Source: a virus. From it: DNA of 36,633 bases. The notes under the pieces were generated by a model that did not search any database, had not been told where the DNA came from, and saw only the letters and a program-made list of their open reading frames with translations. Positions 1-36,633 of the stretch are shown here, one piece after another (position 1 is the stretch's first letter; each line of letters begins with the position of its first letter). The stretch covers positions 1-36,633 of the IMG/VR virus record IMGVR_UViG_3300027733_000117. The stretch is one strand, 5' to 3'. Both the position numbers and the translations under genes were made by a program.

Positions 1-206
1 GTATATTACATAACGCTGGTATTGTTAATAAAGATATGGGTGACTACCCAGCATTTTACAAAGGTGAGTATCATATGGGTAAAGATCCATTTCAAGATCC
101 TCATTTAGAATTAGTATTCAATGATGAAAGAGCTCAAAAGAAAGGTACACACTACTATGTTGAGCAAATGATGAAATTAAAATTTAAATATAAATTAAAC
201 TATTAA
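1..206 (+). CDS. C-terminal fragment of a truncated gene, function unknown
   Basis: An open frame enters from the left edge (first full codon at base 3) and ends with TAA at 204-206, four bases before the next start. The visible 67 residues are rich in His, Tyr, Lys and Asp, with HNAG near the beginning and KLKFKYKLNY at the end. There is no low-complexity linker. Strand and spacing place it in the same operon as the adhesin-like gene that follows. I do not recognise the family with confidence; a glycosyltransferase-like or virion-associated protein is possible but not shown. Confidence 0.7.
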   Translation, partial: ILHNAGIVNKDMGDYPAFYKGEYHMGKDPFQDPHLELVFNDERAQKKGTHYYVEQMMKLKFKYKLNY

Positions 207-210
207 TAAA

Positions 211-834
211 ATGGCAATTCAGAGAAATTTAAAAGCATTTGTTCGCTACGATGGTAGTGGAAGGGTTGTTGCAGGCAGCCTTATTCTGAGAAAGAACAAG
301 CCAAAAGTGGGAAGATGGCAAGAGATTCCAGCATATGAGTGCTGTAATTACGTTCCTACAAGTACGACAACAACTACTAGCACTACAGCTAGTCCAACAA
401 CTACTACCACAACTACAGCTAGTCCAACGACAACGACTACTTCTACTAGTACGTCTACTTCTACGACTACGTCAACTAGTACATCTACGTCTACCACTAC
501 AACTACTACGACAACAGAGGCGCCTACAACAACTACTACTACAACAGCACCACCAAGTTATTATTCATATGATGTATCAAATGTTTTTAATGGAAGTGGC
601 CCAGGTGATGCGTGTCTTGCAGAACAAACAATAGTATTATATGCAAATACTAATGATCCACTTGGTTCATTAGTTGGAAACTTTTTATATACAGATACTG
701 CTCTGACAACTAAATTTACAGGTAATCCACCAGGTGTTGGAGGATACTATAGATATGGTTTAACAGGAGATCCTATAACATACAGATCTGATTTTGCTAT
801 TGATGGAACTATCAATAATGTAACACAATGTTAA
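211..834 (+). CDS. Modular adhesin-like virion protein with Thr/Ser-rich linker
   Basis: This 207-residue protein has three parts. Residues 1-46 form a module (LKAFVRYDGSGRVV, then KPKVGRWQEIPAYECC) that recurs in the proteins at 918 and 4314. Residues 50-115 are an almost pure Thr/Ser linker with APTTT-type units. Residues 116-207 form a compact C-terminal domain with an LYTD motif and two cysteines, one next to the C-terminus. The architecture suggests a particle-anchored head carrying an exposed domain on a flexible stalk, possibly for host or surface binding; that role is inferred. There is no signal peptide or membrane segment. The ATG follows an A-rich leader four bases after the previous stop. 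An ORF in another frame over the linker is a shadow of the repeats. Confidence 0.8.
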   Translation: MAIQRNLKAFVRYDGSGRVVAGSLILRKNKPKVGRWQEIPAYECCNYVPTSTTTTTSTTASPTTTTTTTASPTTTTTSTSTSTSTTTSTSTSTSTTTTTTTTEAPTTTTTTTAPPSYYSYDVSNVFNGSGPGDACLAEQTIVLYANTNDPLGSLVGNFLYTDTALTTKFTGNPPGVGGYYRYGLTGDPITYRSDFAIDGTINNVTQC

Positions 835-844
835 AACTAAAACA

Positions 845-862
845 ATGGCTAAATCATTCTAA
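845..862 (+). pseudogene. Remnant 5' end resembling the ferritin-like gene at 2354
   Basis: After the stop at 834, the bases from 845 read ATGGCTAAATCATT and then TCTAA, giving only MAKSF. The first 14 bases are identical to the start of the gene at 2354 (MAKSLF...), and both follow a similar A/C/T-rich leader. It looks like the scar of an insertion or duplication: the block 918-2345 may have been inserted before the ferritin-like gene, leaving a copy of its 5' end behind. Chance similarity is possible because the match is short. Confidence 0.4.
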
Positions 863-874
863 TAAATAATAAAT

Positions 875-900
875 AGAGCACATCATAAAGGGTGTGCTCT
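875..900 (+). terminator. Hairpin between two adhesin-like genes
   Basis: A perfect 8-bp stem (AGAGCACA at 875-882, TGTGCTCT at 893-900) encloses a 10-nt loop. It is followed by AT-rich sequence but no clean T-run on the + strand, so it may be a weak terminator, an attenuator or an RNA-stabilising hairpin just ahead of the start at 918. The GTG inside its right arm (894) could extend the next frame but is a poor start. Confidence 0.4.
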
Positions 901-917
901 ATATAAAATATAAAAAC

Positions 918-1322
918 ATGGCAAATAGCAATAATCAATTAAAAGCATACGTTCGTTTCGATGGAACAGGACGTATTGTACCAAGCAGCTTAATCTTACA
1001 AAGATTTAAGCCTAAGGTTGGTAACTGGCAAGAAATTCCAGCAACAGAATGTTGTACACCTACTCTTCCTGCAAACTGTATTGAGTTTGTAGCTAACACT
1101 CAATCAGGAGGAACTACTTTCTATATGGATGTTGATGTATCAGCAGATATAACATACACTGTTACATGGGGTGATGGTACAACAAGTACAGGTTCTACTT
1201 CTGAAGGTGCTGCATTTTTAGAACATGAGTATCCTGCTGAGGTAACAGCTGCGTACACTGTTCAACTATGTTTCAGCGATGCTAGTTTAGTAACAGGATT
1301 AGAATTTTGGGGCAACGACTAA
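918..1322 (+). CDS. Virion-type protein: shared N-terminal module plus PKD-like domain
   Basis: The 134-residue product begins with the same module as the protein at 211 (LKAYVRFDGTGRIV, then KPKVGNWQEIPATECC). It continues into a beta-sandwich resembling a PKD/Ig-like domain: TWGDGTT near residue 90 and EHEYPAE near residue 110 are the usual WGDG and HEY signatures. It stops abruptly after LEFWGND. The next open frame is in the same reading frame 12 bases later and starts with leucine-rich repeats, so the two may once have been one gene. I chose ATG 918 (MANSNN) over the upstream GTG 894 because the A-rich leader and the MA- start match neighbouring genes. The likely role is an external decoration or binding protein. 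Confidence 0.75.
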   Translation: MANSNNQLKAYVRFDGTGRIVPSSLILQRFKPKVGNWQEIPATECCTPTLPANCIEFVANTQSGGTTFYMDVDVSADITYTVTWGDGTTSTGSTSEGAAFLEHEYPAEVTAAYTVQLCFSDASLVTGLEFWGND

Positions 1323-1334
1323 ACATAACTAAAA

Positions 1335-2345
1335 ATGGCAACAGTAATAACATCGATAACAGGTTTACAAAACCTAACCAATCTGGAAAACTTTAATGCA
1401 GATTATAACGCATTAACTACAGTAAATCTATCTGGACTTGCAAATCTATTATTTGTAGATATAAGTGATAATGAAAAAGTTGATTTTTCAGAAAACTCAT
1501 TAACTAGTGTTAATCTATCAGGATGTACATCTCTTCAAACATTACGTCTTGACGATAGTAATTTCTCAGCTGGTATTCCTAATCTTTCAGGGCTTACTGA
1601 TTTATCAATCGTCGATATGGATCAGTGTAGTATAACAGGGAATGTAGACTTATCAATGCTTCCAGTACTTGAAGAATTTGATCTTTCTGGTAACACTGGT
1701 TTAACATCAGTTACTATAAGTGACCAACAACCTTTAATTTATGTTAATCTTTATAATACTGATATTACAGAAGCATCTGTAAATGATATATTAGAAACGT
1801 TAGATGGTAGTGGTGTAGAGAATGGGAGTGTTAATTTAGGGAGTGGTACAAGTGCTGCTCCAACAGGTGCTGGTGCTACAGCTGTAACAAACTTACAAGG
1901 TAAAGGATGGCTTGTTACTGTAAATGAACCAACCACAACCACTACTACATCTTCTTCTACGTCTACAACAACTAGTACGTCAACAAGTACTACTACATCT
2001 ACGTCAACGTCAACAAGTACTACTACATCTACGTCAACGTCAACAAGTACTACAACCACAACTACTACTGTAGCTCCTACTACAACAACAACTACTACTG
2101 CAGCACCTGGTGCACCTGGTAATTATTTAGTAGATGCATTTCAATTAACTGCAGGTGTTTGTGCTCTAACACCTATAGTAAGTAACTATGCTATTACTAC
2201 ACCTAGTTCTGTAGTGGTTGGTAAATGGTATACTGATCCTGCTGGTCCTGGTGGAGGAGTTGCAGTCCATATTCTTAATACAAATGGGACAGTTGGAACA
2301 ACTATAGCATCATTAATAAACGAAAGAGATACTTGTAATTTATAA
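1335..2345 (+). CDS. Leucine-rich-repeat adhesin-like protein with Thr/Ser stalk
   Basis: Residues 1-150 of 336 contain about six leucine-rich repeats of the LxxLxxLxxxxN type (LQNLTNLENFNADYN, LSGLANLLFVDISDN, LPVLEEFDLSGN), a curved protein-binding fold. A short Gly/Ala/Ser segment follows, then a Thr/Ser linker at about residues 200-257, then a ~75-residue C-terminal domain with WYTD and a Cys three residues from the end, like the tail of the protein at 211. It lacks the shared N-terminal module, which sits on the separate upstream frame. That frame ends in TAA-ACA-TAA; the start here has a normal A-rich leader (CTAAAAATGGCA). It is probably a receptor-binding or surface-adhesion component of the virion, by architecture only. 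Confidence 0.75.
   Translation: MATVITSITGLQNLTNLENFNADYNALTTVNLSGLANLLFVDISDNEKVDFSENSLTSVNLSGCTSLQTLRLDDSNFSAGIPNLSGLTDLSIVDMDQCSITGNVDLSMLPVLEEFDLSGNTGLTSVTISDQQPLIYVNLYNTDITEASVNDILETLDGSGVENGSVNLGSGTSAAPTGAGATAVTNLQGKGWLVTVNEPTTTTTTSSSTSTTTSTSTSTTTSTSTSTSTTTSTSTSTSTTTTTTTVAPTTTTTTTAAPGAPGNYLVDAFQLTAGVCALTPIVSNYAITTPSSVVVGKWYTDPAGPGGGVAVHILNTNGTVGTTIASLINERDTCNL
1981..2053 (+). repeat. Perfect 30-bp tandem repeat in the Thr/Ser linker
   Basis: Bases 1981-2010 and 2011-2040 are identical 30-mers beginning CAACAAGTACTACTACATCT; 13 more matching bases run to 2053 (about 2.4 copies). The unit is a multiple of three and encodes ten Thr/Ser residues, so changes in copy number keep the frame and alter stalk length. 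Perfect DNA identity in a sequence with four synonymous Thr codons suggests recent slippage or unequal recombination. Confidence 0.9.
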
Positions 2346-2353
2346 ACTAACTA

Positions 2354-2773
2354 ATGGCTAAATCATTATTTCCAGAAGAAATGTTAGAAGCTAAAAGTAA
2401 TAGTCTCACTCTAGAGACTATTGCTGGAAAGCTCTCTTATTTCTATGAAGAATTACATCTGTTGCATTTCCAAACTACATCATATGCTGAGCATCAAGCT
2501 TTAGGTATTATATATGATAAGGTGGGAGATTTTCAAGATGAAATTATTGAGAAGATTATGGGCTATTCAGGAAGAAGAGTTAAGGCATATAGAATTGATG
2601 TTTTAAAAGACTATGCTCCAGGTATGTCTACGCAAGTAGTAAAAGAACTAGTGAGTTTTGCTAAGAATCTTGAAGAGTTTGGTGAAGCTAATAACATGCC
2701 AGACATTGAAAATGTTGCTCAATCCTTATCAGGAGAAGCAGCGCAAACTTTATATCGATTAACCTTGTCTTAA
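2354..2773 (+). CDS. Ferritin/Dps-like helical protein
   Basis: A 139-residue, mostly helical protein. Residues 33-66 carry HLLHFQTTSYAEH then YDKVGDFQDEIIEK, giving His35, His38, His47, Asp55, Asp59, Asp62 and Glu63/66 in a pattern typical of Dps/ferritin-like four-helix bundles that bind metals. Phages carry short proteins of this kind (I associate it with the DUF5856-type group). Iron storage or protection of DNA from oxidants is the family role; activity here is not shown. It sits among virion-type genes, starts nine bases after the LRR gene, and its TAA directly abuts the next ATG. Its first 14 bases recur at 845. Confidence 0.7.
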   Translation: MAKSLFPEEMLEAKSNSLTLETIAGKLSYFYEELHLLHFQTTSYAEHQALGIIYDKVGDFQDEIIEKIMGYSGRRVKAYRIDVLKDYAPGMSTQVVKELVSFAKNLEEFGEANNMPDIENVAQSLSGEAAQTLYRLTLS

Positions 2774-3058
2774 ATGCAAGTAGAGAAGAGATTCTTTCCA
2801 AAAATAATGGCTGACAATGATGCAATATATTTCTCGCATCTAGAGGGCATTATAGATTCAGTTGATGAACTATCTAGTATGGAAGTTGTAAAACATCCTG
2901 ATCATTATTCATTTAGAATCGCTCCTTCTCTTCCTATGTATACAAACATGTTAATAGAGGAACTATTTAAGTTCCACAATAGATTTCAGATCAAACTAAA
3001 TATGAGTAAGAGCATTAAAACAAATGCAGTTATTTCTTTTGATATTGATTTGGGATGA
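2774..3058 (+). CDS. Hypothetical protein, 94 residues
   Basis: I do not recognise this family. The product is soluble, mixed alpha/beta, without cysteines or a membrane segment; it contains HLEGIIDSVDEL and ends with a beta-strand-like VISFDIDLG. The start ATG directly follows the TAA of the ferritin-like gene, which suggests translational coupling. An internal ATG (MADND, 11 residues in) is a possible alternative start. A promoter-like motif overlaps its last codons. Confidence 0.7.
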   Translation: MQVEKRFFPKIMADNDAIYFSHLEGIIDSVDELSSMEVVKHPDHYSFRIAPSLPMYTNMLIEELFKFHNRFQIKLNMSKSIKTNAVISFDIDLG

Positions 3059-3067
3059 TTATATTTG
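3039..3067 (+). promoter_or_regulatory. Bacteroidota-type promoter candidate
   Basis: TTG at 3039-3041 lies 18 nt before TATATTTG at 3060-3067, matching the Bacteroidota primary-sigma pattern (-33 TTG, -7 TAnnTTTG). The next start codon is at 3090, leaving a short A-rich leader. It would drive the genes from 3090 onward independently of the adhesin genes. This is a pattern match only. Confidence 0.5.
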
Positions 3068-3089
3068 TTCAAACTAAACCAAAAATAAA

Positions 3090-3350
3090 ATGCAAATAGT
3101 AAAAGACGACGAGACAGGCGCTACAGTAGTTCCTGCATACGACCCTTCAAAGAAGTACACTTGGCATCAAGATGCCCAATTCATCCTTTCAGGTAATGAA
3201 TTTGGAATGCTTTTAAACTCATTACGTGGAATTGTTTCTACGCCAGAGGCTAGAGTTATATTACGTGCTGCTGATGCAGCTGATGCTATTGAAAGTATAA
3301 TGGCTAGGGCTGTTGAATCAGGACTAGTTGTTGAATATCAAGAACAATAA
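3090..3350 (+). CDS. Hypothetical protein, 86 residues
   Basis: The start follows a 31-base gap with the A-rich leader CCAAAAATAAA, downstream of a promoter-like motif. The N-terminal third includes YDPSKKYTWHQDAQF; the rest is predicted helical and alanine-rich (ILRAADAADAIESIMARAV). Acidic, soluble, no cysteines. The residues around WHQDAQFILSGNEF resemble small phage proteins I have seen without assigned function. Its TAA abuts the next ATG. Confidence 0.7.
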   Translation: MQIVKDDETGATVVPAYDPSKKYTWHQDAQFILSGNEFGMLLNSLRGIVSTPEARVILRAADAADAIESIMARAVESGLVVEYQEQ

Positions 3351-3776
3351 ATGAATATTAAAGAATTTGATATGGGCAAGTACATCTTACTGATTGGTAA
3401 GGATGCTACTGACATATTTAATTACTATAAAGTTAAAGAAATGCATGGGCTAAATCTTAAAGATGCCCAAGCAGAAGAGGTTGATAAGACTAAGGGTAAT
3501 GGTGTATACATCTATGGATTGACAAACTACGATCCTGCAGATAAAAAGCTAGTAGCTAAAGCTCCTTATAAACCTTTTCTTTTTTTAAACATGGGCACAT
3601 TTAAAAGATATAGTGCTGATGAACAGAAGACAGCTATAATGCATGAAACAATGCATATGGCTCTTCTTCTTTATAAATGGGACGCTGAGAAAAAATCAGA
3701 AGAAATAGTAACAATGGCTGAAGATGAGGCTAATAAAATCATCAAAAAACTCAAAGGTATTAAAGTTATAAAATAA
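3351..3776 (+). CDS. Putative HExxH metallopeptidase-like protein
   Basis: The 141-residue protein contains HETMH at residues 98-102 inside a helix (EQKTAIMHETMHMALLLY), the classic HExxH zinc-binding signature, with Glu117/118 and Glu124/126 downstream as possible third ligands in the gluzincin arrangement. The preceding FLFLNMGTF strand fits the edge strand that holds substrate in minimal metallopeptidase domains. It is shorter than secreted proteases and has no signal peptide, so it would act in the cytoplasm or in the virion, for example in protein maturation; this is inferred. The TAA overlaps the next ATG (TAATG). Confidence 0.6.
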   Translation: MNIKEFDMGKYILLIGKDATDIFNYYKVKEMHGLNLKDAQAEEVDKTKGNGVYIYGLTNYDPADKKLVAKAPYKPFLFLNMGTFKRYSADEQKTAIMHETMHMALLLYKWDAEKKSEEIVTMAEDEANKIIKKLKGIKVIK

Positions 3777-3967
3777 TGGCAAAGGCAAACAAATCATTAG
3801 GTAGTCTTTCAGGACTAAAGGCTTCTAACAAACGTGTAGGACCTGTAGATCCTAAAGGTGCTTGGACAAAAGTTCAAGAGAAAACTTTAGCAGGAGCTAG
3901 AGGCAAAGCTAGTTTGAAAAGAGATAAAGAACTTGGTGCTACCAAGATGAGTAGCAAGAAGAAGTAA
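3776..3967 (+). CDS. Small basic protein, 63 residues
   Basis: A lysine-rich, low-hydrophobicity polypeptide (MAKANKSLGSLSGLKASNKR at the start, MSSKKK at the end), probably largely disordered and able to bind nucleic acid. It overlaps the previous gene by one base. It belongs to a cluster of short Lys/Gly-rich MAK- proteins between 3776 and 7071 whose members may be virion-internal or DNA-associated. No specific function is known to me. Confidence 0.65.
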   Translation: MAKANKSLGSLSGLKASNKRVGPVDPKGAWTKVQEKTLAGARGKASLKRDKELGATKMSSKKK

Positions 3968-3968
3968 C

Positions 3969-4202
3969 ATGATCTTTGAGCCTGTTAACAGAATAGATGT
4001 ATCTACACCCAAAGGTGATGGAACCATCTGGCTTGTTACAGAATATGGTCACGAGACTGATACAATGTATACAGTTATCATTAATGCCACAGGGGAGCTC
4101 TGGCAATTCATTCACAGAGATATTAGGGTGAAACCTAATGTAACATTTAGAAGGTATGGCAAAGCAATGGATTCAGAAGGCAACAGCCTCAATCAAGCGT
4201 AG
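3969..4202 (+). CDS. Hypothetical protein, 77 residues
   Basis: A compact, beta-rich protein (WLVTEYGHETDTMYTVIIN, then ELWQFIHRDIRV). The ELWQFxHRDIRVxPNVTF stretch looks like a conserved small phage protein of unknown function. Its last 47 bases overlap the start of the next gene in another frame; both frames look real because the downstream one has a recognisable composition and an A-rich, ATGGCAAA-type start. Confidence 0.65.
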   Translation: MIFEPVNRIDVSTPKGDGTIWLVTEYGHETDTMYTVIINATGELWQFIHRDIRVKPNVTFRRYGKAMDSEGNSLNQA

Positions 4203-4311
4203 AGGTACAGAGGGCAAATGCACTCCTATCACTAAACCTGGTTGCACTGGTAGAGCTAAAGCTCTTGCCAAGACATTCAAGGCTATGGCTAAGAAAAGAA
4301 AAAATAAATAA
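4156..4311 (+). CDS. Small KWIQ-type basic phage protein, 51 residues
   Basis: The frame begins MAKQWIQKATASIKRRGTEG, has two cysteines about seven residues apart (KCTPITKPGC) and ends with a helical basic tail (AKALAKTFKAMAKKRKNK). The MAKxWIQKAxxxxxRxGTxG pattern with a C-terminal AKTFKxM is one I recognise from small conserved phage proteins of unknown function. It overlaps the previous gene by 47 bases and ends two bases before the next start. It may bind nucleic acid; the function is not known. Confidence 0.7.
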   Translation: MAKQWIQKATASIKRRGTEGKCTPITKPGCTGRAKALAKTFKAMAKKRKNK

Positions 4312-4313
4312 AT

Positions 4314-5276
4314 ATGAGAAATAATTCTTTAAAACCATACGCTAGGTTTCTTAAAAATGGTGATGTAGTACCAGGAACTCTTGCATTATATAAAAGTGCC
4401 CCTACTGTTGGTATTTGGAAAGAAATGCAACCTATAGAGTATTTTAATAAAACTACTAAAAGTTATAGTGGAGTGATTAATGCTACATATCCAAATGCTT
4501 TATTAGCTAATAGCGTTGCTTATAGCTTAGTAAGTTTTCTTGATAGCTTAGGAGCTAATGCATATGATACTGTTTTAAATTCTACAACATGTTCAGATGA
4601 TGTTAACGCTTCTGAATTTGCTAACATATTTAACATAGGTCAAAATCCTCCAGCATTAAATAACTATCTTGGACCATTTATGGGTGGTGGACTTGCTGGA
4701 TATCCTCATACAGGTATACTAGGAGCACAAGCTTGGCAAAGTCACACTACATCAGATGATAATGCAAATGGACCATTATTATTAATTAACATGCCTCACA
4801 TAGGCATTACACAACAAGCTGACCTTATTGCAGCTAATGATAATGTAGGTAGAATGTTAAGAAGAGGTAAGAGTTCTGCTACAGCTGATAATACATGTGG
4901 AGCTGTTGCTACAGCTATTGCTGACGCAATTACATTAAATGGTGTTGCACCAGTAGCTACAAATGCTCCTTTCATAAATAATTATCAAAGATATCAACTT
5001 GCATTAATTGTTTATGCTTCTTATGCTTATTATAATACGCATACATATTCACAGAATATGATTCAAGCTACAGAACTTATAAGAGTTGCAAGTTATAATA
5101 TATTACATAATACAATTATTCCTGCATTAGGATCTGTAAACAATTTATATTTATTTAGTGGTACATTTATTAATGCTGATGATGGTTATTCTGCATTTAT
5201 TAATATTAATTCATTAGACGTGAGAACTGGATCAACTTGGACATCTCTTACAACAAGTTTTTTAAATAGTTTATAA
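4314..5276 (+). CDS. Virion-type N-terminal module fused to an LCIB/C-like (beta-carbonic-anhydrase-like) domain
   Basis: Residues 1-42 of 320 repeat the module seen in the proteins at 211 and 918 (LKPYARFLKNGDVVPGTLAL, then VGIWKEM). Residues ~58-270 resemble the LCIB/C beta-carbonic-anhydrase family: TTCSDDVN (Cys93, Asp95), GGGLAGYPHTG (124-134), QSH (142-144), INMPHIGI (His162), VGRMLRRGKSS, and NTCGAVATAI (Cys195). Cys93, His162 and Cys195 match the expected zinc ligands; the Arg that normally follows the first Cys by six residues is replaced by Ala99, so catalysis is uncertain. The ~45-residue tail is beta-rich. If active it would interconvert CO2 and bicarbonate; if not, the fold may be a binding domain. 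No signal peptide. Family assignment is from memory of the motifs. Confidence 0.65.
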   Translation: MRNNSLKPYARFLKNGDVVPGTLALYKSAPTVGIWKEMQPIEYFNKTTKSYSGVINATYPNALLANSVAYSLVSFLDSLGANAYDTVLNSTTCSDDVNASEFANIFNIGQNPPALNNYLGPFMGGGLAGYPHTGILGAQAWQSHTTSDDNANGPLLLINMPHIGITQQADLIAANDNVGRMLRRGKSSATADNTCGAVATAIADAITLNGVAPVATNAPFINNYQRYQLALIVYASYAYYNTHTYSQNMIQATELIRVASYNILHNTIIPALGSVNNLYLFSGTFINADDGYSAFININSLDVRTGSTWTSLTTSFLNSL

Positions 5277-5596
5277 TGGCAAAGATAACGCCTGTACCTA
5301 ATGGTCATCTTATTAAGAAGGATGGTACATCATTAAAGAATGGTGGTAAGGTTGTTAAAGCTGGTGGTCAAACACATAAAGTCTTTAAGAAAAAGGTTGA
5401 TAAAGGAATAGGTGATAAAGGAGACATAGTTGTAGATCATACAGCTGGTCCTTCTGCAGGCAAGTGGGATAAGATTAATCTTACAGAGAAATCTAGAGCT
5501 AAAACTGTTAAACAAGGTGTTGCTTCAGTTAAGAAGTGGCATAAAGATAATCCTGACTATGGCAAAAAGCGAAGCATGGCAAAGAAAGGAAGGTAA
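5276..5596 (+). CDS. Small basic Gly/Lys-rich protein, 106 residues
   Basis: It overlaps the previous gene by one base (TAATG). The protein is rich in Lys and Gly, with GHLIKKDGTSLKNGGKVVKA near the start and a SVKKWHKDNPDYGKKRS segment near the end. The middle (DIVVDHTAGPSAGKWDKINL) could form a small beta unit. The WHKDNPxY motif recurs in small phage proteins. The function is unknown; its neighbours are other basic mini-proteins. Confidence 0.65.
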   Translation: MAKITPVPNGHLIKKDGTSLKNGGKVVKAGGQTHKVFKKKVDKGIGDKGDIVVDHTAGPSAGKWDKINLTEKSRAKTVKQGVASVKKWHKDNPDYGKKRSMAKKGR

Positions 5597-5813
5597 GAAT
5601 CCTTCTGGTGGCCTAAATGCAAAAGGTAGGGCTTCCTACAACAGAGCTAACCCAGGTAAGCCTGGTCTTAAAGCTCCACAACCTGAAGGTGGTCCTCGCA
5701 AGAAATCATTCTGTGCTAGGATGTCAGGCATGAAAAAGAAATTAACAAGCTCTAAGACAGCAAATGATCCTAATTCTCGTATCAATAAATCTCTACGTAA
5801 GTGGAAATGCTAA
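5559..5813 (+). CDS. DUF6321-type small phage protein, 84 residues
   Basis: The frame begins MAKSEAWQRKEGKNPSGGLN and continues with NAKGRASYNRANPGKPGLK, KSFCARMSGMKKKLTSSK and NDPNSRINKSLRKWKC. This whole pattern is very strongly conserved in many unrelated phages and some bacteria; I recall it as DUF6321. No molecular function is established that I know of; its basic character suggests nucleic-acid contact. I chose ATG 5559 over the upstream start at 5517 because the family begins MAKSEAW. It overlaps the preceding gene by 38 bases. Confidence 0.85.
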   Translation: MAKSEAWQRKEGKNPSGGLNAKGRASYNRANPGKPGLKAPQPEGGPRKKSFCARMSGMKKKLTSSKTANDPNSRINKSLRKWKC

Positions 5814-5825
5814 ACTAATAATATT

Positions 5826-6359
5826 ATGGCAAAACAAATGATTAAACGTGCAGATGGTTCTACATCACAACGTGGTTTATGGGACAATATTCGTGCCAAA
5901 GCAGGAAGTGGAAAGAAGCCAACTTCAGCAATGCTAAAGCAAGAAAAGAAGATAAAAGCTAAAAAAGCTGAAAATGGTGATGAAGTAAAAACTGTAGATA
6001 GAGGTGAACTTGAAAATGTTACTGTTACAGCAAAAAGAACACCTACTAAAGCTAAGATGCCTTCAACTACACCATCTAAATCAATGGACTTATCAGATAA
6101 GATTAAATCTGTAGGAAGTTCTGATAACAAAAAGACTGGACGTTTTCAAGCATTTAAAAATGATATGAAGTCTAGCTTACGTGGTTTACCAAAAGCATTA
6201 CGTCCAATAGGCGCTACTGTAGCAGCTGGTGTAAATGCAATAGGTGGTCAAATGGGATTTAAGAAACGTACAGAAGCACAAAAACGTGCTGGCGATCTTA
6301 ATAGAGATAGTAAAAAAATGGGTGGTAAAATGATAATGAAAAAAACTAAAAAGAAATAA
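5826..6359 (+). CDS. Lysine-rich protein, 177 residues, function unknown
   Basis: The N-terminus (MIKRADGSTSQRGLWDNIRA, then GSGKKPTSAMLKQEKKIKA) is a conserved opening in phage proteins I have seen without function. A ~30-residue acidic-to-Thr/Pro-rich linker follows, with VTVTAKRTP (a TonB-box-like word, probably coincidental). The C-terminal part (LPKALRPIGATVAAGVNAIG) could form one amphipathic or weakly hydrophobic helix, and the tail is poly-Lys. Probably an internal or DNA-associated late protein; this is inferred from composition and position. Confidence 0.65.
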   Translation: MAKQMIKRADGSTSQRGLWDNIRAKAGSGKKPTSAMLKQEKKIKAKKAENGDEVKTVDRGELENVTVTAKRTPTKAKMPSTTPSKSMDLSDKIKSVGSSDNKKTGRFQAFKNDMKSSLRGLPKALRPIGATVAAGVNAIGGQMGFKKRTEAQKRAGDLNRDSKKMGGKMIMKKTKKK

Positions 6360-6361
6360 CA

Positions 6362-6772
6362 ATGAAAACAATGATGAAAAAAGCAGAAAAGGGTATGCAA
6401 ACCAAACCTAAAAAAGGAAAAATGATGTCTGAATCAGGAGATCTTGCTGATGCATTAAATGAAACTAAGCGTATGCGTGAAGCTGGTAAAGCTCCTAAAA
6501 CAGATAAAGATGCTGGTAAATTTATGGATAGACTTAATAAAGAAGGCAAACTTGGTCCTGCTAAACCTAAAATGAAAGTGGGGGGTCGTTTAAAAGATGT
6601 TCCAGCTGGTAATGCTGGTTTACCTAAACTTTCTACAGATGTAAGAAATAAAATGGGCTTCAAAAAGAATGGTGGAGCTATGAAAAAAGCAATGATGGGC
6701 TCATCAATGATGGCAGATCCTATGATGAAGAAAGGTGGCTCTATGAAGAAATGTAAATATGGCTGCAAGTAA
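6362..6772 (+). CDS. Met/Lys/Gly-rich protein, 136 residues
   Basis: A very methionine- and lysine-rich polypeptide with repeated M-K-K and K-x-G-G words, an acidic helical patch (SGDLADALNETKRMREAGK) and a Cys-containing end (MKKCKYGCK). It starts two bases after the previous stop. Composition resembles disordered virion-internal or scaffold-like phage proteins; the function is unknown. A long antisense frame over this gene has no independent support. Confidence 0.65.
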   Translation: MKTMMKKAEKGMQTKPKKGKMMSESGDLADALNETKRMREAGKAPKTDKDAGKFMDRLNKEGKLGPAKPKMKVGGRLKDVPAGNAGLPKLSTDVRNKMGFKKNGGAMKKAMMGSSMMADPMMKKGGSMKKCKYGCK

Positions 6773-6935
6773 TTCAGGAGCAAAAGAGTTACTCGACACA
6801 ATGATGGATGTTATGGAAAACATACAGAACTGTGATGATGCTGCTTATGGATTAAGAATGAAGATTTTAAATAATATTGATTATTTGATAGATGCTTTAA
6901 TGGAAGAATATGAAGAAAAAAAAACCTGTGCTTAA
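6759..6935 (+). CDS. Small helical protein, 58 residues
   Basis: ATG 6759 overlaps the end of the previous gene by 14 bases. The product is an acidic, predicted all-helical peptide (LLDTMMDVMENIQN, then RMKILNNIDYLIDALMEEYEE), unlike its basic neighbours. It could be a dimeric coiled-coil adaptor. No family recognised. Overlap with both neighbours and helical periodicity support it as a real gene. Confidence 0.55.
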   Translation: MAASNSGAKELLDTMMDVMENIQNCDDAAYGLRMKILNNIDYLIDALMEEYEEKKTCA

Positions 6936-7071
6936 AATGCACAAGCCTGCAAAAGCACCTAAGGTGGCACCTCCTAAACCAATTAATGGTAATTATATGA
7001 GAGAGGCTGACACACCAAGTAGATTAAAATCTCCTATGCTTCCTATGAAACAGAAGAGACTTTCTAAATAG
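6910..7071 (+). CDS. Small Lys/Pro-rich protein, 53 residues
   Basis: The frame begins MKKKKPVLKMHKPAKAPKVA and ends MLPMKQKRLSK followed by TAG at 7069-7071. It overlaps the previous gene by 26 bases. It is basic, proline-rich and probably disordered. It is the last + strand gene; its TAG stop sits 45 bases before the bidirectional terminator. Function unknown. Confidence 0.55.
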   Translation: MKKKKPVLKMHKPAKAPKVAPPKPINGNYMREADTPSRLKSPMLPMKQKRLSK

Positions 7072-7115
7072 ATTTTTGTTCGTTTCGATTAAATTTGTGA
7101 TTCATTTTGTTAAGT

Positions 7116-7149
7116 AAAAAGGGAACCATGTGGCTCCCTTTTTCTTTTT
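7116..7149. terminator. Bidirectional intrinsic terminator
   Basis: An A-run (7116-7120) precedes a GC-rich stem (AAGGGAACCA / TGGCTCCCTT, one mismatch) followed by TTTCTTTTT. It works as a terminator on either strand and lies exactly between the last + gene (stop 7071) and the convergent minus-strand gene (stop at 7148). Confidence 0.85.
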
Positions 7150-8011
7150 AAAATAACTGTAAATAATTATCATGGTTTCCCCAATAAGGATTTGTTTTAC
7201 TTAAATCTGTACTAGAATATATATTATAATGAGACGTAAAATGATGTCCATGATTAATATGAACAGCAGGATTTACACATTCCCATTGAGTTCTAACGAT
7301 ATTACCTACCTGAGGTTCAATTAATCCTGAATTATTTACTAATGCGTTAGCTAGAATAGATTCACAGTGAGCGATAGCCTCATCAAATCTCATAGTCATT
7401 TGATGAAAGGGCTCATGTTTGGTTGGCACTCCTTGGAATCCATCTTTACATATGCCCATATAGTTCATGTTAGTTATAACTTCTCCTTCATTTACATCAG
7501 GATAATCAAAGTAACTCTCTGGGTACAACACATCATGTTCTAGAAATGACACATATTTATAATTGTTTATGTTTCTAGCTACATACAACAGTTGCATAAC
7601 TTGCAACAATTGATTTAGATGAGCAAACGTTTGTGTCCAAGCAATGTATTCAGGAAAAGGATTTTCTGGTTCATTTCTCCACATACATGTAAGAATATCA
7701 GCTTTTCCTTCAGCAGCTTTTTCTATACTCTTTAATGATGCAACTATGGCGTTGTTGATTTTTGGATTAACATTGTTTGAATAGAATACACCAAGTCTAT
7801 CATTATTACTAGAAGGATAGACAAGTAGTCCACCCTCTTCTACTGTTATAGTTTCTGTATCAACTCTTACAACTAAACTTTTTCTATTTCCTGGTGAAGG
7901 ATCTCCAACAATATCATTGTTTGCCATAATGATTAATCTATTGCCTTTAACTTTAGATCTAACTATGTGTAAACAATCTACACCACCATAAGTTGCGCTA
8001 ATTATATTCAT
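7148..8011 (-). CDS. Glycosyltransferase-like protein with extra N-terminal domain
   Basis: The 287-residue protein has two parts. Residues ~1-65 form a beta-rich domain opening MNIISATYGGVDCLHIV and carrying ANNDIVGDPSPG, a motif I have seen on other proteins without function. Residues ~66-287 resemble a GT-A glycosyltransferase, with YVSFLEHDVLYP around 153-164; Glu-His-Asp is in the place of the DxD metal site. A His-rich C-terminal part (HINHGHHFTSHYN) could bind metal. It may glycosylate phage DNA, virion proteins or host surface sugars; the Thr/Ser stalks at the other end of the window are a conceivable target, unproven. ATG 8011 overlaps the GroES-like stop (TAATG), so I prefer it to the upstream TTG. 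Confidence 0.55.
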   Translation of the reverse strand: MNIISATYGGVDCLHIVRSKVKGNRLIIMANNDIVGDPSPGNRKSLVVRVDTETITVEEGGLLVYPSSNNDRLGVFYSNNVNPKINNAIVASLKSIEKAAEGKADILTCMWRNEPENPFPEYIAWTQTFAHLNQLLQVMQLLYVARNINNYKYVSFLEHDVLYPESYFDYPDVNEGEVITNMNYMGICKDGFQGVPTKHEPFHQMTMRFDEAIAHCESILANALVNNSGLIEPQVGNIVRTQWECVNPAVHINHGHHFTSHYNIYSSTDLSKTNPYWGNHDNYLQLF

Positions 8012-8298
8012 TACCAAACAAGGATTACATCAAATGGAGACACTAATAACTTATTCTCACCATTGATAGGGATCACTGGCGCTTTACCTAAAGATGCTGG
8101 ATCTACCAAGATCTCATCACCTACCTTGATGTCTGTAACAAGATCACCAACAGCATGCACTGTAAGCTTATTAAGCTTTTGCATCATCTCTCTTTCAAGA
8201 GCTTCTTTTGTGTTGTCGTCCACAATAAGTTTACCTTCATCTTTCTTAGGAAGGTCTAGTAACAATCTGTTACCACGTAGTTTTTTAAAATCAGTCAT
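8011..8298 (-). CDS. GroES-like co-chaperonin
   Basis: The 95-residue length and beta-barrel pattern fit GroES: a start like LRGNRLLLDLPKK, the central VHAVGDLVTDIKVGDEIL strand pair, and the ending ENKLLVSPFDVILVW (compare GroES ...yLImresDILAiv). Residues 23-45, where GroES has its mobile loop, are a charged helix-like segment (TKEALEREMMQKLN). No GroEL is in the window, so like T4 gp31 it would work with the host chaperonin to fold phage proteins such as the capsid; that is inferred. It overlaps both neighbours by 1 base. Confidence 0.7.
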   Translation of the reverse strand: MTDFKKLRGNRLLLDLPKKDEGKLIVDDNTKEALEREMMQKLNKLTVHAVGDLVTDIKVGDEILVDPASLGKAPVIPINGENKLLVSPFDVILVW

Positions 8299-8573
8299 TA
8301 TGCTTCAATATTAGTTAGTTTCTTAAATCTTGCAATATCATCACCTTTCAAATGAATATCTGATTGGAAGATGTCACGCTTACGTTGTACACCTACTACT
8401 TTGCCAGTCTTAGGATTGTGTGTAGGAACCTCCTCAACACGCTCATGAATATCATCTAGTAAAATAACTAGCTCATCATCAAATGCAATGCTGCGAATTA
8501 CCTTGTTTACATTGAAAGAGTCTGTAAACTCTTTGTCTCCCTCTGTACGAGTGTAGAAAAATTGATTTGTCAT
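8298..8573 (-). CDS. Hypothetical phage protein, 91 residues
   Basis: The product begins MTNQFFYTRTEGDKEFTDSF, then NKVIRSIAF, LVILLDDIHER and a C-terminal DIFQSDIHLKGDDIARFKKL. This arrangement (FYTRxE, SFNVxKVIRS, LLDDIHER) is one I recognise from conserved hypothetical proteins of related phages, without known function. It is soluble, beta-rich and acidic. It overlaps its upstream neighbour by four bases (ATGA). Confidence 0.7.
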   Translation of the reverse strand: MTNQFFYTRTEGDKEFTDSFNVNKVIRSIAFDDELVILLDDIHERVEEVPTHNPKTGKVVGVQRKRDIFQSDIHLKGDDIARFKKLTNIEA

Positions 8574-8986
8574 TGGTTTATTTTATTTAAAAGTTCAATA
8601 CGTCTCTTATTAACTTCTTCAAATTTATACATACATGATTCAACATCAGTATGCTCATCCAAAGTTAATAAAATAATATTAGATTTATCATACTCTAGTT
8701 CAGGATATTTATTCTTAGGAAGGATATGATGAAAGAATATTGATAATGCTTCACTTCCTAAGTAGTTTCCACTCACTTCTGAGTAATGTTTGCGTTCTTT
8801 CCAGATCTCTAAGAAGAAGTTTCTCATTGTTTCTATCTTAGTTTTCTGCACAAACATATCACGCTTAACTGATATCAGCCCACCTCGTTTAGGAGTGATG
8901 GGTTTACGCTTGATGTGACTCAAACATAAACCCTTACCCCATACACGATTGTTGCAGCCATCTACACTACACTCCTGTGCTACCAT
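8570..8986 (-). CDS. Zinc-finger/HNH-like nuclease candidate
   Basis: Residues 6-24 carry C-x4-C-x8-C-x2-H (CSVDGCNNRVWGKGLCLSH), a small zinc finger. Further on, HYSEVSGNYLG, FFHHILPKNKYP and NIILLTLDEH give an HNH-like beta-beta-alpha layout with paired His and a distant Asn and His. That combination resembles lambda NinG/Rap-type recombination endonucleases and other phage HNH proteins. It lies beside dUTPase and recA, which fits recombination or repair of DNA ends. A free-standing homing nuclease is an alternative. It overlaps the dUTPase gene by 20 bases. Confidence 0.6.
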   Translation of the reverse strand: MVAQECSVDGCNNRVWGKGLCLSHIKRKPITPKRGGLISVKRDMFVQKTKIETMRNFFLEIWKERKHYSEVSGNYLGSEALSIFFHHILPKNKYPELEYDKSNIILLTLDEHTDVESCMYKFEEVNKRRIELLNKINQ

Positions 8987-9389
8987 GTCCTGCTGTTCCT
9001 CTTTCAGTTTCTGATAATTCTTCTACTTCTACATATTGTGCTAATGGTACAGGCATGATTACTAGTTGAGCAATACGATCACCTACGTTATAGATATCTG
9101 ACCATGGATTCTTTAAGTTGAATGTAACCATTATCTCACCTCTATAACCACTATCAATTACACCAATAGAATTGGACATAGTTAAATCTGTGTTACGTAC
9201 AGAGGAACGTGGGAACACAAGTCCCACCATTCCTTCTGGTATCTCTACTGCTAATCCTGTACTATATACTATTTGACTGTCTCTAGATAAATCAAGTGAT
9301 GTAGCTACAAGATCTGCACCTGCATCTCCTGGCTTACCAAACTTAGGCTTCTGTGCCTTCGAATCCAACTTCTTGAAGTGTATCTTCAT
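8967..9389 (-). CDS. dut: dUTP diphosphatase
   Basis: This full-length (140 residue) trimeric dUTPase hydrolyses dUTP to dUMP and pyrophosphate, keeping uracil out of phage DNA and feeding dTMP synthesis. All five motifs are present: I DAGADLVA (22-29), II PRSSVR (60-65), III GVIDSGYRGEIMVTF (76-90) with the catalytic Asp79, IV GDRIAQLVI (103-111), and V RGTAGHGSTG (130-139). Motif V normally reads RGxGGFGSTG; the Phe that stacks on uracil is His135 here and one Gly is Ala. The gene overlaps recA by 47 bases. The UDG-like protein elsewhere in the window makes uracil control an apparent theme. Confidence 0.93.
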   Translation of the reverse strand: MKIHFKKLDSKAQKPKFGKPGDAGADLVATSLDLSRDSQIVYSTGLAVEIPEGMVGLVFPRSSVRNTDLTMSNSIGVIDSGYRGEIMVTFNLKNPWSDIYNVGDRIAQLVIMPVPLAQYVEVEELSETERGTAGHGSTGV

Positions 9390-10410
9390 CTTCTGTTTCG
9401 TTTATTTCGTTTACGTTATTAATTTTACTAACAATATCCTGACGTAGTTTGTCAAAGAATTCTTCATTGTCTGTTAATAGAGTTCTAAACTCGTCAAGCT
9501 CATACTTGATCTCATTGTATGTGATAGTCTTACCATACTTACGTAAGATTCCAAGATCACTAGCCATATCCATGATCTCTAGCATACGATCAATACCTAC
9601 GCCAAACAATATCTCAAACTCTACGCCCTTGAAAGGAGGAGCCATCTTGTTCTTGATAGTCTTGATCTTAGTTAGATTACCATAAGCTTCTGTACCTTCC
9701 TTAGCAAGAGTCTTACTCACCTCTACACGAACGTCAGCATAGAACTTCAATGCATGACCTCCCTGAGTTGTACGAGGATCGCCAAACATAACACCAATCT
9801 TCTCACGATACTGAGATACAACAATTACACATGTCTGATGCTTAGATAGAATACCTTTTAGTTTAGGATAGACATCACTATTAAGCTTAGCCTTACGACC
9901 AATAGAACTATCACCAACCTCGCCATCCAAAACCTTCTTAGGGATTAAAGATGAGTCTGAGTCAATGATAACAAGATCAATCTCTCCTGTGTTAATCATA
10001 TCCATAGCAATTTGAAAACCCTCCTCGCCACAAGTTGGCTGAGCAATTAACATGCTTGCAATATCTACACCTAGAGCAGTAAAGTAATTAGGATCAACAG
10101 CATGCTCGCCATCGATGTACAAAACCTTGCCACCATCAGCTTGACAGTTAGCTACAGCATGTCCACAGATAGTAGATTTACCTGAACCCTCCCAGCCTAC
10201 AAGTTCATAAAGTTTCCCTTTAACGAAACCTCCCACACCTAGAGCGATGTGATCAAATGCAATAGATCCTGTCGAGATAAGATCGTATTCATTGTGGTTT
10301 TTATCACCTAGTGATAAGATAGTACCCACGCCATACTTTTTGTTTAGGGCGTCTAATGCGTCCTCTAGCTTAGATTTACCTGAAGCTGCTTCTGTTTGCT
10401 TTTTTGCCAT
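9343..10410 (-). CDS. recA: RecA recombinase
   Basis: 355 residues, close to bacterial RecA. It polymerises on single-stranded DNA and carries out ATP-driven strand exchange. Visible: Walker A GWEGSGKST (72-80), catalytic Glu in DGEHAVDP (~102), Walker B LVIIDS (146-151), the L2/MAW signature SQYREKIGVMFGDPRTTQGG (199-218) and the KNKMAPPF core segment. It is far closer to bacterial RecA than to T4 UvsX. The C-terminus is acidic, as usual. I chose ATG 10410 (MAKKQTE) rather than the frame's beginning at 10476, because the upstream residues are encoded by the leader and an intrinsic terminator lies just beyond. A ~100-base leader precedes it. Confidence 0.93.
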   Translation of the reverse strand: MAKKQTEAASGKSKLEDALDALNKKYGVGTILSLGDKNHNEYDLISTGSIAFDHIALGVGGFVKGKLYELVGWEGSGKSTICGHAVANCQADGGKVLYIDGEHAVDPNYFTALGVDIASMLIAQPTCGEEGFQIAMDMINTGEIDLVIIDSDSSLIPKKVLDGEVGDSSIGRKAKLNSDVYPKLKGILSKHQTCVIVVSQYREKIGVMFGDPRTTQGGHALKFYADVRVEVSKTLAKEGTEAYGNLTKIKTIKNKMAPPFKGVEFEILFGVGIDRMLEIMDMASDLGILRKYGKTITYNEIKYELDEFRTLLTDNEEFFDKLRQDIVSKINNVNEINETEDEDTLQEVGFEGTEA

Positions 10411-10450
10411 TTCGTTTATTTTTTTGTTATATAAAGTTACAAATAATTCA

Positions 10451-10492
10451 TTAAAAAAGAAATAGCCTAGAAGCAAAACCTCTAGGCTATTT
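10451..10492 (-). terminator. Intrinsic terminator after nrdJ/Cys-rich gene
   Basis: A perfect 12-bp stem (AAATAGCCTAGA at 10460-10471, TCTAGGCTATTT at 10481-10492) with a 9-nt loop is followed on the minus strand by a T-run (complement of TTAAAAAAG, 10451-10459). It ends the nrdJ transcript before recA. Confidence 0.85.
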
Positions 10493-10514
10493 GGAACTCT
10501 TCACAATCTAAATA

Positions 10515-10649
10515 CTAATCTTTAGATCCCTTAACCCACTTAGGAGTGTAAGGACAATTTAAGCACTTGCTGCCACAGCAGACGCCTCTACTTGCTAAGA
10601 ATTCTCTAGACAAGCTCGCAGGCACCTCCACCACAGGCGACTGATTCAT
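10515..10649 (-). CDS. Cys-rich mini-protein, DUF5522-like, 44 residues
   Basis: A short frame overlaps the last 44 bases of nrdJ in another phase and encodes SLSREFLASRGVCCGSKC followed by LNCPYTPKW. The REFLxxRGxCCGxxCxNCPY pattern is one I recognise from small bacterial and phage proteins (DUF5522-like), with four Cys likely to bind a metal or an iron-sulfur cluster. ATG 10649 gives 44 residues; a TTG at 10613, just ahead of the nrdJ stop, would give a 32-residue form beginning at the conserved part. Close coupling to nrdJ, which needs reducing partners, may be meaningful but is unproven. Confidence 0.65.
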   Translation of the reverse strand: MNQSPVVEVPASLSREFLASRGVCCGSKCLNCPYTPKWVKGSKD

Positions 10650-12456
10650 TAAAGTTGACTTCATCAGCTACCTCTTTAATTTTAGTGATATCGATCTCTT
10701 TAAGTTCACTTATTAGTGAATTATATTTCTCTTCAGTGATGTCCTCGAAAGGAGCTTGCTGATAAGACCCACCCCAATAAGGTAGTACAGACAAACCATT
10801 GTAAAACTCACGATTCTCCCACATCCACTGACCTACAGTTTCCCACTCATCTTCTTTAACAGAGATGGTAGCACTTACGTTATGAGTGTTCTCTCCATCT
10901 ATATGTCCTGAACCAATCCAGTTAGTAGAGAAATGTTTAACTCTTTCTAGTGTATCAAGAGCTGTCTCAGTACGTAATATAGAACCTTCTGGCGCTTTAA
11001 CAGGAATGCGTACACATACAGTATCTGTAGGGCGTAATACATCATCTTCACATAACTCAGGATGATTAGCCATTAGATACTGTGCAATGTCTTCGTTCTT
11101 GTTGAAACGCATTGTACGTAAATAATAATCATTATGCCAAGCATGAATACCAGAAGCAGTTCCTAACACTAGAGATGTAGTACCTGAAGGTTTAACACAA
11201 CTAATACGAGCTGCTTCATTAATGCCAGTTTTCTCAGAGATCATCTGATTAACTTTCTTAGCTACAGTGGCTGCCATCTTTAAGTCGTATTTCATAATCT
11301 CACCACTTCCTATACCAGTCATACCAATACCTAATAAAGCATCGTGCTGAGTTGTTTTAGACCAGACAGGACGAAGATAGTGGAAGTCAGTAAAACCTGC
11401 CTGTAAGGTGCCAAAGAATGCTGCAGCAGCTACACGATTGTTTAAATCATACTGGTCTTCTATGTCACTTACATTCACTTCACATAGATTACAAAATTGG
11501 TAAGGGCGTAATGCAATTTCACAACATGGGTTTGTTCCCCAATCTAATTCATTACTCCAATACAAACCTGGTTCTCCAGATCCTGATGCTTCTACACGTT
11601 TCCATAGATCCATAAATTGCTCTTTACTCACTTCACCACGAGGTAACACTGCAGAGTTGTTAGAACGTCCACGTTGTTCGTTAAGCTCCCACCAGTTGCC
11701 ATACTTACATGTAATCATCTCTTCATCTGTATAATCAAACAAACAAATCATTGCACTTCTACGTATACCACCAGCTAACACTGAGTTAGCAATGTGACAT
11801 AGTATATCATGACATTCTAGAGTGGATAATCCTTCACCTGGACCTTTTCTATCTAAGATGGCTTGAATGTGTGTAAGACAAATCTTCAATGGCTCTGGTC
11901 CTGGTGCTTTACCACCTGCTGTTACAAGACGTGCACCTTTCTCACGAATAGCACGAAAGTCAAACTTAGGCATGAATCCACCTTCTAGATAAGCTTTCAT
12001 TAGCACCTTTACAGCATCAGCCCAACCCATAATACTATCCTCAATTAGATAGGTACGAGGTTTGCCTGGTTTAGTGATGTCTGGTAGTTCAAAAACATGA
12101 TGTGTTTGTACTGAATAGCCTACACCTGTACCTCCTAACAATAAGAACATTGTCTCAGAGAAACTATGAATACTATCAATTGGTAAGTAACAACAGTTGT
12201 ATATACGAGCGTTGTTAACTTCAGCTGCAGCACCAGCAAACTGTAGTGCTCTCATAGAAGGCAAGATCTTCTTGTCTTTAATCATTGGAATAGACTCCTT
12301 GATTGACTCCTCTAAATAAGGATACTTCTTGATCATCATTGCCTCATATCGACCAATGATTTCATCCCACGTCTCTCTCCTGTTTAGCTCAGGAATAAAT
12401 TTTGCATACTTGCTAAAAACTGTAATTTTACTCAAGGCTTCTAATCCTAAATCCAT
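10606..12456 (-). CDS. nrdJ: Adenosylcobalamin-dependent ribonucleoside-triphosphate reductase (class II)
   Basis: The 616-residue enzyme reduces ribonucleoside triphosphates to dNTPs using a B12-generated thiyl radical. It resembles the monomeric Lactobacillus-type RTPR: NCCYLP (Cys88/89), NPCCEI (thiyl-radical Cys, ~311), YQFCNLCEV (Cys322), KPSGTTSLVLGTASGIH in the barrel, and a C-terminal ACGGGACELV (Cys608, Cys613) as the re-reducing pair with the same four-residue spacing as in RTPR. It is shorter than the ~739-residue Lactobacillus enzyme, mostly through smaller insertions. Class II enzymes work with or without oxygen but need cobalamin from the host. A promoter-like motif lies ~40 bases upstream; the stop is TAG. 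Confidence 0.92.
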   Translation of the reverse strand: MDLGLEALSKITVFSKYAKFIPELNRRETWDEIIGRYEAMMIKKYPYLEESIKESIPMIKDKKILPSMRALQFAGAAAEVNNARIYNCCYLPIDSIHSFSETMFLLLGGTGVGYSVQTHHVFELPDITKPGKPRTYLIEDSIMGWADAVKVLMKAYLEGGFMPKFDFRAIREKGARLVTAGGKAPGPEPLKICLTHIQAILDRKGPGEGLSTLECHDILCHIANSVLAGGIRRSAMICLFDYTDEEMITCKYGNWWELNEQRGRSNNSAVLPRGEVSKEQFMDLWKRVEASGSGEPGLYWSNELDWGTNPCCEIALRPYQFCNLCEVNVSDIEDQYDLNNRVAAAAFFGTLQAGFTDFHYLRPVWSKTTQHDALLGIGMTGIGSGEIMKYDLKMAATVAKKVNQMISEKTGINEAARISCVKPSGTTSLVLGTASGIHAWHNDYYLRTMRFNKNEDIAQYLMANHPELCEDDVLRPTDTVCVRIPVKAPEGSILRTETALDTLERVKHFSTNWIGSGHIDGENTHNVSATISVKEDEWETVGQWMWENREFYNGLSVLPYWGGSYQQAPFEDITEEKYNSLISELKEIDITKIKEVADEVNFNESVACGGGACELV

Positions 12457-12480
12457 ATGTTTAATTGTTTATGTGTTGTT

Positions 12481-12518
12481 AAAAAAATAAGGGCCACAAA
12501 TGTAACTTTGTGACCCTT
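12481..12518 (-). terminator. Intrinsic terminator overlapping the nrdJ promoter candidate
   Basis: A 12-bp stem with one mismatch (AAGGGCCACAAA 12489-12500, TTTGTGACCCTT 12507-12518; loop TGTAAC) is followed on the minus strand by a T-rich run (complement of 12481-12487). It would end the transcript from the gene at 12547. Confidence 0.8.
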
Positions 12519-12527
12519 ACCAAACAA
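12497..12527 (-). promoter_or_regulatory. Bacteroidota-type promoter candidate for nrdJ
   Basis: On the minus strand TTG (12527-12525) lies 20 nt before TACATTTG (12504-12497), matching TTG-N(17-23)-TAnnTTTG. The start codon is 41 bases downstream at 12456. The -7 element falls inside the terminator hairpin, so one sequence may end one transcript and start the next. Pattern match only. Confidence 0.5.
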
Positions 12528-12546
12528 CCACTTTTGAAAATTAAGA

Positions 12547-12951
12547 TTAACTATTTTCCTTATCAATAATTGAATTAGTTAGTCTAGTTTCTAGCTGTTT
12601 TATAGCTTGTTCAATAGCTCCTGATTCAGCTTCTTTTCTAGTTCTATAAACATTATTTGATCCACTAGTAGCTATCTCATTCATTATAGAATAAGTGAAA
12701 AATAATGTATCAGGAAATGTTGTAACATTAATATACATGTTATGATGATCAAAGAAATCAAATAAGTTTCTAGGATTACCATCAAGTATAGCAGCAATGT
12801 TACGATTGTCCATTGCTTGTGCTCTTACGTGATCTTTAAAATCTTCAGGAAGACTTTCATCATTTAATGATTGTAGCATTACTTCTAAGTAATAGCTACA
12901 AATAAGTTTAGCAGATTCTGGGTTCTGCTCTAATAATTCTATTCCTTTCAT
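12547..12951 (-). CDS. Hypothetical protein, 134 residues
   Basis: An acidic, mostly helical protein with no family I can name. The N-terminal half includes LEQNPESAKLICSYYLEVML; the centre has NLFDFFDHHNMYINV; the C-terminus is a helix with RTRKEAESGAIEQAIKQLE, a phrase common at the ends of phage hypothetical proteins. It overlaps the upstream gene by four bases and is the last gene before a terminator. Confidence 0.65.
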   Translation of the reverse strand: MKGIELLEQNPESAKLICSYYLEVMLQSLNDESLPEDFKDHVRAQAMDNRNIAAILDGNPRNLFDFFDHHNMYINVTTFPDTLFFTYSIMNEIATSGSNNVYRTRKEAESGAIEQAIKQLETRLTNSIIDKENS

Positions 12952-13505
12952 ACAAGTTCTTCTTGTTTAATTTTGTCTAAATCTAATTCTTCATTTTCTA
13001 TAGTAAAACCATCCCATACTTCCATATCTTCTGTAAACTGCATGTCGAGTCTTTCTTCCCAATATGTACGTAAGTCATCTGTTTTTTTAAAGATTCTATA
13101 TTGTAAAGATATCTCATCTCTATGTAAACCACTTTTTATAATCTTAATAACTTTTGGAAAAGAATCTTGAAACTCTTTAGATGTTTGAGAATACAAACCT
13201 TCTCTAACAAGTGCAAAATCTTTCTTCCATTTCTTATCTAATGTATATACAACTACTACAAAACCATCTTCATAATCATAATCATCAATCATTTGTTTTG
13301 TACGCTGATACTCATCATCTAAGAATTCTCTAAACTTATCTAGATTACTTGGTTTAAACAAGAGATATACAGCATTTTGATACTGTACATCTCTTCTAGC
13401 ATCGCTCATATAACCATTTAGATAACCATTTTCTTTAAGCTTATCTCTATTGATTTTAAGAGTGGGCACTATAAATATACTTGTGATTGTTTTCTTTAAC
13501 TCCAT
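12948..13505 (-). CDS. Conserved hypothetical phage protein, 185 residues
   Basis: The opening (KKTITSIFIVPTLKINRDKL, then NGYLNGYMSDARRDVQY) and the middle (VYLLFKPSNLDKFREFLDDE, DDYDYEDGFVVVVYTLD) form an alpha/beta protein whose pattern I recognise from related phages, always unannotated. The C-terminal segment (SLQYRIFKKTDDLRTYWE) is helical and acidic. It sits next to the RecB/Cas4-type nuclease, with which it may be co-expressed. No catalytic motif is visible. Confidence 0.7.
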   Translation of the reverse strand: MELKKTITSIFIVPTLKINRDKLKENGYLNGYMSDARRDVQYQNAVYLLFKPSNLDKFREFLDDEYQRTKQMIDDYDYEDGFVVVVYTLDKKWKKDFALVREGLYSQTSKEFQDSFPKVIKIIKSGLHRDEISLQYRIFKKTDDLRTYWEERLDMQFTEDMEVWDGFTIENEELDLDKIKQEELV

Positions 13506-14552
13506 TTATCCTTTTATGTTTACAATGCCACCATTTGAATAATTCTTACGAGATATATTCCATACGTCATTCTCAATAGCCCATTTAAGATCGTCTATTG
13601 TTTCTAATACGCCTGGATAGACATATCCTTTAAGACTAAAACCATCTCTAGCATTTTCCATGTCTTCTGTATCTAGTGTATAGATGAGAGGACTAAAATA
13701 GTTAGTGCTATCACAGACAATAAAACTAGGATAGGCAACTGTATATCCATCATCTACTAGTCCTTTGAAATGATAATGTGCAGCATGCCAGTATAAGAAT
13801 GCTTGAATATATGCTCTTCTGTAAAGATAATATTCTTTATAGAAACCTTCAACACTCCAGGTACATTTTAAATCATAAACTTGAATAATTTTATTCTCAT
13901 GATCTATAATCACCTTGTCCATCATACTCTTAAACTTATGACCATGTACTTGATAGTTCTCTACCTGAAGCTGGTTGTATACATCATATCTAGATGTTTT
14001 ATCTTGATTAACTATAGATGCAGTGAAAGGGTTAGTCTTTAATTCTGTCACAATATTTTCAGAATTTGTGACATCATTTATACTAACAACTGTCATGCCT
14101 TTACTTCTAACCAACATAATCTCATCAAAATACGCTTCTGCTTCAGAGTCTATGAACTTCTTCATGACAGCATCATACGTAATCTTGAATCCAGAATCTT
14201 TATATGCATCTTGAGCAACATCACCAAACTCACGAGTGATCTCACCATTTGCATTAGTGGCCTCTTTCATGTGTTTGTACAACGCCTCCACAAAATCTAA
14301 CATTAGTCCTGTTGGTACACTTTGACATGTAGATAGATAGAATTTGTCATCAAACAACTCTGGTTCCATAAGTTTAGTTTCTACTAACCTACCCATGGTA
14401 GCTGCCTTATTATCCTCATCTACAACTTTCTCACCAAGTACATACTTACGATAATACTTCTTTCTGTCTTGTGAAAACTCCTTTAGACTAGAAGAGCTAT
14501 CCATTACGATAGCTCTATAACTTGCTTCTGTTTTACTCGTTCCCTTTATCAT
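13506..14552 (-). CDS. PD-(D/E)XK nuclease, RecB/Cas4-like
   Basis: The 348-residue protein shows the RecB/Cas4/lambda-exonuclease superfamily motifs in order: GRLVE (54-58), MDKVIID (211-217, metal Asp212), VYDLKCTW (225-232, Asp227 and Lys229) and QAFLYW (250-255, the QxxxY motif). Such enzymes are metal-dependent DNA exonucleases or endonucleases that process ends for recombination. With RecA, Sak4-like and SSB-like proteins in the same block, end resection for phage recombination is the natural role. Cysteines for a Cas4-type iron-sulfur cluster are not arranged as expected, so it is more like a phage exonuclease. It overlaps the upstream gene by 20 bases. Confidence 0.8.
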   Translation of the reverse strand: MIKGTSKTEASYRAIVMDSSSSLKEFSQDRKKYYRKYVLGEKVVDEDNKAATMGRLVETKLMEPELFDDKFYLSTCQSVPTGLMLDFVEALYKHMKEATNANGEITREFGDVAQDAYKDSGFKITYDAVMKKFIDSEAEAYFDEIMLVRSKGMTVVSINDVTNSENIVTELKTNPFTASIVNQDKTSRYDVYNQLQVENYQVHGHKFKSMMDKVIIDHENKIIQVYDLKCTWSVEGFYKEYYLYRRAYIQAFLYWHAAHYHFKGLVDDGYTVAYPSFIVCDSTNYFSPLIYTLDTEDMENARDGFSLKGYVYPGVLETIDDLKWAIENDVWNISRKNYSNGGIVNIKG

Positions 14553-14802
14553 TTTGTTTTTTGTTTTGTGATTCGTAATATGCTTCTACTATTTGGTCAT
14601 GCATTCTTCTTACTTCCATAGGAACACGCTTGAACCACCACTTAACTTCTATCTCATACTCTCTACCTTGCTCATCTAATCCTCTAGGATTAACTAGCCA
14701 GAAGTTATGTGTTTTACCATTAAACTCTACAGAACCTTCATACCAAATCTCTGTGAATGAAGAGTTCTTATTGATGGATACTATTGCTTGTTTCTCTTCC
14801 AT
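14533..14802 (-). CDS. Hypothetical protein, 89 residues
   Basis: A small beta-rich protein with aromatic motifs (FTEIWYEGSVEFNGKTHNFW, then YEIEVKWWFKRVPMEVRRM) and a charged C-terminal tail rich in Lys, Asn and Gln. The NGKxHxFWLVNPxG stretch resembles small phage proteins of unknown function. It starts on the TAATG overlap with the 53-residue gene upstream. Confidence 0.65.
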   Translation of the reverse strand: MEEKQAIVSINKNSSFTEIWYEGSVEFNGKTHNFWLVNPRGLDEQGREYEIEVKWWFKRVPMEVRRMHDQIVEAYYESQNKKQNDKGNE

Positions 14803-14963
14803 TAGTCTTCAAAAGGTTCTTCAACAATTGATACAACAACATCATTCTTAAGCATTTTGTGTAACTGTTCTACAGACTGAGCTGTAACATGTATCCATTC
14901 TTTGTCCTCTTTTCCAAAAGGTACATAAATTACTTTAAATCTTTTTGCTTGTTTCTTTTTCAT
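14802..14963 (-). CDS. Hypothetical protein, 53 residues
   Basis: The frame starts at ATG 14963 with MKKKQAKRFKVIYVPFGKED and ends VVVSIVEEPFEDTAA-stop. It is joined at both ends by the start/stop overlaps typical of this phage: ATGA with the gene upstream and TAATG with the gene downstream. That makes it credible despite its length. The product is a small alpha/beta polypeptide with a helix EQLHKMLKN. No family recognised. Confidence 0.65.
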   Translation of the reverse strand: MKKKQAKRFKVIYVPFGKEDKEWIHVTAQSVEQLHKMLKNDVVVSIVEEPFED

Positions 14964-15235
14964 AACTCATTTATTTTTTTAGTTGGTTTCCATATATAAG
15001 CAAACAGTTCATAACCACGTCCTGAATCTGTCTTGCCTACTATTTCATTCTTTAATTGTTCTGGTGTCAAGATCATAACCTCCTCTTTATGAATAATTGT
15101 GAAGTCTTCACCTAACTTGTAACATTCCCTAACCTCTTTTGAAGTTAAGTCTGCCCATAGTACTTTAGAGTCCATTTCTGGCTTGTACAACTTTTGTAGT
15201 TCCTTTCGCATCTTTTTCTGATTTTGTTTTAGCAT
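14960..15235 (-). CDS. Hypothetical protein, 91 residues
   Basis: The product begins with a basic helix (MLKQNQKKMRKELQKLY) and continues with a mixed domain (KVLWADLTSKEVRECYKLGE, then MILTPEQLKNEIVGK). No known family. The first ATG gives a 71-base overlap with the HNH gene; an internal ATG (MDSKVLW, about 15175) would leave only 11 bases of overlap and may be the true start. The end has the ATGA overlap with the next gene. Confidence 0.6.
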   Translation of the reverse strand: MLKQNQKKMRKELQKLYKPEMDSKVLWADLTSKEVRECYKLGEDFTIIHKEEVMILTPEQLKNEIVGKTDSGRGYELFAYIWKPTKKINEL

Positions 15236-15578
15236 TGTGACATCCTTCGCATAACACCTGTAAGTTATCTACCTCACAGAACAAACGTTCTACAAAACCT
15301 GGAAGATCATTAGCGCAGGTTAATGTACCTGCTGGTATAATATGATCCACATTAATCTTCTTATCAGGAAACCAATTCTTACATTGATTACATTGATATT
15401 CAAACTTCTGCCTTTTTAAAGGTCCTTTGTATATACGCTTAGCTTTCGCTTTACATTCTGCTATTGGTTTCCACCATCTAGACTTCTGCCTTAGACCACT
15501 TCTAATGAAACTCCAGAATGCTGATTCTGTCAATGTTCCACTATTTCTAGTCTTAGGTGTTACTTTTCTCTTAGCCAT
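15165..15578 (-). CDS. HNH endonuclease
   Basis: 137 residues with a full HNH nuclease core: a zinc ribbon CNQC (63-66) paired with CEGC (110-113), catalytic VDHIIPAG (Asp78, His79), NLQVLC (Asn105) and CHNAKT (His114). The basic N-terminus (MAKRKVTPKTRNSG, then WWKPIAECKAKAKR) suits DNA binding. Such enzymes act as packaging-associated, recombination or free-standing homing nucleases; neighbours do not settle which. ATG 15578 fits the MAK- start habit and lies ~12 bases after the predicted transcription start of the promoter candidate upstream. Confidence 0.85.
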   Translation of the reverse strand: MAKRKVTPKTRNSGTLTESAFWSFIRSGLRQKSRWWKPIAECKAKAKRIYKGPLKRQKFEYQCNQCKNWFPDKKINVDHIIPAGTLTCANDLPGFVERLFCEVDNLQVLCEGCHNAKTKSEKDAKGTTKVVQARNGL

Positions 15579-15588
15579 AATTGTATTA

Positions 15589-15626
15589 GTTGGGAGCAAA
15601 TATAACATTTACTCCCAACATAACAA
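15589..15626 (-). promoter_or_regulatory. Promoter candidate embedded in an 8-bp inverted repeat
   Basis: On the minus strand TTG (15626-15624) lies 19 nt before TATATTTG (15604-15597), matching the Bacteroidota pattern. The -7 element lies between the arms of an inverted repeat (GTTGGGAG 15589-15596, CTCCCAAC 15612-15619). The repeat could be an operator or a weak terminator for the rIIB-like gene, whose TAG is at 15627-15629. The HNH start is at 15578. Confidence 0.55.
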
Positions 15627-17096
15627 CTATATGGACTTAACTCTGTCACCAATAACAGCCTTCATCTCATTAAGAGAGTTAATTATATCTCTCACATCAT
15701 TCATAGATATGGTAGGGAAATTAACTGCATGCTTCTTAGCTTCAGCTGCGAATCCTGCTTTCACTTTATCAGCTAAGCCATCTAATTCATTGATAGCATA
15801 GGCGTCATCAAGCTCAAGAGTGTCAAAGTCTAGATCGTGTAACAAGCTAGTAGCTTCTTCACGTGGTACAGTCATGATTGGTAGATACTCATAACATCTA
15901 CCTTTACTTTCACCAATACCAACAACCTTCATTGGATTAATTAGAACTAGGACAGACTGGTCGCCACATCCTACATAATGAATCTCATCACTAGTAAAAT
16001 GTAAACCTGCTGCACCACAGTCATCTGTGTTCCATCTACATTGTTCCATTGGCATCTCTACCACTTTACCTACACGAATGTCAAATGTACCAGTGTGAGC
16101 ATCTGTGAAACGATTCTCTGCACGATTAGGTAGATCAAGATATAAATCTGTCAATCCACCAATTAGTTCGCCATTCTCTTTACGAACCACATCATCGTAT
16201 CCACCTTCTCCATCACACACTGGACATACACAATCTTCTTGATCTTCTTCAGGTACTTCCTCACCATAGCAATATCCACATTCTGTCCACTCATCATCAT
16301 AAAGATCATCTACATGGACAAGTTTGTATTCACCATTCTCTAAGAATACTACATAATTTTCTGGACTCTTCTTCCATACAGCCTTCACCTTGTTGTAAGA
16401 CTCGCTGATAAACTGCACAAGTTCTGTACCACCATGGATGGTGACAACGTTACGTAAAGCTGCGAAGAATCCTTGCTTAGTAATCTTGAAGCTATTCTTC
16501 TTTAAGAATTCAAATAACTTCTCAGCCACTTCAGCACGTGGGTTTAAGCAACACCACATCCAGAATCTTTTAAGCGCTTCATATTCTTCACTTATAGGCT
16601 CAAGAGGATTCCTCCTACCTACAATTGAAGCAAACTCTTCCACCATCATAGGAGGAAGACTACGATTGATTCCTGTCATATACAAAGAACCATCTCTAAG
16701 CTCAAAGTCATCTAACTTAGCAAGAGCTTTACAACCTTCTAGTATAGCTGCATTGCGCTTAACCTCTTCTTCAAACTTACGCTTCTCTTCTAGTCCTTCT
16801 TTAGAACTACATACAGTGAACAGCTCTATTTCATTCCTTGCATCACGAGCACGTCTGAAATCATCCATTGTAGCAGGATGCTTGCTAATGATATTACCAT
16901 CATTAAGTACAATAGTTAATACGTCATTTACAAACTTGATGTTTGAATATGGCTTAAGAAGAATTGTACTACTAGTATCGCTAGATGTAGTAGTAAGAGT
17001 GTACGCAGGAGCTGTTGTTTCTTTCAACAACATCTCTGCTAATTTTGTGTCTCTATCAATAAGAGACTTGAAAAAATCTAAACTTGCATTGTTCAT
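15627..17096 (-). CDS. rIIB: rIIB-like protein with zinc-ribbon insertion
   Basis: 489 residues, against 312 in T4 rIIB. The family core is at ~329-367: FTDAHTGTFDIRVGKVVEM, then EQCRWNTDDC and GLHF, matching the YTDxHTGxxxIxxGxxVxMxRxxCDxxxxxxCSxGLH signature. Just before it, residues 273-294 carry CGYC and CVCPVC, a DnaJ-like zinc ribbon that T4 rIIB lacks as far as I recall. The gene is next to an rIIA-like ATPase, as in T4, where the pair protects infection from prophage exclusion (RexAB) by an unsettled, membrane-associated mechanism. Here the same role is inferred. The ~240-residue N-terminal half is unassigned. Confidence 0.75.
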   Translation of the reverse strand: MNNASLDFFKSLIDRDTKLAEMLLKETTAPAYTLTTTSSDTSSTILLKPYSNIKFVNDVLTIVLNDGNIISKHPATMDDFRRARDARNEIELFTVCSSKEGLEEKRKFEEEVKRNAAILEGCKALAKLDDFELRDGSLYMTGINRSLPPMMVEEFASIVGRRNPLEPISEEYEALKRFWMWCCLNPRAEVAEKLFEFLKKNSFKITKQGFFAALRNVVTIHGGTELVQFISESYNKVKAVWKKSPENYVVFLENGEYKLVHVDDLYDDEWTECGYCYGEEVPEEDQEDCVCPVCDGEGGYDDVVRKENGELIGGLTDLYLDLPNRAENRFTDAHTGTFDIRVGKVVEMPMEQCRWNTDDCGAAGLHFTSDEIHYVGCGDQSVLVLINPMKVVGIGESKGRCYEYLPIMTVPREEATSLLHDLDFDTLELDDAYAINELDGLADKVKAGFAAEAKKHAVNFPTISMNDVRDIINSLNEMKAVIGDRVKSI

Positions 17097-17122
17097 TTTG
17101 TGATTGTTTATAATGTTAAAAT

Positions 17123-19468
17123 TTAAGCTACAAATAATGATAATTGACCTTCCTCTACAGGAACGTGTCCTTCAGTAATATTATAGTTACTAGCATTCAT
17201 GCGCATGTTTTTATAACGACACATGTCTTTCATAACATCTAATAAACCTTTGTAATCAAAAGCATTTCCATAACTACCATGCATTTTGTTACATAACTTC
17301 TTCATGAAAGGATGTTTAGAAAAGAGTTTATCTATACGATTGAGTTTAGTAAACATCTCTAAGTCATAAAGATTATAATTAGAGGCATATTCATCAAGCT
17401 TAAGATCAGTATTAGTTTCTTTAGCCCATGTATAAATCATCTTCTCTTGATAATCATATAGCTCATCAAGATCTTTCTTTAAACCTGAGTTAACTTCATC
17501 TAATACATTACGAACGTCAAACACCTTACTGTATAATCCTTTAAACATAAAGATTAACTTAGCTGTCATCATCCTCTTGAATGGTTTGTTATGACCTTTC
17601 AAGAATGTAGCTAGAGGCATAAAGTTATGAAGATTATACATCTCCAACACTTTAATTTCTCTATCAGACATAATGACAAACTTTATTTCATTCTCCATTT
17701 TCCTAAACATTCCAAACAAATGATCAAGAGATGTGCGCTCTTCTTCTTTAGCATATACAGTGAGCATCTTTCTCTTATGAAGCTCTTTACCATCATATAC
17801 CATAGGAACAAACTTAGCATTAGATCCTGTTTCTCTTTCTGGAGCTGTTGCTTGCTTAACGTTAACATCACCCTTCTCCTTCACCTTACCATTCTTGGCA
17901 GCTTTAGGTTTAGGCTTAAAGTTTTTAGCTTTGTCAGCAACAATCCATGCTTCAGGAACATCAATAGCATCTAAATCTACAAAGCTATTTGTAACCTTAT
18001 TAAGACAAGTTTGGAATTCAGTTATCACTTCTCTCCATTGTGACTTAGGATAGTTATACAACTTTAACAAGTCGTGATAACAACCCATGTCTGGATTACT
18101 TGTATTATAGCTGTTCTTACTCCAATCTTTGTTTTTAGAGAATAATGTAAAAGCATGAGACTTCTTAATAAACTTTGCAGACTTCTTGGCCCATAGCTCT
18201 TTAATATAACGACGCTTGCGATCACCAAATATTCCTGTGAATACAACAATCTTGTCAGCTCTATGTAAAGATGTAAAAGTTACATCTGAATCCCATCTAC
18301 TACGAGACTCAGATATTCTAGCTCTGTAATTACTTAGCTCATATTTACATTCATATTCATTAAGCATATAGTCTCTTATTTTATAAAGACTTTCTGCTGT
18401 AAAATACTTACATCCTATTAATGTAGGCGTACGTGCTGGTATTGTAGCATGCTTTAGTATTTCAGATATCTCCCATTTATCACCATTGTGATCTGTAATG
18501 TGTCTAAATCCAGTAGAGAAATGATCTACCACTGCACGTACGTCATCTGTGTCAGCAATAGTTTCATTATACTTAGTCATGAACTCATTAGCCAGAGTTG
18601 TAATCTTATTCTTGATAAGTTGCTTAGCTTCCTGAGTGTATCTTAATGACTCTCTATTTGGCGTAGGAAACAATCCATCTGTAAGACTAAACCTTAATCC
18701 TATTCTACAATGATAAATTCTACTAATACCAAGCTTATCAAAGTCTAATGGATAATACACATTGTCTAGACATACGTGCATTTCATGATCAGGACATACG
18801 TCTGATATTTGATAATGCTCACTTCTATAGATTTTGAATGTATTGTCCATATCAGGAACATCAAAATAGACATTCTCAAAATATGCAAGTTGTTCCTTAA
18901 TCTTCTTCTTGAATTCGTAGGCATCACTCCACTTAACAGGAATGATGATCTTTACACCATTACCTTCAGAAGTTGCACTATCGTACAACAAGTCAATTGA
19001 GTTGACTTCTTCTCCTTCATACATCATATACTTACGCTCTCTTCCATCTTTACGTGCAATGAAATAGAAGCTAGAAGCATATGCAAGAGGGGCTTTGAAA
19101 CCAAGGCCCATCATACCAAGCTCTGTGGTAGACTCACGCTTTGTGCTCTTACCATACTTGCTAATAATGTTCTCTACATCATTAGCATCTAAACCAATGC
19201 CAAAATCCTCAACAGAGAATTCATAGGCACTATTGTTATTCTTAAAGCTAACAATAATAGGATGATTAGCCTTACCTGCTCTACGATGAGAGTCTAGTGC
19301 ATTACTAGCACACTCTCTAACAGTTGAACCAATTGCGTCTGCATATAGGTTCTTACTCAACATCTGCATCAAAACCTGTGCACTGTCAAGATCTAACGAC
19401 ATACCAATAGTAGCTTGTGTGCTACCCACTTCATGTATTAAAGATTGTGTTTGTTTTTCTAAGATCAT
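17123..19468 (-). CDS. rIIA: rIIA-like GHKL ATPase
   Basis: The 781-residue protein has an N-terminal GHKL (HSP90/histidine-kinase type) ATP-binding domain: N-box ECASNALDSH (52-61; Glu52, Asn56), G1 VEDFGIGL (86-93, Asp88) and G2 GMMGLGFKAPLAY (118-130). T4 rIIA (725 residues) has the same fold. The C-terminal two thirds are unassigned; around residue 480-500 there is a Lys/Pro/Ala-rich linker (FKPKPKAAKNGK). I chose ATG 19468 (MILEKQTQ), which overlaps the previous stop as ATGA, over the TTG at 19489. With the rIIB-like gene 26 bases downstream it likely forms the rII pair. Confidence 0.8.
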   Translation of the reverse strand: MILEKQTQSLIHEVGSTQATIGMSLDLDSAQVLMQMLSKNLYADAIGSTVRECASNALDSHRRAGKANHPIIVSFKNNNSAYEFSVEDFGIGLDANDVENIISKYGKSTKRESTTELGMMGLGFKAPLAYASSFYFIARKDGRERKYMMYEGEEVNSIDLLYDSATSEGNGVKIIIPVKWSDAYEFKKKIKEQLAYFENVYFDVPDMDNTFKIYRSEHYQISDVCPDHEMHVCLDNVYYPLDFDKLGISRIYHCRIGLRFSLTDGLFPTPNRESLRYTQEAKQLIKNKITTLANEFMTKYNETIADTDDVRAVVDHFSTGFRHITDHNGDKWEISEILKHATIPARTPTLIGCKYFTAESLYKIRDYMLNEYECKYELSNYRARISESRSRWDSDVTFTSLHRADKIVVFTGIFGDRKRRYIKELWAKKSAKFIKKSHAFTLFSKNKDWSKNSYNTSNPDMGCYHDLLKLYNYPKSQWREVITEFQTCLNKVTNSFVDLDAIDVPEAWIVADKAKNFKPKPKAAKNGKVKEKGDVNVKQATAPERETGSNAKFVPMVYDGKELHKRKMLTVYAKEEERTSLDHLFGMFRKMENEIKFVIMSDREIKVLEMYNLHNFMPLATFLKGHNKPFKRMMTAKLIFMFKGLYSKVFDVRNVLDEVNSGLKKDLDELYDYQEKMIYTWAKETNTDLKLDEYASNYNLYDLEMFTKLNRIDKLFSKHPFMKKLCNKMHGSYGNAFDYKGLLDVMKDMCRYKNMRMNASNYNITEGHVPVEEGQLSLFVA

Positions 19469-20181
19469 ATTTCTGCTTTTTCTAGCCAATCAATTTTATA
19501 CCCATTGGTTTCTTTGATTAGCGTGTTGATTTTTGTGAATACTCCTTCTGTATCCCAATGACTGTTCCTGTAAGAAGCTGAAGCTGGATGACTCAATTCA
19601 AAATGAAATGTGAATGGTGAGACATACCTCTTAAGCTTACCTGCTTCTTTACCAAAGAACACTATTGGTATACCTGTAAATGAAAATACTTCCTCCAACA
19701 GATATTGCATAAATGGTTCCCATATCTTTAAATGAGATCCTGCTTTATGAATTTCTGTAGTGAGGGCTGCGTTACATAGTAACACTCCTTGCTTAGCTAG
19801 GAATGTTAAATCTGGGTTTCTATCTCTATCGAAAGCAAAACCACCATACAGTTCCTTCTCTATGCCCTGATATAATTGAAACAAGCTTGGTTGCAACACT
19901 TTAGTTGTAGAACAGCTCATCATCAATCCATCAGCAACAGGTTTATAATGTGCCATTGTGTGATATGGACATAAACCTATAAGAATAACTTTAACATCTT
20001 GAAAGCGTGTTTCTTTAAAACATCTCCAAACATTCTGAGAGAGAGGAGCAATTGTCTTGCCCCTCTTACTATCAGCTTTTAGTTGTTCGTAGATTTTATC
20101 ACAAGCCTCGCTCTCTATGAAAGGCTTCATCTTAGGATGCCAGCTTTCATCAAATAAATCTTTAAACTTTTCCCAATTCAT
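19465..20181 (-). CDS. Uracil-DNA-glycosylase-like protein lacking the catalytic Asp
   Basis: 238 residues with the family 1 UDG layout. The water-activating loop, normally GQDPYH, reads GLCPYH (69-74), so catalytic Asp is replaced by Cys71 and Gln by Leu70. Other parts persist: GLMMS (85-89), VLLCNAALT with the uracil-contacting Asn137, HKAGSHLKIWEPF (compare KPGSH..GWE.F), IPIVFFGKEA, and HPASAS (198-203) for the catalytic-His loop HPSPLS. It may have altered chemistry, be a non-cleaving uracil-DNA binder, or serve replication as the poxvirus UDG (D4) does as a processivity factor. It sits between a DUF932-like gene and rIIA, one base from the former. Confidence 0.75.
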   Translation of the reverse strand: MNWEKFKDLFDESWHPKMKPFIESEACDKIYEQLKADSKRGKTIAPLSQNVWRCFKETRFQDVKVILIGLCPYHTMAHYKPVADGLMMSCSTTKVLQPSLFQLYQGIEKELYGGFAFDRDRNPDLTFLAKQGVLLCNAALTTEIHKAGSHLKIWEPFMQYLLEEVFSFTGIPIVFFGKEAGKLKRYVSPFTFHFELSHPASASYRNSHWDTEGVFTKINTLIKETNGYKIDWLEKAEI

Positions 20182-20960
20182 TATAATGATAGTTCTAATT
20201 GTCTATATTCTGGTACACTGATAATAGCTGGTCTCTGACTAGCTACTAGTTCTCCTTGTGTGTTTACAAAGAAATCATGAGCACTCATATGATCATTCAT
20301 CCATGTTGCTGGATGTAATTCTTTCATTGAATGTGTTGTGTGTTGATACAAATCCCACAGTGTGCCTTCTACACCATAATCATAAGAAGGTTTAATTATC
20401 TCCTTACGAATAATGTTAAGCTGCATTGTACTAATGATTTGCTCTTCTACCACCATACGTCCTAGTAGCTCACCTTGCTGACGCTTAGTAATTTCTACCT
20501 GCTTCATCAACTCACGTTGTATCTGCATCTCTCTAAAAGCATCACCTGCGCTCTTGATGTATTCAGTAATGGCTGATGGTGTAAACTCTTGAATAGAGCC
20601 CTTATGAGCTTTCTTGAATGTACCCATGTCACCAGACACTACACCATTAGAACATATCATGATGTTTACACCAATAGCAAACTTCAAACTAACCTGACGA
20701 TTATAACTGTTCTGCCATCCAATCTGGATTTGCATCTCACTATCCATAATGTTGGTTAGTGTAAACTTACCTGTAGACACTTGTCCATCAGCTGCTAGTG
20801 TATATGCTTCCTTACCTAATGTAAAGCCTGCACCATCAATAGCTGCTAGTGTAAGATCAATTAACTGTGCATTGCTTACTGGTTTGTAAGTTGCTGTTTG
20901 TGCTGGTACAGGCACTGCTGTTACCAAATGCTTCAAGCTTGTGTAGTCTGTTCTTTTCAT
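20181..20960 (-). CDS. DUF932-like protein
   Basis: The 259-residue protein has the DUF932-type centre: MQIQIGWQNSYNRQVSLKFA followed by IGVNIMICSNGVV, the NSxDxSxxxxFxxGxxVxICxNGM pattern of plasmid and phage proteins. The N-terminal part (VSNAQLIDLTLAAIDGAGF) and long central helices (YIKSAGDAFREMQIQREL) also fit. The function of DUF932 is unsettled; it occurs near replication or recombination genes, as here beside the primase. It overlaps the upstream 57-residue gene by ATGA and the UDG-like gene by one base. Confidence 0.7.
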   Translation of the reverse strand: MKRTDYTSLKHLVTAVPVPAQTATYKPVSNAQLIDLTLAAIDGAGFTLGKEAYTLAADGQVSTGKFTLTNIMDSEMQIQIGWQNSYNRQVSLKFAIGVNIMICSNGVVSGDMGTFKKAHKGSIQEFTPSAITEYIKSAGDAFREMQIQRELMKQVEITKRQQGELLGRMVVEEQIISTMQLNIIRKEIIKPSYDYGVEGTLWDLYQHTTHSMKELHPATWMNDHMSAHDFFVNTQGELVASQRPAIISVPEYRQLELSL

Positions 20961-21130
20961 GATTGTGATATTCTAAGTTTAAATCCAAAAAATTTATTTA
21001 ATATTCCTTCTAGGTTTTCTATACCTATGCATTCTATAGAGTCTCCTTCTGTAGTCTCTAACCATTCTGTCTCTTGTTGTATCTCATACACAAGATCTTC
21101 AACAGCTGCTGCTAATTCTTCTACGTTCAT
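20957..21130 (-). CDS. Small acidic protein, 57 residues
   Basis: The frame starts at ATG 21130 (MNVEELAAAVEDLVYEIQQE) and ends KLRISQS-TGA. It overlaps the primase end by four bases and the DUF932-like start by four (ATGA), so it fits seamlessly in the operon. The product is an acidic, predicted helical peptide with one Cys. No family recognised; it may be an adaptor for a neighbouring replication protein. Confidence 0.65.
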   Translation of the reverse strand: MNVEELAAAVEDLVYEIQQETEWLETTEGDSIECIGIENLEGILNKFFGFKLRISQS

Positions 21131-22137
21131 AGTAGTTCTTTTTCTTTTAGATAGTTTTCTATTGCTTGCATACCATGGACTTTTGCTAGATCAGCCCAAT
21201 CTTTAATGCCCTCAGATAAATACTTTCTGGGTACATTACAGTAATCAAAGTTGAATATCTTGGTGATTTGTTGTGAATTCTCTACGCCTGTTACGTCTGA
21301 ATCAAAACTAAGTATCTGACTAACAGAGTTACTCTTGATATATTCAACGTTCTCAGGAGAGAAACAACCTAGGCCCTCGTTCTGTACAGCACAGCTGCAT
21401 GGAAAAAGTTTCTTCATCACCATATAATCCTTCTTTGATTTGTTGATAAATGCTACATCACATTGTTTGATGTCATCTTTACCATCCATCGCAGTTATGG
21501 GTACATTGTTTGGTACCCATTTACTCTTCTTATCCTTAGCGTGTGGACGATATATCTTCCATTTATCATCATACAAATAACCAAACCTCAGCTCAAAAGG
21601 AACTGGGAACAGTTGTTTGTTAAGATAAACCTTAGATATACTATAAACATTATTTGCTTTCAGGTCATCAAGACTTTGATGATACTGATTCCAATAGGCC
21701 AATTCGTCATTAGTGAATGCTTTCACAACCACTTGAATGTTAGAATATGCTTTGACAGCACGTACTGGTTGGATGTATTGTGAGACAATACGTTTGTATT
21801 GTTCTGTATTGGTTTCTCTAGAAAATCCTAGTCCAAAGTCTCTATCAATTAGTGCTAAGACTTCTTTTAAATCTTTAAGATTAAAAGACATTTTAACAAA
21901 ATCAAAACAAGAACCTCTCTTACTAGTATCTGCAAAATCAATAAACGTTAATCTTCCTTGCTTATTTCCAATCATAAATGATGGATTACGCTCGTTTCTA
22001 AATGGAGAAAACGTCACAACATTTGGCTCCCAATCAGTATTGGGCATATAATATTTAAATATGTCATACTCTGTTATCTTTTCGAGTATCTTTTCTGGCG
22101 TAAGGAAAGAAGGTTTTAATCTTCCTGTTATTCCCAT
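21127..22137 (-). CDS. DnaG-type primase with TOPRIM domain, zinc site lost
   Basis: The 336-residue protein resembles a short DnaG primase. Residues 43-54 (FSPFRNERNPSF) and 75-81 (GSCFDFV) match the CHC2 zinc-domain surroundings (CPFHxExxPSF, GGdaidFv), but the Cys/His ligands are replaced by Ser, Arg and others. The TOPRIM part has FINKSKKDYMVMKKL (229-243), a conserved QNEG and the metal-binding LSFDSDVTG (275-283; Asp278, Asp280). It would make RNA primers with the DnaB-like helicase; no helicase domain is attached. It starts after a hairpin terminator, in a ~80-base leader. Confidence 0.8.
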   Translation of the reverse strand: MGITGRLKPSFLTPEKILEKITEYDIFKYYMPNTDWEPNVVTFSPFRNERNPSFMIGNKQGRLTFIDFADTSKRGSCFDFVKMSFNLKDLKEVLALIDRDFGLGFSRETNTEQYKRIVSQYIQPVRAVKAYSNIQVVVKAFTNDELAYWNQYHQSLDDLKANNVYSISKVYLNKQLFPVPFELRFGYLYDDKWKIYRPHAKDKKSKWVPNNVPITAMDGKDDIKQCDVAFINKSKKDYMVMKKLFPCSCAVQNEGLGCFSPENVEYIKSNSVSQILSFDSDVTGVENSQQITKIFNFDYCNVPRKYLSEGIKDWADLAKVHGMQAIENYLKEKELL

Positions 22138-22160
22138 TTAATTTATTTAGTTTAGAAAAG

Positions 22161-22189
22161 AAAGCCCAATCTAAAATAGACTGGGCTTT
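22161..22189 (-). terminator. Intrinsic terminator after the SSB-like gene
   Basis: A 13-bp stem with one mismatch (AAAGCCCAATCTA 22161-22173, TAGACTGGGCTTT 22177-22189) with a 3-nt loop is followed on the minus strand by CTTTTCTAAACT. It lies between the SSB-like gene (stop 22220) and the primase start (22137), and probably reduces read-through rather than stopping it fully. Confidence 0.7.
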
Positions 22190-22219
22190 ACTATAATAGA
22201 TGATATAAAATAGAAAATC

Positions 22220-23077
22220 TTAAAAATCTGCACTATCAGTTGCAATCACTTTGTCTGATTCTACTAAATTTGAATCAGGGTCATAGTCATGCAACTCTTC
22301 GAATGTATAATAATCTTTACAACCATATTCTCCTGTTGCATTAACAATAAATCGCTCGTGCATCTTTAGCTCAGCAGTTTTCCTGAATTTTAAACCTCTC
22401 ACTACATCAGGATTGTTGTAATCAACTAGGCGCATACTCTTGATAGAATATCCAGGAAAGAATGATTTGATAAAGATGTTTTGATATGACTTAGGACCAT
22501 CTTCTTTGTCAACAGTTTTTACTGTAGCTAATGCACCAACAGTTTGTGTAAACTCACCATCAATTTGATCTTTTAAGTCTGTTAAATCACCTGACATAAC
22601 TTTCTTCCAGTCTAGCATAATCTCAGTTTCTAGATCAGAAAAGTCAAGACCTCCCAACCATATACGTACAAATCCTAAAAATTCCTCTTCGCCTATATGT
22701 GCTACACGATTATGACGCTTAGCAAACCATACAGGAAGAAGATCTTCACTACTAGCCCAACTACATACACCAATGTTATTGATATATTGTTTCTTTGTTT
22801 CATCCTTATTAACTTTCTCACCATGTTCTAACCAGAACGTAGCAGTAGTTCTAAAGTCACTGTTTACATCTTGTAACCATACATTAACTTTTAACTTCTT
22901 CTTAACGTCGTCGTAATAGTTAGTTGCGTTACTGTCATCTTTCAATTCTATCCCTAAGATATCTTTGAATTCTTTTGCACTTGGGTTGATAGCAAGTACT
23001 TTTGCTTCAAATATACCAACCTTCTTTGGAAAATCTCCACCTTGTGGGATTTCTCTTTTTGATCCACCTATTGCCAT
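22220..23077 (-). CDS. Probable phage single-stranded-DNA-binding protein
   Basis: 285 residues. The order resembles phage SSBs: a beta-rich N-terminal region with VGIFEAKVLAINPSAKEFKD, a central part with aromatic and basic residues (NNIGVCSWASSEDLLPVWF), a Cys/aromatic segment (EYGCKDYYTFEELHDYD) and an acidic C-terminal tail ending DSADF. An acidic tail ending in Phe is the hallmark used by SSBs to recruit partners. It lies next to the Sak4-like ATPase, whose relatives are known to work with SSBs. The assignment rests on tail, size and neighbourhood rather than on a full OB-fold motif. Confidence 0.65.
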   Translation of the reverse strand: MAIGGSKREIPQGGDFPKKVGIFEAKVLAINPSAKEFKDILGIELKDDSNATNYYDDVKKKLKVNVWLQDVNSDFRTTATFWLEHGEKVNKDETKKQYINNIGVCSWASSEDLLPVWFAKRHNRVAHIGEEEFLGFVRIWLGGLDFSDLETEIMLDWKKVMSGDLTDLKDQIDGEFTQTVGALATVKTVDKEDGPKSYQNIFIKSFFPGYSIKSMRLVDYNNPDVVRGLKFRKTAELKMHERFIVNATGEYGCKDYYTFEELHDYDPDSNLVESDKVIATDSADF

Positions 23078-23086
23078 TGTTTCTAG

Positions 23087-23758
23087 TTATTTATAATATT
23101 CGTCTATTGTGTTTACTACTGTTTGTAAATTATTAGGAATCTTGATGTCAGCAAACATACCATCAGGAGTCTTGGCAGGGAACTTTCTAAACCTATTGGT
23201 TACAAAGTTATACGTACAAGTGCCATCTTTGTTTTCTTCTACATAAGTGTAGAGACACATAGTTAATAGGCCCTCTAATAAGATTTGATTGTCAATCAGC
23301 TTGCCTGCTGTCTTGATTTTGTATCCTATAATCTCTCCACCTTCTTCAATAGTTTCTGGGTGAGTGAAATAGAACACTTTCAAATCGTCACGTAATTTAC
23401 GAGCTTCTTGAAACAAGGCCACCATATCTCTAGCCATGATGCTAAATTTAGTGAACCCAACTTCTGTTGCTCGTGACACAATATTGAAACCCATGATGTA
23501 GTTTGAATCCTCAATCACGATGTTTTTAATGTGTGGTGCTTTCTGAGAAATGTTTTGTAACAATCGAGTGATCTCAACTGCGTCATCAACTTCTCTGTAG
23601 TTCTTCTTTTCTGTATTGTACAGAGTTTCAGAACCTTTAAAAGGTAACTCCTTTTTTGCTACATTGATAATGTAGGTTTCTTCTGGATTTAGGTGCTTAA
23701 TCGATGTCGATTTGCCTGTACCAGTGGATCCAACGATCCCAATCAGTTTACTTGCCAT
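23087..23758 (-). CDS. Sak4-like RecA-fold ATPase
   Basis: The 223-residue P-loop protein has Walker A GSTGTGKST (10-18), Walker B NIVIEDSNY (79-87), a polar FYFTHPE (sensor-like) strand and a GYKIKTAGKLID segment. This matches the short RecA/Rad51-core ATPases called Sak4 in phages, which promote SSB-stimulated single-strand annealing recombination. It lies directly upstream of the SSB-like gene, supporting that role, and would work beside the full RecA. A general AAA NTPase is the alternative. Confidence 0.75.
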   Translation of the reverse strand: MASKLIGIVGSTGTGKSTSIKHLNPEETYIINVAKKELPFKGSETLYNTEKKNYREVDDAVEITRLLQNISQKAPHIKNIVIEDSNYIMGFNIVSRATEVGFTKFSIMARDMVALFQEARKLRDDLKVFYFTHPETIEEGGEIIGYKIKTAGKLIDNQILLEGLLTMCLYTYVEENKDGTCTYNFVTNRFRKFPAKTPDGMFADIKIPNNLQTVVNTIDEYYK

Positions 23759-23795
23759 GTTTAATTTATTTAGTTAATTTACTTACTCTAAGTTA

Positions 23796-24890
23796 CTAAA
23801 TTTCAGAGATATTAACAACTTTAATCTTGTCTTTATCAAAAAATTCAAGTGACTTATTTAACCACTTTTCTTCTACTTCCTCATTGGTGGAGATGATATA
23901 AATCTGTGCTTTCTTGTCTGGATTGTTATATTCCATAGCCATGCATCTATTCACCTTTTGAGCTAGATTCTCAGCGTTACTGTCAAAGTAATTTAAAATC
24001 ACTTTGTTTAAAGGTTTGTATGTAACACCTGTATTACCAATCTTTACAACAGCCATATGGTTTCCTTCTCCTTCTGTAAACTTTTTGAAGCCCTCTTTGT
24101 CAGGCGATTTACTATGGTGTGAAGGGATGCCTAAACTATCTGCAGCATTGGTAGTACCACAAAATACAAGTATACGTTCTTGTTTATACTTGTTTAATAT
24201 TGCCTTAGTCATATTTAACTTAGCAATACTTCCTTGGACGATTCTCATTCTCTTCAGGCGTAACATCATTGTGTCTTTACCCATTTGAGATAATTGATTA
24301 ATCACCCAACTACACGCGTCAAAATGCTTCTTCTCTGTTCTGGCTTTACCCTTAACAGTTTGAACTACCTTATTGTCCAAGGGAACCTTGATTATTGTTA
24401 TTTGATAGTCAACAATAACTCCTTCTTGGATAGCTTGTTCAATAGGGTAGTATGCCAATACAGGAAGATCTAATCTCATGTCAAGCTCAGACTCTGTTGA
24501 GGTTGATAGAGTGCCTGTCAGTCCTAACACTTGATGATTGATTAATGTCAAATCATACAAAGCATCAATCTGCGCATCACTTAACAAATGTATCTCATCA
24601 ATGATCACCATGTCATACTCATTGTTTACATATTTATGTAAAGATAGGTGTGTTGTATAGGTGATTTGTGAATTGTTGTAACTACGTGCTTTGAAATCCT
24701 GTTCCCAACTATTCTTGATTTTAAGGTCAGGATAGGCGATTATGATAGATATATTTGAATTCATTTTTTCCAAAATGTTAATTGTTGTATATATCTTACC
24801 AAACCTTGGACATAGATTTAGGATGCCCCATTTCTTATCTAACCATATCTGTGCAAATTCTTCTTGTCTTTGATTACGAAGGTTGTTCAT
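23796..24890 (-). CDS. SF2 DEAD/DEAH-type helicase with altered Walker A
   Basis: 364 residues, two RecA-like domains. Domain 1: Walker A region CPRFGKIYTT (27-36) where the usual GKT/S is GKI at Ile33, Walker B IIDEIH (96-101), motif III LTGTLS (124-129). Domain 2: ILVFCGTT, IPSHHS and a motif VI-like AQKVNRCMA. It resembles UvsW-like and other short phage SF2 helicases that remodel branched DNA or R-loops. Loss of the Thr/Ser that binds Mg in the P-loop is unusual and could weaken ATPase activity, although Thr35/36 follow. It overlaps the 63-residue gene upstream. Confidence 0.8.
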   Translation of the reverse strand: MNNLRNQRQEEFAQIWLDKKWGILNLCPRFGKIYTTINILEKMNSNISIIIAYPDLKIKNSWEQDFKARSYNNSQITYTTHLSLHKYVNNEYDMVIIDEIHLLSDAQIDALYDLTLINHQVLGLTGTLSTSTESELDMRLDLPVLAYYPIEQAIQEGVIVDYQITIIKVPLDNKVVQTVKGKARTEKKHFDACSWVINQLSQMGKDTMMLRLKRMRIVQGSIAKLNMTKAILNKYKQERILVFCGTTNAADSLGIPSHHSKSPDKEGFKKFTEGEGNHMAVVKIGNTGVTYKPLNKVILNYFDSNAENLAQKVNRCMAMEYNNPDKKAQIYIISTNEEVEEKWLNKSLEFFDKDKIKVVNISEI

Positions 24891-25065
24891 CTTGTGGAGG
24901 TTGTGCTACTTCACCTAAGGAAGCTAGTTGTTCACGTATTTTACTCATTTGAAGTTTAATATCTTCTGCTTCAGCTCTATTATCTGCTGCTACAGCTTTC
25001 ATAAACATGTCATCAAACTTTGTGTACTGCTTCATTAAACTAAAAATTTCGTCTTTTGTTGCCAT
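24874..25065 (-). CDS. Small acidic helical protein, 63 residues
   Basis: The frame begins MATKDEIFSLMKQYTKFDDM and ends with a Pro/Gln-rich acidic tail (VAQPPQDEQPS). Two predicted helices (DEIFSLMKQY; AEAEDIKLQMSKIREQLAS) suggest a helical hairpin or coiled coil. It lies between the replicative helicase and the SF2 helicase and overlaps the latter by 17 bases, so it may be an accessory factor. No family recognised. Confidence 0.65.
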   Translation of the reverse strand: MATKDEIFSLMKQYTKFDDMFMKAVAADNRAEAEDIKLQMSKIREQLASLGEVAQPPQDEQPS

Positions 25066-25076
25066 TGTTTTGTTAT

Positions 25077-26147
25077 TTAAGGTTCTAAAAAATATGTTTT
25101 ATTTACTATTGATTGATAATCATACTCTGTTATATTCTTCATTCTTGGTAGTTCTTTGAACATACCCACTTGACCTAGAAAACCTAGACCAATACGAATA
25201 TCATCCTCACCATAACTATTTTTAATTAGTCTTAGTGAACGATAATACTTACCACCAAATTCATCTTTAAGCCTATCTAAGTCATAACCACTAGGGTCTG
25301 TAACTTTATAACGCATAGGATCAAACAGTGCTAGTACAACATCAGCATCATCTTGTGTTGATGAACTATCCTTGAAGTCTTCTAGCTGTGGTTCTACATC
25401 ACCATTCTTAATCCTCATAGGATTAGCAATGTCACGATTGAACTGACTTACAACTATTGGTGAATATCCATACATATCACGAGCATATCTCAGCTCTTCA
25501 GACATCTTATCGATAGCTGCCTTCTTTGTATTATAATCCTTGGTAACTTTTAATAAACCAATATGATCAATAACAACCAGTGTTACTGTGTTATCTTCAT
25601 CAGGAATATAAACTCTGTTATACTTATCAATCTCTTCTATTCTACCATTAGCTTCAGCATGTTCTTTTAAATGTTTAGCTACGCCTATTGGATTATCTGG
25701 ACCATCAATGATTGTAATGATATCTGACATGCTGCCAATATAGTCTCTCTGTCCTAGAAACAAATCATGCTCATCATGCGTCATCTTCTCCTTCTGCCAA
25801 CCTAATAGTTTACTAACAGGAATGATTATACCAGTATCTAAGAATATCTTTCTAGCTACCCATTTAGCCATCTTGTATGTCTTACTACGCTCCATGGATC
25901 TATATATAATCTTTAGCTTGATATCAGAAGCCTGACCATACTTAGATATATACCAATCAAATGGATTGAGGACATATGCATCATCTATAAAAGATGTCTT
26001 ACCAGAACCTGTTAGACCACCTACAAGAGTGTATATAGACTTCCTGATACCAATGTATCTGTTAAGTCTATCAAAGCCCATAGGTATACCACTGTTCTTA
26101 CCATCAATACCATCTTGTACTGCCTTGGCTAAATCTTGAAATATCAT
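25077..26147 (-). CDS. DnaB-like replicative DNA helicase
   Basis: The 356-residue protein is the RecA-like C-terminal half of DnaB, without the N-terminal helical domain. Visible: Walker A GLTGSGKT (44-51), helicase motif 1a-like YRSMERSKTYKM (82-93), Walker B LVVIDHIGLL (190-199), VVSQFNRD (232-239), and EDFKDSSSTQDDADVVLAL near residue 256, matching DnaB's DLRESGxIEQDADxVL, with Arg replaced by Lys. It forms a hexameric ring that unwinds the fork 5' to 3' and works with the primase encoded downstream. It overlaps the upstream gene by four bases. Confidence 0.88.
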   Translation of the reverse strand: MIFQDLAKAVQDGIDGKNSGIPMGFDRLNRYIGIRKSIYTLVGGLTGSGKTSFIDDAYVLNPFDWYISKYGQASDIKLKIIYRSMERSKTYKMAKWVARKIFLDTGIIIPVSKLLGWQKEKMTHDEHDLFLGQRDYIGSMSDIITIIDGPDNPIGVAKHLKEHAEANGRIEEIDKYNRVYIPDEDNTVTLVVIDHIGLLKVTKDYNTKKAAIDKMSEELRYARDMYGYSPIVVSQFNRDIANPMRIKNGDVEPQLEDFKDSSSTQDDADVVLALFDPMRYKVTDPSGYDLDRLKDEFGGKYYRSLRLIKNSYGEDDIRIGLGFLGQVGMFKELPRMKNITEYDYQSIVNKTYFLEP

Positions 26148-26770
26148 ATATCTGTTGTTCCTACTGGTTTGGGTTTTTCTTCGATTGTGATTCCCTGCTT
26201 TACAAGCTCGATGAATGGTTCAAAGCTTCTTTGTGTCAAATATGTCAAACTGTTCTGCATGTATTTAAGTTTATTCTCTCCTGATTTGTATGAGTTCTCT
26301 TTCTTCTGAAGAACATCAAACTCAACAGCAGCGATTAAATCATCTGCAGTGTACTCTCCCTCTGACAAAATTGCATTGAACTTAAGTCTACAGTTCTCTA
26401 CATCTCTACGTAAAGATCTAGAGCCTGCAAAGCTTTTATCTTTATGCTTGAATGTATCAGTGCCTGGAAATGCTTTCCACCATCTTTGAAAATCTTCAGT
26501 GGCAGGCTTCTTCTTAATGATCTTATCCTTAGGAGCTTCCTCTTTAAGAAACTTAAGAACATTCTTACCTGTTAGTGTGATTTTATTCTCTCCTGATATT
26601 AATCCTTTGCGATAAATACCTTGAGCAAGGATCTCCAGTTTAGGATCTCCATTACATGCATCTTTTAAATCATGGCCTTCCTCCACTAGTTTGAGGAGAA
26701 AGACCATGTCTAAACTAAAACCATTCTTGAGTAACTCTTTAAAATGATAGAGCGTCAATTTTACATTCAT
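26144..26770 (-). CDS. Putative helicase-loader/replication-initiation protein
   Basis: 208 residues. The N-terminal ~75 residues look like a winged-helix unit (FSLDMVFLLKLVEEGHDL, then KGLISGENKITLTGKNVLKF). The C-terminal half has FQRWWKAFPGTDTFKHKDKS, SRSLRRDVENC and YTADDLIAAVEF, a pattern seen in phage replication-associated hypothetical proteins. It directly precedes the DnaB-like helicase in an ATGA overlap, the typical place for an origin-binding or helicase-loading protein. The role is inferred from context and the winged-helix-like start; no ATPase motif is present. Confidence 0.55.
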   Translation of the reverse strand: MNVKLTLYHFKELLKNGFSLDMVFLLKLVEEGHDLKDACNGDPKLEILAQGIYRKGLISGENKITLTGKNVLKFLKEEAPKDKIIKKKPATEDFQRWWKAFPGTDTFKHKDKSFAGSRSLRRDVENCRLKFNAILSEGEYTADDLIAAVEFDVLQKKENSYKSGENKLKYMQNSLTYLTQRSFEPFIELVKQGITIEEKPKPVGTTDI

Positions 26771-27005
26771 AATTTCTAATTATTCTATGATCTATTTTAG
26801 CAATTAAACTTTGAGGAATGCATACATTAATCTTAGCCCTCTCTTGTAGAGATTCTAGATCACATAAATAGACTTTATCGCTCATAAAAGCTTCAATTTG
26901 AGCGATACCTGGGTCATTTAGTGAGCGATAAAATAGCTCCTTCTCCTCTTGCAAATATACTAAATCCTTGAGATTTTCCATCTCATAATCCTCGATATGT
27001 ATCAT
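26739..27005 (-). CDS. Hypothetical protein, 88 residues
   Basis: No family recognised. The protein is acidic, with an N-terminal segment MIHIEDYEMENLKDLVYLQE, a helical middle (DPGIAQIEAFMSDKVY) and a C-terminal strand-rich part (INVCIPQSLIAKIDHRIIRN). It overlaps the next gene by 32 bases and the upstream gene by four. An internal ATG (MENLKDL) is an alternative start. Confidence 0.6.
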   Translation of the reverse strand: MIHIEDYEMENLKDLVYLQEEKELFYRSLNDPGIAQIEAFMSDKVYLCDLESLQERAKINVCIPQSLIAKIDHRIIRNYECKIDALSF

Positions 27006-27208
27006 GATTTATCATTATAATTTTCATACTCTCTAAACTTTGGGTCCAAGGTACGTCCTTCATTATCCCAATAACTTTCACATTTATCCCCCTTACGAGG
27101 TGATTCAGCAAAGACAGATTGTCTAAACTGATTCCATGGTGCTGTGTGCCTGTAGCACTTAAATTTCACAGGACATTCCATGTCCCTACACATTGCTATA
27201 TCAGCCAT
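27002..27208 (-). CDS. Cys-rich small phage protein, 68 residues
   Basis: The opening MADIAMCRDMECPVKFKCYR has four-residue-spaced cysteines (C-x4-C-x4-C) and a fourth in KGDKCESYW, giving a probable zinc or iron-sulfur site. The CPxKxxCYRxTAxxxxxxQSxF pattern is one I recognise from many phage proteins of this size, without assigned function. It overlaps neighbours by four and eight bases. Confidence 0.7.
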   Translation of the reverse strand: MADIAMCRDMECPVKFKCYRHTAPWNQFRQSVFAESPRKGDKCESYWDNEGRTLDPKFREYENYNDKS

Positions 27209-27326
27209 TGCTTTGTTGTTTAATTAATAACATAATCTCTCTAGTTAAAGAACCTGCTGTTTCATTACCATTAAAACTCCAACGTATAATTGCAGCTTCT
27301 ATAGCTCTATATAATTCATTTTCCAT
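27201..27326 (-). CDS. Small helical protein, 41 residues
   Basis: The frame starts at ATG 27326, one base after the previous stop region, and ends TGA at 27201, overlapping the Cys-rich gene's start by eight bases. The product (MENELYRAIEAAIIRWSFNG, then LTREIMLLIKQQSNG) is predicted to be two short amphipathic helices. Tight spacing and amphipathic pattern support it, but no homologue is known to me. Confidence 0.5.
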   Translation of the reverse strand: MENELYRAIEAAIIRWSFNGNETAGSLTREIMLLIKQQSNG

Positions 27327-27327
27327 A

Positions 27328-27879
27328 TTAACAAGCAGCGTAGCCAAAGAATATATACGTCCCTTCTCTCTCTTGTGTAGATCTCTTGTATTTAATACAA
27401 GCTACATTAGCATCTTGATTAGTAAGAATCTTCTCCATGCGTACAAAAGTAGTGGTTTGTTTGTTCTCTGTATACTCACGAGCATATTTAACAGCATCAG
27501 TTTTAGTCTTGAAAGACTTCAACTGTTTGTCTTCCCATCCTGTGTACACATTGTAACGAAGCTCCCACTTACTGGTGCCTTTAACAACAGTGTGATCAAC
27601 AACAGATTTAATCTTGTTGTTGTTCTTTACAGGTGATTCTTCTTCAATAACATAACATTCACGCTTACCTGCATTCTCTAACATATCATCAATAAACTGA
27701 TGTCTTTCTTTCTTACTCTTACGAAATTCAGCAGTGACATCTTTAAAACTAGTTGTTGTACTGATTGTACCATTGTAGGCATCTCTGCCAAATTCTGATT
27801 CTGCTGCTTCTACAGCGAGTGTGTATGCTTCGCTAGCATTCATTCCTCTTTGTCTTGTGATAAAAGCTTCTGCTCCCAT
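27328..27879 (-). CDS. Conserved hypothetical protein, 183 residues
   Basis: The start (MGAEAFITRQRGMNASEAYT, then AESEFGRDAYNGTISTTTSF) matches the GAxxFxxxxxGxxxxEAFxxAxxxAxxxYGxxxYxGTIxxxxxF pattern that I recognise from many phage proteins of unknown function. The centre is charged (RKSKKERHQFIDDML); the C-terminal third (KWELRYNVYTG, then FVRMEKILTNQD) is beta-rich. It is the first gene transcribed after the palindrome-rich non-coding region and so may be an early gene. Confidence 0.7.
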   Translation of the reverse strand: MGAEAFITRQRGMNASEAYTLAVEAAESEFGRDAYNGTISTTTSFKDVTAEFRKSKKERHQFIDDMLENAGKRECYVIEEESPVKNNNKIKSVVDHTVVKGTSKWELRYNVYTGWEDKQLKSFKTKTDAVKYAREYTENKQTTTFVRMEKILTNQDANVACIKYKRSTQEREGTYIFFGYAAC

Positions 27880-27940
27880 GTTTTTTGTGATTTAAAATGT
27901 GTAAAAATTATAAAACAGTGTTGTGTGAAAATTATAATAT

Positions 27941-27958
27941 GTAAACAAAATTGTTTAC
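27941..27958. repeat. Perfect 18-bp palindrome
   Basis: GTAAACAA/TTGTTTAC arms of 8 bp with a central AA. It lies about 60 bases before the start at 27879 and overlaps a possible promoter, so an operator for a dimeric repressor is plausible. Confidence 0.8.
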
Positions 27959-28006
27959 AATATGCCAAAGTCAGTAGTAAAACTGTGACAAATTCAGTAA
28001 TAGAAA

Positions 28007-28028
28007 AGCCCCAGATTTCTCTGAGGCT
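28007..28028 (-). terminator. Terminator-like hairpin
   Basis: A 9-bp stem with one mismatch (AGCCCCAGA / TCTGAGGCT) and loop TTTC is followed on the minus strand by TTTT. It would stop transcription arriving from the polymerase cluster before the next operon begins. Confidence 0.65.
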
Positions 28029-28048
28029 AGTTTAAATAATTCCTAAAA

Positions 28049-28067
28049 TTGGTAGTAATACTACCAA
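28049..28067. repeat. Perfect 19-bp palindrome
   Basis: TTGGTAGTA, a central A, then TACTACCAA: 9-bp perfect arms. An operator-like site. Confidence 0.85.
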
Positions 28068-28129
28068 TGCGCTTATTATTTTCGAATTGCGCCTATTTTT
28101 GTAACAAAACTTGTCAAATTATGTTACAC

Positions 28130-28150
28130 AATTCGACAAATAGTCGAATT
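28130..28150. repeat. 8-bp inverted repeat
   Basis: AATTCGAC at 28130-28137 and GTCGAATT at 28143-28150, spaced by AAATA. The TTCGAATT word also occurs nearby at about 28081, so TCGAA may be a recurrent site. Confidence 0.75.
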
Positions 28151-28170
28151 AATGTGCATTATATTGCACA

Positions 28171-28197
28171 ATAGTTTATATTACTAATATAAACTAT
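28171..28197. repeat. Perfect 27-bp palindrome
   Basis: Arms of 13 bp (ATAGTTTATATTA at 28171-28183, TAATATAAACTAT at 28185-28197) around a single C. This is the longest perfect palindrome seen in the window and is entirely A/T-rich, suited to cruciform extrusion or dimer binding. Confidence 0.9.
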
Positions 28198-28253
28198 ACC
28201 CTTTCGCATATAAAAGTGTAAAATATTGCACTTTTATACCCTTTTGCATATAA
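28195..28253. repeat. 19-bp direct repeat flanking a 10-bp inverted repeat
   Basis: TATACCCTTTCGCATATAA (28195-28213) recurs as TATACCCTTTTGCATATAA (28235-28253) with one mismatch, 40 bp apart. Between and overlapping them, TATAAAAGTG (28209-28218) and CACTTTTATA (28229-28238) form an inverted repeat. The arrangement is iteron-like. Confidence 0.85.
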
Positions 28254-28260
28254 TTTTAAC

Positions 28261-28275
28261 TAACACTTAGTGTTA
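28261..28275. repeat. 7-bp inverted repeat overlapping a stop codon
   Basis: TAACACT, T, AGTGTTA: a 15-bp palindrome whose right arm includes the TAA of the gene at 28273. Confidence 0.75.
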
Positions 28276-28653
28276 ATCATAATATCCTCTAAAGAACTTC
28301 TTAACCTTTTGTAAAAATGTAGGCTGTTGATCTTTAAGTATATGTGCTTCAGGTGGTATTGTTGTGTGGATGTGTGTTGTATCAACCTCTTCTGGATTAT
28401 ACTCACGCAATCCTAAATTAAGCTCGAACCAACTCATTGTTGACTGTGCTCTTGTCTTATTACACTTAAAAGTTTTCTTGATAAGTGGAAGAGCAGCCTT
28501 ACGCCATTCTAATGTTTGTTCTGTTGTCAATGTATACACTCTCCAGAATTCTGGTGTGTCCATTGCGTCCTGATAGGTTAACCCTATCATTTCCATTTGC
28601 ATAGTGACTAACTTTCTGTTAATCTCTTCTCTTTGTTTGTCTGTTCCTGCCAT
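28273..28653 (-). CDS. Hypothetical protein, 126 residues
   Basis: A basic, mostly helical protein. It contains QREEINRKLVTMQMEMIGLT, a WRVYTLTTEQTLEWRKAALP segment and TMSWFELNLGLREYNPEE, a phrase I have seen in small phage proteins near the polymerase. The C-terminal part is Pro/Thr-rich and then basic (FLQKVKKFFRGYYD). No catalytic motif. It starts one base into the polymerase stop (overlap of one base) and so is translated with it. Confidence 0.65.
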   Translation of the reverse strand: MAGTDKQREEINRKLVTMQMEMIGLTYQDAMDTPEFWRVYTLTTEQTLEWRKAALPLIKKTFKCNKTRAQSTMSWFELNLGLREYNPEEVDTTHIHTTIPPEAHILKDQQPTFLQKVKKFFRGYYD

Positions 28654-30602
28654 TAAAATAAATTTAGTTGGTTTGGAATAATTACAGGTCTTTTCTTACC
28701 ATTGTAATCAATCTTGTTAATAATTCTTTCTGCTTTCTCTATGTAATAAGAATGATTAATATTATCTAGAGGATGATCTTTAGATAGCTTATTACACACT
28801 GTCATTACCCACTCGCCTGCTTCCACTTGTGATATTGGTGCAGCGTTGGATAGACATTCTGGGTTCTTTATCTTTAATAGTTTCTCACCAGTGTTAGATA
28901 CATAATATCTAATTAGTTTATTATAGATAGTAGTCTTGCCATTGAACTTACCTTCATAATGAAAGTCTCTGCTAGCCTTCTGTCTGAGACAAAAATCAAA
29001 GATGTTACTATGATTACTGATGCTATCAGCAACAGGAATACCATCGCAATAATAGCGCTCAAGAGCAAGAGGCACCACTCTAGCAGATTTGTTTTTATGT
29101 AATTCAAAATCTGTAAGGAAATCACCTTTCTTCTTAACTTCTCCATTGGTCTTAACTGCTAGATAATCATTAACTGTTGAGAATATAATCTTACTGTAAT
29201 CTGTACGCTCAAGCTCATACTGAGTTAGCTCACACCACCATGCATTAATCTCATGCATCTCATCAAGATGTGTCTTTTCTATTCTAATAGTTACACCATC
29301 TGTATTAGCTGATATTACATGTATACCTGCTAGTTCATACGCTTCAATAAGCATAAGCAAGCTAAGCTCTCCAGTAAGAGTAGTGAACATAGTAAGTTGT
29401 CTGTCATAGATCCAGTTCTGCATATCAGAAGACTTACCATATACAGAATTGACAGCAAGCTTAAGGGCACCAACAATGCCTGCAATGCGTTTGCTCTTTT
29501 TAGCCTGTGGCTTAAGCTCAAGACGCCTCTCAAACATACGCTTATAGCCAGTAAGAAACTCTTTACCAAGATGTGCAGGATACCTGCCATTATTGATAAT
29601 GATAGCAGGATAATAACTAGACACATCCCAATCAATGATTTCAAACTGATCATCAGCTTCAAATACCTCTGGCTTGTTCTCTGTGTGCAAGCCTCCTTTA
29701 GCAAACGTATAAGTGTTGCCATAAAAATTTATACTTTCTTTAAAGTCATCATTAAGTCCTAATACTAGTTTATCTATGTACTTTTTAAACTCAATGAGCT
29801 GGTTAGTTTGAAACTTTACATAATCAGGTCTACATTGTGATACAGTTATCTTCTTTCTAAAGAATCCTGTGCGAGGTAGATTAGCATATGTAATTTTCTT
29901 CTCTTCACAATAATACTTCTTAATCATCTCATCACCAATCTTACTATCAGAATAATTAATACAGTTAATATCAAACTCTTCTTGTATGTCTAGTCTTAAT
30001 TGTAATTGATCATTTCCTTTATACAAGGGATGTTCTGTATCACCTGTTGTAACCTTAAAGAACTCATAGGTTGCCATTACATCATTAATACAATAGTTCA
30101 TTGTAACATCTATCTCTTCTTGAGTCATGTTACGCTTTGTATGATGTATAGGCATCTCCTCAATGTTCTCAAGATCCATCTCAAACTCTAGACGTTTAAG
30201 GCTAACCATACGATTCTTATTATCATAATGATTAACCTTAAACAAATCTATCTGTTTGAACGACAAATCCTCTTCACGATACTCTGGGAACTGTTCATAA
30301 TTGGCGTCTTCAATAACATCTTGAGCCTTTTGTGCAATCTTAGCACATATTTCTAGACCTGCGAGCTCATGCCAATCATCATGATTACGTATTACCCATT
30401 CTACCACTTGAGCATCAAAACGAAGATTATTATAACCTACCCAATAATAGTCTGGCTTATCTTGCATTAGTTTTACAAATGCATCAAAGTTATTCTGCCA
30501 CTGACTAATTAGGAAATCATAATGTTCATCTTCTTTTGGATCGTAGACATGTATTAGGAATAGTTCCTGCATTGTCTCGATATCATAAATTAGAACGTTC
30601 AT
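28653..30602 (-). CDS. Family B DNA polymerase with 3'-5' exonuclease domain
   Basis: The 649-residue protein is a compact PolB. Exonuclease motifs: ExoI YDIET (6-10; Asp7, Glu9), ExoII NNLRFD (58-63), ExoIII YCINDV (170-175; Asp174). Polymerase motifs: A DVSSYYP (326-332), B KLAVNSVYG (381-389), C SANTDGV (431-437). Motif C usually reads YxDTDS; here Asn433 replaces the first Asp while Asp435, the metal ligand, stays. It would replicate the phage genome with proofreading. I chose ATG 30602 (MNVLIYDIET), which overlaps the previous stop as ATGA; the upstream 24 residues are encoded by the preceding gene in another frame. It is shorter than T4 gp43 (898 residues). Confidence 0.9.
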   Translation of the reverse strand: MNVLIYDIETMQELFLIHVYDPKEDEHYDFLISQWQNNFDAFVKLMQDKPDYYWVGYNNLRFDAQVVEWVIRNHDDWHELAGLEICAKIAQKAQDVIEDANYEQFPEYREEDLSFKQIDLFKVNHYDNKNRMVSLKRLEFEMDLENIEEMPIHHTKRNMTQEEIDVTMNYCINDVMATYEFFKVTTGDTEHPLYKGNDQLQLRLDIQEEFDINCINYSDSKIGDEMIKKYYCEEKKITYANLPRTGFFRKKITVSQCRPDYVKFQTNQLIEFKKYIDKLVLGLNDDFKESINFYGNTYTFAKGGLHTENKPEVFEADDQFEIIDWDVSSYYPAIIINNGRYPAHLGKEFLTGYKRMFERRLELKPQAKKSKRIAGIVGALKLAVNSVYGKSSDMQNWIYDRQLTMFTTLTGELSLLMLIEAYELAGIHVISANTDGVTIRIEKTHLDEMHEINAWWCELTQYELERTDYSKIIFSTVNDYLAVKTNGEVKKKGDFLTDFELHKNKSARVVPLALERYYCDGIPVADSISNHSNIFDFCLRQKASRDFHYEGKFNGKTTIYNKLIRYYVSNTGEKLLKIKNPECLSNAAPISQVEAGEWVMTVCNKLSKDHPLDNINHSYYIEKAERIINKIDYNGKKRPVIIPNQLNLF

Positions 30603-30760
30603 TTGTCTTCTATTATCTCTATTAAATCTTTCATAGATAATGCAAACAAACATGAATGTTTCTCTCCATTCCAATAATCAAGATAACTCTCTCTTGGAAT
30701 AGCCCACCATAATTCTTCATGATGATTGTAGTGGAATACATAGTTATATATTTCTGTCAT
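30599..30760 (-). CDS. Small conserved protein upstream of the polymerase, 53 residues
   Basis: The product MTEIYNYVFHYNHHEELWWA continues IPRESYLDYWNG and ends SMKDLIEIIEDK. The YxFHYNxxxxxWxAIPRExYxxYW pattern is one I recognise from small phage proteins. It overlaps the polymerase start by ATGA. ATG 30760 has the better A-rich leader; ATG 30781 would add seven residues (MINKNKE). Confidence 0.7.
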   Translation of the reverse strand: MTEIYNYVFHYNHHEELWWAIPRESYLDYWNGEKHSCLFALSMKDLIEIIEDK

Positions 30761-30875
30761 TTCTTTGTTTTTGTTTATCAATTACCCATATTGCTACTCT
30801 CATTATTCTAATAGCAATGTTATAAACAAAGTCTTCTAACCAAATGGTTATTTTACTTCTTTGATATGCTTTCAT
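30744..30875 (-). CDS. Small basic amphipathic peptide, 43 residues
   Basis: ATG 30875 forms a TAATG overlap with the oxygenase stop. The product has two aromatic/hydrophobic helical stretches (ITIWLEDFVYNIAIRIMRVA, then IWVID) and a basic tail; it may lie on the membrane. It overlaps the next gene's start by 17 to 38 bases. Start/stop coupling supports it. Confidence 0.55.
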   Translation of the reverse strand: MKAYQRSKITIWLEDFVYNIAIRIMRVAIWVIDKQKQRNDRNI

Positions 30876-31444
30876 TATTGCGTTACTAAAGATATCCATC
30901 CTGTTAGAATGTATTTACTCTGTGTATGACTAACTTGTCCACGATGTGTGTGAGTCCAATCAGCAGGGAAGAATAATAACTTACCTTGTGTTGCTGGTTC
31001 TGTATGTCTTTGAAACATAAACTCTGTACCACCATCTTCTACATCATTTAGATATACCATCCATACAAATAATCTAACATCTTTTTCTCGTGTTTCATAG
31101 TGCCAAGCTTTAAATCCTTGACCTGGAAGATATCTTTGAATATTGTAAGCATCAATATTAACTGTAGTGTTTAGAAATATTGGAAACTTGTCCATGTATT
31201 TATACATTTCATCAACCATTTTATCTACAACATCGTCAAGTTTATCACCATATAGTCTTTTAATTGTACTTTGGTTTTCTTGACAAATAGTAAAATCTGA
31301 TGAATGTTTTACATCTTCATCTAATCCTTTAGAAACATATCCTGGAAACAAATATTTATCATTTGCTTCGAATATATTAATAATCTCCTCACATTCTTGT
31401 TTAGTGAGGAGATCTTTTCTGTGTATGAAATCTACTAGTTCCAT
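30875..31444 (-). CDS. Prolyl-4-hydroxylase-like 2OG-Fe(II) oxygenase
   Basis: 189 residues with the double-stranded beta-helix of P4H-type oxygenases. Iron ligands: His115 and Glu117 in FKAWHYE (HxD/E) and His165 or His167 in DWTHTHRG; Lys177 in SKYILTGWI is the likely 2-oxoglutarate contact. VRLFVWMVYLNDVEDGGTEF is the strand pair seen in P4H relatives (YLNDxxxGGxTxF). Such enzymes use O2 and 2-oxoglutarate to hydroxylate proline, other side chains or nucleotides. Its target is unknown; virion proteins are one possibility. Neighbours are small proteins; a second, different oxygenase gene lies 1.2 kb upstream. Confidence 0.82.
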   Translation of the reverse strand: MELVDFIHRKDLLTKQECEEIINIFEANDKYLFPGYVSKGLDEDVKHSSDFTICQENQSTIKRLYGDKLDDVVDKMVDEMYKYMDKFPIFLNTTVNIDAYNIQRYLPGQGFKAWHYETREKDVRLFVWMVYLNDVEDGGTEFMFQRHTEPATQGKLLFFPADWTHTHRGQVSHTQSKYILTGWISLVTQ

Positions 31445-31689
31445 TGTTCTAATGCTGTCCTGGTATTGTTAGTTTTGATTTCTTTAAGATTATATTTACG
31501 TAGATATTCTTGTTTCTTACGTGTATATTCTTCAGACAAATGTCTATCAATAGTAATTCCCCATTGATTAATTGTGATATTTAATTCGTTTTTCATTACA
31601 GTCTTATTTAATATTGCTGCACTCATTACAAATGTAGCAAAGGTTAAAACATAAAAAATTGGATGTGGTTTAGTTATCATAGTCATCAT
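31435..31689 (-). CDS. Single-pass membrane protein, 84 residues
   Basis: An N-terminal hydrophobic helix (PIFYVLTFATFVMSAAIL, about residues 10-27) is followed by a mixed charged domain (YTRKKQEYLRKYNLKEIK). It is probably an inner-membrane protein with a cytoplasmic or periplasmic tail, or an uncleaved signal anchor. The start is uncertain: ATGs at 31689, 31686 and 31680 are all possible. It overlaps the oxygenase gene by ten bases. Confidence 0.6.
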   Translation of the reverse strand: MMTMITKPHPIFYVLTFATFVMSAAILNKTVMKNELNITINQWGITIDRHLSEEYTRKKQEYLRKYNLKEIKTNNTRTALEQWN

Positions 31690-31939
31690 AATAATCCATT
31701 GGATCTATTGCTTCATACATATCATCATATGTTACCCAATCAGGTACTTCCATATTATTAATATATTCACCACAATAGGTTATTAATTTAGCATCCTCAA
31801 TAACTATATCATCATCACCTGGCTGTTCTAATGTAGCAGGTGATGAATGATGTGCCCATTTGATTTCTACACTACAAAATACATCATCCTGTGTTGGGTG
31901 ATAGAAATCTGCAAGCGTTCTGCCTCTTGTTGTGCTCAT
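31670..31939 (-). CDS. Acidic hypothetical protein, 89 residues
   Basis: The product is rich in Asp and Tyr, ending DPMDYYDDYDN, with two Cys and an HHSSPATLEQPGDDDIVIED middle. No membrane segment. The acidity suggests a protein-binding or DNA-mimic-like surface, but that is speculation. It overlaps neighbours by four and 20 bases. Confidence 0.6.
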   Translation of the reverse strand: MSTTRGRTLADFYHPTQDDVFCSVEIKWAHHSSPATLEQPGDDDIVIEDAKLITYCGEYINNMEVPDWVTYDDMYEAIDPMDYYDDYDN

Positions 31940-32175
31940 AATACTATAATTGCTTTATCGTTTAACATTACAGGTTTACCTGACTTATCTGCTTGAACAT
32001 TGACTATTTCACCAATGTGTTCTGCAAGAAGAGCAGGAGGTGCATTAACTATCTTGCCTCCTTCTTGAACTACCCATGCCATACGACTAGATGCAACAAC
32101 AACATTGTTTGCATCATCTACTAGCACTGGATTAGTTTCATCTAGTACTGTCAATTTTAATTTGATTGTTTTCAT
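31936..32175 (-). CDS. Hypothetical beta-rich protein, 79 residues
   Basis: The product MKTIKLKLTVLDETNPVLVD then ANNVVVASSRMAWVVQEGGK is made of short strands and turns, with EHIGEIVNVQADKSGKPVM near the end. It is soluble and acidic, without cysteines. No family recognised. It overlaps the membrane protein upstream by 38 bases in a different frame. Confidence 0.6.
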   Translation of the reverse strand: MKTIKLKLTVLDETNPVLVDDANNVVVASSRMAWVVQEGGKIVNAPPALLAEHIGEIVNVQADKSGKPVMLNDKAIIVL

Positions 32176-32356
32176 AGTTTTTAAATATAAGATGAGTTCT
32201 ATCTAATTCTGGATAATTATGATAAGTGGTATCAACAGGAATAAATTCAGACGCATTTAATATTCTAACTACGCCATATATCATTGCAAATACTCTTATA
32301 GTAAAATACAATATTACAATTGTAAGTATTCCTGCTGTTACCTTATCCTTTATCAT
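32138..32356 (-). CDS. Single-pass membrane protein, 72 residues
   Basis: Residues 6-31 (VTAGILTIVILYFTIRVFAM and following) form one transmembrane helix; the rest is a polar tail (FIPVDTTYHNYPELDR, then FKNYENNQIKIDSTR). With 32358-32621 and 31435-31689 it makes a set of tiny anchored proteins around the oxygenases. Function unknown. Confidence 0.6.
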   Translation of the reverse strand: MIKDKVTAGILTIVILYFTIRVFAMIYGVVRILNASEFIPVDTTYHNYPELDRTHLIFKNYENNQIKIDSTR

Positions 32357-32357
32357 A

Positions 32358-32621
32358 TTATTCAGATTTTGTTATTAACCTACCATGTGCAGTATATCTA
32401 GCATTTGGATCTCTATCGTCTATATAGATGTTTTCTTCTCTAGCTACTCCAAATCTTTCTATTTTATTTTTCATAAACCTACTTTTATCTGGAACTCCCT
32501 CATTCTGTGAGTTATAAGTAACAAAAACCATCCATACAAATGCTAATAATGATGCTAATATAACAATAAATGTTAAGAAAAACGATAATAATTTAATTTC
32601 TGCTCTATCTTCTGCTTTCAT
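32358..32621 (-). CDS. Single-pass membrane protein, 87 residues
   Basis: A charged N-terminus (MKAEDRAEIK) precedes a hydrophobic helix (LLSFFLTFIVILASLLAFVW, about 11-33), then a polar domain (KSRFMKNKIERFGVAREENI) ending RLITKSE. It looks like an uncleaved inner-membrane anchor. It overlaps the oxygenase gene's end by four bases. No family recognised. Confidence 0.6.
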   Translation of the reverse strand: MKAEDRAEIKLLSFFLTFIVILASLLAFVWMVFVTYNSQNEGVPDKSRFMKNKIERFGVAREENIYIDDRDPNARYTAHGRLITKSE

Positions 32622-33268
32622 GATATTATTAATTCAGTTAATGTTTCTCTTGATCCTAGTACAGTTGGAACAGTGTTAAATGCTAAGCACCATCTATCTT
32701 TATTTGTAGCCATATCTGGTACAGAGTGTGGTAGATAGCTAGGAAATAACAATATCTCATGATTAGCAACAGGTATAGTAGTTTTAGTTTGAGCATATGG
32801 ATTACCTTCTAATAAATTAGGATTAACTTCTGGTTCTAATCTATACACTGTTGACCTATCTACATCAGCTTTATAAAACTTTATTAATGTACTGTTGTCT
32901 GGTACATCTATATAATACACACCTGAAATTACAGAATTATGGTGATAGTGGTAATGTGTGCCACCACCATTTATATTCTTATTAACCCAACTCTGCGTTA
33001 TCTTGATGTCACCATCAATAGCTAGTCCATGTACATAGAAATCTTTAACCTCTTTCTCAATATAAGCCTTTAGTTTCTCCATACCTGGTAAGTCTAAACA
33101 ATATGACTCTATTGATTTAAAATGATTAATATCTTTGATAATATCATTACCATATACATGCTCAAGCTTAAGCTGCTTTAATTTCCATATTTCATCTTGA
33201 AAATACTCCTGCACTCTTACTCTGAGTACAGGAGTTGGAAATAAACTTATGATTTCTAAGTTTTCCAT
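32618..33268 (-). CDS. 2OG-Fe(II) oxygenase of the TIGR02466/2OG-FeII_Oxy_5 type
   Basis: 216 residues opening LEIISLFPTPVLRVRV, the LFPTPV hallmark of the family. The core has TQSWVNKNINGGGTHYHYHH, then NSVISGVYYIDVP (family: SWxNxxxxGxxxxxHxHxNSxxSGVYYxxxP) with His107/His109 as iron-site candidates, ILLFPSYLPHSVP (172-184; His181) and RWCLAFN (192-198; Arg for 2-oxoglutarate). These enzymes are common in marine and freshwater phages; substrates are unknown. It is unrelated at sequence level to the P4H-like enzyme nearby, so the phage carries two separate hydroxylases. Confidence 0.82.
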   Translation of the reverse strand: MENLEIISLFPTPVLRVRVQEYFQDEIWKLKQLKLEHVYGNDIIKDINHFKSIESYCLDLPGMEKLKAYIEKEVKDFYVHGLAIDGDIKITQSWVNKNINGGGTHYHYHHNSVISGVYYIDVPDNSTLIKFYKADVDRSTVYRLEPEVNPNLLEGNPYAQTKTTIPVANHEILLFPSYLPHSVPDMATNKDRWCLAFNTVPTVLGSRETLTELIIS

Positions 33269-33459
33269 TATTTTAAATTAACTTTTTTAACTGGTCTAAT
33301 ATCATACACCTCATATTTTGGTGTTTCTCCTTTTTTTGTAGATCTGTCTCTATGAAACTCAACAACTATTTCAGCTAATTTATCATCTTTAAGATCTTGT
33401 AATAATGCAGTGCAATAGCACCCAGAATCTCTATCATATACTCTCACTTTATTTCTCAT
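33268..33459 (-). CDS. Hypothetical protein, 63 residues
   Basis: A small basic, beta-rich protein (MRNKVRVYDRDSGCYCTALL, then LAEIVVEFHRDRS and YEVYDIRPVKKV). One Cys-x-Cys. It abuts the oxygenase start with a one-base overlap. No family recognised. Confidence 0.6.
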   Translation of the reverse strand: MRNKVRVYDRDSGCYCTALLQDLKDDKLAEIVVEFHRDRSTKKGETPKYEVYDIRPVKKVNLK

Positions 33460-33470
33460 TTTGAATTGGT

Positions 33471-33800
33471 TTAAAAATAGATTGTTAATGATTTCTTTTG
33501 TAATATTACACGTTTAACATTCGTAAAGTCAAAACTTGTACCTTCTGGTATATCAATACCAATGTTTTTTGGCAATGACACTTTCTTAACACTAATCTTT
33601 GCAGGTTTTTGAATCTTTTCTTTTACTGGTCTCACTATACCTTTAGTAAGAGTGTGTAGTTTCATATATACACCAGTCTTTCCACGATTATACCTAACTG
33701 CAAACTCTCGTGATAATGATGCTACTGATGCATTTGACATTGAAAGAGCATTTATCATCTCTCCAAGTTCAGTTTGTGAATAAAAATAATCCTTTTCCAT
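33471..33800 (-). CDS. Putative helix-turn-helix-containing protein, 109 residues
   Basis: The N-terminal 55 residues (MEKDYFYSQTELGEMINALS, then SVASLSREFAVRYNRGKTGV and YMKLHTL) look like a helix-turn-helix of the type that scans RYNRxxxGVxxKL. A Lys-rich hinge follows, then IDIPEGTSFDFTNVKRVILQ and a final LTIYF, a tail I have seen in related phage proteins. It could regulate transcription or bind DNA in replication. I chose ATG 33800, four bases after the previous stop, over the upstream frame beginning at 33845. Confidence 0.6.
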   Translation of the reverse strand: MEKDYFYSQTELGEMINALSMSNASVASLSREFAVRYNRGKTGVYMKLHTLTKGIVRPVKEKIQKPAKISVKKVSLPKNIGIDIPEGTSFDFTNVKRVILQKKSLTIYF

Positions 33801-33804
33801 TTTA

Positions 33805-34347
33805 CTAATTGATTTTTGCAATAGTACACATAGGTGATGTGTCATAATATTGCGTGAATAAATATTTTCCTTTAGTTGTGATGTATTCAGTATGAACTAT
33901 AGGTGATGTGATATCTGTACGTGATATAATTGATTCATTTCTTGAATCAAAGAATATTTTTGTAGTGCTATCTGACCCTCCCTTTATTCTTATACTAAAT
34001 GTCATCATGAAATTCTTTTGAAACTTCCTAATATGTGGTGTTAAATGATTTACAGATCTACAAAAATCAAGATCATACAATGTATTATCTCTATCTGCAT
34101 CTGCAGTTAATATATCACCATATATCATATGAACAGGCTTATTGATTTTAAACACCTGAGACATAAATGTTTGAGAATCGTTTTCATATATCTCAAATTG
34201 TTTACATCCCTCTGATGCCAATCTATCAATGTATTGATTAATGTCTGGACCTGCTAGTCCTACAACATGCTCAAATTTAAATTTAGCTAGAAAGAAATCT
34301 CTCACCTTCTGCTTCTGTGTGGCATTTAGATATGTATATTTTAACAT
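33805..34347 (-). CDS. Degenerate methyltransferase-like Rossmann protein
   Basis: 180 residues whose strand order resembles a class I SAM-dependent methyltransferase: FEHVVGLAGPDIN (motif I-like glycine loop), KQFEIYEND (acidic end of strand 2), VHMIYGDIL (strand 3), NTLYDLDFC (strand 4, in place of DPPY/NPPY) and NFMMTFSIRIKG (strand 5). The target-recognition part is absent and the catalytic NPPY is replaced, so it may bind a nucleotide or cofactor rather than methylate. Assignment is by pattern only; an unrelated Rossmann fold is possible. Confidence 0.5.
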   Translation of the reverse strand: MLKYTYLNATQKQKVRDFFLAKFKFEHVVGLAGPDINQYIDRLASEGCKQFEIYENDSQTFMSQVFKINKPVHMIYGDILTADADRDNTLYDLDFCRSVNHLTPHIRKFQKNFMMTFSIRIKGGSDSTTKIFFDSRNESIISRTDITSPIVHTEYITTKGKYLFTQYYDTSPMCTIAKIN

Positions 34348-34358
34348 TCTATGTAGTT

Positions 34359-34760
34359 TTATTCGTCTTCATATTCATCATACTCTTCATCAATATAAAA
34401 GACTACGTCACCATTCTTTTCTAATACTGTTTCTCCATCATCATATGTAAGTATATCAACATAGCCTCTTGCAGAACAGAAATTCATTTCTTCTACAGAT
34501 AGTTTTATTTGTTCTGGATATGCTACTACTGATGGTGTTATATCAGGATTGCTACTTGTTCTCATGATGAGATGAGGCTGGACAGGTAGTCCATGCTTCT
34601 CGATATATGCACCTTGATCTCTTGGAATATGATCAAGCTCATATATATGTACATATGGATTCTCTTGAACGAGACCTTCCATTGTCACAAAATACATACC
34701 CTTCTCTAATTGATCAGGGTAATATTGTGGAAATATTAGTTGTGCACTACTGTATTTCAT
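34359..34760 (-). CDS. Acidic hypothetical protein, 133 residues
   Basis: A beta-rich protein with aromatic and proline-rich segments (SAQLIFPQYYPDQLEKGMYF, then NPYVHIYELDHIPRDQGAYI) and a strongly acidic tail (DEEYDEYEDE). No cysteine cluster, no membrane segment. It overlaps the upstream gene by 14 bases. No family recognised. Confidence 0.6.
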   Translation of the reverse strand: MKYSSAQLIFPQYYPDQLEKGMYFVTMEGLVQENPYVHIYELDHIPRDQGAYIEKHGLPVQPHLIMRTSSNPDITPSVVAYPEQIKLSVEEMNFCSARGYVDILTYDDGETVLEKNGDVVFYIDEEYDEYEDE

Positions 34761-35136
34761 TTAGTTCTTTTAGTTGATTTTGAAGCTCTATAATCTTATC
34801 TAATCTTCGTTTTTCACGAGTGTCATCTAATTTTGCAATAAAGGTAATAATATCTCCTTTACTACGCAATACGATCTCATCTAGTTCAACATCACTAACA
34901 TTTTCTACACTAATAGTAACAGAATTACTATTATAATCTCCCTTTTCAAATAAAGACACTTCTAACTTTCTACTAGTAATGCCACTAAAAAATGATACAG
35001 AATAATATTCTTTACCACTTCTTCTTACAGTTATCCAAGTAGATACTAGAATGTGCTGTTCATCTACATTGTTTATCTGAATTGTACTACGTAATTGCTT
35101 AGCTAGTTTTAATAGCTCATTTAATTGATCTCTCAT
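34747..35136 (-). CDS. Hypothetical protein with terminal coiled coils, 129 residues
   Basis: N-terminal helix (RDQLNELLKLAKQLRSTIQI), a central strand-rich region (ILVSTWITVRRSGKEYYSVS, then SVTISVENVSDVELDEIVL) and a C-terminal coiled coil (REKRRLDKIIELQNQLKELN). It may form a dimer. It is first in its transcript after a terminator hairpin. Function unknown. Confidence 0.6.
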   Translation of the reverse strand: MRDQLNELLKLAKQLRSTIQINNVDEQHILVSTWITVRRSGKEYYSVSFFSGITSRKLEVSLFEKGDYNSNSVTISVENVSDVELDEIVLRSKGDIITFIAKLDDTREKRRLDKIIELQNQLKELNEIQ

Positions 35137-35168
35137 GTCTATGCATGTTTAAAATGTGAAAAAATAAA

Positions 35169-35197
35169 AGAGCTCAAGGACAATGTCCAAGAGCTCT
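35169..35197 (-). terminator. Intrinsic terminator
   Basis: AGAGCTC-AA-GGAC (35169-35181) pairs with GTCC-AA-GAGCTCT (35185-35197), leaving a 2x2 internal loop and an AAT loop; on the minus strand it is followed by TTTATTTTTT. It ends the transcript of the small gene at 35216. Confidence 0.85.
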
Positions 35198-35215
35198 ATG
35201 CATTCAACCTTTAAC

Positions 35216-35377
35216 CTAATTCATAACTTTATAGCCTGTTGTTAATAGTTGTTTTAATAGGCTAATTTTAATCTTTACCATCACATAGTTATTGGCATAA
35301 ACATAGTCATGCATCACTAATGGATAGTTCTTACACCAACATAAATATTGGCTTAAGGTAACGTTAAATGTTTTCAT
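35216..35377 (-). CDS. Small protein, 53 residues
   Basis: ATG 35377 opens MKTFNVTLSQYLCWCKNYPL, then VMHDYVYANNYVMVKIKISL, and ends GYKVMN-TAG at 35216, just before the terminator. It has a Cys-Trp-Cys motif and many Tyr. It fills an otherwise empty stretch. Function unknown; the terminator placement supports it. Confidence 0.5.
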   Translation of the reverse strand: MKTFNVTLSQYLCWCKNYPLVMHDYVYANNYVMVKIKISLLKQLLTTGYKVMN

Positions 35378-35413
35378 CTTTTGATGATTTAGAATGTGTG
35401 GATAATTTATGTA

Positions 35414-35611
35414 TTAGTGGTTGTGGTGCTTATATTCGTTGATAGCAATAAATATAGATAGTAATGAGAAAATCATAATTATCGTACCATAGAATAATCT
35501 CATAAAATTAGTTCCATCATTAAATGATGTAATACCATGCAGTAGTTGTAATGAAACAACAAACAAAAATACACCTACAATAGCAGGTAGTATGTAATCA
35601 AACTTTCTCAT
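35414..35611 (-). CDS. Two-helix membrane protein, 65 residues
   Basis: Two hydrophobic segments (YILPAIVGVFLFVVSLQLL, about 6-24, and FYGTIIMIFSLLSIFIAI, about 40-57) joined by a short polar loop, with a His-rich end (NEYKHHNH). An inner-membrane hairpin; it could be a holin-like or exclusion factor, but size and topology alone do not decide this. It starts four bases after the upstream stop. Confidence 0.6.
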   Translation of the reverse strand: MRKFDYILPAIVGVFLFVVSLQLLHGITSFNDGTNFMRLFYGTIIMIFSLLSIFIAINEYKHHNH

Positions 35612-35615
35612 AATG

Positions 35616-35942
35616 CTATATATTTACACTAATTTCTTTATTTAAATATTCTGGTATATCAGGACGACGATGATAATACCAATGACCATAGCAATAATCA
35701 TAAGTGACATCATACGTAGCCCATCTATTATTAGTAAACCAAACAGTAGCATCAAGATTGACCCATATAGGATCAATCATTATATCTAACTTATCCATGA
35801 ACTCATTCATATCTCCATTAATAGGAAGATATATAAATGTTTCGTCATCATTGTTATCATGATCATTATATGATAAACTAATACATAGTACATCATCACG
35901 ATCATCTATGCACTCTTTAATTAAATCTTTAAGATTCTCCAT
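35616..35942 (-). CDS. Acidic hypothetical protein, 108 residues
   Basis: Asp/Asn/Tyr-rich (SYNDHDNNDDETFIYLPING, then ATVWFTNNRWATYDVTYDYC and YGHWYYHRRPDIPEYL). The aromatic content suggests a compact binding domain. No membrane segment. No family recognised. It follows a ~250-base gap and is the first gene of its transcript. Confidence 0.6.
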   Translation of the reverse strand: MENLKDLIKECIDDRDDVLCISLSYNDHDNNDDETFIYLPINGDMNEFMDKLDIMIDPIWVNLDATVWFTNNRWATYDVTYDYCYGHWYYHRRPDIPEYLNKEISVNI

Positions 35943-36195
35943 TTCTTTATTATGTTAAAGGATTATTATTAATGCTATATATTTTCAGTGTTCACCACAA
36001 TTATAGCTCTTGTGAGAACGATATTAATAGCCATGATGCTTTACACCACCACAAAATTACACACAGATATATATAATTCTGATGCTATTTTACCATAAAA
36101 GTTTATTTCTCCCTAGGGATAAACTGCAAAATACCATTAGTTTACTATATATACATATATAAAGGGAAGAGATCGCTCTCTCCCCTTTATTATTG
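35943..36195. other. Gene-free leader region between two minus-strand transcripts
   Basis: About 250 bases without a convincing gene; the longest minus-strand frame noted (36034-35975, 19 residues) is too short to support. A CAAAATTA at 36052-36059 is TAATTTTG on the minus strand, matching TAnnTTTG, but no TTG sits at the right distance, so it is a weak promoter candidate. Several AT-rich TATATA runs are present, and a terminator lies at its right end. Confidence 0.5.
36161..36188 (-). terminator. Hairpin terminator after the 36196 gene
   Basis: AAAGGGAAGAGA (36161-36172) pairs with TCTCTCCCCTTT (36177-36188) over 12 bp with one mismatch; loop TCGC. On the minus strand it is followed by ATATATG-type AT-rich sequence rather than a clean T-run. 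It lies 8 bases beyond the stop of the 36196-36582 gene. Confidence 0.7.
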
Positions 36196-36582
36196 TTAAA
36201 CAGCTACAGATAATAGATCAGCAATAGATGCTTCACTTAAACCAGCAGCGACAGCTTCCTTAGCTATGATGTTATTAACTCTAGCTTCTACCAATACAGT
36301 AGCACCTTTAGCTTCAGCCAAAGCATCTACAGTTAGGAATACAGATGTAGCAGTTAAACGCTTCACCTTCTCACCTGTAGGAGTTTTACCATCAGCACCA
36401 AAAGGCTCAATCTCCTTTTCTACAGCTAGACAATAAAAAGGATACTTAACGTCTTCATTAGCTTCCCAATTATTAGAAGCCATTTGACGAGCATAAATGT
36501 GTACTCTTTCACCCATTGCTGTATAACCACTAAAGTTACCATTGGCAGTGAATCCTCCATTGTTGATTACATAATTTTTCAT
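36196..36582 (-). CDS. Conserved hypothetical phage protein, 128 residues
   Basis: The core GYTAMGERVHIYARQMASNN, then VKYPFYCLAVEKEIEPFG and KRLTATSVFLTVD, resembles a small beta-rich phage protein (FxAxGERVxIxxxxMxxNxxxxxxDVxxPFYxxxxxxExxxxRxTAxSVF) that I have seen next to replication or structural genes. The C-terminal third is alanine-rich helix (ARVNNIIAKEAVAAGLSEAS). It has its own terminator, so it may be strongly expressed alone. The 51 bases upstream to the window edge show no clear promoter. Confidence 0.65.
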   Translation of the reverse strand: MKNYVINNGGFTANGNFSGYTAMGERVHIYARQMASNNWEANEDVKYPFYCLAVEKEIEPFGADGKTPTGEKVKRLTATSVFLTVDALAEAKGATVLVEARVNNIIAKEAVAAGLSEASIADLLSVAV

Positions 36583-36633
36583 TGTACTTGATATTAGATT
36601 GTTTGTTATGACATACTTGATAGGAGATGTCTA

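Follow-up and report, generated by a model that had tools for sequence, protein, structure and literature searches.

We found that an environmental virus fragment (the window, the whole 36,633-nucleotide stretch analysed here) encodes a member of a large phage protein family in which a complete LCIB-type beta-carbonic anhydrase domain sits behind interchangeable attachment modules resembling virion anchors, an arrangement that suggests display of a CO2/bicarbonate enzyme, or of a binder derived from one, on the phage particle. The enzyme family of the domain is known, but we found no description, in any source searched, of the domain's use behind phage virion anchors. We demonstrate the family, fold, invariant site, modular anchors and phage context of this protein, and infer zinc-dependent hydration or dehydration of CO2 by its domain. 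The open reading frame singled out by an initial annotation (positions 4314–5276, + strand, 320 aa in the ORF list) proved to be real, and its relatives in IMG/VR range from 98 to 30% identity. It joins a small, beta-rich N-terminal module (residues 1–42; 4314–4439, +), inferred from the structural model and from its recurrence to be a virion anchor, to an LCIB/C-type beta-carbonic anhydrase domain (residues ~48–317; 4455–5264, +) identified by Pfam, PDB profile and fold searches.

Pfam assigned residues 67–304 to LCIB_C_CA (PF18599; E = 3.2e-17, 63 bits against a cutoff of 25, profile positions 6–222 of 223), the only family found at E ≤ 10, with no match to the canonical beta-carbonic anhydrase family; PF18599 also matched all 80 members of an 80-sequence alignment (A6). 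The single sequence retrieved LCIB-family chains from the PDB (PtLCIB4, 6kfs; E = 4e-5), and the family profile reached LCIB crystal structures at E = 3e-35 over profile positions 52–313 and Chlamydomonas LCIB and LCIC at E of about 1e-10. AlphaFold prediction with 80 phage and bacterial relatives yielded a model with pLDDT 87 and pTM 0.82, containing a low-confidence loop at residues 99–109; this model was used instead of one made with only 21 sequences, in which residues 85–134, the active-site region, remained unresolved. Foldseek against the PDB placed seven LCIB/LCIC-family chains on top (PtLCIB4, E = 1e-13), the PtLCIB4 entries having TM scores of 0.78–0.81 normalised by the LCIB target and rmsd of 3.0–3.9, followed by canonical beta-carbonic anhydrases at E of about 1e-3 and a TM of only ~0.45 normalised by target. 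No fold match at E ≤ 0.001 was obtained among the modelled viral proteins of BFVD. The LCIB/C resemblance first recognised from motifs alone is thus borne out by PF18599 and the PDB profile, and the predicted structure has the LCIB fold and not the different one that would have refuted it. A chance motif match was likewise ruled out by the Pfam, PDB profile and fold-search scores.

The predicted active site comprises Cys93 (CSDD motif; codon 4590–4592), Asp95 (4596–4598), His144 (4743–4745), His162 (PHIG motif; 4797–4799), Arg183 (4860–4862) and Cys195 (CGA motif; 4896–4898), all on the + strand and each assigned on the basis of its invariance. Cys93 and Cys195 are the first and third predicted zinc ligands and His162 is another, Asp95 is the predicted active-site Asp, Arg183 lies in the active-site region, and His144 aligns with PtLCIB4 His88, the position mutated in PDB entry 5b5z; residue roles were assigned from reviews, from the titles of PDB mutant entries and from the alignment. 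All six are 100% invariant across a set of 137 distinct phage sequences, whose domains have a median pairwise identity of 43% (rough P = 2.5e-7 for all six falling among the 24 invariant columns), and the same six are invariant in 35/35 Bacteroidota proteins and present in PtLCIB4. The motifs listed in the initial annotation, TTCSDDVN (Cys93), GGGLAGYPHTG (124–134), INMPHIGI (His162) and NTCGAV (Cys195), are in place, and each residue of its proposed Cys/His/Cys zinc set has its counterpart in the alignment with PtLCIB4 and the 35 bacterial LCIBs, spatial distances not having been measured; His144 and Arg183 had been missed.

Around the site, position 94 is Ser, as in the aligned PtLCIB4, while at position 99 phages have Ala or Gly and bacteria mainly Asn, Ser, Gln or Ala. 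The suggestion that Ala99, in place of an expected Arg, hints at altered chemistry did not hold up, as most bacterial homologues also lack Arg there. The absence of Arg99 is no argument for inactivity, because bacterial LCIBs near bicarbonate transporters lack it too (Asn or Gln in 8/8), and loss of function from Ala99 was rejected as an argument on these grounds. The domain does carry a phage-specific NIGQ insert of ~8 residues (residues ~100–112; 4611–4649, +) between the first Cys and the GG loop: where measurable, the Cys-to-GG distance is 30–32 in phages versus 22–24 in bacteria, and the NIGQ motif occurs in 121/137 phage versus 1/35 bacterial sequences. PtLCIB4 and PtLCIB3 are reported to be constitutively active (PMC9614477); in Chlamydomonas, LCIB and LCIC also possess the site, but neither showed activity in vitro (PMC5876011). 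As far as alignments can tell, the invariance of the site favours retained chemistry without proving it.

The N-terminal module was modelled with strands at residues 7–12, 24–26 and 34–37, with pLDDT mostly 76–95. Its reported sharing with two adhesin-like neighbours was confirmed by a profile built from 54 phage LCIB proteins, which matched both at E of about 2e-14, and residues 3–45 recur at 930–1058 (tblastn, 42% identity, E = 5e-6). One neighbour (211–834, +; matched by the profile as 199–831, E = 2e-14) is fibre-like, its module being followed by a long linker rich in Thr and then by a C-terminal domain; the other (894–1322, +; matched by the profile as 873–1319, and also by Pfam and tblastn) combines the module with a weak PKD/Ig-like domain. 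This module kind, KPYxR..GxIVPGSL..GxW, heads Ig/PKD-like, Thr-rich or unknown domains elsewhere, occurs in one case as two tandem copies and has many different C-terminal partners in relatives. Across the family, phage LCIB domains carry at least 12 unrelated N-terminal module kinds, several of tail-fibre type, and the domain tree requires at least 12 anchor changes. Several of these modules also head other fibre-like proteins, and one kind, starting LTLRxTKGSALTxxEMDGNF, adjoins long repetitive tail-fibre proteins (L026). A few phage copies lack a module (e.g., L063:8016–8954).

Docking by short N-terminal segments has a precedent in crAss001, where such segments of gp21 and gp29 fasten the fibres in hexon pockets; most crassvirus groups lack head fibres of this type and may use uncharacterized proteins (PMC10172136). 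By analogy this precedent fits, but the docking site of the anchor remains undetermined, because the anchors are not detectably homologous to gp21 or gp29 (hhalign probability 0.4% and 0.1%). We found no convincing anchor relatives in isolate phages either. That the protein is carried on the virion is strongly inferred from the swapped modules, the presence of these modules on fibre-like proteins and the structural-gene setting; no proteomics data exist for any member.

The window is, on the gene order it shares with the 113.6-kb contig G001 and that contig's crassvirus genes, a fragment of an environmental Crassvirales phage. Matches to G001 were found for 32/51 window ORFs, largely colinear through the replication block and the LCIB region; G001 encodes a crassvirus terminase, portal and major capsid protein (PF23898), the last lying outside the window fragment, and an LCIB protein 93% identical to ours. 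Members of the Crass_capsid family occur in 20/40 LCIB-bearing contigs, the window included; among the others, L075 and L027 have genes for a tail sheath or head-tail adaptor. One viral scan of IMG/VR found at least 156 stretches encoding relatives, and none was found in 50,697 isolate phage records (INPHARED). The initial remark that no phage protein had been described with this domain withstood our searches of INPHARED, PHROGs, BFVD and the literature; viral carbonic anhydrases appeared in the literature searched only as giant-virus or virome auxiliary-gene mentions, none of them LCIB-type. Bacterial contamination or a prophage was rejected as the source: the phage-profile search found no relative in genome contigs, and the contigs hold capsid, portal and tail genes.

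The LCIB gene lies between a capsid gene and a virion-structural-family gene in several crassvirus contigs and near portal, major capsid protein and virion-structural genes in some crassviruses; myovirus-like contigs have it close to genes for a tail sheath and a head-tail adaptor. The copy in the window's relative comes after genes for tail fibres and lysis, and in the window's own group the LCIB gene is ~60 kb from the capsid gene, a distance that counts against display on the particle. Long contigs of 158–217 kb carry tandem copies (L059:7602–9665, L063:6907–8954, L065:7770–9808), two adjacent, diverged LCIB genes with different N-termini and an intact site, whose products possibly form a heteromer.

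Several further features of these loci were recorded. The structural run of the window also encodes a leucine-rich-repeat protein with a Thr-rich linker (1335–2345, +; PF12799, E = 8e-7); in this protein and in that at 211–834 (+), long Thr/Ser-rich repeats separate the LRR part or the anchor from the C-terminal domain, as is typical of a stalk or linker, and their length varies among relatives. A Dps/ferritin-like protein (2354–2773, +; DUF5856, phrog_858) is a neighbour conserved in 39 LCIB loci; crAss001 also has a DpsA-like gene, and a ferritin-like protein in a structural block is curious. The small protein at 3351–3776 (+) contains an HExxH-like motif (AIMHETMHMALLL) and is possibly a metallopeptidase, with only a weak HNH endonuclease match in PHROGs and no Pfam match. 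Directly after the LCIB gene, 5276–6772 (+) encodes a run of small, very Lys/Gly/Met-rich basic proteins, possibly packaged DNA-binding proteins; related proteins recur across many loci (clusters 7, 40 and 8). One contig group (L092, L093, L099) has the LCIB gene amid glycosyltransferase-like genes (GlcNAc and HtrL_YibB families), with a family-B DNA polymerase also nearby. Conserved proteins of ~320–340 aa downstream of the crassvirus major capsid protein (cluster 199; L105:15469–16434, L039:6500–7510) have no useful Pfam match and are possible auxiliary capsid proteins. No RNA families or tRNAs were found in the window.

Next, we considered the phylogenetic origin of the domain. A 59-sequence tree groups the phage domains in a single clade (support 100/100) with a long stem of 1.83 changes per column; when the tree is rooted on the three solved LCIB-family sequences that it labels as algal, this clade nests among Bacteroidota LCIBs, with only moderate support for the deeper branches. 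PF18599 was present in 35/395 sampled Bacteroidota species genomes, as standalone proteins of ~230–260 aa without an anchor. An SbtA-like and P-II-like gene pair lies within ~5 kb of 8/35 of these loci (L271, L272, L275, L280, L282, L286, L291 and L294; Pfam confirmed for two), an association with a binomial P of about 1e-13, or 2e-4 if just three loci are independent. These LCIB, SbtA and P-II loci of Bacteroidota are, as a separate observation, a candidate inorganic-carbon module with an LCIB-type enzyme. In 2/35 loci the LCIB gene directly adjoins a bestrophin gene, and both bestrophin-linked LCIBs fall in the bacterial clade nearest the phages, a weakly supported join (88/60); in Chlamydomonas, channels of the bestrophin type are believed to work together with LCIB (PMC9614477). 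The SbtA/P-II and bestrophin neighbours indicate, through gene context, that the bacterial family acts on CO2/bicarbonate.

Taken together, we read the protein as a virion-attached decoration or fibre protein whose LCIB-type beta-carbonic anhydrase domain derives from a host and is probably still catalytic, an interpretation held with slightly better than even confidence in the absence of proteomics or activity data. The domain would go back to a single capture from a Bacteroidota-like LCIB gene, followed by spread among phages through anchor swapping, while the ~42-residue module would dock the protein on the particle, at the capsid or a fibre base. Zinc would be held by Cys93, His162 and Cys195, with Asp95, His144 and Arg183 completing a site that would catalyse, beside the host surface, the conversion between CO2 and bicarbonate plus a proton. 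Any benefit is speculative; the enzyme might control pH or bicarbonate locally while the phage adsorbs or ejects its genome, or when particles are released and afterwards. The chemistry of the phage domain could have shifted, given the long stem and the phage-specific insert next to the site. The broader proposition is that active carbonic anhydrases are displayed on the virions of many phages, infecting Bacteroidota as well as other hosts, and serve at the cell surface in the course of infection; in our judgement it could go either way.

The main rival to a virion enzyme is a virion adhesin, in which the LCIB fold binds a receptor or glycan and the zinc pocket is structural or binds carboxylates without turnover. 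Receptor-binding surfaces are usually the fastest to diversify, and a pure binder need not keep six site residues across 137 diverged phage sequences and the bacterial ones. Swapping of the domain behind fibre anchors, beside adhesin-like domains, is typical of receptor-binding tips, and the insert and long stem would also suit this explanation, which we regard as rather unlikely. The adhesin reading has a precedent in vaccinia D8, a carbonic-anhydrase fold that binds chondroitin sulfate (PMC4256255). The intact site is also compatible with an unpackaged, intracellular auxiliary metabolic enzyme helping the infected cell to handle CO2/bicarbonate, for carboxylases or pH, and the bacterial relatives are indeed standalone, some of them beside bicarbonate transporters. 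A soluble enzyme, however, needs neither an N-terminal module, which nearly all phage copies possess (some clearly of tail-fibre type) and which is common to fibre-like proteins, nor a gene in a structural block, and we consider this role improbable. Least credible to us is a different chemistry on the LCIB fold, such as that of a zinc hydrolase, directed at the host surface or capsule at entry. Many fibre tips are depolymerases and the phage-only insert lies beside the active-site loop, but none of the six conserved positions has changed, and to our knowledge no activity other than that of a carbonic anhydrase is known for LCIB/C proteins.

Known virion enzymes mostly cut polymers such as capsule and peptidoglycan. 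If the virion-enzyme reading is true, a small-molecule CO2/bicarbonate enzyme on the particles of crAss-like phages and of several unrelated kinds of phage would be a new virion function, tying phage entry or release to host pH and inorganic-carbon chemistry. It would also give a role to unassigned crassvirus fibre genes, most groups having no known head fibres (PMC10172136), and would make phages a large reservoir of LCIB, a family that the reviews consulted describe from algae, diatoms and hornworts.

Among known systems, the LCIB/LCIC beta-carbonic anhydrases (PF18599; PtLCIB4 5b5y and 6kfs, CrLCIB 5k5w, CrLCIC 5b5x) resemble the phage domain in fold, in the Cys-His-Cys positions and in the active-site Asp, His and Arg, with ~17–19% structural-alignment identity for PtLCIB4; unlike them, the phage protein has an N-terminal anchor, the ~8-residue NIGQ insert, no Arg99 and a gene in a phage structural block. 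The Bacteroidota LCIB-like proteins, its nearest relatives in the tree, share the same six residues and are standalone, without insert or anchor. Canonical beta-carbonic anhydrases (E. coli YadF/Can, pea CA) show a distant fold likeness and also a Cys-His-Cys zinc site. The fold of vaccinia D8 belongs to the unrelated alpha-CA class and is not known to be active. D8 likewise places a carbonic-anhydrase fold on a virion, that of an animal virus, where it binds chondroitin sulfate (PMC4256255), whereas the phage domain has an LCIB-type beta fold with its site intact. Similar in architecture are gp21 and gp29 of crAss001, also from Crassvirales and also pairing a short N-terminal anchor, in their case a capsid anchor, with a swappable outer domain, which in their case is phi29 gp8.5-like or Ig-like and not a carbonic anhydrase (PMC10172136).
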